From a virus, in the IMG/VR virus record IMGVR_UViG_3300012203_000002, positions 1 to 42,875 of that record: a stretch of DNA of 42,875 nucleotides; one strand, 5' to 3'. Of the stretch, positions 1 to 42,875 are shown piece after piece (position 1 is the first letter of the stretch; each line of letters opens with the position of its first letter). Made by a program: the position numbers and the translations under genes. The notes beneath the pieces were generated by a model. That model was given only the letters and a program-made list of their open reading frames with translations, did not search any database and was not told the origin of the DNA.

Positions 1-123
1 ATGTGGTAGGGAAGATCGGAGGCTTTTGGGAAGTGCGGGTGTGGAAAGCGTAATGAGATATAGGACATAGGAGTGATTAGACACATGATCCTGACTCGGG
101 ACATGATCCTGACTCGGGACATG
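1..123. repeat. Terminal direct repeat, left copy
   Basis: Bases 1-123 are identical to 42753-42875. This is either assembly overlap of a circular or circularly permuted genome, or a true short direct terminal repeat. Both copies stop inside a tandem 18-base repeat (83-123), which is the kind of place where a k-mer assembler stops. The 43-aa gene starting at 42674 ends inside this repeat (stop codon at 51-53 in this copy), which supports sequence continuity across the join. Confidence 0.95.
83..123. repeat. Tandem 18-base repeat, 2.3 copies
   Basis: The unit acatgatcctgactcggg occurs at 83-100 and 101-118, followed by a partial acatg at 119-123. It lies between the 43-aa gene and the 231-aa gene, in the leader of the early operon. 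The copy number may be compressed or expanded by assembly, because the contig ends exactly here. Confidence 0.9.
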
Positions 124-147
124 CGTGCGGACGTACCTTGCCCCGTG

Positions 148-180
148 AAATTGAATCTAAATTGAATCTAAATTGAATCC
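148..180. repeat. Tandem 11-base repeat upstream of the first long gene
   Basis: Three units of aaattgaatct (148-158, 159-169, 170-180; last base varies) sit 24-56 bases before the start codon at 204. This is one of many short tandem repeats close to gene starts in this genome. Confidence 0.9.
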
Positions 181-203
181 TTAACCTAATGTGAGAATCT
201 ATT

Positions 204-899
204 ATGAGCAATATTGATACCAATACTAATACAGTAGTGGCATATGTGAGTGGTAAAACACAAGCATTGAGCGGGCAGAGATTGGCATCATTCAATTGGA
301 AAATCGGAACAAATGAGAAGGATCCTAAGAACTATGGAGTCAAGAGAGCGAGTAAGGCGGTCTCAGTTCCGAGAGTTGAGAGCGAAGAAATTACAGGGAA
401 TCTGGAAGTCCTAATGCCTCACATTCGCAGTTTCATTGAGGGTATCCAAGATAAAATCATGCGAGATATGCTGGAAGAGTCCCCAGATACATTACATGTG
501 GGAAATAAGGAGATTGGGATTGTTGCATGCCTAGAGTATTTGGAGGATTCGGGAGGAGATTCCAAAGGTAGACTCACCAAGGAATCAGTAGGTATTTGGT
601 TCGATGCGAGTATTGCAGATAGATTGATGCTCGCATTGGCGGATAAGATGGGTCCAAGTTCTGATTCAACTGCGGGAGTTAAGCAAATAGAAGCATTGGT
701 AGGAGAGTTTAGGAATAAGATTGCTGGGCTTGCAGGAGGTAAAACACAATACCCAGTGAAATTGGCGGAATCATTGAAGAAAGTAGTTGGATTGGTTCCG
801 GAAAGCTCTGAGGATGTATTAGCAACTAGATTCATTGCAAGGCTTGATAAGATGATCGCAATGAAGGAGATTTCAGTTAGTTTGTATGACGCGCTGTAA
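204..899 (+). CDS. Unknown early protein, 231 aa
   Basis: I do not recognise the family. The N-terminal ~60 residues are Ser/Thr/Lys-rich and look flexible. From about residue 65 the protein looks mainly helical, with a segment around residues 65-95 (LMPHIRSFIEGIQDKIM) and another around 135-210. There are no membrane segments or cysteine clusters. The ATG at 204 follows a weak AG-rich site (gtgaga) and is the first in-frame ATG. It is the first long gene of the early + operon, after the 43-aa gene, and is followed by a hairpin at 932-967. Its layout (flexible N-terminus, Val/Pro stretch, helical body, short C-terminal LDK...L...AL tail) resembles the unknown protein at 7129-7845, so the two may be distant paralogs. 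The coding strand is visibly G-rich, unlike genes after 2.8 kb. Confidence 0.85.
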   Translation: MSNIDTNTNTVVAYVSGKTQALSGQRLASFNWKIGTNEKDPKNYGVKRASKAVSVPRVESEEITGNLEVLMPHIRSFIEGIQDKIMRDMLEESPDTLHVGNKEIGIVACLEYLEDSGGDSKGRLTKESVGIWFDASIADRLMLALADKMGPSSDSTAGVKQIEALVGEFRNKIAGLAGGKTQYPVKLAESLKKVVGLVPESSEDVLATRFIARLDKMIAMKEISVSLYDAL

Positions 900-931
900 G
901 AAGGAATTAGATTCCCAGGAATAAGAGTTAG

Positions 932-967
932 ATGATAAGAACTTAGTTAATTCTAGGTTCTTATCGT
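932..967 (+). terminator. Hairpin, probable terminator after the 231-aa gene
   Basis: A near-perfect inverted repeat pairs 932-946 with 953-967 around a 6-base loop; its core is gataagaac/gttcttatc. The tail after the stem is T-rich in places (gattgttattt) but has no uninterrupted T-run, so termination may be partial. Confidence 0.6.
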
Positions 968-1180
968 ATGATTGTTATTTAGAATGAATTTGGCTGATTG
1001 GCTCAAAAACCAATTTACCAATTTACCAATTTACCGAATTGCCTGAAAACCGGAAAACCCATTTGCCAAATTCAGGATGAGGGTGCCTATTTTGGGGTCC
1101 CTTTTTCCTCCATATTATAACTCTCTATCTCTATATAGGTAGTTGCTAGTATCTAGTTCTATAGGTATCATCTGTATCTG

Positions 1181-1227
1181 TATCTTCTATATAGTACTCA
1201 GATACTATCTATCTTCTATATAGTACT
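1181..1227. repeat. 18-base direct repeat pair
   Basis: The word tatcttctatatagtact occurs at 1181-1198 and again at 1210-1227. It sits just before the (AT)n tract in the large intergenic region and may be an iteron or regulator binding site. Confidence 0.85.
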
Positions 1228-1348
1228 TGTTAGTTATAGGTATATATATATATATATTAAATTTTAAGCCCCCTAAATAATAGGGGAAATAGAGATTATA
1301 ACACTCCATAGGATAGGATATAGATTCCCATAGGGCATAGGATAGGGT

Positions 1349-1380
1349 AATATGTAGGAGAATATGTAGGAGAATATGTA
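1349..1380. repeat. 12-base tandem repeat, 2.7 copies
   Basis: Units aatatgtaggag lie at 1349-1360 and 1361-1372, with a partial copy at 1373-1380. It lies in the gene-free region before the Tyr-rich gene at 1560. Confidence 0.9.
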
Positions 1381-1470
1381 CCTACATACCTTGATAGTTA
1401 TAGGAGTAGTTATATGGTTGGGAGTTACAGTATAGAGTGGATGAAGGGCCCAGAATCTGTGGGAGGGGGC

Positions 1471-1500
1471 TTGACTGGCTTTCCGGTTTTCCGGTAGACT
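1471..1500 (+). promoter_or_regulatory. Candidate sigma70 promoter before the Tyr-rich gene
   Basis: TTGACT (1471-1476), an 18-base spacer, then TAGACT (1495-1500). The match is fair, 60 bases upstream of the ATG at 1560. It would restart transcription after the hairpin at 932-967. Confidence 0.4.
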
Positions 1501-1559
1501 GGTCGAGTGGTAAATCAGCCGAATTGCCGAATTGAATTGCAACTACTGGAGAATACATC

Positions 1560-1997
1560 ATGTCATTGGAATCTAAGATTGATCTTGGAGTGAAATGCGA
1601 CGGAATTGGAGTCAGGCCGAAGAAATCAGAAGTTTATAGGCTAGCGGCGGAACTATTAGAAATTGAGGAGATTAGAAACCCGGAAGGAATCTCATTCTTT
1701 GGACCAACAATAGTTAATGCATTGAGAGCGTACGCAGGAGAGGATAGATCCATTGACGGAGTTAATGATTACATGTATATGGGAGCTGATGATTACATGT
1801 ATATGGGATATGATTATTATAGCTATACTTATGATCGTAGTTATTTTGATTATGGGTATGCTGGGCCTGAGGAGAATTATGGGTATAAGGAGAATTATGG
1901 ATATGATAGGCCTTATGGATATGCTGACTTCACAGAACAAGAGAAAATAATTGCTCTGTTGTTCTTGGCAGCAATGCATGAATCTAAGGGAGACTGA
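1560..1997 (+). CDS. Tyr-rich low-complexity protein A, 145 aa
   Basis: Unknown function. Three parts are visible: a conserved-looking N-terminal region (residues 1-65, with KKSEVYRLAAELLEIE at 21-36); a Tyr/Asp/Gly-rich middle (about 69-123) made of near-repeats such as DYMYMG and ENYGY; and a short helical C-terminus (125-140, EQEKIIALLFLAAM). The two end regions match those of the neighbouring protein at 2369-2701, so the two are paralogs with a divergent core. The middle is encoded by imperfect DNA repeats (gatgattacatgtatatggg twice, 1766-1810). A clear ribosome site (ggagaat) precedes the ATG by 8 bases, and the same leader sequence precedes the paralog. It could be an acidic decoy or assembly protein, but no function is shown by sequence. 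Confidence 0.88.
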   Translation: MSLESKIDLGVKCDGIGVRPKKSEVYRLAAELLEIEEIRNPEGISFFGPTIVNALRAYAGEDRSIDGVNDYMYMGADDYMYMGYDYYSYTYDRSYFDYGYAGPEENYGYKENYGYDRPYGYADFTEQEKIIALLFLAAMHESKGD

Positions 1998-1998
1998 G

Positions 1999-2295
1999 AT
2001 GAGCTCGGATAGGAGTAAATCCTCTCAGGTTCCCACATTCAGGGTATCTTTGAGCTTGGAAGAGATTGAAGTTATAGTGGATTCATTAGAAGCAATTTCC
2101 GAAAATGCAGCTCTCCAAGGCAAATTGACTCTGGTACTATTTAAAGCATCAAGCGGGCTCAAATCTCCTGATTATGTGCGGACAGGGGCGCGGACCTCCG
2201 AAGTTATATCTGTTGCGAAGCTTGCAGAAATTGATGAGTTCGACACGGAGGCATATATGGCGCAATTGGAGAAAGAGCAGAAGGATCGGAAATAG
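1999..2295 (+). CDS. Unknown small protein, 98 aa
   Basis: Unrecognised. The start at ATG 1999 is chosen over an upstream in-frame ATG at 1951, because aaggga just before it gives a ribosome site and the gene then begins 2 bases after the stop of the Tyr-rich gene. The N-terminus is Ser-rich (MSSDRSKSSQ); the middle is helical (LSLEEIEVIVDSLEAISE); the C-terminus is charged (AYMAQLEKEQKDRK). It has no cysteines or membrane segments. It lies between the two Tyr-rich paralogs and is probably co-transcribed with them. Confidence 0.8.
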   Translation: MSSDRSKSSQVPTFRVSLSLEEIEVIVDSLEAISENAALQGKLTLVLFKASSGLKSPDYVRTGARTSEVISVAKLAEIDEFDTEAYMAQLEKEQKDRK

Positions 2296-2368
2296 TCTAG
2301 AAGTTCACGCGCACACATGCGCTCACACATGCGATTACCCTCACCATTACCATTTTGGAGAATATACC

Positions 2369-2701
2369 ATGGCATTAAAATCTAAAATTAAATGTAACGG
2401 CCTTAAACCAACGAAAAGCGAAGTTTATAAATTGGCAGCGGAATTAACAGAGATTGAAGGGCATAGGTATTTTAAGAGTACAATACTTGAAACATTGCTG
2501 CATTATGATTATGATTATGAGGATTATTATTATGATGATGATTATGATTATGATTATTATGATGATTATTATGCTGATGATTATGCTGATGATTATTATG
2601 ATGATTATTATGATTATAACTATGATTATAACTATGATCTTTCGCAGGCAGAAAAAGTAATTGCTCTTTTGTTCCTTTCCGCAATGTGCACAAAAGAATA
2701 G
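2369..2701 (+). CDS. Tyr/Asp-rich low-complexity protein B, 110 aa
   Basis: Paralog of the protein at 1560-1997. N-terminus 1-45 (KSEVYKLAAELTEIE at 16-30) and C-terminus 91-107 (SQAEKVIALLFLSAM) match that protein closely. The core, residues 46-90, consists almost only of Asp and Tyr, with a few Glu, Ala and Asn. The DNA for the core is a gat/tat microsatellite (about 2503-2637). The start at 2369 is favoured over longer in-frame reading because ggagaat precedes it by 8 bases and the homology with the paralog begins there (MALKSKI versus MSLESKI). The strong negative charge of the core would fit a DNA-mimic or antirestriction role, or a disordered condensing protein; that is speculation. Confidence 0.88.
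   Translation: MALKSKIKCNGLKPTKSEVYKLAAELTEIEGHRYFKSTILETLLHYDYDYEDYYYDDDYDYDYYDDYYADDYADDYYDDYYDYNYDYNYDLSQAEKVIALLFLSAMCTKE
2503..2637. repeat. GAT/TAT trinucleotide microsatellite inside a gene
   Basis: Nearly pure runs of gattat and gatgat words code for the Asp/Tyr core of the preceding gene. Because the units are multiples of three, slippage would change core length without breaking the frame. Confidence 0.9.
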
Positions 2702-2721
2702 TCTAGAAACCAGTGTTTTCT

Positions 2722-2759
2722 AATAGCAGATTGAGCATTTAAACACTCAATCTGCTATT
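2722..2759 (+). terminator. Perfect 14-bp hairpin after the Tyr/Asp-rich gene
   Basis: Arm aatagcagattgag (2722-2735) pairs perfectly with 2746-2759 around a 10-base loop. It is followed by gggctg rather than a T-run, so it is not a classic intrinsic terminator. It could be an mRNA end stabiliser, a Rho-assisted stop or a protein-binding palindrome. It sits at the point where strand composition flips from G-rich to C-rich. Confidence 0.6.
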
Positions 2760-2805
2760 GGGCTGATATTGGCCGCAACACATAATTCTAATTTTAACTC
2801 TATAA

Positions 2806-2832
2806 TCCCAATCCCAATCCTAATCCCAATTT
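2806..2832. repeat. Hexamer repeat in a gene leader
   Basis: Four units of the type aatccc/aatcct lie immediately upstream of the ribosome site (cggagaat) of the gene at 2846. It belongs to the genome-wide set of short tandem repeats at gene borders. Confidence 0.85.
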
Positions 2833-2845
2833 CGGAGAATCTAAA

Positions 2846-3133
2846 ATGAGCAGTTCTCGATTCGCAATTAATTCAGCGGGTTCCCATCTCTTTACGCTTA
2901 TTGCTATAAACAAACTCACACGAGATGCACATATCTGTACCTATGGCCTTGACGGTCCAATTCTAACCACTGATCTTAAAGAACTTACAGCGTATAGAAC
3001 CATTCTTAGGACCCATTACGGCAAAGAGTTTAATTATGAATTGATGCAAGTATCTCCCATGATTCCAGAGATTGAATCGGAATCAAATTCGGAATCAAAA
3101 TCGGAATCAACTCCTGGGAGGTGCACACCATGA
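2846..3133 (+). CDS. Unknown protein with Glu-Ser repeat tail, 95 aa
   Basis: Unrecognised. Residues 1-75 look like a small folded domain with no clear motif. Residues 77-90 are a Glu-Ser/Asn repeat (ESESNSESKSES) coded by 12-base tandem units of tcggaatcaaat type (about 3078-3112). The ATG at 2846 has ggagaat 8 bases upstream, the same leader as the two Tyr-rich genes. The stop codon overlaps the next start as ATGA (3130-3133), so the two are translationally coupled. The acidic tail may be a recent repeat-driven extension. Confidence 0.82.
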   Translation: MSSSRFAINSAGSHLFTLIAINKLTRDAHICTYGLDGPILTTDLKELTAYRTILRTHYGKEFNYELMQVSPMIPEIESESNSESKSESTPGRCTP

Positions 3134-4185
3134 GCAGAGTATTATGCGCATATAGCGGCGTAGAATACCGAGTGGATCATTTCTCTCTGTATCTTACTGA
3201 GCGAGAGGATGCACACCCAATCTTTTCTCTGCCCGCTTCTAGACTCCTAGAACTCGCGCCAAATTATCTAAACTGTGAATTCTCCACAACCGAGAATTAT
3301 CTGTATTACCTTGCGCTATTCAATTCTACAGGTCTTATGCAGTTCCGAGTTCCAGCGATGCAGACTGCTGGAACTGCCGGAATCGTTGCACAAAACTGTT
3401 CTCACCTGATTCGCATGGTAGAGGTTATTCAATCAATCGGAGTGGATCAAGCACGCATTACTCTCAGCTTGCCGCAATTCTCAATCTCTCCTGAGACTAA
3501 GGATTTAGCTACTTCTAAGTATTGGATATCTCTGTGGCTCCAGAACCATGCGGACTATCTCACAGGGTACAAGACTCGCACAGAACTTGAAAAACTAACT
3601 CATAAGGAGACTATTCTTGAGCGCTTCATTAAGGACAAAACTAAAAGTCTCGATCAATATGCGCCACAATTGGCTGAATGGGCCGCACTTGCTGCGGGCT
3701 TTTCTACTGATACTCAGATTGTGGCAGATGGTACAGCCAATGATAAGCCGATAGAATTGCGAGAGTATTGGAAAAAACTCATTCGCATGTGCGCAAAAGA
3801 AGAAACTATCTATGCGATCCATGACGGAGATCTCTCTGAACTCACGGATCATTGTGAAGATATGATCGACCATGGATCAATCCAAGCGCATTTGTTAATG
3901 ACGGTATTGCGAACTGTGGCACGTAAAAAGAAACAGTATCTTGATTTAGGAGATATTGATATTGATGAGCGAGGTACGACATTCCGAATTCTAGATGCCT
4001 CAGCTTCCATTGAAGACGCGAATAAATTAGCTCTTATTGATTCTGCGCCTATCGAGGAACCAAGGCTTATCGCATATCCGAATCGTCTTGCATACCTGAA
4101 AGCTCGGATGAAGTGGGAACTAGCACAAGCATACAGAACCTCGGAAGCAATAAGGGCAGCAGGAGCGCAAGCTCAATCATTATAA
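3130..4185 (+). CDS. Unknown phage protein, 351 aa
   Basis: No family recognised with confidence. A CAYSGVEY motif at residues 6-13 at the very N-terminus resembles half of a zinc-binding or bacteriophage-type finger, but no second cysteine pair is obvious. The rest is mixed alpha/beta with a helical C-terminal third rich in Lys/Arg (RTVARKKKQYLDLGD) and an Ala-rich end. The ATG at 3130 is chosen, with gggagg 8 bases upstream; a GTG at 3121 is part of that ribosome site. It overlaps the previous gene by four bases (ATGA). Its place directly before the helicase genes suggests a replication or transcription accessory role, by position only. Confidence 0.85.
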   Translation: MSRVLCAYSGVEYRVDHFSLYLTEREDAHPIFSLPASRLLELAPNYLNCEFSTTENYLYYLALFNSTGLMQFRVPAMQTAGTAGIVAQNCSHLIRMVEVIQSIGVDQARITLSLPQFSISPETKDLATSKYWISLWLQNHADYLTGYKTRTELEKLTHKETILERFIKDKTKSLDQYAPQLAEWAALAAGFSTDTQIVADGTANDKPIELREYWKKLIRMCAKEETIYAIHDGDLSELTDHCEDMIDHGSIQAHLLMTVLRTVARKKKQYLDLGDIDIDERGTTFRILDASASIEDANKLALIDSAPIEEPRLIAYPNRLAYLKARMKWELAQAYRTSEAIRAAGAQAQSL

Positions 4186-4203
4186 TCAATATTATTCTTA
4201 TAA

Positions 4204-4219
4204 CTCCCATAAATGGGAG
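4204..4219 (+). promoter_or_regulatory. Small hairpin next to a ribosome site
   Basis: Arms ctccca (4204-4209) and tgggag (4214-4219) enclose a 4-base loop, directly before the gagagg ribosome site of the gene at 4235. It may stabilise or present the site; the effect is not known. Confidence 0.4.
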
Positions 4220-4234
4220 AGAGGAAACGTCCAA

Positions 4235-4657
4235 ATGTCAGATACTATCAATTCACGTAAGTTATCTCTCTTAGACAAGGCCATGGCCTATGCTAAGATC
4301 ATCAAGCCCTTAACTCCTCAAAGACTCTCAACATTGGAGTCCTATAAGAAACACGGAGTAACACGGAATCAAGTAGCAAGCATGATGGTAAATCTATTCC
4401 ACTATCCTGCAAATTTCCGGGATACTTTAGAGCATTATTATATTCTCCACTGGACAGGAAAACATTTTGACTCGATTCTGGAAGAAGGCGCAATTTTCCA
4501 CGCTGACTCTGGATTCAGCTATCTTGTAGTATATCAAGGGTGTACGCCTTATGCAGCTAGGCGCGCTAAGCAATTGAAACTCTCTTTTCGGAAAGCATCA
4601 GTAGATTTCGGGCTACAGGCCTATGTAATTGTAAGAACTATTCAGGACTCAGAGTAA
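4235..4657 (+). CDS. Unknown protein, 140 aa
   Basis: Unrecognised. Mostly helical N-terminal half with a stretch that could be a helix-turn-helix (about residues 36-62: SYKKHGVTRNQVASMMVNLF); the C-terminal half is mixed and ends YVIVRTIQDSE. The HTH reading would make it a possible early regulator, but helix 2 lacks a strong consensus. The start ATG 4235 has a purine-rich site (gagagg) upstream. It sits 50 bases after the 351-aa gene and 42 before the helicase. Confidence 0.75.
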   Translation: MSDTINSRKLSLLDKAMAYAKIIKPLTPQRLSTLESYKKHGVTRNQVASMMVNLFHYPANFRDTLEHYYILHWTGKHFDSILEEGAIFHADSGFSYLVVYQGCTPYAARRAKQLKLSFRKASVDFGLQAYVIVRTIQDSE

Positions 4658-4699
4658 TTTCGAGCTGCGCAATTTCGATACTAAATTCAAGGAACTAAC

Positions 4700-6394
4700 A
4701 TGACACTACCCTCAAGCACACAAACTAGGCTAGCTGATCTCCTAGCTAAAGCCAGAGCACAGAAAGCTGATTCAGTTCCAGTTCCAATGATTCATCTTGT
4801 GGAAAACAAATCCACTGAAATCAATTCTCATGCACTTAATTCAGATATATCACAATCAACTGATCGCTTTGGTAACATAATCACATTCAATGAACAACAA
4901 GTTCAATTTATGAATGTAGCTACCAAGGGAGAGTCTTGCATTCTTATTGGAGCAGCTGGTACAGGAAAAACGAGTTGTATGAAAGGAGTAGTTCAGCAAT
5001 TAATAACCACTGGCTATGCAGGTATCCTTCATTCCGATGGGCACAAATACCTAACAGACTCTACTCCCGGAATCGTAGCTGTGTCTTTTACTCGACGTGC
5101 GGTAGCAAATCTTCGCCGCGCAATGCCAGATGATATGAAAGGTAACTGTCTCACCATTCACGCAATTCTTGAATACGAGCCAATCTACTATTCTGTAACT
5201 GATGAAACTACTGGGGAAGCACGCAATACTATGCGCTTTGAACCTACTCGCACAGTAGATCGTCCACTACCTACATCTATTCGTACTTGTATCATTGATG
5301 AATCTTCCATGGTGTCTGTTGAACTATTCAGGGAGTTACAAAATGCGCTACCGTCGAATTGCCAATTCATCTTTCTTGGGGATATCCAGCAACTCCCGCC
5401 GGTATTCGGATCAGCTATCTTGGGCTTTAAGATGCTTGAACTACCTACGATTGAGCTTGTGCAAGTCTACAGACAGGCCTTGGAGAGTCCAATCATACGT
5501 CTCGCTCATAGAATTCTATCAGGTAAACCTATCCCGCATGATGAGTACGCAGAGTGGAAATATCCTGGGCAGCTTACAATTCATCCATGGAAGAAAAAGC
5601 TAAGCCCGGAAATTGCAGCCCTCACAATCTCCAAATTTCTTACAACTGCGATTGAAGCGGGTGCATACGATCCTGAAAATGATATGGTACTTATTCCTTT
5701 TAATAAAGCATGCGGAACAATTGAAATAAACGCGAGAGTTGCGAACTTTCTAGCAAGGAAAAGGGGCGCAATTACTTATGAGATCATTGCAGGATTTAAT
5801 AAATTATATTTCTCAACCGGAGATAAGGTGCTATATGATAAAGAAGATGCTGTTATTGTTGATATTAAAATCAACGCTGGGTACACTGGCGCTGCTCCTC
5901 AGGTTTCAGCAGCTACTCTTGATTATTGGGGGTTTAATACAGGGGAAGAACCTACCACGGTTAAATCAGATTCGGAGGACTCTGGGGATGATATTGATTT
6001 CTTGCTCTCTCAATCTGTTGCGCTTAGTGGTGAAGATTCAGATCGCGTACGCCAAGCATCCCATTCAGTAACTGTACGAATGGCGGACACAGATAAGGAG
6101 GTAGTTCTTGATTCCGCTGCTGATCTTAATTCTTTGCTCCTCTCATATGCTCTCACAATCCACAAGGCGCAAGGAAGTGAGTGGCGCAAAGTATTCTTGA
6201 TGCTCCATAACTCTCATGCAACAATGCTGAGTCGGGAACTTTTGTACACCGGGGTTACCCGTGCTAAATCTGAGCTTTATATAATCTGTGAGCCTGATTC
6301 AATGGTTAAAGGCATCTTGTCTCAGAGAATCAAAGGGGATACCCTAGCCGAGAAAAGTGAATACTTTAAAGGAAAAGTCACAACTAAGAAATAA
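4700..6394 (+). CDS. SF1 DNA helicase (RecD/Dda/Pif1 type), 564 aa
   Basis: ATP-driven DNA helicase, probably acting in phage replication or recombination. Visible motifs are Walker A GAAGTGKT (residues 84-91), motif Ia-like AVSFTRRAVANLRR (about 126-140), Walker B IIDESS (198-203), motif III GDIQQLPP (227-234), motif IV-like QVYRQ, motif V LTIHKAQGSEW and motif VI LYTGVTRAK near the C-terminus. This order fits the SF1B group with a UvrD-like C-terminal domain. An acidic insert (SDSEDSGDDIDF) precedes motif V. The N-terminal ~60 residues are a variable extension. A good aagga site precedes the ATG. The HNH gene follows closely and may be a recent insertion after it. Confidence 0.93.
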   Translation: MTLPSSTQTRLADLLAKARAQKADSVPVPMIHLVENKSTEINSHALNSDISQSTDRFGNIITFNEQQVQFMNVATKGESCILIGAAGTGKTSCMKGVVQQLITTGYAGILHSDGHKYLTDSTPGIVAVSFTRRAVANLRRAMPDDMKGNCLTIHAILEYEPIYYSVTDETTGEARNTMRFEPTRTVDRPLPTSIRTCIIDESSMVSVELFRELQNALPSNCQFIFLGDIQQLPPVFGSAILGFKMLELPTIELVQVYRQALESPIIRLAHRILSGKPIPHDEYAEWKYPGQLTIHPWKKKLSPEIAALTISKFLTTAIEAGAYDPENDMVLIPFNKACGTIEINARVANFLARKRGAITYEIIAGFNKLYFSTGDKVLYDKEDAVIVDIKINAGYTGAAPQVSAATLDYWGFNTGEEPTTVKSDSEDSGDDIDFLLSQSVALSGEDSDRVRQASHSVTVRMADTDKEVVLDSAADLNSLLLSYALTIHKAQGSEWRKVFLMLHNSHATMLSRELLYTGVTRAKSELYIICEPDSMVKGILSQRIKGDTLAEKSEYFKGKVTTKK

Positions 6395-6403
6395 AGGTTC
6401 AAA

Positions 6404-6458
6404 TCCCTTGTGTATATAAGTATCAAGGCGTGTAAAGATGTTTCATATTCACAAGGGA
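6404..6458 (+). promoter_or_regulatory. Hairpin that can hide the HNH gene ribosome site
   Basis: Arm tcccttgtg (6404-6412) is the exact reverse complement of cacaaggga (6450-6458), which contains the Shine-Dalgarno sequence of the HNH gene starting at 6465. Transcripts reading through from the helicase would fold and block translation. A transcript starting within the loop would not. This arrangement parallels the known control of phage homing endonucleases such as T4 I-TevI; for this phage it is inference. Confidence 0.6.
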
Positions 6459-6464
6459 GATTAT

Positions 6465-6932
6465 ATGTTACCTAAACACACTGATCTAACAGGCCGTTTC
6501 TATGGTAGACTTATTGCCATTAAGCGAATAGGAACTAAGCACGATTGTGCATTGTGGTTTCTTCGATGTTACTGCGGTAATTCTGTAGAAGCAACTATTG
6601 GAGAATTAAGGCGCGCAAGAAAGCCTCGCGTATCCTGTGGGCATTGTTTAGATGTTCAGAAGTACCCAAGCGAGTACATAACTTGGCGTAATATGAAACT
6701 TAGATGCTTTGACTCTAAGAATAAAGATTATCATAATTATGGAGGCAGAGGTATTACTGTAGACCATAGATGGCAAATGGATTTTCTTTATTTTTTAGAG
6801 GATATGGGATTAAAGGATAATGAATTCCTAACTTTAGATCGAATAGACGTTAATGGTAACTATGAGCCTAACAATTGCAGATGGCTTTATAGATCATTAC
6901 AAGCCGGGAATAAAAGAAATACAATTAGGTAG
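6465..6932 (+). CDS. HNH homing-type endonuclease, 155 aa
   Basis: Probable free-standing mobile endonuclease. N-terminal region with paired cysteines C35/C37 and C58/C61 (a likely zinc site), then a TWRNMKLRCFD segment (73-83), NYGGRG (91-96), and the HNH/beta-beta-alpha-metal core HRW (101-103), TLDRID (123-128) and NGNYEPNNCRW (130-140). This pattern is common in phage HNH proteins next to AP2-like regions. The ATG at 6465 is preferred to one at 6438, because aaggga lies just upstream and homology begins at GRFYGRLIAI. It lies between the helicase and the unknown 238-aa gene, separated from neighbours by its own leader, as expected for an invader. No intron boundaries were seen. Confidence 0.9.
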   Translation: MLPKHTDLTGRFYGRLIAIKRIGTKHDCALWFLRCYCGNSVEATIGELRRARKPRVSCGHCLDVQKYPSEYITWRNMKLRCFDSKNKDYHNYGGRGITVDHRWQMDFLYFLEDMGLKDNEFLTLDRIDVNGNYEPNNCRWLYRSLQAGNKRNTIR

Positions 6933-6971
6933 CTACTAATGAGAGGAAACTATAATCCTATAACTAACAAA

Positions 6972-7024
6972 CTTCGGGGATTCTGTAACTAACTCAATTC
7001 GCCCCTCTTGACACGTCCCCGAAG
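6972..7024. promoter_or_regulatory. Perfect 9-bp inverted repeat around the promoter before 7129
   Basis: cttcgggga (6972-6980) and tccccgaag (7016-7024) are exact inverted repeats 35 bases apart. The right arm overlaps the spacer of the strong promoter at 7008-7036. It could be a pair of operator half-sites, or an RNA stem that ends readthrough from the HNH gene. Confidence 0.5.
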
Positions 7025-7036
7025 CTCTGGCATACT
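7008..7036 (+). promoter_or_regulatory. Strong sigma70-type promoter
   Basis: Consensus -35 TTGACA (7008-7013), a 17-base spacer, and -10 CATACT (7031-7036), with the expected start near 7043. It points at the gene at 7129, about 86 bases downstream. Confidence 0.7.
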
Positions 7037-7128
7037 GGTCTCACTCTGAAGGCAACAAGTCCTGAAGAGAGCTTTAGAAATTAAGAAATCCACATTCAGA
7101 TTCACTTACCCCCTTTAAGGAAATAATT

Positions 7129-7845
7129 ATGTCCGATACCAATTTCAATGATGGCGCTACTGACATCACTTCTGACGAAACTGTGAGCCCAAGTGCAGCA
7201 GAGCGTACCGCAGCTCTGCATGCTACGATCAAAGCCAATTTCAATAATCGCGTGGACGTAGTGGAAACTAAATTCCACTTCCGCAAAGTAAAAGATGAGG
7301 CCTCAGGCGTAGAGACCAAGCGTCCTACAGTTTCCATTCCAATGCCGGTGCCTAGTGTTGAAGGAATCATTGCGATCCTGGAAGCTGGCGGCAAGCAACT
7401 AGATATGTTGCGGGATGCAGTAGCTTCCGTAATCATTGATCAAGCCCGTGAATATATCAATGAGACGGAAACTGTAACCGAAGATAACTTCCCGTATGCT
7501 ACACTCACCTGGGAAGCAATTGCTAATCTGCCGAAGGCTGAGCGTCGCGGTGGCGGGATTGCTAAAGAACTGTGGGAAGATTTCTCTAAAGACTACCAAG
7601 CTGTCATGCCTGCGGTTCTTGGAAAATCTAAAGAGTCTGTGGAACTGGCAGCTAAAGTATTCCTTACGAAATTTAGCGCAGTCAAAACAGATAAGAAAGT
7701 TCTCACGCTTCTTAAATCTTATCTGGCCATGTATATCAATGCAACTCCGAATGGTGAACAATTCGCTGATTGTGTTGAATCCCTGGACAAGAAAGCCCAG
7801 CTGCTGTTGGATGCGGATTCGAGTAATTTGCTGGCAGCATTGTAA
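7129..7845 (+). CDS. Abundant-looking unknown protein, 238 aa
   Basis: Family not recognised. Residues 1-45 are low-complexity and acidic (many Asp/Thr/Ser). A region with VSIPMPVPSVEGIIAIL (about 66-82) is followed by a largely helical body to the end (LDKKAQLLLDADSSNLLAAL). It is acidic and soluble, with no cysteine cluster. It is preceded by the best promoter of the early half and a clear aagga ribosome site, and its codons (many CTG, CGC, GCG) look more 'optimal' than its neighbours', suggesting high expression. Similar composition and order to the protein at 204-899 suggest a distant paralog. By position and abundance it could be a DNA-binding or host-takeover protein; this is a guess. 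Confidence 0.88.
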   Translation: MSDTNFNDGATDITSDETVSPSAAERTAALHATIKANFNNRVDVVETKFHFRKVKDEASGVETKRPTVSIPMPVPSVEGIIAILEAGGKQLDMLRDAVASVIIDQAREYINETETVTEDNFPYATLTWEAIANLPKAERRGGGIAKELWEDFSKDYQAVMPAVLGKSKESVELAAKVFLTKFSAVKTDKKVLTLLKSYLAMYINATPNGEQFADCVESLDKKAQLLLDADSSNLLAAL

Positions 7846-8129
7846 TTAGTTTTGGTTGGCCACTATACCAAATAGTTTAAAATAGTGGTATTGGACTCAT
7901 TACTCCCTGTATAGTTGGAAGATGCACAGTCTCTGATGTTGTGGTTAGCCATGCCACACTTAATCTCTGAAATAGCGAGACAGAAGGGCAGTAGTATTTG
8001 TAAACAATAACCCCTATAACTGTATGTGCACTAACATTAACTCCCTGCACAGTGATGAGTCCTCTTATAGAGCTGCTTTAGTTATCTTCTAAAACTTCTC
8101 TATAAGACTCCCTAATAAGAAAGAGCTGT
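7846..8129. other. 284-base gap with two hairpins, no gene seen
   Basis: No coding capacity with a ribosome site is apparent. A 7-bp hairpin (7860-7866 with 7882-7888) right after the 238-aa gene may end its transcript. A perfect 10-bp inverted repeat (8063-8072 with 8098-8107) lies directly before the gene at 8130. No tRNA-like cloverleaf could be made out. Confidence 0.5.
8063..8107 (+). promoter_or_regulatory. 10-bp leader hairpin
   Basis: tcttatagag (8063-8072) pairs exactly with ctctataaga (8098-8107), with a 25-base loop. The stem ends 22 bases before the ATG at 8130, so it may affect translation or mRNA life of the small-gene block. Confidence 0.45.
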
Positions 8130-8384
8130 ATGTCTAGAAAATATTTCTCTATCTGGAATACCTTAAAGAATTCTGGGGCATGTGCAATTGCTGCACCTGT
8201 ACAGCTTCACCCTAGAATTATTAAGGCTGTAATCAAAGAGAAATATATGGACACAGGATTTAAATTACAATCAGCAGAATCTAGAAGGTTTAATAAGATT
8301 GAATATAGAATAGAAGGATCAAGAATCTCATTCACTATGGTAGCCTATAGTGTATTGAGAAATTTAAACTCTGGAGAATTATAA
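8130..8384 (+). CDS. Unknown small protein, 84 aa
   Basis: Unrecognised. Basic N-terminal half (MSRKYFSIWNTLKNS...PRIIKAVIKEKYMD), then a short beta-rich end (RIEGSRISFTMVAYSVL). The ribosome site is weak (aagaaagag). It is the first of five or six small, tightly packed + strand genes leading to the exonuclease. Codon use is AT-rich. A coding call is supported by spacing and by the absence of competing frames. Confidence 0.65.
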   Translation: MSRKYFSIWNTLKNSGACAIAAPVQLHPRIIKAVIKEKYMDTGFKLQSAESRRFNKIEYRIEGSRISFTMVAYSVLRNLNSGEL

Positions 8385-8396
8385 GGACTAATAACT

Positions 8397-8639
8397 ATGA
8401 CCAGACCTCCAGAAGTAGTAACTCTTTATGGAGCTAAACTCCGAGAGAGTGAGAAAGCAGTATTATTCCAATATTGCCTCCAAGACAATACTCTCGAAGG
8501 GTATGCAGCACATTCAAAATCTGAGTGGTTTCCATTCTCTCAGATAGTTTCGATTCATACTACTTTCAATGCAGGTAATGGTATATTGGATTCAATGGTG
8601 ATCACGAAATGGCTTGCCACTACTAAAGGAATAATTTAA
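8397..8639 (+). CDS. Unknown small protein, 80 aa
   Basis: Unrecognised; looks like a compact beta-rich domain (VTLYGAKLRESEKAVLFQY, then SEWFPFSQIVSIHTTF). The pattern of a strand followed by 'W(F)P.SQI' resembles small phage proteins that bind nucleotides or DNA, but no family is assigned. It begins 13 bases after the previous stop, with an aagga site (ataaggac), and ends one base before the next start. Confidence 0.75.
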   Translation: MTRPPEVVTLYGAKLRESEKAVLFQYCLQDNTLEGYAAHSKSEWFPFSQIVSIHTTFNAGNGILDSMVITKWLATTKGII

Positions 8640-8640
8640 A

Positions 8641-8934
8641 ATGAGCATTAATCCTAAAGCATTCGAACTACAAGAGAAAATTGCAACTCTTCAAGCTCAT
8701 CTATTAGAATCTCATCCACAAATTCCAGTACTTCTTCGTACAATTCATACTCAGCTACGCGCCGATCCTGAGATAGTTACACTTCTCACGGAAGATGAAA
8801 TTGGGATCATCGTAGCAGGGCTTTCAGTTCAGACTAAAGTAGCGATTGCTACTGTTGCGCCGAAAGCTGCAAGTTCTGCGACTGCTGCACTCAAAAAGAA
8901 ACTCTCTGGTCCCAATTCAATTGATCTATTCTAG
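8641..8934 (+). CDS. Unknown helical protein, 97 aa
   Basis: Unrecognised. Residues 1-60 predict as helices with Leu/Gln/His content (LQEKIATLQAHLLESHPQI). The Ala/Val-rich region 62-85 (VQTKVAIATVAPKAASSAT) is hydrophobic but interrupted by Lys, so not a clear membrane span. It starts one base after the previous stop codon (taaaatg), so it is probably coupled to it. The following gene starts 10 bases on. Confidence 0.78.
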   Translation: MSINPKAFELQEKIATLQAHLLESHPQIPVLLRTIHTQLRADPEIVTLLTEDEIGIIVAGLSVQTKVAIATVAPKAASSATAALKKKLSGPNSIDLF

Positions 8935-8943
8935 GAGTACATT

Positions 8944-9300
8944 ATGTCTGCTAATGTTCCTAAAGAGCGTAGAACTGAGCACAGTCTTCCGGCCTCTAAT
9001 CACAGAATCCTGTGGTCAGGGGCCTTTCTTGATGCTACGCTAACCTTTGTATTGCCTGATGAACCTATACAATCCCTGGAACTTGAAACATTCCCCGGTC
9101 CTCATGTAGTAATTTTATTCGCAATTCAAAGAGGTACCGATGTAGTATTTCATGGAAAACTGCATGTGAGGGAACCAGTCGAAGTTACTTTTCCAGCCCT
9201 TCTAGCGGATACCCTAAAAAATATTGAGTCTCAATATCTAGAAGATATAGTTATGCCAGAGAAAGAAGAAGCATTAAGTACTGGAGCATATCTACAATGA
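8944..9300 (+). CDS. Unknown protein, 118 aa
   Basis: Unrecognised. Mixed beta-rich protein with no cysteines (HRILWSGAFLDATLTFVLPD; GPHVVILFAIQRGTDVVFHG) and an acidic C-terminus. The ATG has taggag upstream. Its stop overlaps the next start as ATGA (9297-9300), indicating coupled translation inside the small-gene block. Confidence 0.8.
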   Translation: MSANVPKERRTEHSLPASNHRILWSGAFLDATLTFVLPDEPIQSLELETFPGPHVVILFAIQRGTDVVFHGKLHVREPVEVTFPALLADTLKNIESQYLEDIVMPEKEEALSTGAYLQ

Positions 9301-9590
9301 GCACGAGCGATGGATTTCCTATTGAGTCTTTACTTACTCTGTATTCCCGCGCTCACAAACGCGATGTGTATTGTGACTATTTCAAGGGATTTAAATTACT
9401 CTTGACTTGGCTAGGTCCAATTGCATACCCAGACATAGAGCCAATTCCTATCCCTTGGTATGTGCGATCCTATGAGTTACAGGAACTTGCAAGGCATTTA
9501 GAAATCTCACAGCAAAAACTATATACGATTTGTGAAAGAATAAATCATGGCCTCGAATCCAATTCCAATTCCAATTCCAATTCCAATTGA
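9297..9590 (+). CDS. Unknown protein with Ser-Asn repeat tail, 97 aa
   Basis: Unrecognised. Residues 1-86 form a possible helical domain (SLLTLYSRAHKRDVYCDYF; YELQELARHLEISQQKLYTICERI). The last part (about 67-86) has helix-turn-helix flavour: a helix, 'EIS.QKL', a helix. The final 10 residues are (Ser-Asn)5, read from a ccaatt hexamer repeat. The last 44 bases overlap the start of the exonuclease gene, which reads the same repeat in another frame as Pro-Ile. Confidence 0.75.
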   Translation: MSTSDGFPIESLLTLYSRAHKRDVYCDYFKGFKLLLTWLGPIAYPDIEPIPIPWYVRSYELQELARHLEISQQKLYTICERINHGLESNSNSNSNSN

Positions 9591-10506
9591 CCCTCGCATA
9601 AAACTTCTTAGTTACTCTTCTCTTCTCACGCTCCATAACTGCCCTAGGAAATTTCAATTATATCGACTATCAGCTGTGGAAGATGAGATGTCAAATGAAG
9701 CATCAGTTAATCAGAATGTGACCTTTGCTTATGGACACGTAGTAGGTGAAGGTATCCAACAGGTAATGGAAGGAAGAAGCGAAACTGAAATTATATTCAA
9801 TACCTTTCTTGGTTGGTATGCTGATCTAGAAGACGCTAATGAGAAACAGGCAAAGAGTTTTTATCTTGCGGTCGCTGCAATTCAACGCTTCATCTCGTTA
9901 AGAGCTAATGGATTTCTAGAAGATTATGAACTCCTGCATTACAATGGAAAACCTGCAACCGAGCTTAGTTTTAGAATTAAGTTTCCTGATGGGTTTCTTA
10001 TGCGTGGAAGTGTGGACGCTGTGCTTAAACATAAAAAAACTGGAGAGGTACTGATTCTTGAATGTAAGACATCCTCTGCCACTAATCTGAATGCAGCGAC
10101 ATTTAAAAATTCTTCTCAAGCTGTGGGATATTCTGTAATCCTAGATGTTATCTGCCCAGGACTCAGCTCTTATAAAGTACTATACCTGGTGTATCTTACA
10201 AAAGCAATGGAATATGAACAGTTGCCATTTGTGAAATCATATCTTCAGAGAGCTACTTGGATTCAGGAATTGCTTCTAGATATTGAAACAATTAAGCTAT
10301 ATGAAGAAGCCGGTGTGTATCCGATGAGAGGAGAGAATTGTTATAACTTCTTTCGGGAATGTGAATACATGCAGACTTGTACGCTAAAGACTTCGCATCT
10401 TACAAAACCATTAGAGCCGCATTTGTATGAGTCCATTGATACTAAAGTGTATGACGTAGAACTTACAATGATGGATCTTATCGAAGGTCAATTGAATAAA
10501 GAATAA
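9547..10506 (+). CDS. RecB/Cas4-like PD-(D/E)XK exonuclease with likely Fe-S cluster, 319 aa
   Basis: DNA exonuclease of the recombination module. After a repeat-coded N-terminus (Pro-Ile repeats, residues 5-14), motifs seen are: SYSSLLTLHNCPRKFQLYRL (22-41), which holds the first iron-sulfur cysteine C32; the YGHVVGEGI helix; catalytic D157 (GSVDAVL); E172 and K174 (LECKTS); and Q191 (QAVGY). Three further cysteines, C275, C282 and C288, lie near the C-terminus. One cysteine before and three after the nuclease core is the AddB/Cas4 iron-staple arrangement. It is followed 17 bases later by the Sak4-like ATPase. The start ATG 9547 lies inside the upstream gene with a weak ribosome site, so translation may be coupled. 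Confidence 0.9.
   Translation: MASNPIPIPIPIPIDPRIKLLSYSSLLTLHNCPRKFQLYRLSAVEDEMSNEASVNQNVTFAYGHVVGEGIQQVMEGRSETEIIFNTFLGWYADLEDANEKQAKSFYLAVAAIQRFISLRANGFLEDYELLHYNGKPATELSFRIKFPDGFLMRGSVDAVLKHKKTGEVLILECKTSSATNLNAATFKNSSQAVGYSVILDVICPGLSSYKVLYLVYLTKAMEYEQLPFVKSYLQRATWIQELLLDIETIKLYEEAGVYPMRGENCYNFFRECEYMQTCTLKTSHLTKPLEPHLYESIDTKVYDVELTMMDLIEGQLNKE
9559..9588. repeat. (CCAATT)5 hexamer repeat in two overlapping genes
   Basis: Five exact units. Frame one gives Ser-Asn repeats at the end of the upstream protein; another frame gives Pro-Ile repeats at the start of the exonuclease. Slippage would lengthen both without a frameshift. Confidence 0.95.
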
Positions 10507-10523
10507 GGAAAAGGAACCTCCGC

Positions 10524-11444
10524 ATGAAACTTCTATCAAAAGCTAAAAATTCTTTTCGTCGTGTGCTCGTATATGGAGGGCCTAAAACAGGAAAAACTAA
10601 GTTAGTATCCCAGTTAGCGCAGCATTATAATTTAATCTGGTTTGATTGCGAACAAGGATGGACAACTCTTCTTCAACTCCCCCACGAATGGCAGGAACGA
10701 ATTAATATTATTTCTGTTCCTGATTCACGCACTTATCCAATCGCCGCTGAAACTTGGCTAAAAGTGATCAAAGGACAAACAGTATCTATCTGTGAAGCTC
10801 ACGGAAAGGTAATGTGTGCAGTGTGTAAAAGAGATAACTTGATTCAAGATAGCGTAACACTTAATACAACACCAGCAAATACTGTAGTTGTATTTGATAG
10901 TCTTACACAGTTCACAAATTCTTGTGTCAGTCACATTACTAAAGATCAGCCGGACGGGTATAAACTTCAATTGGATGATTATGGTAATCTAAGAGTTCTT
11001 ATTGACAAATTTCTGAGTCAAGTGCAGGCAGCTCAATATAATATTGTCTGCATTACACACGAGGAAGAAGTAGAAATGGAAGACGGTAAAAATAAATTAG
11101 TGCCGTCTTCTGGGTCAAGTAAGAGCGCTAGGAATACTGCAAAATACTTTGATGATGTAATTTATTGTGAAGTAAAAAATAAGAAGCACGTATTTGGATC
11201 AAGTACCGTTTATGGTATGAACATGGTAACTGGATCACGTACTGATGTAGTAATGGAGAAGAGTGCAGAACCTACTCTTTTGGATATATTTACAAGTTGG
11301 AGGGAAGATGGATTCCTGGGAATTACAGAACCTTCGACCCTTATAGCGCCTGAAGTAGAAATAGTTCCTATAGTTCCTAATGAGTCTATTAATCTAACCC
11401 CAGGGCAAATTGCTTTGGCTAACCTAAGAAAGAAAATAGTATGA
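10524..11444 (+). CDS. Sak4-like RecA-fold ATPase (recombinase/annealing helper), 306 aa
   Basis: Phage single-strand annealing/recombination ATPase of the Sak4 type. Walker A is GGPKTGKT (18-25), Walker B VVVFDSL (111-117), and a later sensor-like stretch CITHEE sits about 50 residues further on. Between Walker A and B lies a small zinc-knuckle pattern, C90-x2-H93-x4-C98-x2-C101 (CEAHGKVMCAVC). The ATG follows ggaacc with aagga just upstream. It is paired with the Cas4-like exonuclease before it and the putative ssDNA-binding protein after it, the usual recombination trio in such phages. Its end overlaps the DUF6378 gene by four bases (ATGA, 11441-11444). Confidence 0.88.
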   Translation: MKLLSKAKNSFRRVLVYGGPKTGKTKLVSQLAQHYNLIWFDCEQGWTTLLQLPHEWQERINIISVPDSRTYPIAAETWLKVIKGQTVSICEAHGKVMCAVCKRDNLIQDSVTLNTTPANTVVVFDSLTQFTNSCVSHITKDQPDGYKLQLDDYGNLRVLIDKFLSQVQAAQYNIVCITHEEEVEMEDGKNKLVPSSGSSKSARNTAKYFDDVIYCEVKNKKHVFGSSTVYGMNMVTGSRTDVVMEKSAEPTLLDIFTSWREDGFLGITEPSTLIAPEVEIVPIVPNESINLTPGQIALANLRKKIV

Positions 11445-11785
11445 AACCTCATAAAACTTCTAAGCCTCTTGCACCTGAGCCTCCAACAGTTCTAGAATCT
11501 GCTCACGCTATTATCTATGGTGAGCGAGAAGAAACTTATGGCGATCCTGCTAAGAATCTACGAGTAATCGCAGAGTATTGGAGTACCCATATCAGTGCAA
11601 CATATGGAATTCGTGTCTACTTGACAACCTCAGATGTGTGTAGTATGATGGTTCTATTGAAGCAAGCGCGTCTTACTAATGATCCAGCTCATCGGGACTC
11701 AGAAGTAGATGTGTGTGGATATACAGCATTGCGTGAGCGGTGCCGTAGTAGTGGTAGTGGCAGTGGTAGTGGCAGTACTCTCTAA
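11441..11785 (+). CDS. DUF6378-type protein with Gly-Ser tail, 114 aa
   Basis: Contains the pattern I associate with DUF6378 phage proteins: YGEREETYGDPAKN (26-39), MMVLLKQAR (69-77) and HRDSEVDVCGY (84-94). The family is helical and MazG-like in look; its biochemical role is not settled, and nucleotide pool or house-cleaning has been suggested by analogy only. The C-terminus is a Ser-Gly repeat coded by alternating agtggt/agtggc units (about 11744-11775), another repeat-made tail. Start ATG 11441 overlaps the Sak4-like gene stop. A consensus promoter for the next gene is embedded in its coding region. Confidence 0.85.
   Translation: MKPHKTSKPLAPEPPTVLESAHAIIYGEREETYGDPAKNLRVIAEYWSTHISATYGIRVYLTTSDVCSMMVLLKQARLTNDPAHRDSEVDVCGYTALRERCRSSGSGSGSGSTL
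11621..11649 (+). promoter_or_regulatory. Consensus sigma70 promoter inside the DUF6378 gene
   Basis: TTGACA (11621-11626), a 17-base spacer, TATGAT (11644-11649): eleven of twelve consensus bases at ideal spacing. The transcript would start near 11656 and serve the ssDNA-binding-like gene at 11852. Confidence 0.7.
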
Positions 11786-11801
11786 GAAAATATCATTTCG
11801 A

Positions 11802-11831
11802 TAAATTCTAAATCTCTTAAATTCTAAATCT
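11802..11831. repeat. 14-base direct repeat before the ssDNA-binding-like gene
   Basis: taaattctaaatct occurs at 11802-11815 and 11818-11831, just upstream of the ribosome site (aggaaat). It may keep the leader unstructured and AU-rich, which would favour translation. Confidence 0.85.
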
Positions 11832-11851
11832 AATTAATAGGAAATCAAATC

Positions 11852-12337
11852 ATGAGCAATCAAAATTCTGGTATCGATATGGACGATCTGTTGGATGCAA
11901 CTCTGGATGACCTGGCAGATCTGCCAGAGTTTAAACCCTTTGCTGTTGGTGCTCACCGCGCCACCATTAAATGGGCACTTAAAGATATCAATGAACTGAA
12001 AGGATGTCCAGAACTTACTATCACTCACGTCGAAACTGTGGAGCTTACTAATCCAGAAGATACTCCACCTAAGCCGGGCGATACTTGTTCTATCGCTTAT
12101 ATGCTCAAGAAGAAAGATAAAGCAACTAATCAATTTGTTCCTAATGAAATTGCACAAGGTCAGTTCAAAGAAGTGTGCAAAGTATTGGCCGCGCATTTTG
12201 GAACTTCCAGCATTCGCGAAACCATGGATGCCTCAAATGGTGCAGAGGTCCTAGTAGTTATGGGAATCCGCACAGACAAGCGGGATGCAAACAATCTGAA
12301 ATACTATGCTGATCTGAAATCGATTCAAGTGATGTGA
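11852..12337 (+). CDS. Putative single-stranded DNA-binding protein, 161 aa
   Basis: An acidic leader (DMDDLLDATLDDLADLPEF, residues 9-27) precedes a beta-rich domain (about 30-155) with strands such as GAHRATIKWAL, LTITHVETVEL and AEVLVVMGIRTD, which is OB-fold-like. It lacks the acidic C-terminal tip of bacterial SSB. Position after exonuclease and Sak4 and before the polymerase is where phages of this kind carry their ssDNA-binding protein. Codon use is richer in CTG/CGC, it has its own strong promoter and AU-rich leader, and two hairpins follow the stop; all fit an abundant protein. Function is inferred from context and composition, not from a diagnostic motif. Confidence 0.7.
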   Translation: MSNQNSGIDMDDLLDATLDDLADLPEFKPFAVGAHRATIKWALKDINELKGCPELTITHVETVELTNPEDTPPKPGDTCSIAYMLKKKDKATNQFVPNEIAQGQFKEVCKVLAAHFGTSSIRETMDASNGAEVLVVMGIRTDKRDANNLKYYADLKSIQVM

Positions 12338-12404
12338 GACTGAAAGTCTCAGTGATGTAACCCATTGGCTCTGGTAGTTAGACACACTGGCCACCAGAGC
12401 CAAT
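12335..12404 (+). terminator. Two tandem hairpins after the ssDNA-binding-like gene
   Basis: Hairpin 1 (tgagact/agtctca, 12335-12351, 3-base loop) includes the stop codon. Hairpin 2 pairs 12364-12375 with 12393-12404 (12 bp, attggctctggt arm). Neither has a T-run, so 3'-end protection or partial termination is likelier than full termination. Confidence 0.55.
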
Positions 12405-12423
12405 CAATTAACTCACTCTCATC

Positions 12424-12447
12424 TCAATTCTCAATTCTCAATTCTCA
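12424..12447. repeat. 7-base tandem repeat in a leader
   Basis: Three to four units of tcaattc before the ribosome site of the 52-aa membrane protein at 12467. Confidence 0.85.
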
Positions 12448-12466
12448 CATTAATTAGGAGACTATT

Positions 12467-12625
12467 ATGTGGCTATTTAACCTTGCACTGCTCGGCTGGA
12501 TACTTGGAATCTACATTGAAAACCGTTCAAAGGCAGGATCTCTTTCCCGTATTCTCGCACAGAACCTACAGTTCTGGAGTCTGTGGTTTATGTTGGGAGG
12601 TTTCCTTTCTTTCCTATTTTTCTAG
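12467..12625 (+). CDS. Small membrane protein, 52 aa, two TM segments
   Basis: A hydrophobic stretch at residues 1-17 (MWLFNLALLGWILGIYI), a polar loop (ENRSKAGSLSRIL), then a second hydrophobic segment, about 34-52 (FWSLWFMLGGFLSFLFF). A good ribosome site (taggag) lies 8 bases upstream of ATG 12467, and the polymerase gene follows 14 bases later. Early expression and location away from the lysis genes argue against a holin. It may be a superinfection or membrane-targeting factor, but no function can be assigned. Confidence 0.75.
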   Translation: MWLFNLALLGWILGIYIENRSKAGSLSRILAQNLQFWSLWFMLGGFLSFLFF

Positions 12626-12639
12626 GAAATTAGACTCAT

Positions 12640-14892
12640 ATGAGCACCGAAAACCCGCAGACACTTCTACTTCTTTGCACTCCAGAAGAAGAGAACTATC
12701 TTCCTCGGCTTAAATCTATGGTAGGAGTAGCCACTGTATATATATCTTGTAAACCGGTACATACGCTTGCGGAAATAGTGCTGTCCTGTAAGAAGAAAAA
12801 CATCTCTGGAGTACTTACCACCAATACATTCGTACTCTCAAAATTACTCTCTAGTATTGGCAACCCAAAAAATAATCCATCTCTTGATAATTACGCCGGA
12901 TCTTATATTAAATATCAAGATATTGAATTTGTATTTCTTCCGCCACTTGAACAGCTAATCACAGTTCCATACGCTTCATTCATTACTAAGCGATTCATTT
13001 CTAAACTTACAGAGTCGGAGACATGGGATGAAGTACCGCCATTTAGTTTCGAGATTCTTACTGCGTCGAATGAAGCTCAGTATTTTAATCTGTTTTCTAA
13101 TGCTATTGCTATCGCAATCGACATCGAAACTTTGCGAGAGAATCTACTCATTAGATGTATTGGATATACCGCTCTGCATATTAATTCTGTGGGTAACTTG
13201 GTTACTACTTCTTGCGTTCTGCCTGTAGATTCAATGTATGCTGTATCCCTGATGCGAAAATTCAATTGGGAACTTAAAGCTCCAAAGATTTTTCAGAACG
13301 GTAAGTATGATATCTCCTATCTATCCCGATATAATGCAGTACCTTATAACTACCTATGGGATACTGTAAATCTATTTCACTGCTGGTATGCAGAGCTTCC
13401 CAAAGATCTTGCATTTCTTGGTGCTTTCTTTGTTCGCCGCGCAATGTACTGGAAAGACCTTGCCAATACCTCAGACTTGCATGAATATTATAGGTACAAT
13501 GCACTGGATACTTGGACCACAGTTCTAGTGTTCATGGCATGGATTCAACAGGCACCGAAGTGGGCACGAGACAATTATATATTGGAATTCCCTGTTGTAT
13601 TTCCAGCTCATTTATGTGAGATGACAGGAATACGCCGCGATCTTCCAGAACTTACAGAGGCGCGCACTACTGCGGAAGCTCTAGTTCTTGCCGACAATGA
13701 ATCACTCTCTCGGATGGTAGGTACTTACCCCGCAATCTTCAATGTGAACAGTGCTCCTCAGAATAAATCCTTACGTACTATTCTAGGCTGTGGAGATATT
13801 GTTTCTTCTGACGAGAAATCACTAGGCAAGATTGGTAATCGCCATCCTCTGAATAAGCGTATTACAAATAAGATCCTCGATATTCGAGGCAATCGTAAGC
13901 TAGTATCTACTTATCTTTGTGAAGGAAAAGAATTAAATGGTCGAATCCTATACTCTATCAATCCACATGGAACAGATACGGGGAGGCTTGCAAGTAGAGA
14001 GCACCATTTCTGGTGTGGCCTTCAGATACAAAACATTCCACGTGGTCCAGAAGTTAAACGAACTCTCATTGCGGATGAAGGTTTCCTCTTTGCAGAAGTT
14101 GATTTGGAACAAGCTGAGTCCAGAGATACAGCTTACATATCAGGAGATAGAAACCTCATTAATGCAGTCTCAAGTGGGCGGGATTTCCATGCTACTAACG
14201 CTTCATCATTTTTTGGTGTGGCTTACGAACTTATCTATTCGGATACCGACTGCCGCACTCTCGATAAAAAATTACGAGATCTTGCCAAGCGGGTTAACCA
14301 TGGAGCTAACTACTTAATGGGGCCTGGAGTTCTTATTGATACAATGGGAGAGGAGAAAGTATGGGAAGCAAAACGTTTATTGGGGCTGCCCGCGAATTTC
14401 GGATTAACTCAGGTCGCAGAATATTTGTTAGCCCAGTTTCACCGGACATATCCGGGACTAGCAGGTACATTTTACCCTGGAGTAGTGTCCGATGTAATGA
14501 CGAAGCGGATGCTAGTAGGGGCGACAGGTTGGGCCCGCTACTGTTTCGGAAATCCAAAGCTCAATAAGCTCCACAAGAATGCGTACGTTGCACATGTTCC
14601 ACAAAGTCTTAATGCAATGGTGTTGAATAAAGCATTCTTAAAAGTATTCTATGAGATTGCATTGGACCCTAAGTACGCTCCTCACTTCAAACTCATCGCA
14701 CAAATTCACGATTCAATTATATTTCAATTCCGAGTTGGTCATGAATATCTTTGCGAAATGGTACGTGAGCGGATGCAGATTCCAGTTACAGTTAAAGGCT
14801 ACGACGGAATAGTTCGAACATTCACAGTACCTGCTGCAATCAAGGCAGGAATAAAGGGTAAAGGAGCAAAGCGATGGAGCGAAACAGAGTAA
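12640..14892 (+). CDS. Family A DNA polymerase with 3'-5' exonuclease, 750 aa
   Basis: Replicative polymerase. Residues 1-~140 are a poorly conserved N-terminal region. The exonuclease domain shows Exo I DIE (D161/E163), Exo II NGKYD (D224) and Exo III YNALD (Y286, D290). In the polymerase domain, motif A is AEVDLEQAESR (D488), motif B RDLAKRVNHGANYLMG (R546, K550), and motif C QIHDS (H690, D691). The residue matching E. coli Phe762 is His554. No 5'-nuclease domain is present. The ATG at 12640 has taggaa upstream. The small zinc-finger gene overlaps its last 19 bases. As no phage RNA polymerase was found, transcription must rely on the host enzyme. Confidence 0.95.
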   Translation: MSTENPQTLLLLCTPEEENYLPRLKSMVGVATVYISCKPVHTLAEIVLSCKKKNISGVLTTNTFVLSKLLSSIGNPKNNPSLDNYAGSYIKYQDIEFVFLPPLEQLITVPYASFITKRFISKLTESETWDEVPPFSFEILTASNEAQYFNLFSNAIAIAIDIETLRENLLIRCIGYTALHINSVGNLVTTSCVLPVDSMYAVSLMRKFNWELKAPKIFQNGKYDISYLSRYNAVPYNYLWDTVNLFHCWYAELPKDLAFLGAFFVRRAMYWKDLANTSDLHEYYRYNALDTWTTVLVFMAWIQQAPKWARDNYILEFPVVFPAHLCEMTGIRRDLPELTEARTTAEALVLADNESLSRMVGTYPAIFNVNSAPQNKSLRTILGCGDIVSSDEKSLGKIGNRHPLNKRITNKILDIRGNRKLVSTYLCEGKELNGRILYSINPHGTDTGRLASREHHFWCGLQIQNIPRGPEVKRTLIADEGFLFAEVDLEQAESRDTAYISGDRNLINAVSSGRDFHATNASSFFGVAYELIYSDTDCRTLDKKLRDLAKRVNHGANYLMGPGVLIDTMGEEKVWEAKRLLGLPANFGLTQVAEYLLAQFHRTYPGLAGTFYPGVVSDVMTKRMLVGATGWARYCFGNPKLNKLHKNAYVAHVPQSLNAMVLNKAFLKVFYEIALDPKYAPHFKLIAQIHDSIIFQFRVGHEYLCEMVRERMQIPVTVKGYDGIVRTFTVPAAIKAGIKGKGAKRWSETE

Positions 14893-15104
14893 GTAAGATT
14901 TCCGCAACAATCTCAAAAGCTGTTAATCCCAATAGTATTGTAGTTCCTGTAGATCTTAGAGTATTTGTACGCTGTACTAATTGTTTCGGAACAGGTACAG
15001 TATTTAGAAGTAGTGTATTTAGACCGGGGCTTAAATGTCCTATATGTAAAGGAGCATGTAAAGTTCCAGTTCCATCAGACTCTAAGGAGAAAATAAAATC
15101 ATGA
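14874..15104 (+). CDS. Small zinc-finger protein, 76 aa
   Basis: Two cysteine pairs, C34-x2-C37 (RCTNCFGTGTV) and C55-x2-C58 with a further C62 (KCPICKGACKV), form a DnaJ-like CxxCxGxG zinc ribbon. The N-terminus is basic. Its start lies inside the end of the polymerase gene (19-base overlap; the ribosome site agg/gga lies in coding sequence) and its stop overlaps the next gene start (ATGA, 15101-15104). Probable nucleic-acid or protein-binding accessory factor; partner unknown. Confidence 0.82.
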   Translation: MERNRVSKISATISKAVNPNSIVVPVDLRVFVRCTNCFGTGTVFRSSVFRPGLKCPICKGACKVPVPSDSKEKIKS

Positions 15105-15274
15105 GAATTCAGATTATCGTAGATTCAGAAGCGCGCAGGACTGTACTAATCATTGAGGATAAGGATATGCTAGATTTTAAACGTGCTTTGTTCCGGGCAA
15201 CTAACACATGGCAGAATATGCCTCAGTCAATTCGTGAACTTACTGATGTGCTCGCCAAACATGCAGCCTCATGA
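15101..15274 (+). CDS. Unknown small protein, 57 aa
   Basis: Reads MRIQIIVDSEARRTVLII then a helical half with FKRALFRATNTW and a final SIRELTDVLAKHAAS. No motif recognised. A strong aaggaga site lies 11 bases upstream of ATG 15101, which overlaps the preceding stop codon as ATGA. The overlap, ribosome site and codon pattern support a real gene despite its size. Confidence 0.75.
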   Translation: MRIQIIVDSEARRTVLIIEDKDMLDFKRALFRATNTWQNMPQSIRELTDVLAKHAAS

Positions 15275-15352
15275 GAAGCGTACTACTTAATTTCTAAGGA
15301 AATTTCTAAGGGAACTAATTATTCTCTTCAACCCCGCATAAAGGAAATATCT

Positions 15353-16588
15353 ATGCAGGATTTCATATCACAGTACCTGGACTATGTAGGGAATACTGAG
15401 AGCCCAACTACATATAACCGCTGGTCCTGTATATCCATGATAGGAGCATACCTCGGAAGACAATACTCGTTTAAATTCGGACACTTCGATATCCACCCTA
15501 ACAAATACATCATGCTGATTGGTACTCCAGGAGCTAGGAAATCAACAGCAATTAAAGTTGCAAAGAAAATAATTACTCAGGCAGGCTACAATAATATTAG
15601 TGCAGACAAGTCCAGCAAAGAAAAGTTTCTTCTTGATCTTGCTGGCGAAGATACTACTGACCTCTCAGATATGCTAGAGCAAAATATCTGGGGGGTGAAA
15701 GAGAGCGGAGCAAGTGAGATGTATATAGCGTGCGATGAATTCAATGACTTTATTGGTAATGGTAACGTTGAATTCATTTCACTTCTTGGTAACTTCTGGG
15801 ACTGGAATGGCCCACCTTTTGAGAGTAGGATTAAAAATGGAAAGTCTGTCAGTATTAACGATCCTACAATTAGTATTCTTGGGGGCAATACTCCTGTCAA
15901 TTTTGCTAGAGCGTTTCCCCCTGAAATTCTCGGACAAGGTTTTTTCTCTCGTCTATTACTTATTCATGGCGAGCCTACTGGGAAGCGTATTACTTTTCCT
16001 GTACCTCCTGATCCAGCGGCAACAGCTTTTATTGTAGAACAATTGATCCGAATTAAAAGTACAGTAACCGGAATCGCAACACTTACAAGAACAGCAGAAT
16101 TACTTCTAGATAAAATCTATCAAACTGAAAAGCCGCTAGAGGATATACGATTTGAATCCTATAGCACACGTAGATTTCAGCATCTATTAAAACTCTGTCT
16201 TATTATCAGTGCTTCTGATTTTTCCACTTGTATTAAAGAGAGCCATGTGGTGTGTGCAAATACTCTCTTGACTCATATAGAACATCTGATGCCAAAAGCA
16301 TTAGGTGAATTCGGAAAGAGTAGGAACTCTGATATCACTCATAAGATTATGAGTATCCTAGATACTGCAAGTAAGCCTATTCCTCTAAAAGAGATATGGG
16401 AATACTTACATAAGGATATGGAAAAAGTAGGCGATCTTGCAGAGCTATTGCGGAACTTGGCCACTGCAGATAAAGTATTAATTGTGAACGGTGGGTTTCT
16501 TCCACACAAGCGAGTAATTGAGGAAGTAGCTAGTGATATCCTTGATTACAGTTATCTAAGTAAAGAAGAACGTGAAGTTTCAAAATGA
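15353..16588 (+). CDS. Helicase-like P-loop ATPase (DUF3987-like), 411 aa
   Basis: Probable replicative helicase or helicase-like replication ATPase. Walker A is GTPGARKS (57-64, with Thr65); Walker B is IACDEF (125-130); a sensor-1-like GGNTP is at 177-181; and an arginine-finger candidate is in GFFSRLLLIHG (195-205, R199/R200 region). The C-terminal ~90 residues look like a winged helix (PIPLKEIWEYLH... LLRNLATADKVLIV). DUF3987 proteins are often fused to primase domains, but none is visible here, and no TOPRIM or archaeo-eukaryotic primase was found elsewhere in the window. A good aagga site lies before ATG 15353. Confidence 0.82.
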   Translation: MQDFISQYLDYVGNTESPTTYNRWSCISMIGAYLGRQYSFKFGHFDIHPNKYIMLIGTPGARKSTAIKVAKKIITQAGYNNISADKSSKEKFLLDLAGEDTTDLSDMLEQNIWGVKESGASEMYIACDEFNDFIGNGNVEFISLLGNFWDWNGPPFESRIKNGKSVSINDPTISILGGNTPVNFARAFPPEILGQGFFSRLLLIHGEPTGKRITFPVPPDPAATAFIVEQLIRIKSTVTGIATLTRTAELLLDKIYQTEKPLEDIRFESYSTRRFQHLLKLCLIISASDFSTCIKESHVVCANTLLTHIEHLMPKALGEFGKSRNSDITHKIMSILDTASKPIPLKEIWEYLHKDMEKVGDLAELLRNLATADKVLIVNGGFLPHKRVIEEVASDILDYSYLSKEEREVSK

Positions 16589-16603
16589 AAGAGAGATAAG
16601 CAA

Positions 16604-17281
16604 ATGAGCCCAATACCTTTTCCTCGAGACCAAGGGAGTAGTTATAAGATTGGTCCTGTGTTTGACACACCTACCAATATCCTGGTGGATATTGAAACAC
16701 TAGGAACTACTCCAGGTTCAGTGATTCTTGCAATTGGAGCTACTACCTTTCTCCATCCAGGAATAGAGCCACGAGAATTTTATATGCAGATCAGTGTGGA
16801 CGATTCCAAGGATGAAGGATTCAATATAGATGATAAGACCTTGGAATGGTGGAAACTACAAGATCAGGAAGTATATGAGGAAGCCACATGTGGAGTAGAC
16901 TCTGTCCGCCTTGTATTGAACTCCTTCTCCTATTGGCTTGAGTCTATCACAGATACCCCAATCCTTTGGGGGAATGCAGCACGATTTGATCTAGGACTTC
17001 TGGAAGCTGCATATAATAAACTTGATCTTGAAGTGCCCTGGGAATTCCAAAATGAAATGTGTTACCGCACTCTGAAGAATCTGTATGCAGGTCTGGCTCC
17101 AAAGGTTCCCCGATTTGGTACAGCGCATAATGCTCTATTCGATGCGATCAGTCAGGCACAGCAGGCAGAATCGATTTATAGCTATGCCAAAGATCATATA
17201 GCTCTTCCAGGAACTAAAGGAACTAAAAACTCTGTAATCCCTGAAGAGCTTATTCCTATGCAAGAGTCGGAGGAACTATAA
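16604..17281 (+). CDS. DEDDh 3'-5' exonuclease (Rv2179c-like), 225 aa
   Basis: RNase T-fold exonuclease: D29 and E31 in NILVDIETLG, D129 in ARFDLGLLE, and H175 with D180 in AHNALFD, giving the complete DEDDh set. The KTLEWWKLQDQEVYEEA stretch is typical of the phage Rv2179c-like subgroup. It is separate from the exonuclease domain of the polymerase, so it may act on RNA or on short single strands. The ATG at 16604 follows a gagag site. The stop and the next start share one base (TAATG at 17279-17283). Confidence 0.88.
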   Translation: MSPIPFPRDQGSSYKIGPVFDTPTNILVDIETLGTTPGSVILAIGATTFLHPGIEPREFYMQISVDDSKDEGFNIDDKTLEWWKLQDQEVYEEATCGVDSVRLVLNSFSYWLESITDTPILWGNAARFDLGLLEAAYNKLDLEVPWEFQNEMCYRTLKNLYAGLAPKVPRFGTAHNALFDAISQAQQAESIYSYAKDHIALPGTKGTKNSVIPEELIPMQESEEL

Positions 17282-17550
17282 TGATTCGAGAATTCTTTCC
17301 AATTGAATATATTCAATTGGATAAAGAACTACGTAGTGGACATCATCCAAAATTAGAAGCTATTCTAGCCCGCATAAGTGCAAATGATATTGATATGAAA
17401 CTTGCACACATTGCTTTCTGCTGTGAGGTTATGCTTGATGGAGACTATGAATTGAAAGATAGAATTAAGTTGTGTGAAATTCTGAAAAACAAATTAATTC
17501 GGTTAAGAGGCCAAGAGAAATATAAGAGTATTGTGATTATTGATTCATAA
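17281..17550 (+). CDS. Unknown helical protein, 89 aa
   Basis: Unrecognised; predicted mainly helical (PKLEAILARISANDIDMKLAHIAF, then IKLCEILKNKLIRL), with a basic C-terminal half. It is the last gene of the early operon, coupled to the exonuclease by a 1-base stop/start overlap, with the ribosome site (gagg) inside the upstream gene. It ends 20 bases before the convergent terminator. Confidence 0.78.
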   Translation: MIREFFPIEYIQLDKELRSGHHPKLEAILARISANDIDMKLAHIAFCCEVMLDGDYELKDRIKLCEILKNKLIRLRGQEKYKSIVIIDS

Positions 17551-17570
17551 TTTTCATAGGAGATTAATAG

Positions 17571-17609
17571 AAAAAACCCCAGACACTTAATTGTGTACTG
17601 GGGTTTTTT
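17571..17609. terminator. Bidirectional intrinsic terminator between early and late operons
   Basis: Stem ccccag/ctgggg (17577-17582 with 17598-17603), extended by acac/gtgt with one bulge. It is flanked by A6 on one side (17571-17576) and T6 on the other (17604-17609), so it works as an intrinsic terminator for both strands exactly where the two operons converge. Confidence 0.92.
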
Positions 17610-17622
17610 CTTGCCTAAATAC

Positions 17623-20600
17623 TTAGAGTCCTTCCTGTCCAAATTGACTTCTTCCATCTAGCAATTCTGCACCTCCCATGATCTGCTGCATCTTCTGACT
17701 ATATGGATTTCTCAGATTCTCCATAATCTTATTTGCCTGTGGAGTATTCGCATCCATCATGGTCTTCATCATATACTTATTGAATTGCCCCTGCTTGCCT
17801 CCAAGAGCTGCATACTTTTGAGCGAATGTCCCTACTTGAGATTCACTTGGAGTATCTCCAGCTAGAACCGAAGAAGCTATTGTCTGTCCCAGTTGCTTAC
17901 TTCTCTCATGATCTACCGCTTGATAAGATGAAATCCTAAATGCTGCATCGTTAGCTACAGCTTCATCAAAGGGCTTACCTCCAGAAAGCCTAATCGCAGA
18001 TGCCCAGCTAGCCAGATCATTTGCACCTGCAATAGATCCTTTCGATGTCGTAGAAAATACTTCTCCTCCATGCGTCATAGATTGCAGAACTTGGGCCACT
18101 CCTGCAAGAGGTCGACTAATTCCATTATGTTCCACACCTTGAAGAAATGATTCCCAAATATTTCCACCATTTGCCATCTTACCAAGCGCAGCTTTTGTGT
18201 TATCGTATAATTTAATGGTAGCATTAACAAATGGAATATCCAAAGGATTAACTGGGATTACAGTAAGTGTCCTAGGGTTGATATCTCCACGAGAGTATAG
18301 ATTTGCTCTCATCATATCGGAAGGAATACCATAGAGAAGCATATCTCCAATAGATTTACCAGCAACGCCATAAGTAGTATCATACAAATCTCGGTGCGCC
18401 TGATTTCCAGAAGCTGTGCCGAGAATGTGAGTGTTAAGAAAATTAAATCCTGGCAGTCCATTCATACCATACATAGTCCCTTGAAGCCCGAGCATCATCA
18501 TTGCATCTTTAGGTGCTCCTTCACTCACGTGTCGGAATAGTTGTTGCATCGTATTAAATTGGAATGACTGAAATAATCCAACTGCTTGACCCACCGGGCC
18601 CTGAAAAATAAGAGGTCGTTGAGAAGCTAGAATATTTCCTTGTGTGCGATTCACAAAAGTATTAATATACGCAAGCTGCTCTTCTTCAGTAATTCTTCCT
18701 GCCTTAATTCCAATATCTGTCATCTGACGCATAGTGTCTGCAGAAACAAAACGATTAAATTCTTCTGCTAATTTATTCCCGGTAAGTACTTCACCTTTTT
18801 CTGCCAGGACTTTAGCAGATTTAAACGCGGCAGAGAGCTTACTCTCTATAGTTCCTACGCTCTCAGTACCTGCAAGAGTAAGATTTTCTAGCACACTGTG
18901 GAATTGATCAGTGAGTCTAGTGCTCCAACCATTACGAGCATAGAATGCTTTAAGCGGCTCGCCTCCCAAAGTCATAGCTTCTGGAGTAGTAAAGTTCTTA
19001 ACTGCATTAAGCATCAACTTACCAGCAGTAAGTACACTATCAGACTGAGCTCCAGCAAGAGTAGCTGCTGAAGGTACAGGCATACGCAGAAGTCCTGAGA
19101 GCGGGCCAGCAATCTCAGGTCCTACACCTTGCATGGCATTTAGAAAACTCTTGGTCTCAGAGCCATATAATACAGTAGACCCAATTGCATTATTGATCGC
19201 ATTGAGAGGATCAAGACGAAGTGAGATCGTAGAGAGAATACTATTTGCATTAGAAATGAATCGAGTCAGTGTTCCTTTAGGAGCAGTGTGGTTTGCAAGT
19301 GCGTCAGTAGCTGCGTCTCGATAGCCACTATTAATTCCATGGGCTTGGAGAAGAGAGTTAACAGAATCAAGCTCTGCTGGATTACGAGCAGCACTGAATG
19401 CGTCATCAATTGCACGGTAGATTGTACTGACGCCTTTATCCAGCATATTATTAAGCCCCATAATATATGGGTGCTCACTAACTCGGGAGATATTGAGCGC
19501 GGTTTTAATATAAGAAGTGTATGGATTAGTAGCTTCTGCTTCTAGTTGTCGCACAGACCCAGTATATTTAGAAGTTGCCGTAGCTGAATACTGATCTCCC
19601 ATCTGACGCAAGAAAGAAAACTCAGGCTCAAACTTTGCATTAACAAGTTCACGGGCAAAGATATCATCAGAACGCAAATGATCCCGTAGAAATGATTCTG
19701 CTATTTTAGTAGGATCAGTACGTTGGAAAAAGTCAGAAGCTACGCCTGCAGATTTAAGACTTGAATCGATATAATTTTCATGCAATGTCATCTCATAATC
19801 GAATTCGCCCAAACCTTTAAAGTGTTCAGAGGTTTCTCCTTTCTTGTACACTTTAAATTGTGAGGGCACTCTATCAATAAGAGCATCAAGTTCTCTAGCA
19901 GAAGCTGCATGAATCATAGATTTGTGTCCTACTCCAGTCACGTTCTCATCTACAACTGTAGCAAAGAAAGGATAGTCTTTTGGATCAGGGCGGATAGGAC
20001 GAAGTGCTCGCGGATCTTTGATATCAGTGAGTCCTTGAGCATTCCGAAGATCACTGAGCGCCTGAGTCCTGGTACCAGTAAGTTGTGTGCGAAGGTCCCA
20101 AGCATTAAATACATCAGGATGATCTATGGGCACAAAGTGTGGTGCACCTGCTTGCAATTCTGGAGCAGCTTTCTTAGATCCAGCTTTAATTGCAGCTTGC
20201 CAATCAAGCAATTTAAGGGGCACCATCCCAGTACCTTCTGCATTTAGTCCATATCTCTCTGAGGTGGATTTCAGAAAGTTATTAATAGATTCAAACCCAA
20301 TTGCAGCTTCTTGATTTGAGGAGATCTTATATAGCGCAGATTCCAGCGTAGTCGAAGTAGTATCTTTCAAAGCTTTCTGAAATGCTGCAGTTGCTGCTCC
20401 ATTCAACTCCATTGCAGATCCAAGAGAATGATAACCTGCATTGGTAAAAGATACCAAGCCTGGGCCTGCACCTTCTCGACTTGCAGTCCTCAACATATCC
20501 TCAGAAGGATGAAGGAATCGGTTAAGTATGCCTATTGGAATATTATCCGCAACAACAGCACGAATACCTTCTATATATACTTTCTGCTGTGCTTTGAGTT

Positions 20601-22563
20601 TAGCCATGCCAGCAAGAATATTCCCACTATTATCAGTAACTTGTTCTGTGCTATACGCGGCCTTCATATAAGTAGGCTGAGTGAGAAATGAATCTTCCTT
20701 GGCTTGCTCCCATAATCCTTTAGATTTCAAGTCCTGAGCATATGCCCGCTGAGTGACTTGTCGTGCCATGATGTCATCGAGAGAATTATTAATTGTACGC
20801 TCTCCGAGCAGATAGGATTGCTTCACATTCACAATATCTGCAATTTGTGGAGCGCTCAATTTTTCAGGAGCATCACCGGCCCGCGCTGCGCTCAGCAATT
20901 CATTAGCTGCTTCTTCTTTAGATACTTGCAGGTGCTTAACGATATCATCAAAAGAATCAATTGAATACTTTGTACCATCAGCAGCTTTCACTGTGATAGT
21001 ATCTAGTTTATTAAGCACTGCCTGTTCAATCATTGGGATATCATGTTCTCCAAGCACTGCTCCATTTTTAAGTTCTTTGCCCGCAGTAGCTGCCCACAGA
21101 TATCGAGCATCAGCTTCCAGAGGATCATGGGATTCGATTGCGCTCCAGGTTTTAGTATCTGAGAATTTATATGTACGTACTGCCTTATCTACAGCAGATG
21201 TAGATTCAAAGACATCACCAAGCCTAGAAACTGTAGGACGGCTAAACGAAAGATCGCCTGTACCTTCTCCACTCAACTTAACATACCCAATCTTACTAGG
21301 AGGCATAGTAATATCTTGTGCAATATCCGGAAGAGTTTTGAGTTGCTCTTTATTAAATTTACTAATTACAGCCTCTGCTTTAAGTTTGGAATCAAGGCGG
21401 CCGATTTCTTGTAAGTCCGAGAAGTTGGCGAGCACTTGTTGCTTAGGTGCGCCATGCATCAGGTCCCCCACAAGATTTCCAAGATCCTTATCTCCACCAG
21501 TTGCCATCGAATGAATATCCATGCGATTTGCAGTCTGCATCTTATTAATAGTTTCAGACTGCAGACGCGAGAACTTCGTAGCAAAAGTCTGAGCATAGCC
21601 TGCCTGTTGCTCTGCTGGCAAGTCTTGTACAAGAGCTCGTACTCCTGAGAAGGGGCCACTTGGATTCACCAGTTCCTGTGCACTTGGAGCTAATGGCATA
21701 GTCTCCAAATGGTCACTTCGCATAATAATTTTCTGAGCAGGTGTAAGCCCCGTAATGTCTGCAACATTAGAGAACATCTGTTCTTCAGGCGTTATAGCCT
21801 TAACTGCACCTTTAATCCCTCCGTACCCAATCGCGTGACTGATAGCTCCACCAATTACGCCACCTACTATAGTACCTGTTGCAATATTCTTTGCAAGATC
21901 CCAGCCATCCATTTTATCTAGTACTGGAGACTTAAAATCCGTAGCTGCTACTGCGGCCTCAAATGCAAATGACTCAAGCGCAGCTTGGCCATAACCAGCT
22001 CCGACGGCTTTAAGTGTATTCGCACTAAGAGCTGAATATGTTGCATTGCTTGCAGCAATATCCGCCCTAGCAAGGCTCAGATATCTTTCTGTCTGTGGGG
22101 TAAGCAATCCCATAGCCTTTCCAAAATTACCTCCAATCGTCCCAGTCTCAGCTGCAACTCGTAATAGCTTCTGGCCTGCATTTAAGAGTTTTATTCCCCC
22201 AAGTCCTGGAACAAACATACTCACCACAAAACCTGCCGTATCTGCAGCTTCACGGTTCTTACGATAGTAGTTACCAAGATCATCATCAATAAGTCCAAGC
22301 TGATCTGCAATATCATTTTGCTGTGCTTCTGCACCAAACCAATTGGCAACAGAGACTCCAGTATTGTAGAATCCATTAAGCCCACTAGCCACTGCAGACA
22401 CAATAAACTTTCCACTGTTTGCTAAGCCTTCTCCCCAAGTAAGAGGATCAGTGACAGCAAAGTTTCCATTTCCATAGTTGTGCGAGTCTCCTGCAAATTG
22501 ATATTCTTTTTGATCCTGAAACTGCTGAGTAACATCTGTAGAGCTGAATGAGGTATCTGGCAC
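17623..22563 (-). CDS. Giant ejection/internal virion protein, 1646 aa
   Basis: Last gene of the late operon and the largest in the genome. By size and position (third of three large proteins downstream of the lysis genes) it corresponds to the T7 gp16-type DNA ejection protein that is carried in the capsid and injected with DNA. A hydrophobic Gly-rich stretch at about 231-254 (TIVGGVIGGAISHAIGYGG) could insert in membranes; much of the rest is helical. I could not see a transglycosylase catalytic motif. The start is GTG, chosen because taggag lies 7 bases upstream and the reading begins MPDTSFSS there. Function is inferred from position, size and composition. Confidence 0.8.
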   Translation of the reverse strand: MPDTSFSSTDVTQQFQDQKEYQFAGDSHNYGNGNFAVTDPLTWGEGLANSGKFIVSAVASGLNGFYNTGVSVANWFGAEAQQNDIADQLGLIDDDLGNYYRKNREAADTAGFVVSMFVPGLGGIKLLNAGQKLLRVAAETGTIGGNFGKAMGLLTPQTERYLSLARADIAASNATYSALSANTLKAVGAGYGQAALESFAFEAAVAATDFKSPVLDKMDGWDLAKNIATGTIVGGVIGGAISHAIGYGGIKGAVKAITPEEQMFSNVADITGLTPAQKIIMRSDHLETMPLAPSAQELVNPSGPFSGVRALVQDLPAEQQAGYAQTFATKFSRLQSETINKMQTANRMDIHSMATGGDKDLGNLVGDLMHGAPKQQVLANFSDLQEIGRLDSKLKAEAVISKFNKEQLKTLPDIAQDITMPPSKIGYVKLSGEGTGDLSFSRPTVSRLGDVFESTSAVDKAVRTYKFSDTKTWSAIESHDPLEADARYLWAATAGKELKNGAVLGEHDIPMIEQAVLNKLDTITVKAADGTKYSIDSFDDIVKHLQVSKEEAANELLSAARAGDAPEKLSAPQIADIVNVKQSYLLGERTINNSLDDIMARQVTQRAYAQDLKSKGLWEQAKEDSFLTQPTYMKAAYSTEQVTDNSGNILAGMAKLKAQQKVYIEGIRAVVADNIPIGILNRFLHPSEDMLRTASREGAGPGLVSFTNAGYHSLGSAMELNGAATAAFQKALKDTTSTTLESALYKISSNQEAAIGFESINNFLKSTSERYGLNAEGTGMVPLKLLDWQAAIKAGSKKAAPELQAGAPHFVPIDHPDVFNAWDLRTQLTGTRTQALSDLRNAQGLTDIKDPRALRPIRPDPKDYPFFATVVDENVTGVGHKSMIHAASARELDALIDRVPSQFKVYKKGETSEHFKGLGEFDYEMTLHENYIDSSLKSAGVASDFFQRTDPTKIAESFLRDHLRSDDIFARELVNAKFEPEFSFLRQMGDQYSATATSKYTGSVRQLEAEATNPYTSYIKTALNISRVSEHPYIMGLNNMLDKGVSTIYRAIDDAFSAARNPAELDSVNSLLQAHGINSGYRDAATDALANHTAPKGTLTRFISNANSILSTISLRLDPLNAINNAIGSTVLYGSETKSFLNAMQGVGPEIAGPLSGLLRMPVPSAATLAGAQSDSVLTAGKLMLNAVKNFTTPEAMTLGGEPLKAFYARNGWSTRLTDQFHSVLENLTLAGTESVGTIESKLSAAFKSAKVLAEKGEVLTGNKLAEEFNRFVSADTMRQMTDIGIKAGRITEEEQLAYINTFVNRTQGNILASQRPLIFQGPVGQAVGLFQSFQFNTMQQLFRHVSEGAPKDAMMMLGLQGTMYGMNGLPGFNFLNTHILGTASGNQAHRDLYDTTYGVAGKSIGDMLLYGIPSDMMRANLYSRGDINPRTLTVIPVNPLDIPFVNATIKLYDNTKAALGKMANGGNIWESFLQGVEHNGISRPLAGVAQVLQSMTHGGEVFSTTSKGSIAGANDLASWASAIRLSGGKPFDEAVANDAAFRISSYQAVDHERSKQLGQTIASSVLAGDTPSESQVGTFAQKYAALGGKQGQFNKYMMKTMMDANTPQANKIMENLRNPYSQKMQQIMGGAELLDGRSQFGQEGL

Positions 22564-22602
22564 GGTGAGCTCCTAAGAGAGAATAGGGGGAGATATATGT
22601 GA

Positions 22603-24258
22603 TTAATCGTGATAGCCTGCAGGAGTTATAGCTTGGGAGCTGCCCCATTGTTCCTGATATAGAGACTTCATCAGCAATCTACCTACATCTGTAGTCTTTG
22701 TCATATCATACTTATTCATAGATCCAAAGACTCCAGTCTCAGAAAGAATATTAAATGTCTGCTGAGGCTGCAAGCCTTTACCTCGATACGCATACACAGT
22801 ATTATTTTGCTGGGTCGCAGCAATAAATACTCCAGTCATTTCTTTAATTGTGGTTGCATCGAGTTTAATTTTTCCCTCTCGAATTGCATTCTTTGTAAGT
22901 CCAATAATTTGGTCAGGGTTAAATTCCTGCATGGCTCCAGCAGCCATTTGGGGAGCAAGCACAGTTCGGACATAATTAGAATTTGCTATGGCCTGATTTG
23001 CACTAAGAACTACAGGTAATGGTTGGGGTGCATAGATATTACTTTTTCCTCCGGCCATTACATTACCTAGCATCTTATTAGTCTCACCCTCAATAAGCTT
23101 ATCTACTTCAGCTTGAACTTGTTCAGGTTTATTGACATCATAGGTTTTACCTGGAGCAGGAGTCTTAGCTGAGTGCTGTGCGCTAAGAAGTAGATTCCTA
23201 ATATCTTTATCTGTAGCTTGGAGAGGTGCACCTGTCTGTTCAATAAGACTTGCAAGTTTTCCAGCAGAATCAGAAATTGCAGGATATCCGGCAGGAGCAG
23301 AAGCTACATTCATTCCAATCTCTAGTGCTTGCTTATAGAGAGGAACGCCCGATTTCAAAAGTGCTAATACTTTCGTACTTGGAAATACTGCTTGCTCTTT
23401 GTACCCAAGCGCACTAAGTCCTGCCTGTGTAAGTGAGGCAAGTGATTGCATTTGATCAGTAGTTGCTTGTTTCTCTTCCAGTCGTATTGAGAATTCTTTT
23501 ACTCGCATAGCCATTTCTTGGCGACGCATATCGAATTCTTGTTTCTGAAATTTAAATTGCTCATCTTGCTTGCGCGCCGTATTTGCGGTGCCAAGAAGTT
23601 GAATCTGTTCCATACTAAGTTGGTTCAAATTCATGATCCCAGAAATATTCTGGCCCACATTTAGAATCTTCTGGCGATCAACATTCAGATTAACTTGTGC
23701 TTGAGCTTCATCCAATTTAGCCTGTACGGAACCTGCAGTTCTAGTGGCGGCGATTGCATTGTTAGTTGCAACTTGTGATTGAGTTGCTTGTTGGGCAAAA
23801 CTCAGAGCCCCTTTAATCTGCGCCTCTTTGGCAGAAGCTGCATCTACAGCAGTAATATCATCACCTAGAGTAAGTTGATTGATCAACCACTTCGCAGGGT
23901 TGTCAGAGAATTTAACTGAAGTCTTATCTACTAATGATTGTTTCGCAGCAAGTGATTCTGACTGAGATTCTCTCCACTTATCTGCAAGATCATTCATAAT
24001 ATAAGTTGCAGAGTCTGGGTTAGTTCCAAGATGGGCCGCAAAGTTAGAGCTATGTTCCTGAGCTTTAAGAGCTGCAAGTTCTGCAACCTGCAACCCAGCC
24101 TTGCCAGATTCTCCTGCAATAACTGTTTGCTTGATTGCGTCTTGCTGAATAGTTTGCTGCTGTGCGAGCATATCCTGAACAGTCTGCGATTGAGCAGCAA
24201 CTTGTTTATTTTGAATACCAATAGCAGCAAGAAGTTGATTGAGCGTGTCATCTGCCAT
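22603..24258 (-). CDS. Internal virion/ejection protein, 551 aa
   Basis: Gln/Ala-rich, mostly helical protein. The N-terminal half repeats QQ/AQ-rich helices (LAQQQTIQQDAIKQTVIAG), with a charged coiled-coil around residues 225-265 (QDEQFKFQKQEFDMRRQEMA) and a more ordered C-terminal half. Such composition and its place between the 506- and 1646-aa proteins fit a T7 gp15-like ejection protein. The ATG has ggag 6 bases upstream, one base after the stop of the 506-aa gene. No enzyme motif seen. Confidence 0.75.
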   Translation of the reverse strand: MADDTLNQLLAAIGIQNKQVAAQSQTVQDMLAQQQTIQQDAIKQTVIAGESGKAGLQVAELAALKAQEHSSNFAAHLGTNPDSATYIMNDLADKWRESQSESLAAKQSLVDKTSVKFSDNPAKWLINQLTLGDDITAVDAASAKEAQIKGALSFAQQATQSQVATNNAIAATRTAGSVQAKLDEAQAQVNLNVDRQKILNVGQNISGIMNLNQLSMEQIQLLGTANTARKQDEQFKFQKQEFDMRRQEMAMRVKEFSIRLEEKQATTDQMQSLASLTQAGLSALGYKEQAVFPSTKVLALLKSGVPLYKQALEIGMNVASAPAGYPAISDSAGKLASLIEQTGAPLQATDKDIRNLLLSAQHSAKTPAPGKTYDVNKPEQVQAEVDKLIEGETNKMLGNVMAGGKSNIYAPQPLPVVLSANQAIANSNYVRTVLAPQMAAGAMQEFNPDQIIGLTKNAIREGKIKLDATTIKEMTGVFIAATQQNNTVYAYRGKGLQPQQTFNILSETGVFGSMNKYDMTKTTDVGRLLMKSLYQEQWGSSQAITPAGYHD

Positions 24259-24259
24259 T

Positions 24260-25780
24260 TTATTCTCCGAGTGTATGGTCTGCGGCTACGGCTGCTGCAT
24301 AATTAAACAGAGCAGTATAATAGAGTTCAGCTGTATGGTTTTGATCTCCATAAATTGCTTCAAGTGCAGGAACAATAAACTCTTTATACATAGTAGTGTA
24401 AATATGGCGCTTAGTAAATCCATCAGGAATGGCTTCAATCGTAGCTACAATTCCAGGAGCTTCATTATAATACTGATCTACCTTAGTTTGGCGTTCAGGA
24501 GAAGCTCGCATATAAGTATCTCTGAATGCACGAAGAACTTGAAGCTCTTCACAGTCATCTGGCTTATTGGAATATTTACAGACAGAAGTAGTAATGAAAC
24601 AATGCGGAAGTTCTTTAATTCCTAGAGCTTTACCAATTACTCCAGTTATAGCGATTGGTGCTGCCATACTAGTATAATATCCAAGAGCTGCTCCAGCTCC
24701 ACTTGCTACAGTTCCTAACCCTGCGCCTGCAGCTGCTCCAGCTTCTGCTGCGCCAGCTCCCGCAGCTTCCATACCTCCAAGTCCTGCCCAACCAGCTTCA
24801 GAGAGTGCAGCCCCTCCAAGTCCTAGCTCTTCTCCAGTAATTGCAGCTAAGCCTCCCGCCGCTTCTCCAAATCCCGCAGCAGCAGACCCTCCTTCCAAGA
24901 GAGAACTAATTCCAATATCTGCAGTTCCTCCCCCAAATAAACTTGCAACATCTGCGGCGCTGGCAGTTGCGCCTCCAGCCCCAGCGCCGAAAGAATCTAA
25001 CATTCCCCAGACATCAGAGCCAAGAGCAGTAGGGGCTGCTCCAAGTTCTCCAGCAGTTATTAGCGGGGCCGCTGTACCTGCGCCAAGGCCTCCAGCTACG
25101 CCAGGACTAATAAGAGAAGAGCCTAAATTTCTAAGTTCTGTAGCTCCTGTACCAGAGCTTAGATAAGATTTCAATCCTGAAATGCCGTAGTTTTTAAGTG
25201 CATCAATAGCCATGGAACTAAGTCCAAGACCTGCAGCTTTGCGCAAGGCATCGCCCATATCAATTGCTGAGGCTTTATCAGTTTTAATTGTAGAAGGACC
25301 TGTAACTGTTTCAGCAGTTCTAGTAGAAGGACCTGTGATAGAACTAGTAGTTCCTGTAGTTCCTCCAGTAATATTAGTAGTTGTCTGACCGCCAATCTTT
25401 GTAACTAGAGGAGCACGTTTAGCTTCAGCTTCCGCGGCCGCCCGAGCTACCAGGTTTCCGGCCATAGTTCCAGTAGTTGTAGCTCCATACAAACCTGCAG
25501 CTTTCTCTCCACTAGTTACAGATGCAAGTCCTTGATTAGATTCAAGAATCTTATTTACTAGAAGATTTACATCCTCATCGCTGAGCATAAGTTGCTGAAC
25601 GTCGGTACGCCCAGAAGTTGTGGAAACATCGGTGCGGCCCGAGGTACTGGTAGTTCCAGTAGTTGTGGCACCTGTATCTGTAATGGTCTGGGAAACCTGT
25701 CCGCCACTAGATGTTTGAGTCTGAGACCCAGGAGTAGTTTGTGCCAGCAGTTTTGTAATTTCGTCAAGGGTAGATGCCAT
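24260..25780 (-). CDS. Ejection-type virion protein with C-terminal CFI-box, 506 aa
   Basis: Residues 1-~70 are Thr/Ser/Gly-rich with a duplicated SGRTDV element (about 48-62). A long Gly/Ala-rich region (about 185-375; many GGAA, AGAG) looks membrane-active or flexible. The C-terminal domain starts at residue 394 with CFITTSVCKYSNKPDDCEEL (C394, C401, C410) followed by LRAFRDTYM. This resembles the 'CFI-box' C-terminal domain seen in various secreted or phage proteins. It is the first of three large ejection-type proteins, as T7 gp14 is. Start ATG 25780 has an ataagg site. The function of the box is not established. Confidence 0.78.
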   Translation of the reverse strand: MASTLDEITKLLAQTTPGSQTQTSSGGQVSQTITDTGATTTGTTSTSGRTDVSTTSGRTDVQQLMLSDEDVNLLVNKILESNQGLASVTSGEKAAGLYGATTTGTMAGNLVARAAAEAEAKRAPLVTKIGGQTTTNITGGTTGTTSSITGPSTRTAETVTGPSTIKTDKASAIDMGDALRKAAGLGLSSMAIDALKNYGISGLKSYLSSGTGATELRNLGSSLISPGVAGGLGAGTAAPLITAGELGAAPTALGSDVWGMLDSFGAGAGGATASAADVASLFGGGTADIGISSLLEGGSAAAGFGEAAGGLAAITGEELGLGGAALSEAGWAGLGGMEAAGAGAAEAGAAAGAGLGTVASGAGAALGYYTSMAAPIAITGVIGKALGIKELPHCFITTSVCKYSNKPDDCEELQVLRAFRDTYMRASPERQTKVDQYYNEAPGIVATIEAIPDGFTKRHIYTTMYKEFIVPALEAIYGDQNHTAELYYTALFNYAAAVAADHTLGE

Positions 25781-25784
25781 GGCC

Positions 25785-26318
25785 TTATCCTTTATTGCTT
25801 AAATTAGTATTGGAAGCCGCTGAGTCTGCTTGTGCCTTGCCTCGGAAATAAGAAGCTACTCCTAAGATTCCTCCGATAGCCATAACAATATCAGGGTTCA
25901 TAATTACAGGAGTTACATGGAATAAAGGAAGTAACCAAAGAGAAGTAATATACGCACCAAAGGAGAATCCAATGAATGGACGCCAGCTATAAGTAGGCCA
26001 GTGCTCTGAAGTAGCTTCAGTCTTCATGGTCTCATTAACTGCAAGAACTACTTTGGCATTTACTTCTTCAATTGCTTGGAGATTTGCATAACCAAGTTCT
26101 GCAAGTTTAGTTTTAAATTCAAACTCTTGGGCAGAGAATTCTTTAAGAGCTGTCGGATCCATGCCACTTAGAACTGCAGTCACTGCAGAAGGACTTGTAT
26201 CTGTGGAGAGTCCTAATTTATCAGTTACAAATTTAGCTGCAATTCCTGCAAGTGGGCCACCCAATGCAGTAGCAATTGTAGGAATTACAGCACTTAGAGC
26301 TTTTAATGTGTCATTCAT
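25785..26318 (-). CDS. Holin, 3-TM family type, 177 aa
   Basis: Membrane-pore protein for lysis. A hydrophobic Ala/Gly segment lies near the N-terminus (VIPTIATALGGPLAGIAAKF), then an amphipathic/helical middle (about 60-100), the family-like stretch HWPTYSWRPFIGFSFGAYI, and two further hydrophobic segments (FIGFSFGAYITSLWLLPLF; IVMAIGGILGVASYF). The W-P-x-W-R-P motif is characteristic of Holin_3TM-type phage proteins. An aagga site precedes the ATG. It is in a cassette with the coiled-coil/TM protein and the M15 endolysin. Confidence 0.85.
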   Translation of the reverse strand: MNDTLKALSAVIPTIATALGGPLAGIAAKFVTDKLGLSTDTSPSAVTAVLSGMDPTALKEFSAQEFEFKTKLAELGYANLQAIEEVNAKVVLAVNETMKTEATSEHWPTYSWRPFIGFSFGAYITSLWLLPLFHVTPVIMNPDIVMAIGGILGVASYFRGKAQADSAASNTNLSNKG

Positions 26319-26328
26319 ATTAAGATCC

Positions 26329-26565
26329 TTATCGTCCTAGCATGCCAAGAAAATGGAGTAATTTTGCCGCAGCTCCGCCAGCAATTACAGACGTAGAAGC
26401 AACTAGAGAAACTGCTTTCCAGCCTCCTTTAGCTTCTGACATATTATTTAGGATCGTATCTACCTTTGAATCAATAGCATCTACTTTGGCCTCAACTTTA
26501 GTGAGCCGTGTATCCATAGCGTCTACTGTTCCTTTCATATATCCGACCTCGGCTTCAATACTCAT
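26329..26565 (-). CDS. Coiled-coil membrane protein of the lysis cassette, 78 aa
   Basis: XhlA-like architecture: a coiled coil with heptads (MDTRLTKVEAKVDAIDSKVD, about 15-40) followed by a C-terminal hydrophobic segment (VSLVASTSVIAGGAAAKLLHFL). The ATG start at 26565 is preferred over a TTG four codons earlier, since ggag lies 7 bases before the ATG. It overlaps the end of the endolysin gene by 11 bases. It may assist the holin or anchor the endolysin; it could also be the inner half of a spanin pair, though no lipoprotein partner was seen. Confidence 0.75.
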   Translation of the reverse strand: MSIEAEVGYMKGTVDAMDTRLTKVEAKVDAIDSKVDTILNNMSEAKGGWKAVSLVASTSVIAGGAAAKLLHFLGMLGR

Positions 26566-27028
26566 AACAAGCTCCAAGTCTGTTAGTTAATCCAATAGCA
26601 TACTTGCCTCCTGCCAGTGAAGATAACACTTGGTGCCTAGGAGCAGTATTGGGGATTGCAAAGGAGATATGTACCCACGTATGTTCTAATATTAATTGAT
26701 CAAACTGTATTAGATCTATCTCCTCAATTAATTTCTTACAAACTGCAAGAGGGTCGCCATAGCTAGGAGCTACAAAATCAACCGCTTGCCCAAGGATATG
26801 CTGAGATGTGAGCTTAGAACCAACAGCTTGATTTACCTCGGGAGAGCGATACCAAGAGTCAATATGAAGTGGCTGATTACCTAAAATGCGGCGTACTTTT
26901 TCCAGCTCTGTGGCCGTAGATTTCATAATTTCTATTGTGTGCTCGCCTGGAGTATTATCAAGTCCTCGCCGCCTAGCTGTTGAAGAAAAAACAGCTTCCT
27001 CAAGAGTGAAATGTTCTGAGAGATTCAT
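26555..27028 (-). CDS. Endolysin, M15-type zinc peptidase, 157 aa
   Basis: Peptidoglycan peptidase (Peptidase_M15_3-like). Key residues in order are Y60/R61 (SWYRSPEVN), zinc ligands H77 and D84 (TSQHILGQAVDF), and zinc ligand H120 in WVHISF. No signal peptide is seen, so export depends on the holin. The ATG at 27028 (aagga upstream) is preferred to longer reading to 27106, which would run through the neighbouring 62-aa gene and lacks homology. It sits between tail genes and the holin cassette, the usual place in short-tailed phages of this kind. Confidence 0.9.
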   Translation of the reverse strand: MNLSEHFTLEEAVFSSTARRRGLDNTPGEHTIEIMKSTATELEKVRRILGNQPLHIDSWYRSPEVNQAVGSKLTSQHILGQAVDFVAPSYGDPLAVCKKLIEEIDLIQFDQLILEHTWVHISFAIPNTAPRHQVLSSLAGGKYAIGLTNRLGACYEY

Positions 27029-27059
27029 AATATTAAATTCCTTATAGCCACATGAAGTG

Positions 27060-27248
27060 TTATGGATATGGCGGGGCGCCGACAAATATTCGTAAATTCG
27101 CAACATTCTTAGTAAGTGAATCTACTTGAACATGCAGTGCCTGAATTGCGTTATATACAGTTTGAAATTCTGCATTAAGATCAGGATCTTCAACTCCAGG
27201 AACTAGCGGAAGATTGGTATTAATTGTACTTGTAAATTTTGTGACCAT
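27060..27248 (-). CDS. Small tail-associated protein, 62 aa
   Basis: MVTKFTSTINTNLPLVPGV, then an acidic/helical stretch (DLNAEFQTVYNAIQALHVQVDSL) that looks like a short trimeric coiled coil. I recall similar short proteins beside fibre genes in other podoviruses, but the role is unknown. An aaggag site lies upstream (ccttaagg region). It may be a minor tail or neck component. Confidence 0.72.
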   Translation of the reverse strand: MVTKFTSTINTNLPLVPGVEDPDLNAEFQTVYNAIQALHVQVDSLTKNVANLRIFVGAPPYP

Positions 27249-27283
27249 ACTAAGTTCTCCTTAGGGCTCTAAGATTTTAGTCT

Positions 27284-28819
27284 TTATCGCACTGCCCCAT
27301 TAGTACAAAATTTAAGTTCAACAGAGCTGGCATGAAACCCACCTGTTACTAAAAGAGAGTGATTAACTCCTGTCTGCCTTCCAATAAATTTCCTATAGAG
27401 TCCTGCAGATGTTTGCAGATACAGGTCCTTAGCTACTTGGTTAGTTCCATCAATAGAGACCAAGTTTCGTATATTAAAATTTGCGCCTGCCTTTACATTC
27501 TCGAAATGCGCTTCTAGCAAAGTAGTATAATAAGGGCGCTGATATTGATATTTTCCCATTATCATTACTCCGTTAGAAGCTGCTGTATCATATGACATAG
27601 CTAGAACCTTTACTGATCCATCAGACTGAAGGAATCCGATAGATCTACGAGGAGTTTCAACTACCACAGGATCAAGTACTTGATACTCGAAACAATCTAC
27701 ATGAGGCACTTTTAGTTTTCCCCAACGCGCCAAAGAAAAATCATAGAACAGCGCATGAGTTAGAGAGTTGATTCCATATGAGAGAATCAGATAGCGATCT
27801 GCGACAGTAGTTAATTTCTTCTGCATCGGAGAGCCAAGTACAGTTACAACGAACTGAGCAGTTGTTTCATTAAAATCTTCGAACTGAGATCCGGCAAGAA
27901 AGTCAGTAGCTGCAGGAAATACAGTAGCTGTCTTAGTTACAGAGATTGCCTGCACACCTGCAGTTGTATATGCAAAATGATCTGTACCATTTCCATCGAA
28001 TCCTACCACTGCAAAAGAAGATACGCCTCCCGCAGATACAATTTCTTTTAAAGAGAATGGAAATTGTGAATTGCCTGTGTATACTGCAGCCACTGCATTT
28101 ACTTTAGTATAAATTATGAACCCTGCCGCATGTACTACGCACACAGTAATTGCTGCTTTAATCGCTTGCACTGGAGAGCCGCCGGCTCCTGTAACTAGTG
28201 AGGGCGTGAAGTCTGTTGGGTCCAGGGTACTTGACCAGGCAATAGAATTGGATGTCCACGCGATCATATACCCACTAGCTGCGCAAATTCCTAGAATAGT
28301 AGTTGCATTCAGAGAGGTGAGAGTTACAAGATCCAGCGCATTGGTAGCGAAGTTGTATTTGAAACAACCTAGCCCACCAAAGTAGATATAAGTCACACCA
28401 TTTACATAGGCAGTACTTACAATTCCAGTACCTGCTGGTGCCTTATCTGTAGTGCGTAACCACCCAGCCCCTGTACTTGTGAGCACATAATTTCTTCCAG
28501 ATCCTGTATTTACCAGATAGGCTTTATTATCTGCAGAGTCTCGGAGTACAAAAATATCTCGAAAGGTAAAATCAGAATCAGCCGGAGGATTTGCAATTGG
28601 TAAATAGGAAACAGAGATAAAGCCCGCATCAGTAGGTACAATATTGTGCCCATAATATACCTGAGGAATACCGATATTGCGATCGGCATCCTTTGGAGAG
28701 TTCAATTGCCTAGAGAAGTTTTGATCGATGGAAGGTATAATTACTGTGCGGCCTTGAAGTTCAGATAGAAATGGAATCGTAGCTGCTGTTAGATTTGCAC
28801 GATAAGTTAGTTGTGTCAT
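27284..28819 (-). CDS. Tail nozzle/stabilisation-like structural protein, 511 aa
   Basis: Beta-rich protein throughout, with repeated strand-turn elements (about one every 40-50 residues) that suggest a propeller-like fold, as in podovirus tail nozzle proteins (T7 gp12/P22 gp10 type). The ATG start at 28819 (MTQLTYRANLTAATIPF) is chosen because ggag lies 7 bases upstream; a TTG four codons earlier is possible. It follows the beta-helix spike protein in the operon. I assign it by fold impression and order, not by a diagnostic motif. Confidence 0.68.
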   Translation of the reverse strand: MTQLTYRANLTAATIPFLSELQGRTVIIPSIDQNFSRQLNSPKDADRNIGIPQVYYGHNIVPTDAGFISVSYLPIANPPADSDFTFRDIFVLRDSADNKAYLVNTGSGRNYVLTSTGAGWLRTTDKAPAGTGIVSTAYVNGVTYIYFGGLGCFKYNFATNALDLVTLTSLNATTILGICAASGYMIAWTSNSIAWSSTLDPTDFTPSLVTGAGGSPVQAIKAAITVCVVHAAGFIIYTKVNAVAAVYTGNSQFPFSLKEIVSAGGVSSFAVVGFDGNGTDHFAYTTAGVQAISVTKTATVFPAATDFLAGSQFEDFNETTAQFVVTVLGSPMQKKLTTVADRYLILSYGINSLTHALFYDFSLARWGKLKVPHVDCFEYQVLDPVVVETPRRSIGFLQSDGSVKVLAMSYDTAASNGVMIMGKYQYQRPYYTTLLEAHFENVKAGANFNIRNLVSIDGTNQVAKDLYLQTSAGLYRKFIGRQTGVNHSLLVTGGFHASSVELKFCTNGAVR

Positions 28820-28834
28820 CAGAGTCTCCAAGAA

Positions 28835-29839
28835 TTACACAATAAATGACTGTGCGCCAACTTTTACAACTGTATCAGATCCATTGTTGTTGGATACATT
28901 ATAGATAAATCCATTATTATTTGGAGTAGCACCTGCAACTACTTCACGGAAACTAGTGCCAGTATTAGAGTATGCAACACATTCTGAGATTCGGCAGTAC
29001 ACTACATCTCCCTCGATACGAAATCCATCTCCTGTACAAGAACGTATAGACGTACCTGCAATTAGTACTCGCTGAGTATTCAATAAATGAATCCCATGTG
29101 AGCCTGCTACAGTAGTGGCAAATCCACTGATCGTAGTATCTAATACATTCTTAGAACCAAACCCGATTACAGCAATGCCGCGGCCTGCTAGATTACGAGA
29201 GGTGCAGCCTTGAATGATAGTTCCATAGATTAGCGCACCTCCAATTGTAGGGGCAAGTGCAATACCATCTCCAGGAATTGCCAGCACATCAGATATATCT
29301 GTATGACATCCAGATATATAAGCAAGCACTCCATTCTCTACTGTAATTCCGGTTTTCATGAATCCTGTGAAATTACAGTCAATAATTTTAGTTCCTACTG
29401 TAGAGCCTCCGGAAATATTAACTCCATCTCCGATTGTATTAATAATTGAAAGCTGTCCGAGTTTTACATCTACGGCATTTACAACGGCTATTCCATGATT
29501 AAGCGCAGATGCTTGTCCTGCTTTATTTCCATCTATAGTAAGTAGGTGCACAGAGGTACCAGACCCAAGAGTAAGCATAGAACCTACAACTGCGGACTTG
29601 AGTCGAAGAATAGATTTAGTGCCTGCGCCGAAGATTGTACTATTTACAGGTACTACGATTGGAGAAATTAGCCAGGTACCGGGAGGGATATAGACAGGAA
29701 GTCCAGAGGCAAGTGCGGTAGTTAGTGCAGATGTATTATCTACTACTCCATCTCCCTTAGCTCCAGGAGTATCTCCAAGACTAATGTATCCAATGTTATC
29801 TTGAGTAGAGAATGCAGCACCTTTTACGCGTGTAATCAT
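28835..29839 (-). CDS. Right-handed beta-helix tail spike (pectate-lyase-like), 334 aa
   Basis: The N-terminal motif GDTPGAKGDGVVDNTSALTT (22-41) is the standard opening of phage pectate-lyase-superfamily spikes. It is followed by regular ~22-residue coils with ladder residues (GTKIIDCNFTG, GITVENGVLAYISGCH, GIAVIGFGSKNVLDTTISG) through about residue 300. It likely recognises or trims host surface polysaccharide; catalytic residues cannot be picked by eye. The ATG has ggag 9 bases upstream and its first four bases overlap the previous gene's stop (ATGA). Confidence 0.88.
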   Translation of the reverse strand: MITRVKGAAFSTQDNIGYISLGDTPGAKGDGVVDNTSALTTALASGLPVYIPPGTWLISPIVVPVNSTIFGAGTKSILRLKSAVVGSMLTLGSGTSVHLLTIDGNKAGQASALNHGIAVVNAVDVKLGQLSIINTIGDGVNISGGSTVGTKIIDCNFTGFMKTGITVENGVLAYISGCHTDISDVLAIPGDGIALAPTIGGALIYGTIIQGCTSRNLAGRGIAVIGFGSKNVLDTTISGFATTVAGSHGIHLLNTQRVLIAGTSIRSCTGDGFRIEGDVVYCRISECVAYSNTGTSFREVVAGATPNNNGFIYNVSNNNGSDTVVKVGAQSFIV

Positions 29840-30207
29840 TTTAATTTCTCCGCTGTTGGAAATATTGAATAGGTAGGAGGTGCATAAGATACTGTAGGAA
29901 TAGAGGATGGAACCGAAGTTGGAACTGATGCAGGAGCAGGAGCTTGTGCAATTTCCGGAGCCGGTGCTGGTACAGTACTCAGAGCATATGCAGCTATAAA
30001 ATCTTTAATCACTTGTGCACCTGCGGCGGAATTCACATAAGTAATAAGTCTTGTAGGATTTGTTACTATCTCATTTGAGAGCCACTTCAACTGTGCTTCA
30101 TCCAAGATACTAACAATATAGTTTCTTATGGGACCTGTGGTCATGATTAATTGAATTGCTTCTTTTGCATTAGTGCGCAAATATTCTGCGAGTATCATTT
30201 CCATCAT
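29836..30207 (-). CDS. Unknown protein with Pro/Ala-rich tail, 123 aa
   Basis: Residues 1-~76 are helical (MMEMILAEYLRTNAKEAIQLIM; QLKWLSNEIVTNPTRLITYV). Residues 77-115 are Pro/Ala/Val-rich (TVPAPAPEIAQAPAPASVPT), a flexible linker. It lies just after an intrinsic terminator and is coupled to the spike gene by ATGA overlap. It could be a spike anchor or chaperone; this rests on position only. An aggag site precedes the first of two ATGs. Confidence 0.75.
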   Translation of the reverse strand: MMEMILAEYLRTNAKEAIQLIMTTGPIRNYIVSILDEAQLKWLSNEIVTNPTRLITYVNSAAGAQVIKDFIAAYALSTVPAPAPEIAQAPAPASVPTSVPSSIPTVSYAPPTYSIFPTAEKLK

Positions 30208-30223
30208 AATATATTACTCCTTT

Positions 30224-30253
30224 AAAAAACGACCCCAAAACTTCTGAGGTCGT
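30224..30253 (-). terminator. Intrinsic terminator inside the late operon
   Basis: Read on the - strand: an 8-bp stem (acgacctc/ggggtcgt with one G-T pair; + coordinates 30246-30253 and 30229-30236) followed by a T6 run (30224-30229). It separates the Gly-rich coiled-coil gene from the spike genes. Confidence 0.9.
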
Positions 30254-30271
30254 CTGGAACTTATAATTTAC

Positions 30272-30291
30272 CTTAATCTTATAAGATTAAG
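30272..30291. repeat. Perfect 20-base palindrome over a stop codon
   Basis: cttaatcttataagattaag reads the same on both strands and overlaps the stop codon of the 346-aa gene, just before the terminator at 30224-30253. It may be a regulator site or part of the 3'-end structure. Confidence 0.85.
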
Positions 30292-31327
30292 TATTAACAC
30301 TGGTAGGACTTGCCGTGCTAGTTTGTGCTCCTGTAGTAACGGCACCAGTATTACCTGCGATGACGTTGTTGTTGGTAGCACGAGCTTCCTGATGTACAAT
30401 GTTAACCAAATCGCACAGACGGCTAAACTTGTTATTCAGGTCTTGCAGTTGGAACTGGAACTGATTCTGAGTTTGCGATTGCGTAGCAGTTGCAGTATTA
30501 GTGTTAGTAATATCCACCTGCGAACGTAGTGCATTAACTTCAATCGAACGCTCAGCACGATCCCGCTCATGCCGCAATTCATCAATCGTATTCTGATCGA
30601 GTTTTTGCAGGATCGTAGTAGTAGAAGATGCAATAGCTTCACGTGTCATGCAGCCTTGTGCGCTGATGTTTTGATTCACATTGCAGAGTGCAGCAGCTAG
30701 TGCAGCGGAGGTATTTTGCACTGCATCTTTAACGCCTGCCACAGCACCTTGCGTAACAACGGCTGTAGCAAACACGGCATCTTTGGTATTGGCAAAACCT
30801 TGCTGATCTGCCAGCGCCAATTGCCCAATAGAGTTCTGAAGTGCATTCTGAGTCTGTAGTGCAGTAGTTGGAACTGCTGCAGTAAGCCCAGTAATACCAT
30901 TCAAAATGGTTTGATCGAAAGCAACTTGACCGCAGCTAGGCCCAGAAGTGCCATCGCCATCGCCACCTCCGAGGCCACGACGATTGAACAATAAGCCGCC
31001 CAAGACACCTCCAACCAAACCTGCACCAAAACCCCCCATGCCTCCCATACCACCATGCCCTGCCATTAGTGCTGGCAACATACTACTGCTATGGTCATTA
31101 CGATTTCCAAGAGCAGCAATTGCTGCCATAGTACCGAGACCACCGCCGCCACCGCCGTCATGCCCATGTCCAGGCTTAAAAATATTCTGAACATCGACTT
31201 TATCATGTTGGCCGTCCATTTTACTCTCCTTTACGTTAGATCCTACGGTAGTAGTAATTGCCTCTCCTGGAATACAAGATTTCTCAGGAGCACTTTCGCT
31301 ACTATGGTGTACTGGATAAGATTCCAT
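30287..31327 (-). CDS. Gly-rich coiled-coil virion-like protein, 346 aa (alternative start 31219, 310 aa)
   Basis: Domains: a polar N-terminus; a Gly-rich region (about 58-125: GHGHDGGGGGGLG, then GGMGGMGGFGAGLVGGVLGG) with a hydrophobic core; a helical middle with regularly placed Cys and Gln; a charged coiled coil ending DELRHERDRAER; and a Gln/Thr/Asn-rich end (TQSQTQNQFQFQLQDL). Two starts have equally good sites: 31327 (taggag) and 31219 (aaggag); both may be used. I recall similar Gly-rich/coiled-coil proteins among virion genes of phages, but no function is assigned. A terminator follows directly, so it is probably made in larger amounts than the genes beyond it. Confidence 0.78.
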   Translation of the reverse strand: MESYPVHHSSESAPEKSCIPGEAITTTVGSNVKESKMDGQHDKVDVQNIFKPGHGHDGGGGGGLGTMAAIAALGNRNDHSSSMLPALMAGHGGMGGMGGFGAGLVGGVLGGLLFNRRGLGGGDGDGTSGPSCGQVAFDQTILNGITGLTAAVPTTALQTQNALQNSIGQLALADQQGFANTKDAVFATAVVTQGAVAGVKDAVQNTSAALAAALCNVNQNISAQGCMTREAIASSTTTILQKLDQNTIDELRHERDRAERSIEVNALRSQVDITNTNTATATQSQTQNQFQFQLQDLNNKFSRLCDLVNIVHQEARATNNNVIAGNTGAVTTGAQTSTASPTSVNT

Positions 31328-31427
31328 TCCAGTTCTCCTACTCTAGTGAGAAGTCACTAGTACCTATTACCAGAAAGACTCTGGCAATTCTAGATTCAGT
31401 CTCGCAAGCGCAGTATCATTTGCGTGC

Positions 31428-32033
31428 TTACCAATTAATATTTGGAATCTTCCAAGCATCTACGGAAGTAATTGCTTCAAGCTGCTGTTTTAAATCCTGT
31501 GCATGAATAAAGTTCAATGTTCCTTGTTTAGTCATTGCAGCATAGAAGGACTTAAATTTCTCTACTGTATCCATCATAACGAATGTATTATCTGCACACT
31601 TCCATGCACCGGGAAAATTCTCTGGAAAAGTACCGATCAGGAGGATATTAGTAGCTACTCCATTAATTGAATTTTTTGCTTGTGCGTCACAGTTGAAAGA
31701 TTTATTGGACCAAGAGAATGTAGAGTTATCAGCAGAGTCCCAAGAAGAATTAATCTCTGCGCGTTTATAGTCTTTGAGAGTAATAAGTTCTGCCTCATTT
31801 GGAAGTTTCGCAGGCCGCGGCACAATAGAGCCTGCTTGAACCCAGTATGCGTTAATATCTAAGTCTTCAGGACAAGAGGTGTCTAGAATCTGATATCCTT
31901 CTAGGATACTTTTTGGATAGATACAATCAGAAGATATAATTTCTTCAGTAGTTATAGTAAATGGCCCCTTTGCAATAATAGTAGCACCTATTACTAGAAG
32001 CTGAAGAATAGGAGCAGAGGTAGAATCGGTCAT
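31428..32033 (-). CDS. Tail-fibre-associated protein (DUF4376-like), 201 aa
   Basis: The C-terminal part (about 95-200) fits the DUF4376/fibre-assembly pattern: YKRAEINSSWDSADNSTFSW, SFNCDAQAKNSINGVATNI, then WKCADNTFVMMDTVEKFKSF. The N-terminal half is beta-rich. Its ATG overlaps the stop of the 768-aa fibre gene (ATGA, 32030-32033), as fibre and assembly-chaperone genes often do. Likely a chaperone or tip component of that fibre. Confidence 0.78.
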   Translation of the reverse strand: MTDSTSAPILQLLVIGATIIAKGPFTITTEEIISSDCIYPKSILEGYQILDTSCPEDLDINAYWVQAGSIVPRPAKLPNEAELITLKDYKRAEINSSWDSADNSTFSWSNKSFNCDAQAKNSINGVATNILLIGTFPENFPGAWKCADNTFVMMDTVEKFKSFYAAMTKQGTLNFIHAQDLKQQLEAITSVDAWKIPNINW

Positions 32034-34336
32034 GATACAATCTCCATATTAATGACTCGTACTTGTGAAGCTGCCGCAGAGCTAGGATTACTTTTAGTGT
32101 ATCCAACTAGAACTGCTCTTGTAGCAGAGATAGGAATATGCCTAGCAATTGTAATAGGAGCACAGGAAATACTACCCCCATAATTTATTGCGTCTCCATT
32201 AGTAGAAACTACATGAATTCCAGTTACTGTAGTCACGTTAAGAGGGGCTGCAGCAGAAATTAAGTATTTACCTGCACTAATTCGAGTCATTGCCATTGTG
32301 GTGGGAGGCTCATAAATAGGCAAATATTTAGAAGCTCCTTTAGTGATAGCAGTACCTGCAATCTTATTGGCTACAAAAATTTGTTGATATCCACCGCCTC
32401 CAGTAGCCGTTACTTGGGCAGTAAGAAATTCTGTTGCTCCAAACTGAGAAGGAAATCCAGCACCAATAGCATTGGCGTAAGCTATAGTATTATAGAATAT
32501 TGGTCCAACAGTTACAGTGCCCGCATTTTCTGTAAGTACTGTAGTCCTTGATCCAAAAGGCGAAGTATTATCTTGCCACCAGAGTAGGGCAGTATTAGCA
32601 CTAAGAGGAAATAGGTGAGGCACATATCGAGTTGCCCCTCCTCCGATATAGATAAGTGCAGAAGTAAGTCCTGCATTTGTGCTATCCACTGTGACAGAAG
32701 CTCCCCAAGAAACAACGGTACCCGCAATTGTAAGTACTACAGATGAGGCAGTAGAACTAGAGGCGTCTGACGCAACAACTAATTTCGTAGGAGAAAGAAG
32801 TGCGAAAGAAGCAAGAGCTGTTTGGGTACTAGTAATTGGACTCGTAGCAGAAGCTGCAAGAGTACAAGTAGTTCCAGCAATTGTAACTACTCTTGCTACC
32901 ATAGCATTTGAAACGGAATATAGGAACAATGCTGTGGTTGCAGTAAGAGCAACAGCAGCTACAGCATTTGCGGTAGACGTTGCCACTGTTGTATCAACCA
33001 AGGGGCCATTAGTCACTGCTGTACCTGCCACGGAAATTGCAACACATCGAGCCGTAGTGCTAGAAGTATAAGCAGCAAAATATAAGTTAGGAGTAAGTTG
33101 AACTAGTTTTGGTGCTCCAATTAAATCTTCATTTGCCCAGGCAAGCCCATCAGCAGCTGCAGTTCCGGAACCGGCAGTAAGCCCAAAAGAAGGACTTGCT
33201 CCAGTAAGTGTAAGAAGTATAGCACCACTATAAATAGTTGAAACAGAGTAAAACAATATAAATGTAGTGGCCGTAACTTTAAATGCGGCGACAGGAACTG
33301 CTCCTGGTGTTGGATCTATATAAAGAGGAGTACTAATTACGTTACCTAAACTATCTACAACAAAAGCCGAAAACCCTCCCGCAGTTACAGCGGCAAAGTG
33401 TAGGCTTGTAGTTGCATCAATAACTAAAGAGGCCATAAAGTTTTGACCTGCATATGTACTGGTTAGCGGAGTGTCTAGAGTAACAAGTCCAGGTTCTAGA
33501 TTAGAACCAGTCATACTCCAAACACCTGCAGCAGTACTGTTATCTTTAAGAGCTACGAATGCCTCACCGCCAGCCGCGATTGCCCCAATAAGAACTCCTG
33601 ACGCATTCCTGATACCTACAGGATACAGGCCTTTAGTATTATCGAAGATTGCACGAGGTCCACCAATATTGAGAGTAGTAGCATCTGGAAGAGTAATAGA
33701 TCCTCCAAGACTTGTCATTGCAATTGCGTGGTATGCAAGAATTGCTGCTGTGAGAGTTGTAGGTATAGTAATAGCCGTGACTGAACTAATACCTGTAGAT
33801 ACCATACTGAAATTAACACCATCTGTAGAGCCAATTACTTTATTAGCAACTGGAATAGGAGCGAGAGCTAGAAAGGCGGCGGACTTTGTGGTAGTTCCAG
33901 TTCCTCCATTAGCTATAGATAGTGGAAGATTCGGCAAGCTAAGTGCAAGAATAGAGGCATAAGAAGCAGCAGCAGCTGTCGCGGAAGCAGCAGAAGCAGC
34001 GGCCTGTGCAGCAGCCGCAGCCGCACTTGCAGCAGCAGACTGAGAAGCATCACCTCCAATAAGTCCACGAATTACAACTATGTCTCCAAGTTCTACTCCA
34101 GGAACTGTTACAGTAGTAGGAGAGGTCTCAGTAAAGTCTATAGTAATGAATTGACTTGCTCCGTTGATAAATACATCCAATGAGCCTGTTCCAACAGCAT
34201 ATACAAATACTGTAAGAGTAAAAAGTCCCGTGGTTACATGACTTGCATTTGCCGCAAACCGCTCAGACTTATAGGAGTTATTTGCATTTGCAGTACTAGC
34301 AATTGTTGTACTGCCTTCCCAAATAGAAGCACCCAT
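32030..34336 (-). CDS. Tail fibre protein, 768 aa
   Basis: N-terminal virion-attachment region (about 1-100, beta-rich: SERFAANASHVTTGLFTLTVF), an Ala/Ser-rich helical linker (about 108-133, repeats of AAASAA), a fibre-type 'PLSIANGGTGTTT' turn (about 140-155), then a long Thr/Ala/Ser/Val-rich beta body with repeating strands up to the end. The 'NGGTG' element is common in phage fibres. It is the likely receptor-binding fibre, together with the beta-helix spike. No strong ribosome site precedes ATG 34336; it begins 2 bases before the stop of the adaptor gene, so translation is probably coupled. Confidence 0.85.
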   Translation of the reverse strand: MGASIWEGSTTIASTANANNSYKSERFAANASHVTTGLFTLTVFVYAVGTGSLDVFINGASQFITIDFTETSPTTVTVPGVELGDIVVIRGLIGGDASQSAAASAAAAAAQAAASAASATAAAASYASILALSLPNLPLSIANGGTGTTTKSAAFLALAPIPVANKVIGSTDGVNFSMVSTGISSVTAITIPTTLTAAILAYHAIAMTSLGGSITLPDATTLNIGGPRAIFDNTKGLYPVGIRNASGVLIGAIAAGGEAFVALKDNSTAAGVWSMTGSNLEPGLVTLDTPLTSTYAGQNFMASLVIDATTSLHFAAVTAGGFSAFVVDSLGNVISTPLYIDPTPGAVPVAAFKVTATTFILFYSVSTIYSGAILLTLTGASPSFGLTAGSGTAAADGLAWANEDLIGAPKLVQLTPNLYFAAYTSSTTARCVAISVAGTAVTNGPLVDTTVATSTANAVAAVALTATTALFLYSVSNAMVARVVTIAGTTCTLAASATSPITSTQTALASFALLSPTKLVVASDASSSTASSVVLTIAGTVVSWGASVTVDSTNAGLTSALIYIGGGATRYVPHLFPLSANTALLWWQDNTSPFGSRTTVLTENAGTVTVGPIFYNTIAYANAIGAGFPSQFGATEFLTAQVTATGGGGYQQIFVANKIAGTAITKGASKYLPIYEPPTTMAMTRISAGKYLISAAAPLNVTTVTGIHVVSTNGDAINYGGSISCAPITIARHIPISATRAVLVGYTKSNPSSAAASQVRVINMEIVS

Positions 34337-34338
34337 TT

Positions 34339-34935
34339 TTATGACCCAATCGCAGTTATATTATTCATGCGCAGCAGCGAAATCTGATCTGCTGCTTCCT
34401 GTAGAAAAGCACTTTTTGCTTTATCATTCTCAAGAAGTCCATACACCATTGCAGCAGCTTCAAACACAATTGCATAAGGCTGCTCAAGGGCAATCCAAGA
34501 ATTATAAGTCTCTGGAGAATCTACAGTAGGGCTTAGGTATACGCCAATCAGAGCATATAGATCTGGAGTATTAGAACGTACTTGAATTACTGAACCTGCC
34601 ACATAGCATACATTAGAGCGTTGTGCTTTATAAGAATCTAGAATTTCTTCAGGAGTTACAAGATCAAAGAAAACTCCAGGAGTATTAGTTGGAGCATCAA
34701 ACTTACGAAGATATTTCAAAGATCTATATTTAGGAAACAGTGTGCGATATTCAATGACCTGAATATAGTCTTGCTCAGAATATTGAATTGCTGTTTCAAA
34801 TAGATCTTTGAAATAAAAATCCGTACTGTGCATTTTAAGAGTGGCAGACTTTACAGCCAGAGCAGTTTCTCCCACGAGTTCAGGGTGATTAGTGAGGGAA
34901 ATTACATCAGCTACTAAGGATGCGAAGTCTGCCAT
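34339..34935 (-). CDS. Tail adaptor/tubular protein (T7 gp11-like), 198 aa
   Basis: Starts MADFASLVADVISLTNHPEL and shows the podovirus adaptor pattern: helical bundle segments plus the stretch FPKYRSLKYLRKF and VTPEEILDSYKAQRSNVCYVAG in the middle, ending in helices (QPYAIVFEAAAMVYGLLENDKAKSAF is the characteristic helical segment). It would sit between portal and nozzle. It follows the 127-aa gene and precedes the fibre, as in related phages. Assignment rests on pattern and order. Confidence 0.82.
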   Translation of the reverse strand: MADFASLVADVISLTNHPELVGETALAVKSATLKMHSTDFYFKDLFETAIQYSEQDYIQVIEYRTLFPKYRSLKYLRKFDAPTNTPGVFFDLVTPEEILDSYKAQRSNVCYVAGSVIQVRSNTPDLYALIGVYLSPTVDSPETYNSWIALEQPYAIVFEAAAMVYGLLENDKAKSAFLQEAADQISLLRMNNITAIGS

Positions 34936-34966
34936 TTGAGTCTCTCTAGGAAGTTAAGGATAGAAA

Positions 34967-35350
34967 TTATACTGAGCTAGATCCAGAGCTAGAGCCTGAA
35001 GCAAGAGCAGCAACTGTAGCACTAGTGCTGATGCCTTTCAGCTTCTCTGTCATATCCGTGGTGCCTCGATCATTCGCTGGATTAGTAGCAGCTGCTTGTT
35101 GAGCAATATAATCAGAGATGATTCGGGCACGAATAGCTTCCATTGGATCTTGATACTTAGAATCAATCTCAGACTCTTCAGCATCAATATAGATATGTGG
35201 GTGGCCATAAGCAACTTCTTTGTTCAAGGCTTCCACTTCATCAGGATGATTTGTAGCATATTTACCTTCTGCAAAAACTGCAGGTTTCCCATTTGCAAAC
35301 AAATAGATACAAACAGGAAGACGACTTTTATATAGATTTTTCATTGACAT
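34967..35350 (-). CDS. Small capsid-neighbour protein with Gly-Ser tail, 127 aa
   Basis: The N-terminal half resembles a small family I recall beside podovirus capsid genes: VCIYLFANGKPAVFAEGKYAT, then HPDEVEALNKEV and HPHIYIDAEE. The C-terminal part is helical and ends ASGSSSGSSSV, another Ser/Gly tail. It lies right after the major capsid gene and its terminator. It could be a head decoration or completion protein; no proof. Confidence 0.78.
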   Translation of the reverse strand: MSMKNLYKSRLPVCIYLFANGKPAVFAEGKYATNHPDEVEALNKEVAYGHPHIYIDAEESEIDSKYQDPMEAIRARIISDYIAQQAAATNPANDRGTTDMTEKLKGISTSATVAALASGSSSGSSSV

Positions 35351-35364
35351 GATAATGTGTCCTT

Positions 35365-35398
35365 AAAAAAGCAGAGACTAGAATCATCTAGCCTCTGC
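35365..35398 (-). terminator. Intrinsic terminator after the major capsid gene
   Basis: On the - strand, a 12-bp stem with one G-T pair and a tgat loop (+ coordinates 35371-35382 and 35387-35398), followed by T6 (35365-35370). It limits readthrough from the capsid gene into the tail genes. Confidence 0.92.
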
Positions 35399-35440
35399 AA
35401 AACGCCCCCTTGAAAGAGAGCCTAGAAAGTTCAAATACTA

Positions 35441-36661
35441 TTAACCTTGCGCACCTGCAGTCAGATTATAAATAACTGCGTTAGCTGGAGGATTCTTAAC
35501 TACAGCGGTGAGCTCTGTAGTAAGGGTCCCACCAACAGCGTCAATACCGTTATCAGTTGCATCGTTATCAGTATTAAACTCTTTGTTTTGAGTTTTACGA
35601 TCGCCGAGATATGCGCACCGGAAAGTAGTAAGATCAACAGCAATTGCCATCTTACTCCAGCTTGCATTAGTATTGAATAGCGGATGCTCTACAGTTCGGA
35701 AAGTACCGCGAGCAGTCTTAAATGTGGAGAACTGCAGGCCATAAGAAGTTGCACCATCTACCATCATATAAGTACCATTCAGGCGGCCAATGTTATTAAG
35801 CACTCGCTTTGCTTGACCTCCCACGAAGAGTACGCGCTCATTTGCTACTTTAGGGTCCGTAGCTTGATTAAACACTGGATCCAAGAAACCTTCTAGTTGA
35901 GTGTAGTTCGTAGTTGCTCCAGCAGTATTAATGTTGGGAGCAGCATAACTAGCAGGATAGTAGGTGAGGTTACCTACAATATTGATCAGACCGTCCATAG
36001 TGCGGAAAGGTTGACTATTTCGGGTACCTTGCGACTTCTGCCCAAAGATCAAAGCCTTCTCAATGTCGGCCGCATGGAAAGCAGCACAATCTTGCTTACT
36101 CTCTGCAATATTCGTTTCACCTGCAATCATCATAGTGGAACGAATCGTATCAGAGATAGCCCAGGTATTACGGAAAATCTGGGTAAGATTGGTGATTCGC
36201 ACAGGATTGATAATAAGCGCACTTGGCCGCAAAGATGCTTCTTCGTATGCGTTACCTACCTGATACATTTTAGCATTGGCCGGTACTGCCGTCGCAGCCA
36301 CAGAACCAACAGCACGTTGCACAGTCACAGAAGTACCAGAGACTACAGTGTTAATAATAACGTGCTCTTTGGTAGCATCAACTTCCATGATCATACCAGG
36401 AAGCACATTGGCTGTGGACGTTACAGTGAAAGTAGTAGCTACGTTAGTCTCGCCTGCTGCGCTATCTGTGAGTTCTGGGAACAACATTGTTTTAGTAAAG
36501 AACCCGTGCTCAATTTGAACAGCAGTTTCAGCCTCCAGCAGGGCAGTCATTGCAAATAGTGGAGCAGTACCATTCGGCATTAGCCGAGTAATCATTCCTG
36601 CAAATGACTTTGCTGCCAAGTCCTGAGTAAGGGCGGAAGTAGTAAAGATACCAGTAGACAT
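35441..36661 (-). CDS. Major capsid protein (SU10-type HK97-fold, DUF5309-like), 406 aa
   Basis: Opens MSTGIFTTSALTQDLAAKSF. Middle stretches typical of this MCP family are seen: NTWAISDTIRSTMMIAGETN, ADIEKALIFGQKSQG, RTMDGLINIVGN, and later RVLFVGGQAKRVLNN. Shell-forming subunit, likely the most abundant virion protein. Codon use is richer in GC-ending codons than the flanking genes. The ATG has aagga 9 bases upstream. Gene order portal, 91-aa, scaffold, capsid matches the usual head operon. The terminator at 35365-35398 follows. Confidence 0.9.
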   Translation of the reverse strand: MSTGIFTTSALTQDLAAKSFAGMITRLMPNGTAPLFAMTALLEAETAVQIEHGFFTKTMLFPELTDSAAGETNVATTFTVTSTANVLPGMIMEVDATKEHVIINTVVSGTSVTVQRAVGSVAATAVPANAKMYQVGNAYEEASLRPSALIINPVRITNLTQIFRNTWAISDTIRSTMMIAGETNIAESKQDCAAFHAADIEKALIFGQKSQGTRNSQPFRTMDGLINIVGNLTYYPASYAAPNINTAGATTNYTQLEGFLDPVFNQATDPKVANERVLFVGGQAKRVLNNIGRLNGTYMMVDGATSYGLQFSTFKTARGTFRTVEHPLFNTNASWSKMAIAVDLTTFRCAYLGDRKTQNKEFNTDNDATDNGIDAVGGTLTTELTAVVKNPPANAVIYNLTAGAQG

Positions 36662-36712
36662 AATAATTTCCTTAATAGAAGTATAAAAAAGAGTTACAGG
36701 AACCTAAAAAAC

Positions 36713-37459
36713 TTACAGAAATGTCGACCAGTCGGTCCCAGCAGACATGCGAGAATTAGGATTTCCAGCAGATTCGGTCGTAGCAGGATTAAATGCTCCT
36801 GCAAATGCGCCGAGGTATTGAGTTGCCATATCTCGAAGTTCTTTAGCAGTAGCCTGTGGATGCTTTACAGACATTTGCTGTTCGAGGGCACTAATGATAG
36901 GTTGTGCTGCTGGATGGGCGAAGGCTGGATTTTCAGTGCGAAGACCATCAGATACATTATGTTGACGAATCATTCCTGGAATTCGGGAGGTCATCGTTTG
37001 CTCAGCTTTACCAAGCGCATTCTCTACAATCTTAGTAGTAGCAAATGCGCTACGTGCATATACATGCTGAGCTGTAGCATTAAGAGAATCACTGAATGCT
37101 TTTATTGCTCCTTCTCCGCCAGCTGCAATTGCTGCAAGCTGTTCTGGCGTGATATGAGAAGTAAAGTTCTGAGCTTGTGCAGCAGTCAGTAGATCTTCTT
37201 GTTTTACATTAAAGAGTGGTTGACCTGTGGTAGGTGCTGCATTTGGGTCAGTTTGCCAAAGATCATTAAAAGCATCGAGTGGGGATTTGGCAGCACTATT
37301 AAGATCAGTACTTGCAGGCACTACGCCATTAGGAGCAGTAGCTGCGGTAGAAGTGCTAGAGGTAGCAGCAGCTGCATTTGCTGGAAGTTGTCCAGGATTT
37401 GGGCCTTGTGCAGGAGCTACAGGTGCAGGTGCTTGTTTAAATATATCCATGATACCCAT
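36713..37459 (-). CDS. Scaffolding protein, 248 aa
   Basis: The N-terminal ~60 residues are Pro/Ala/Thr-rich and disordered (QAPAPVAPAQGPNPGQLP, then AAAATSSTSTAATAP). The remainder is helical and charged, with a C-terminal region MATQYLGAFAGAF that may bind the capsid. This composition and position directly upstream of the capsid gene (52 bases apart) are what scaffold proteins show. No protease motif is evident. ggag lies 7 bases upstream of the ATG. Confidence 0.85.
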   Translation of the reverse strand: MGIMDIFKQAPAPVAPAQGPNPGQLPANAAAATSSTSTAATAPNGVVPASTDLNSAAKSPLDAFNDLWQTDPNAAPTTGQPLFNVKQEDLLTAAQAQNFTSHITPEQLAAIAAGGEGAIKAFSDSLNATAQHVYARSAFATTKIVENALGKAEQTMTSRIPGMIRQHNVSDGLRTENPAFAHPAAQPIISALEQQMSVKHPQATAKELRDMATQYLGAFAGAFNPATTESAGNPNSRMSAGTDWSTFL

Positions 37460-37497
37460 GATGATTCTCCAAGTTAGTGGTGTGAGAGGGAATAAAA

Positions 37498-37773
37498 TTA
37501 TGCTTCTTGTGGTGTAGCTACTGCGAATTCAGCTTCTTCTGAGTCATCTAGAAGTTGCTGAAGTGTTAGGATTCGTCCTTGTAATTCTGCTTCTTGTTGC
37601 AAGCATGCGGTCGGATTTTCTAAGTTATAAGTCATACGAACCTTCTGAGCAGCAGCTTCAGCGATACGGTTCTGAATTACATATTTCTGAAAAGTTGAAA
37701 GAATCAAACCAGCAGAAAGTTCTGCTTCAGAAAGATCATACTGAGTAAATTGATTAGAGATAACATGAGACAT
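37498..37773 (-). CDS. Unknown head-operon protein, 91 aa
   Basis: Helical and acidic, with Gln/Glu-rich C-terminus (LQGRILTLQQLLDDSEEAEF). It begins one base into the stop of the portal gene (TAATG), so it is coupled to portal translation, and lies before the scaffold. It may be a portal-associated or assembly cofactor; not recognised. Confidence 0.78.
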   Translation of the reverse strand: MSHVISNQFTQYDLSEAELSAGLILSTFQKYVIQNRIAEAAAQKVRMTYNLENPTACLQQEAELQGRILTLQQLLDDSEEAEFAVATPQEA

Positions 37774-39788
37774 TATTGTGGCTCCAGTGGAAATGGTGAA
37801 GTAGTAGATTTAGGAGGCGCAGAGGGCTGTACATTATTACCCGCAGGTACATATTTAAATTGCTCGGGCGTAGGTTGAGGTGGAAGCTTTGCAGGATCTT
37901 GATCTGGATTTTGCTTATAGAGCTGCATTACCATTTGCTGATACTGAGCTACTGCAGACTCATATGCCATTTGCTCTGGAGATTTCTCGAATTCTTTGAG
38001 ATGCGCGCCCTGAGTTTTCATCAGATAAGAAAATAATGGAGCAATATTATAACCTGAGCCAATCTGCGGAGAGGAACCAATTTGCTGCATTGCTACCATC
38101 ATAATATCGCCGTTAATGAGTTTATCTGTAGGAGTAAGTCCATCAGACACTTTGAACTCCATCACAGCTTTACGCAGGGCTACAGGATCAATTGTAACTT
38201 GTTGATTCTTTTCCCTGTTATATACTGAAGTTCCTCCCTGATATTGAATGATATTAGTTTTAAGGATCTCTTTAACTGGAGTAAAGATCTGAGCTTCTAG
38301 AAGCATAGAAGTCATTTGATCCCGTCCATTAGCATTAGCCATCACATCCGAGAACTCTTTTTGGGTCTTATTACCTTTTACAAATTGCCCTTGCTTTACA
38401 GGATTCTGGCCACTGATTGTATTTGCATAATTTCCTAGAAGTCCGATCTCTTGGATGATTAGAGATGATTGATCGTCTCGAAATGGAATTGGAAAGTATG
38501 CCTCCCCCAAAGGTTTGCCATATGCAGAAGCTCGTACTGGAATCTTGGCAGAGGGATTTGCAGAGTTAATATCAGACTTATTTACTCGAGAAGGATCATA
38601 AAGCCCACGGTCACTAATAGCGCGGCGACGGGCTGCAATTACTGAATTCATGAGAGTAGAAGATACTTCCTGAATTGGTTTCACGTTATTAGCAAGAGAC
38701 TTTGTTTGGTACTGAAGTCCATCTTCCTGTGGCTGGCAGATCATAATTGGAAGATATCCATGTGCATTAGTTTGTCGCTCAGCATAGATAATTACAGAAT
38801 GATTTACAATAATAAATTTCCAGATCTGTGGAGTATTAGGAGCAGGTACCCGCAAAGAGAAATCACTAGGAATGATGCGCGCATAAAGCGTAGTAACTTC
38901 ATACATGTTTTTGTATTGAATCTTTTTATCTGCTCCGGAAAGCTCTGCCCAGGAGAGCCAGTTAGTAGTAGCTCGCATGTTAGTATTAACCATAGCGGCT
39001 GGATTCACAGAAGGAGTGAAATAAGACTCAAGTCCTCCAGATACTGCGATTGAGCCGAGACCAGATTCAAACGCAGCAGTAATATTATCTACCATTTTAT
39101 CAGGCAGAGTATTAATAAAGGCTTTAAGAGCTACACGAGATTTAAGCTCTGTATAACCAATAAATTCACCGTCAGTATGCACATGCGTAGGAGCGACTCG
39201 TGTATCATAGAAGGTATTATATGGGTCAAGTCGCTTAATGCAATTACCTTCCCAGATAACTTCTTTAGGCTTAGCTTGGCGGCCACCTGCAAAAGTTATA
39301 TCAGTTTCCAGAACTGCAGTAACTCTGCGCTCCCAGGTAACTTCTACAAATCCGAGATTGTACTTAAATCCATCTCTAAACATCATCATAAATTCTCGGA
39401 CCCATCCACCTCGCACTGCTGCATCTGCAATAACAGTTTCCATTTGCAATGCTTCATCTTCGAATTCTGGACCAGAAGCTACGCCAAAAATTGGGGTACC
39501 TGTAAGAAATACAGAGGCTTGGTAAGTTGTTGCAGATTCCACTTGTGGCATAACTACAGGAATTGTGATGTTCTGGAGCTTATCGGAATCGCCATAACGA
39601 TTGTAAGCACGAGCTCGCTGATTCTCAATAGTTAGATCATTTTCGCGCATGTAGATTTGATCTACCTTTTGAAACTGTTCACGAATATTCCATTGCTGAT
39701 TCATCATTTGAAAGCACTCGTGATGGAATCTAAGAATTCCCTCTTGAGTTTTTTTAGGTAGCATCATTGCTGTAGAGGGTTGAGTCAT
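37773..39788 (-). CDS. Portal protein, 671 aa
   Basis: Twelve-fold DNA gate at the packaging vertex. It shows the podovirus portal pattern: an N-terminal helical clip region with RARAYNRYGD, VVMPQVESATTYQASVF early on, WERRVTAVLETDITFAGG (about 155-172), DPYNTFYDTRVAPT, and a C-terminal Pro/Gln-rich tail (PDQDPAKLPPQPTPEQFKYV). Length is in the range of phage portals with a barrel extension. It follows the large terminase with a 56-base gap. The ribosome site is weak (ctataggt). Confidence 0.9.
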   Translation of the reverse strand: MTQPSTAMMLPKKTQEGILRFHHECFQMMNQQWNIREQFQKVDQIYMRENDLTIENQRARAYNRYGDSDKLQNITIPVVMPQVESATTYQASVFLTGTPIFGVASGPEFEDEALQMETVIADAAVRGGWVREFMMMFRDGFKYNLGFVEVTWERRVTAVLETDITFAGGRQAKPKEVIWEGNCIKRLDPYNTFYDTRVAPTHVHTDGEFIGYTELKSRVALKAFINTLPDKMVDNITAAFESGLGSIAVSGGLESYFTPSVNPAAMVNTNMRATTNWLSWAELSGADKKIQYKNMYEVTTLYARIIPSDFSLRVPAPNTPQIWKFIIVNHSVIIYAERQTNAHGYLPIMICQPQEDGLQYQTKSLANNVKPIQEVSSTLMNSVIAARRRAISDRGLYDPSRVNKSDINSANPSAKIPVRASAYGKPLGEAYFPIPFRDDQSSLIIQEIGLLGNYANTISGQNPVKQGQFVKGNKTQKEFSDVMANANGRDQMTSMLLEAQIFTPVKEILKTNIIQYQGGTSVYNREKNQQVTIDPVALRKAVMEFKVSDGLTPTDKLINGDIMMVAMQQIGSSPQIGSGYNIAPLFSYLMKTQGAHLKEFEKSPEQMAYESAVAQYQQMVMQLYKQNPDQDPAKLPPQPTPEQFKYVPAGNNVQPSAPPKSTTSPFPLEPQ

Positions 39789-39844
39789 CGTAGGACCTAT
39801 AGGAGTTGGAGAATTGGAGAGTCTGGGGGAGACTCTGGGAGAAA

Positions 39845-41476
39845 CTAAAATGGAGAATTAAATTCTTCTACTGTTGCAGAGTCATGTTCTTGAAGAACAA
39901 TCGTTCCATAATTAATTACGTACTCTCCATAGAGCTCAAGTACTTTATGCGCGTAGGTTAAGAGATCAAGAATGTCGTCCTGATTATCTGTTTTTAGTGG
40001 ATTAAACTGAGAGATCTGAAGATGTACTTCTGGCTTAACATCAGGATGAATTAGAATCTCACCTGCTTGATACTGTTTAAAGGCAGCTAGAATTCTAGAA
40101 TTCTTGGAGAATCCTCCAGGATGAAGTTCTACAGCCTCAATTCCAATAATTCCAAGTTGAGCGCAAATAAATTGAAACCAATATGCAAGAGTAGCTTGAT
40201 AAGCGACCGCTTCAATACAGACAAGCCGGCAATTATGAGTAAGTGCAAATTGAAGAGCTGTCCTAATTGTATCTCCTGGGGAAAGTTTCTTAGATATAAG
40301 TCCCATGAGAACAGGCTTAGCATCATGTACTTCCCAATACCCAATAGCTGTATCATCTGAATTCTTTTTAAATCCTGAAGGATCAATGATAATGAAGTTA
40401 CCTGCAGGTATTTGATTAGGTGGAATAGAATATGCTGGAAGCTTAGCGAAATCAATATGATTATTTGCTGAAGCATTCTCATCATTAAGCACTTCAGAGA
40501 AAAAGATCTCTGGGCGACCTGCTGCTAAGTCATTCTCAAATTCTCGTACTAATTGTTCTAATGGCTGTAACTCTTCCCAGAGAGAAGTTCCATCTGCAAG
40601 AATACCACCAGCAATGAATTTAATCCAATTGGGGTTTGCTTTGAGGCGTCGAAGAATACTCCACTTTGTAGGATACATATTACCTACGAAGATAAATAGA
40701 CATCCATGTGGAGACTTTGCTTTCATGGCAGTGCCAACCATCTCACGCTCTAGAGTCTCGGACTGTACCATGGACTCTGCAACTACGCGAGATTGAATAT
40801 CATCAAAGATCATCACATCTGGGCGCTCATTCTTGAGTGTGATGCCTCGTATAACTTCTACGGTTCCGGCCATAAGAATAATATTGCGTCCTCGAAATCC
40901 GAATTTTTTGAGGTCTTGGCGATCAGTTTCTACTCCAACTTTCCAATCACCAAATACTTTTTTCACATTCTCTTCTTCGAGCATATCAACAATGTCGGCC
41001 ACAATATTATTAGCTTTAGTTTGATTCTCTGCAAGCACTAAAATGAATTTGCGAGAAGTGAACATGATACAATAGAACACAAAGAGTTTAACAAGTACAG
41101 TTTTACCAAAACCGCGAGGAAGTCCAAGAGCTAGTTGGGAGAAGTCTCGGGGCTTATGGATATAAGATACTAGCCAAGTCCATACAGATTTAAATACTGG
41201 AGGAAAGCAGTAGCGAAAAATCGCAGGTAGCACAAGTCCCGCCAGAAAGTCTAGATCCGCCTTAGCAAGATCATGGACTTGGCGGGAATCAAATGTAGCT
41301 TCAGTAATAGTTTCTTCTGGCGGAGCAGCTTGTGGAAGCTGTAAATTCTGTAATTCTTCTAACTGATTGGATGTTTCAGGTTCAGGAACAGAAGCAATTG
41401 AACTGAGTGAATTGCTAGTATCGATTTGCACTTCCTGTGAGTCTGAACCACCCAATTGAGAGAATAATGAAGCCAT
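39845..41476 (-). CDS. Large terminase subunit, 543 aa
   Basis: DNA packaging motor with ATPase and nuclease. Walker A-like GLPRGFGKT (118-126), Walker B VMIFDD (221-226), and RNase H-like nuclease residues D365 (FIIIDPSG), E422 (VCIEAV) and D500/D501/D504 (QDDILDLL). The N-terminal ~60 residues are a Ser/Gln-rich extension that precedes the ATPase core. The start overlaps the stop of the 64-aa gene by one base (TAATG). The aagga ribosome site lies 11 bases upstream of ATG. Confidence 0.95.
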   Translation of the reverse strand: MASLFSQLGGSDSQEVQIDTSNSLSSIASVPEPETSNQLEELQNLQLPQAAPPEETITEATFDSRQVHDLAKADLDFLAGLVLPAIFRYCFPPVFKSVWTWLVSYIHKPRDFSQLALGLPRGFGKTVLVKLFVFYCIMFTSRKFILVLAENQTKANNIVADIVDMLEEENVKKVFGDWKVGVETDRQDLKKFGFRGRNIILMAGTVEVIRGITLKNERPDVMIFDDIQSRVVAESMVQSETLEREMVGTAMKAKSPHGCLFIFVGNMYPTKWSILRRLKANPNWIKFIAGGILADGTSLWEELQPLEQLVREFENDLAAGRPEIFFSEVLNDENASANNHIDFAKLPAYSIPPNQIPAGNFIIIDPSGFKKNSDDTAIGYWEVHDAKPVLMGLISKKLSPGDTIRTALQFALTHNCRLVCIEAVAYQATLAYWFQFICAQLGIIGIEAVELHPGGFSKNSRILAAFKQYQAGEILIHPDVKPEVHLQISQFNPLKTDNQDDILDLLTYAHKVLELYGEYVINYGTIVLQEHDSATVEEFNSPF

Positions 41477-41670
41477 TAGTAACTGTTCCTTTGCACATTG
41501 GTTACTGCTGTAACTTCGGCAGCTTCACAATTTTTAAGCATATTGATAAGGACCTGTGTAGCGCGGGCGCGATTCTCTGCAAGTAAGCGCAATCGCAAGA
41601 CTTGAGAATTTTCTGCCTTAGGGACTTGAGAGTTCAATAACTCTCGTAGTTTCAGTTCGTTCATGTTCAT
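41476..41670 (-). CDS. Small protein between terminase genes, 64 aa
   Basis: Basic/helical protein (MNMNELKLRELLNSQVPKA, then LRLRLLAENRARATQVLINM). It has the best ribosome site of the region (aggagg, about 9 bases before ATG 41670) and overlaps the small terminase gene by 53 bases in a different frame, then joins the large terminase start by one base. The strong site and double overlap show it is a real gene. It may be a packaging accessory factor; unrecognised. Confidence 0.8.
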   Translation of the reverse strand: MNMNELKLRELLNSQVPKAENSQVLRLRLLAENRARATQVLINMLKNCEAAEVTAVTNVQRNSY

Positions 41671-42190
41671 TGTTATTTCCTCCTAGTGACTTCTTTTTCG
41701 CGGCATCAAGTAATGTATGTGACTGGATAGTTTCTAATGTTTGCTCGCCAGCGTGGATTACTTGATTCGTGATATTGGTTGTAAACTTCTGGATGATTGC
41801 TATTGGCATTACAAGATTGACTACAGTATTCTGGTGTGTGATATGTTCTGGAGCACTGGCTCCGCGGCGCTTTGCTGCATTAATTACAGAAATTGCCCGT
41901 ACTATTTCTAGTGGCTTGTGCATGAGAGGAAGACAATTACGAAGAGATTCCAATAATTTATCTTCTAACTCATCATACTTATTATCTCTAATATTGTGAT
42001 CTTGGAGCGCATTAAATCGCAGAGTTGCTACCTCCGCCGAAAATTCTGGGTCACTTAGAAGCTGTGAGATTCTTGACGGAGTCACACCTACCGCAGAAGC
42101 TACAATCTCTGGCCCCAGCCCACTTCCCAGAAGCTGTAAGGCTCTCTCTTCTGTGGAAGATCTTTGAGAAGTGGAATGATTTGTGGACAT
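41618..42190 (-). CDS. Small terminase subunit, 190 aa
   Basis: DNA-recognition subunit. Helix-turn-helix at about residues 25-48 (GPEIVASAVGVTPSRISQLL), a central helical oligomerisation region (about 60-115), and a beta/helical C-terminal part (VVNLVMPIAIIQKFTTNI) that may contact the large subunit. First gene of the late operon, next to the large subunit. An aggaa site precedes ATG 42190. Confidence 0.88.
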   Translation of the reverse strand: MSTNHSTSQRSSTEERALQLLGSGLGPEIVASAVGVTPSRISQLLSDPEFSAEVATLRFNALQDHNIRDNKYDELEDKLLESLRNCLPLMHKPLEIVRAISVINAAKRRGASAPEHITHQNTVVNLVMPIAIIQKFTTNITNQVIHAGEQTLETIQSHTLLDAAKKKSLGGNNNEHERTETTRVIELSSP

Positions 42191-42253
42191 GATAGTTCCT
42201 GCGAGGAGTTCGATGAGAGTATATTACAAGTTATTGCTAGTTCTATGAGGCAG

Positions 42254-42320
42254 GGATCCAGAAATTTAATAATTTTTAGATTGCATGAAAATTGCGAAGC
42301 TGGATCCAGAAATTTAATAA
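42254..42320. repeat. 19-base direct repeat pair
   Basis: ggatccagaaatttaataa is found at 42254-42272 and 42302-42320, in the divergent intergenic region close to the small terminase gene. It is a candidate regulator, packaging or replication-protein site. Confidence 0.9.
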
Positions 42321-42342
42321 GATTAATAATTTTAATAAGGCT

Positions 42343-42403
42343 ATAGGCTATAGATTATAGATTATAGGCTATAGATTATAGGAATTGGGAATTGGGAATT
42401 GGA
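42343..42403. repeat. Heptamer tandem arrays
   Basis: Five heptamers alternating ataggct and atagatt (42343-42377, then a partial unit), followed by about three gaattgg heptamers. This gives a 60-base AT-rich tract with a 7-base period. Confidence 0.85.
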
Positions 42404-42581
42404 CTGGAAAAAATTTAGTAAAATGGAGATGCTTTCGAAGGAATATCGCGCGAGCCAAAGTCAAAAAGGGTCTATCCCCCACATGAGTTTTAGTGACTGA
42501 GAATGATTCGTATTACCATTTAGATCTAGATAGCTTCAAGCTGTATAGACAACTAAAGATTGAAATAGATGCAGAAAGTAC

Positions 42582-42609
42582 TTGCAAGTTCTAGAGTTAG
42601 GAGTATAAT
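42582..42609 (+). promoter_or_regulatory. Early operon promoter (sigma70 type)
   Basis: TTGCAA (42582-42587), a 16-base spacer, and perfect TATAAT (42604-42609). It lies 64 bases before the first early gene at 42674. It would drive the early + operon across the join into the genes at 204 and beyond. Confidence 0.7.
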
Positions 42610-42673
42610 AGATTCAGAAGTAAGGAGATTGAAATCGGAATCTTGATTGAAACTGGAACCTTAGGAGATACAA

Positions 42674-42805
42674 ATGAAATACCTTTATCGTGAAACTCAA
42701 TTGGATGCATTGTACTGTGTAGCTGAGTACAAAGAACTGGGGTATGCAGGGTATGTGGTAGGGAAGATCGGAGGCTTTTGGGAAGTGCGGGTGTGGAAAG
42801 CGTAA
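42674..42805 (+). CDS. First early gene, 43-aa aromatic protein across the join
   Basis: Reads MKYLYRETQLDALYCVAEYK and ends GFWEVRVWKA; it is rich in Tyr, Gly and Trp, with a beta-strand-like second half. It has a good ribosome site (taggaga) 5 bases before the ATG and lies right behind the early promoter. Its C-terminal third is inside the terminal repeat, so its end appears again at positions 1-53 of the window, supporting circular continuity. Small early proteins at this place are commonly host-takeover factors; this one is not recognised. Confidence 0.8.
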   Translation: MKYLYRETQLDALYCVAEYKELGYAGYVVGKIGGFWEVRVWKA

Positions 42806-42875
42806 TGAGATATAGGACATAGGAGTGATTAGACACATGATCCTGACTCGGGACATGATCCTGACTCGGGACATG
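42753..42875. repeat. Terminal direct repeat, right copy
   Basis: Identical to 1-123. See the left copy. The duplication should be counted once when computing genome length (42,752 bp unique). Confidence 0.95.

Follow-up and report, generated by a model that had tools for sequence, protein, structure and literature searches.

The window studied here comprises the 42,875 bp of a virus record. An exact 123-bp direct repeat is found at its two ends (1-123 and 42753-42875), so that the genome, of about 42.75 kb, is probably complete. The large terminase shares 32-37% identity with the terminases of Aeromonas phage P5, Polaromonas phage Tiera and Pseudomonas phages 119X/PaP2. Relatives of this terminase are encoded by 94 IMG/VR stretches, with 51-71% identity among the 80 that were kept. 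On the + strand, the genes follow one another in the order p204, A, C, B, D, E (3130-4185), F and a Dda/RecD-like helicase. ORFs A and B sit on the early-side strand of a podovirus-type phage, 'early' being deduced from this gene order. Just after p204, a terminator-like hairpin of 15 pairs (932-967) is followed by about 590 nt of non-coding DNA dense in repeats. A promoter scan stayed at chance level (9 found as compared to 8.5 expected). Downstream of the helicase, an HNH endonuclease gene is present (6438-6932; phrog_374, 1e-48), which possibly codes for a homing endonuclease.

ORF A (1560-1997, + strand) codes for 145 residues from an ATG start. Its N-terminal block is followed by a core rich in Tyr, Gly, Asp and Met and by a C-terminal helix block. 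The core (1767-1931, + strand) spans 55 codons (Y18 D8 G7 M4) and contains tandem units of 24 and 18 bp. ORF B (2369-2701, + strand; 110 aa, ATG start) is a paralog of A with a core of 45 codons (2504-2638, + strand; Y21 D19 A2 N2 E1). Between them, ORF C (1999-2295, + strand; 98 aa) starts 1 nt after the stop codon of ORF A. It stands outside the A/B family and belongs to a family kept in relatives, with tblastn matches in loci L087 (2e-4) and L109 (2e-7). The leaders of A (1547-1559) and B (2356-2368), both on the + strand, resemble each other and carry an SD-like GGAGAAT. This word had been put forward as a feature common to the pair. The DNA identity between A and B indeed continues through the leader, but GGAGAAT is likewise found ahead of gene D (2846), which is unrelated, so that the word alone is no evidence of kinship.

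The original prediction of a paralogous pair with conserved ends was borne out. A chance alignment of the ends was examined with 20,000 shuffles per end, and both real scores exceeded every shuffle. The BLOSUM62 local score was 96 for the N ends, as compared to a shuffle maximum of 48, and 57 for the C ends, as compared to a maximum of 46. When ORF A was used as a query against its own genome, ORF B was recovered at E=1e-5 and nothing else was. A and B are thereby confirmed as diverged paralogs. Over the aligned N end, 16 codons are identical, 11 differ synonymously and 18 non-synonymously, the differences being distributed as 17/12/20 over codon positions 1/2/3. Frame 0 contains no stop in either core and frame +2 contains 12 in the A core and 21 in the B core; frame +1 is also open. 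This codon pattern is modest, yet the 11 synonymous differences of the N end, together with the stop-free, phase-locked cores, favour translation of A and B.

The middle parts of the two proteins had been described as differing completely. This is not so, since Tyr is abundant in the core of A (18/55) as well as in that of B (21/45), though no DNA repeat unit is common to both. High Tyr content is a core property common to A and B. In 5000 first-order Markov sequences of the same composition as the A core, the mean number of Tyr was 6.3 and the maximum 15, as compared to the 18 observed. Part of this Tyr content could result from the duplication of Tyr-bearing units; the A core also includes Tyr-dense segments without duplication. 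In the mildly acidic A core, 11 of the 55 residues are acidic and 3 are basic. The corresponding values are 20 and 0 of 45 for the B core and 27 and 10 of 110 for the whole of ORF B.

The codons of the B core are 21 TAT, 19 GAT, 2 GCT, 2 AAC and 1 GAG, and 42 of the 45 end in T. Given a genome usage of 77% TAT and 79% GAT, the absence of any TAC or GAC has a joint probability of about 5e-5; the B core is therefore read as a recent triplet expansion. Its description as about 45 residues of nearly pure Asp and Tyr was right. It is however not a pure gat/tat microsatellite, because the array is degenerate, with 84% matches at a period of 39. The departures from TAT/GAT (GAG, GCT, AAC) are all non-synonymous and none is synonymous, so that no purifying selection for Asp or Tyr is visible in B.

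As anticipated for cores that grow while preserving the reading frame, the TRF periods in both cores (12, 15, 18, 24, 27 and 39) are all multiples of three. Repeat growth in this genome is not confined to A and B. Genome-wide, tandem arrays with a period that is a multiple of three outnumber the others by 22 to 3 in coding DNA and by 12 to 10 in intergenic DNA, these counts being indicative only as the rows overlap. With 10 tandem arrays per 10 kb, the window ranks third of 57 over its first 11 kb, the median of the 56 related loci being 2.8. A higher density, 11.8 per 10 kb, was measured for L163 and L174. Further short coding repeats in frame occur at 9558-9588 (PIPIPIPI), 3075-3110 (ESESNSESKSES) and 11748-11776 (GSGSGSGS).

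Relatives carrying the same end blocks around other cores, as first envisaged, were not encountered. End-block profiles run at maximum sensitivity on syntenic loci from about 70 genomes gave no relative of A or B (best E about 0.2). Viral contigs, phages and prokaryote genomes scanned with A, B, the A/B alignment and end-only patterns, and plasmids scanned with A only, returned chance matches only. L186 was rejected as a homolog, as it reads as an NAD-epimerase-like protein with one stretch in common. L187, L188 and L190 were also rejected; they are short ORFs having only EKVIALLFLA in common. The contig scans need near-exact short peptide seeds, and records very near the window have possibly been left out. 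For gene E, a single-sequence scan found nothing and an alignment scan found 100 stretches encoding relatives. The negatives of the contig scans are weak since the single-sequence scan missed the relatives of gene E, and the stronger negative for A/B comes from the profile searches of syntenic loci. Sequence searches of Pfam, PHROGs, NCBIfam, PADLOC and the PDB with A and B gave nothing credible, neither of them matched the phrog_18326 profile or that of any other family at E<0.01, and no Tyr-rich phage effector of the A/B type was found in the literature searched. A and B are called orphan in the sense that neither occurs in the syntenic relatives or the annotated collections covered by these searches.

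Most relatives fetched around the helicase retain the order p204-E-helicase, and so do 12 loci that are closer in gene E. Detectable homologs of C and D are present in some relatives, and the p204-to-E interval is otherwise variable. In some relatives, this interval contains unrelated proteins with the A/B build, that is, conserved ends and a low-complexity core. Proteins of the phrog_18326 type were found there in L085, L087, L156, L178, L161 (two), L078/L093 and L098. The profile was matched directly by L085 (6162-6737), L156 (3009-3461) and L098, while L087 (reverse complement, 4223-4786), L178 (2742-3218) and L161 (2408-2944 and 3151-3852) were assigned by similarity to those. In L085, L087, L156, L161 and L178, the cores are Ala-rich, bear Asp, Tyr and Asn, are coded by triplets and differ in length. 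The two L161 proteins are in tandem, and those of L156 and L178 have N and C ends in common around a different core. Other proteins of this build in the interval are encoded by L127 (2380-3081), by L085 (5332-6126, DUF7666-like with a match under the gathering cut-off) and by L159 (a Cys/Asn-repeat protein). NNT codons (GCT, GAT, TAT, AAT) make up 71-94% of the relatives' cores, as compared to 31-39% of the flanks; the exceptions are L098, with 40%, and L159, with 51%. Of 62 loci, 6 have low-complexity genes upstream of E and none has any in the stretch downstream, a rough comparison as the downstream stretch is mostly helicase. Overall, the process of core growth looks general across related viruses. 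Proteins with Cys-Asn-x repeats (CNYCNNCDSC...) are found at L159 970-1590 (phrog_15341/31567) and at L043 16077-16610 (reverse complement).

The phrog_18326 proteins resemble A and B in their conserved N and C ends, in a low-complexity core with Asp and Tyr, in their location between p204 and E and, for most members, in core triplets of the GCT/GAT/TAT type. They differ in that their ends have no detectable homology to those of A/B (hhalign probability of 0.1%) and in that their core is mainly Ala rather than Tyr/Asp. Similarly, the DUF7666-like L085 protein and the L127 protein lie in the same interval and have an NNT triplet core between non-repetitive ends, but these ends are others and the core is dominated by Ala. 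No described family had been thought to have the build of A/B. Indeed, no family matched A or B, but phrog_18326 has this build at the same locus. The novelty therefore does not lie in the build. What is unusual is the Tyr/Asp core, because a survey of low-complexity regions in prokaryotes and phages (PMC6821194) reports that aromatic residues are heavily under-represented. For phages, it gives a mean length of 33 aa and an enrichment in Ala, Gly and Pro. The A/B cores, with 45-55 aa, are somewhat longer than this phage mean and contain 33-47% Tyr.

As no homologs were found, the fold of the ends rests on AF2 models of low confidence. The model of ORF A (pLDDT 41) has helices at residues 22-39, 48-58 and 126-140, plus a weak one at 68-81. 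That of ORF B (mean pLDDT 50) has helices at 16-27, 33-45 and 93-106. Both models place two helices on the N-terminal side and one on the C-terminal side of a poorly defined, mostly coil core. A Foldseek search with the low-confidence B model was uninformative, no viral fold reaching E<=0.001.

We consider, with a probability of about 50%, that A and B represent a duplicated, lineage-specific accessory protein of the early side, in which helical ends surround a slippage-grown, Tyr-rich loop. They would be diverged copies of one small phage protein located in a variable interval. According to the low-confidence models, the three short helices may pack into a small module from which the core would protrude as a disordered, exposed loop. 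This loop would lengthen through replication slippage in frame, as presumably happens in the unrelated proteins found at the same locus in sister phages. A slippage-grown loop between helical ends is likely. In favour of the reading as a whole, the codon signature with T at the third base recurs in most of the Ala/Asp/Tyr-cored proteins of the interval. The protein might serve as an accessory factor of host takeover, the aromatic loop offering multivalent, sticky contacts to a host partner; such a host-binding role is put forward only tentatively. We regard as rather doubtful the wider idea that the variable early-side interval of this clade acts as a nursery, where triplet slippage would repeatedly build low-complexity loops in unrelated small scaffolds and where A/B would be the Tyr/Asp version, its aromatic loop selected to bind or condense a host target. 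In this pair, a single scaffold exists in two copies that acquired different repeat cores, and unrelated proteins at this locus did likewise. Comparison of isolates and reads makes the slippage origin of new phage protein segments directly testable here. Selection on Tyr, if real, would be notable given the under-representation of aromatics in prokaryotic and phage low-complexity regions.

The core may also be a near-neutral filler grown by slippage and tolerated in a loop, with the helical ends alone at work and Tyr/Asp as a by-product of the expanded triplets. We see this as a possibility of lesser weight. The region is prone to repeats, and the B core leaves TAT/GAT only through non-synonymous changes. 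However, the A core reaches its high Tyr content with repeat units other than those of B and with Tyr-dense segments that owe nothing to duplication, and its Tyr count lies above all the Markov sequences. The proposal that Tyr-rich cores drive condensates or self-association in a sticker-spacer manner, with the ends as recruiting modules, appears improbable. The composition would suit it, with aromatic residues alternating with acidic ones in B or with Gly in A, mostly in coil in the low-confidence models, but the cores are short and the strong acidity of the B core would cause repulsion.

Antirestriction by DNA mimicry was part of the original prediction and is now disfavoured. By analogy with T7 Ocr, an acidic protein would block restriction enzymes, RecBCD or nucleoid proteins. 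The early-side location and the size and acidity of B (27 acidic residues of 110, near the 34 of 116 of Ocr) would fit with such a small acidic phage protein. However, in the folded Ocr dimer, acidic surface residues match the phosphates of DNA, and each 116 aa contain 34 acidic residues and 6 basic ones (PMC2806950), whereas the charge of B is placed in predicted coil. Moreover, strong acidity is not a family-wide trait, the A core having only 11 acidic residues of 55; Tyr, not strong acidity, is what the two proteins have in common. With no family or fold match either, we judge this mimicry very unlikely. Finally, spurious ORFs opened by chance in repeat DNA, as could be suspected from the lack of homologs and from the open +1 frame of both cores, can be practically discarded in view of the paralogous ends with synonymous swaps, the leaders, the 1-nt spacing between A and C and the repeat periods in frame.

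Some short proteins of L101, which resemble A/B in layout, were also considered as homologs. phmmer made no connection between them and A/B-like proteins and we do not claim homology. They are three short neighbours on the reverse complement (5839-6066, 6381-6584 and 6804-7028) with hydrophobic endings (VILFILEADKQGDF, FLLLILESEGA and FVLLILESEEYHG). One protein of this trio, that at 5839-6066 (MKLSSSTVKK...YMYGYYYPY...VILFILEADKQGDF), has a Tyr-rich middle.
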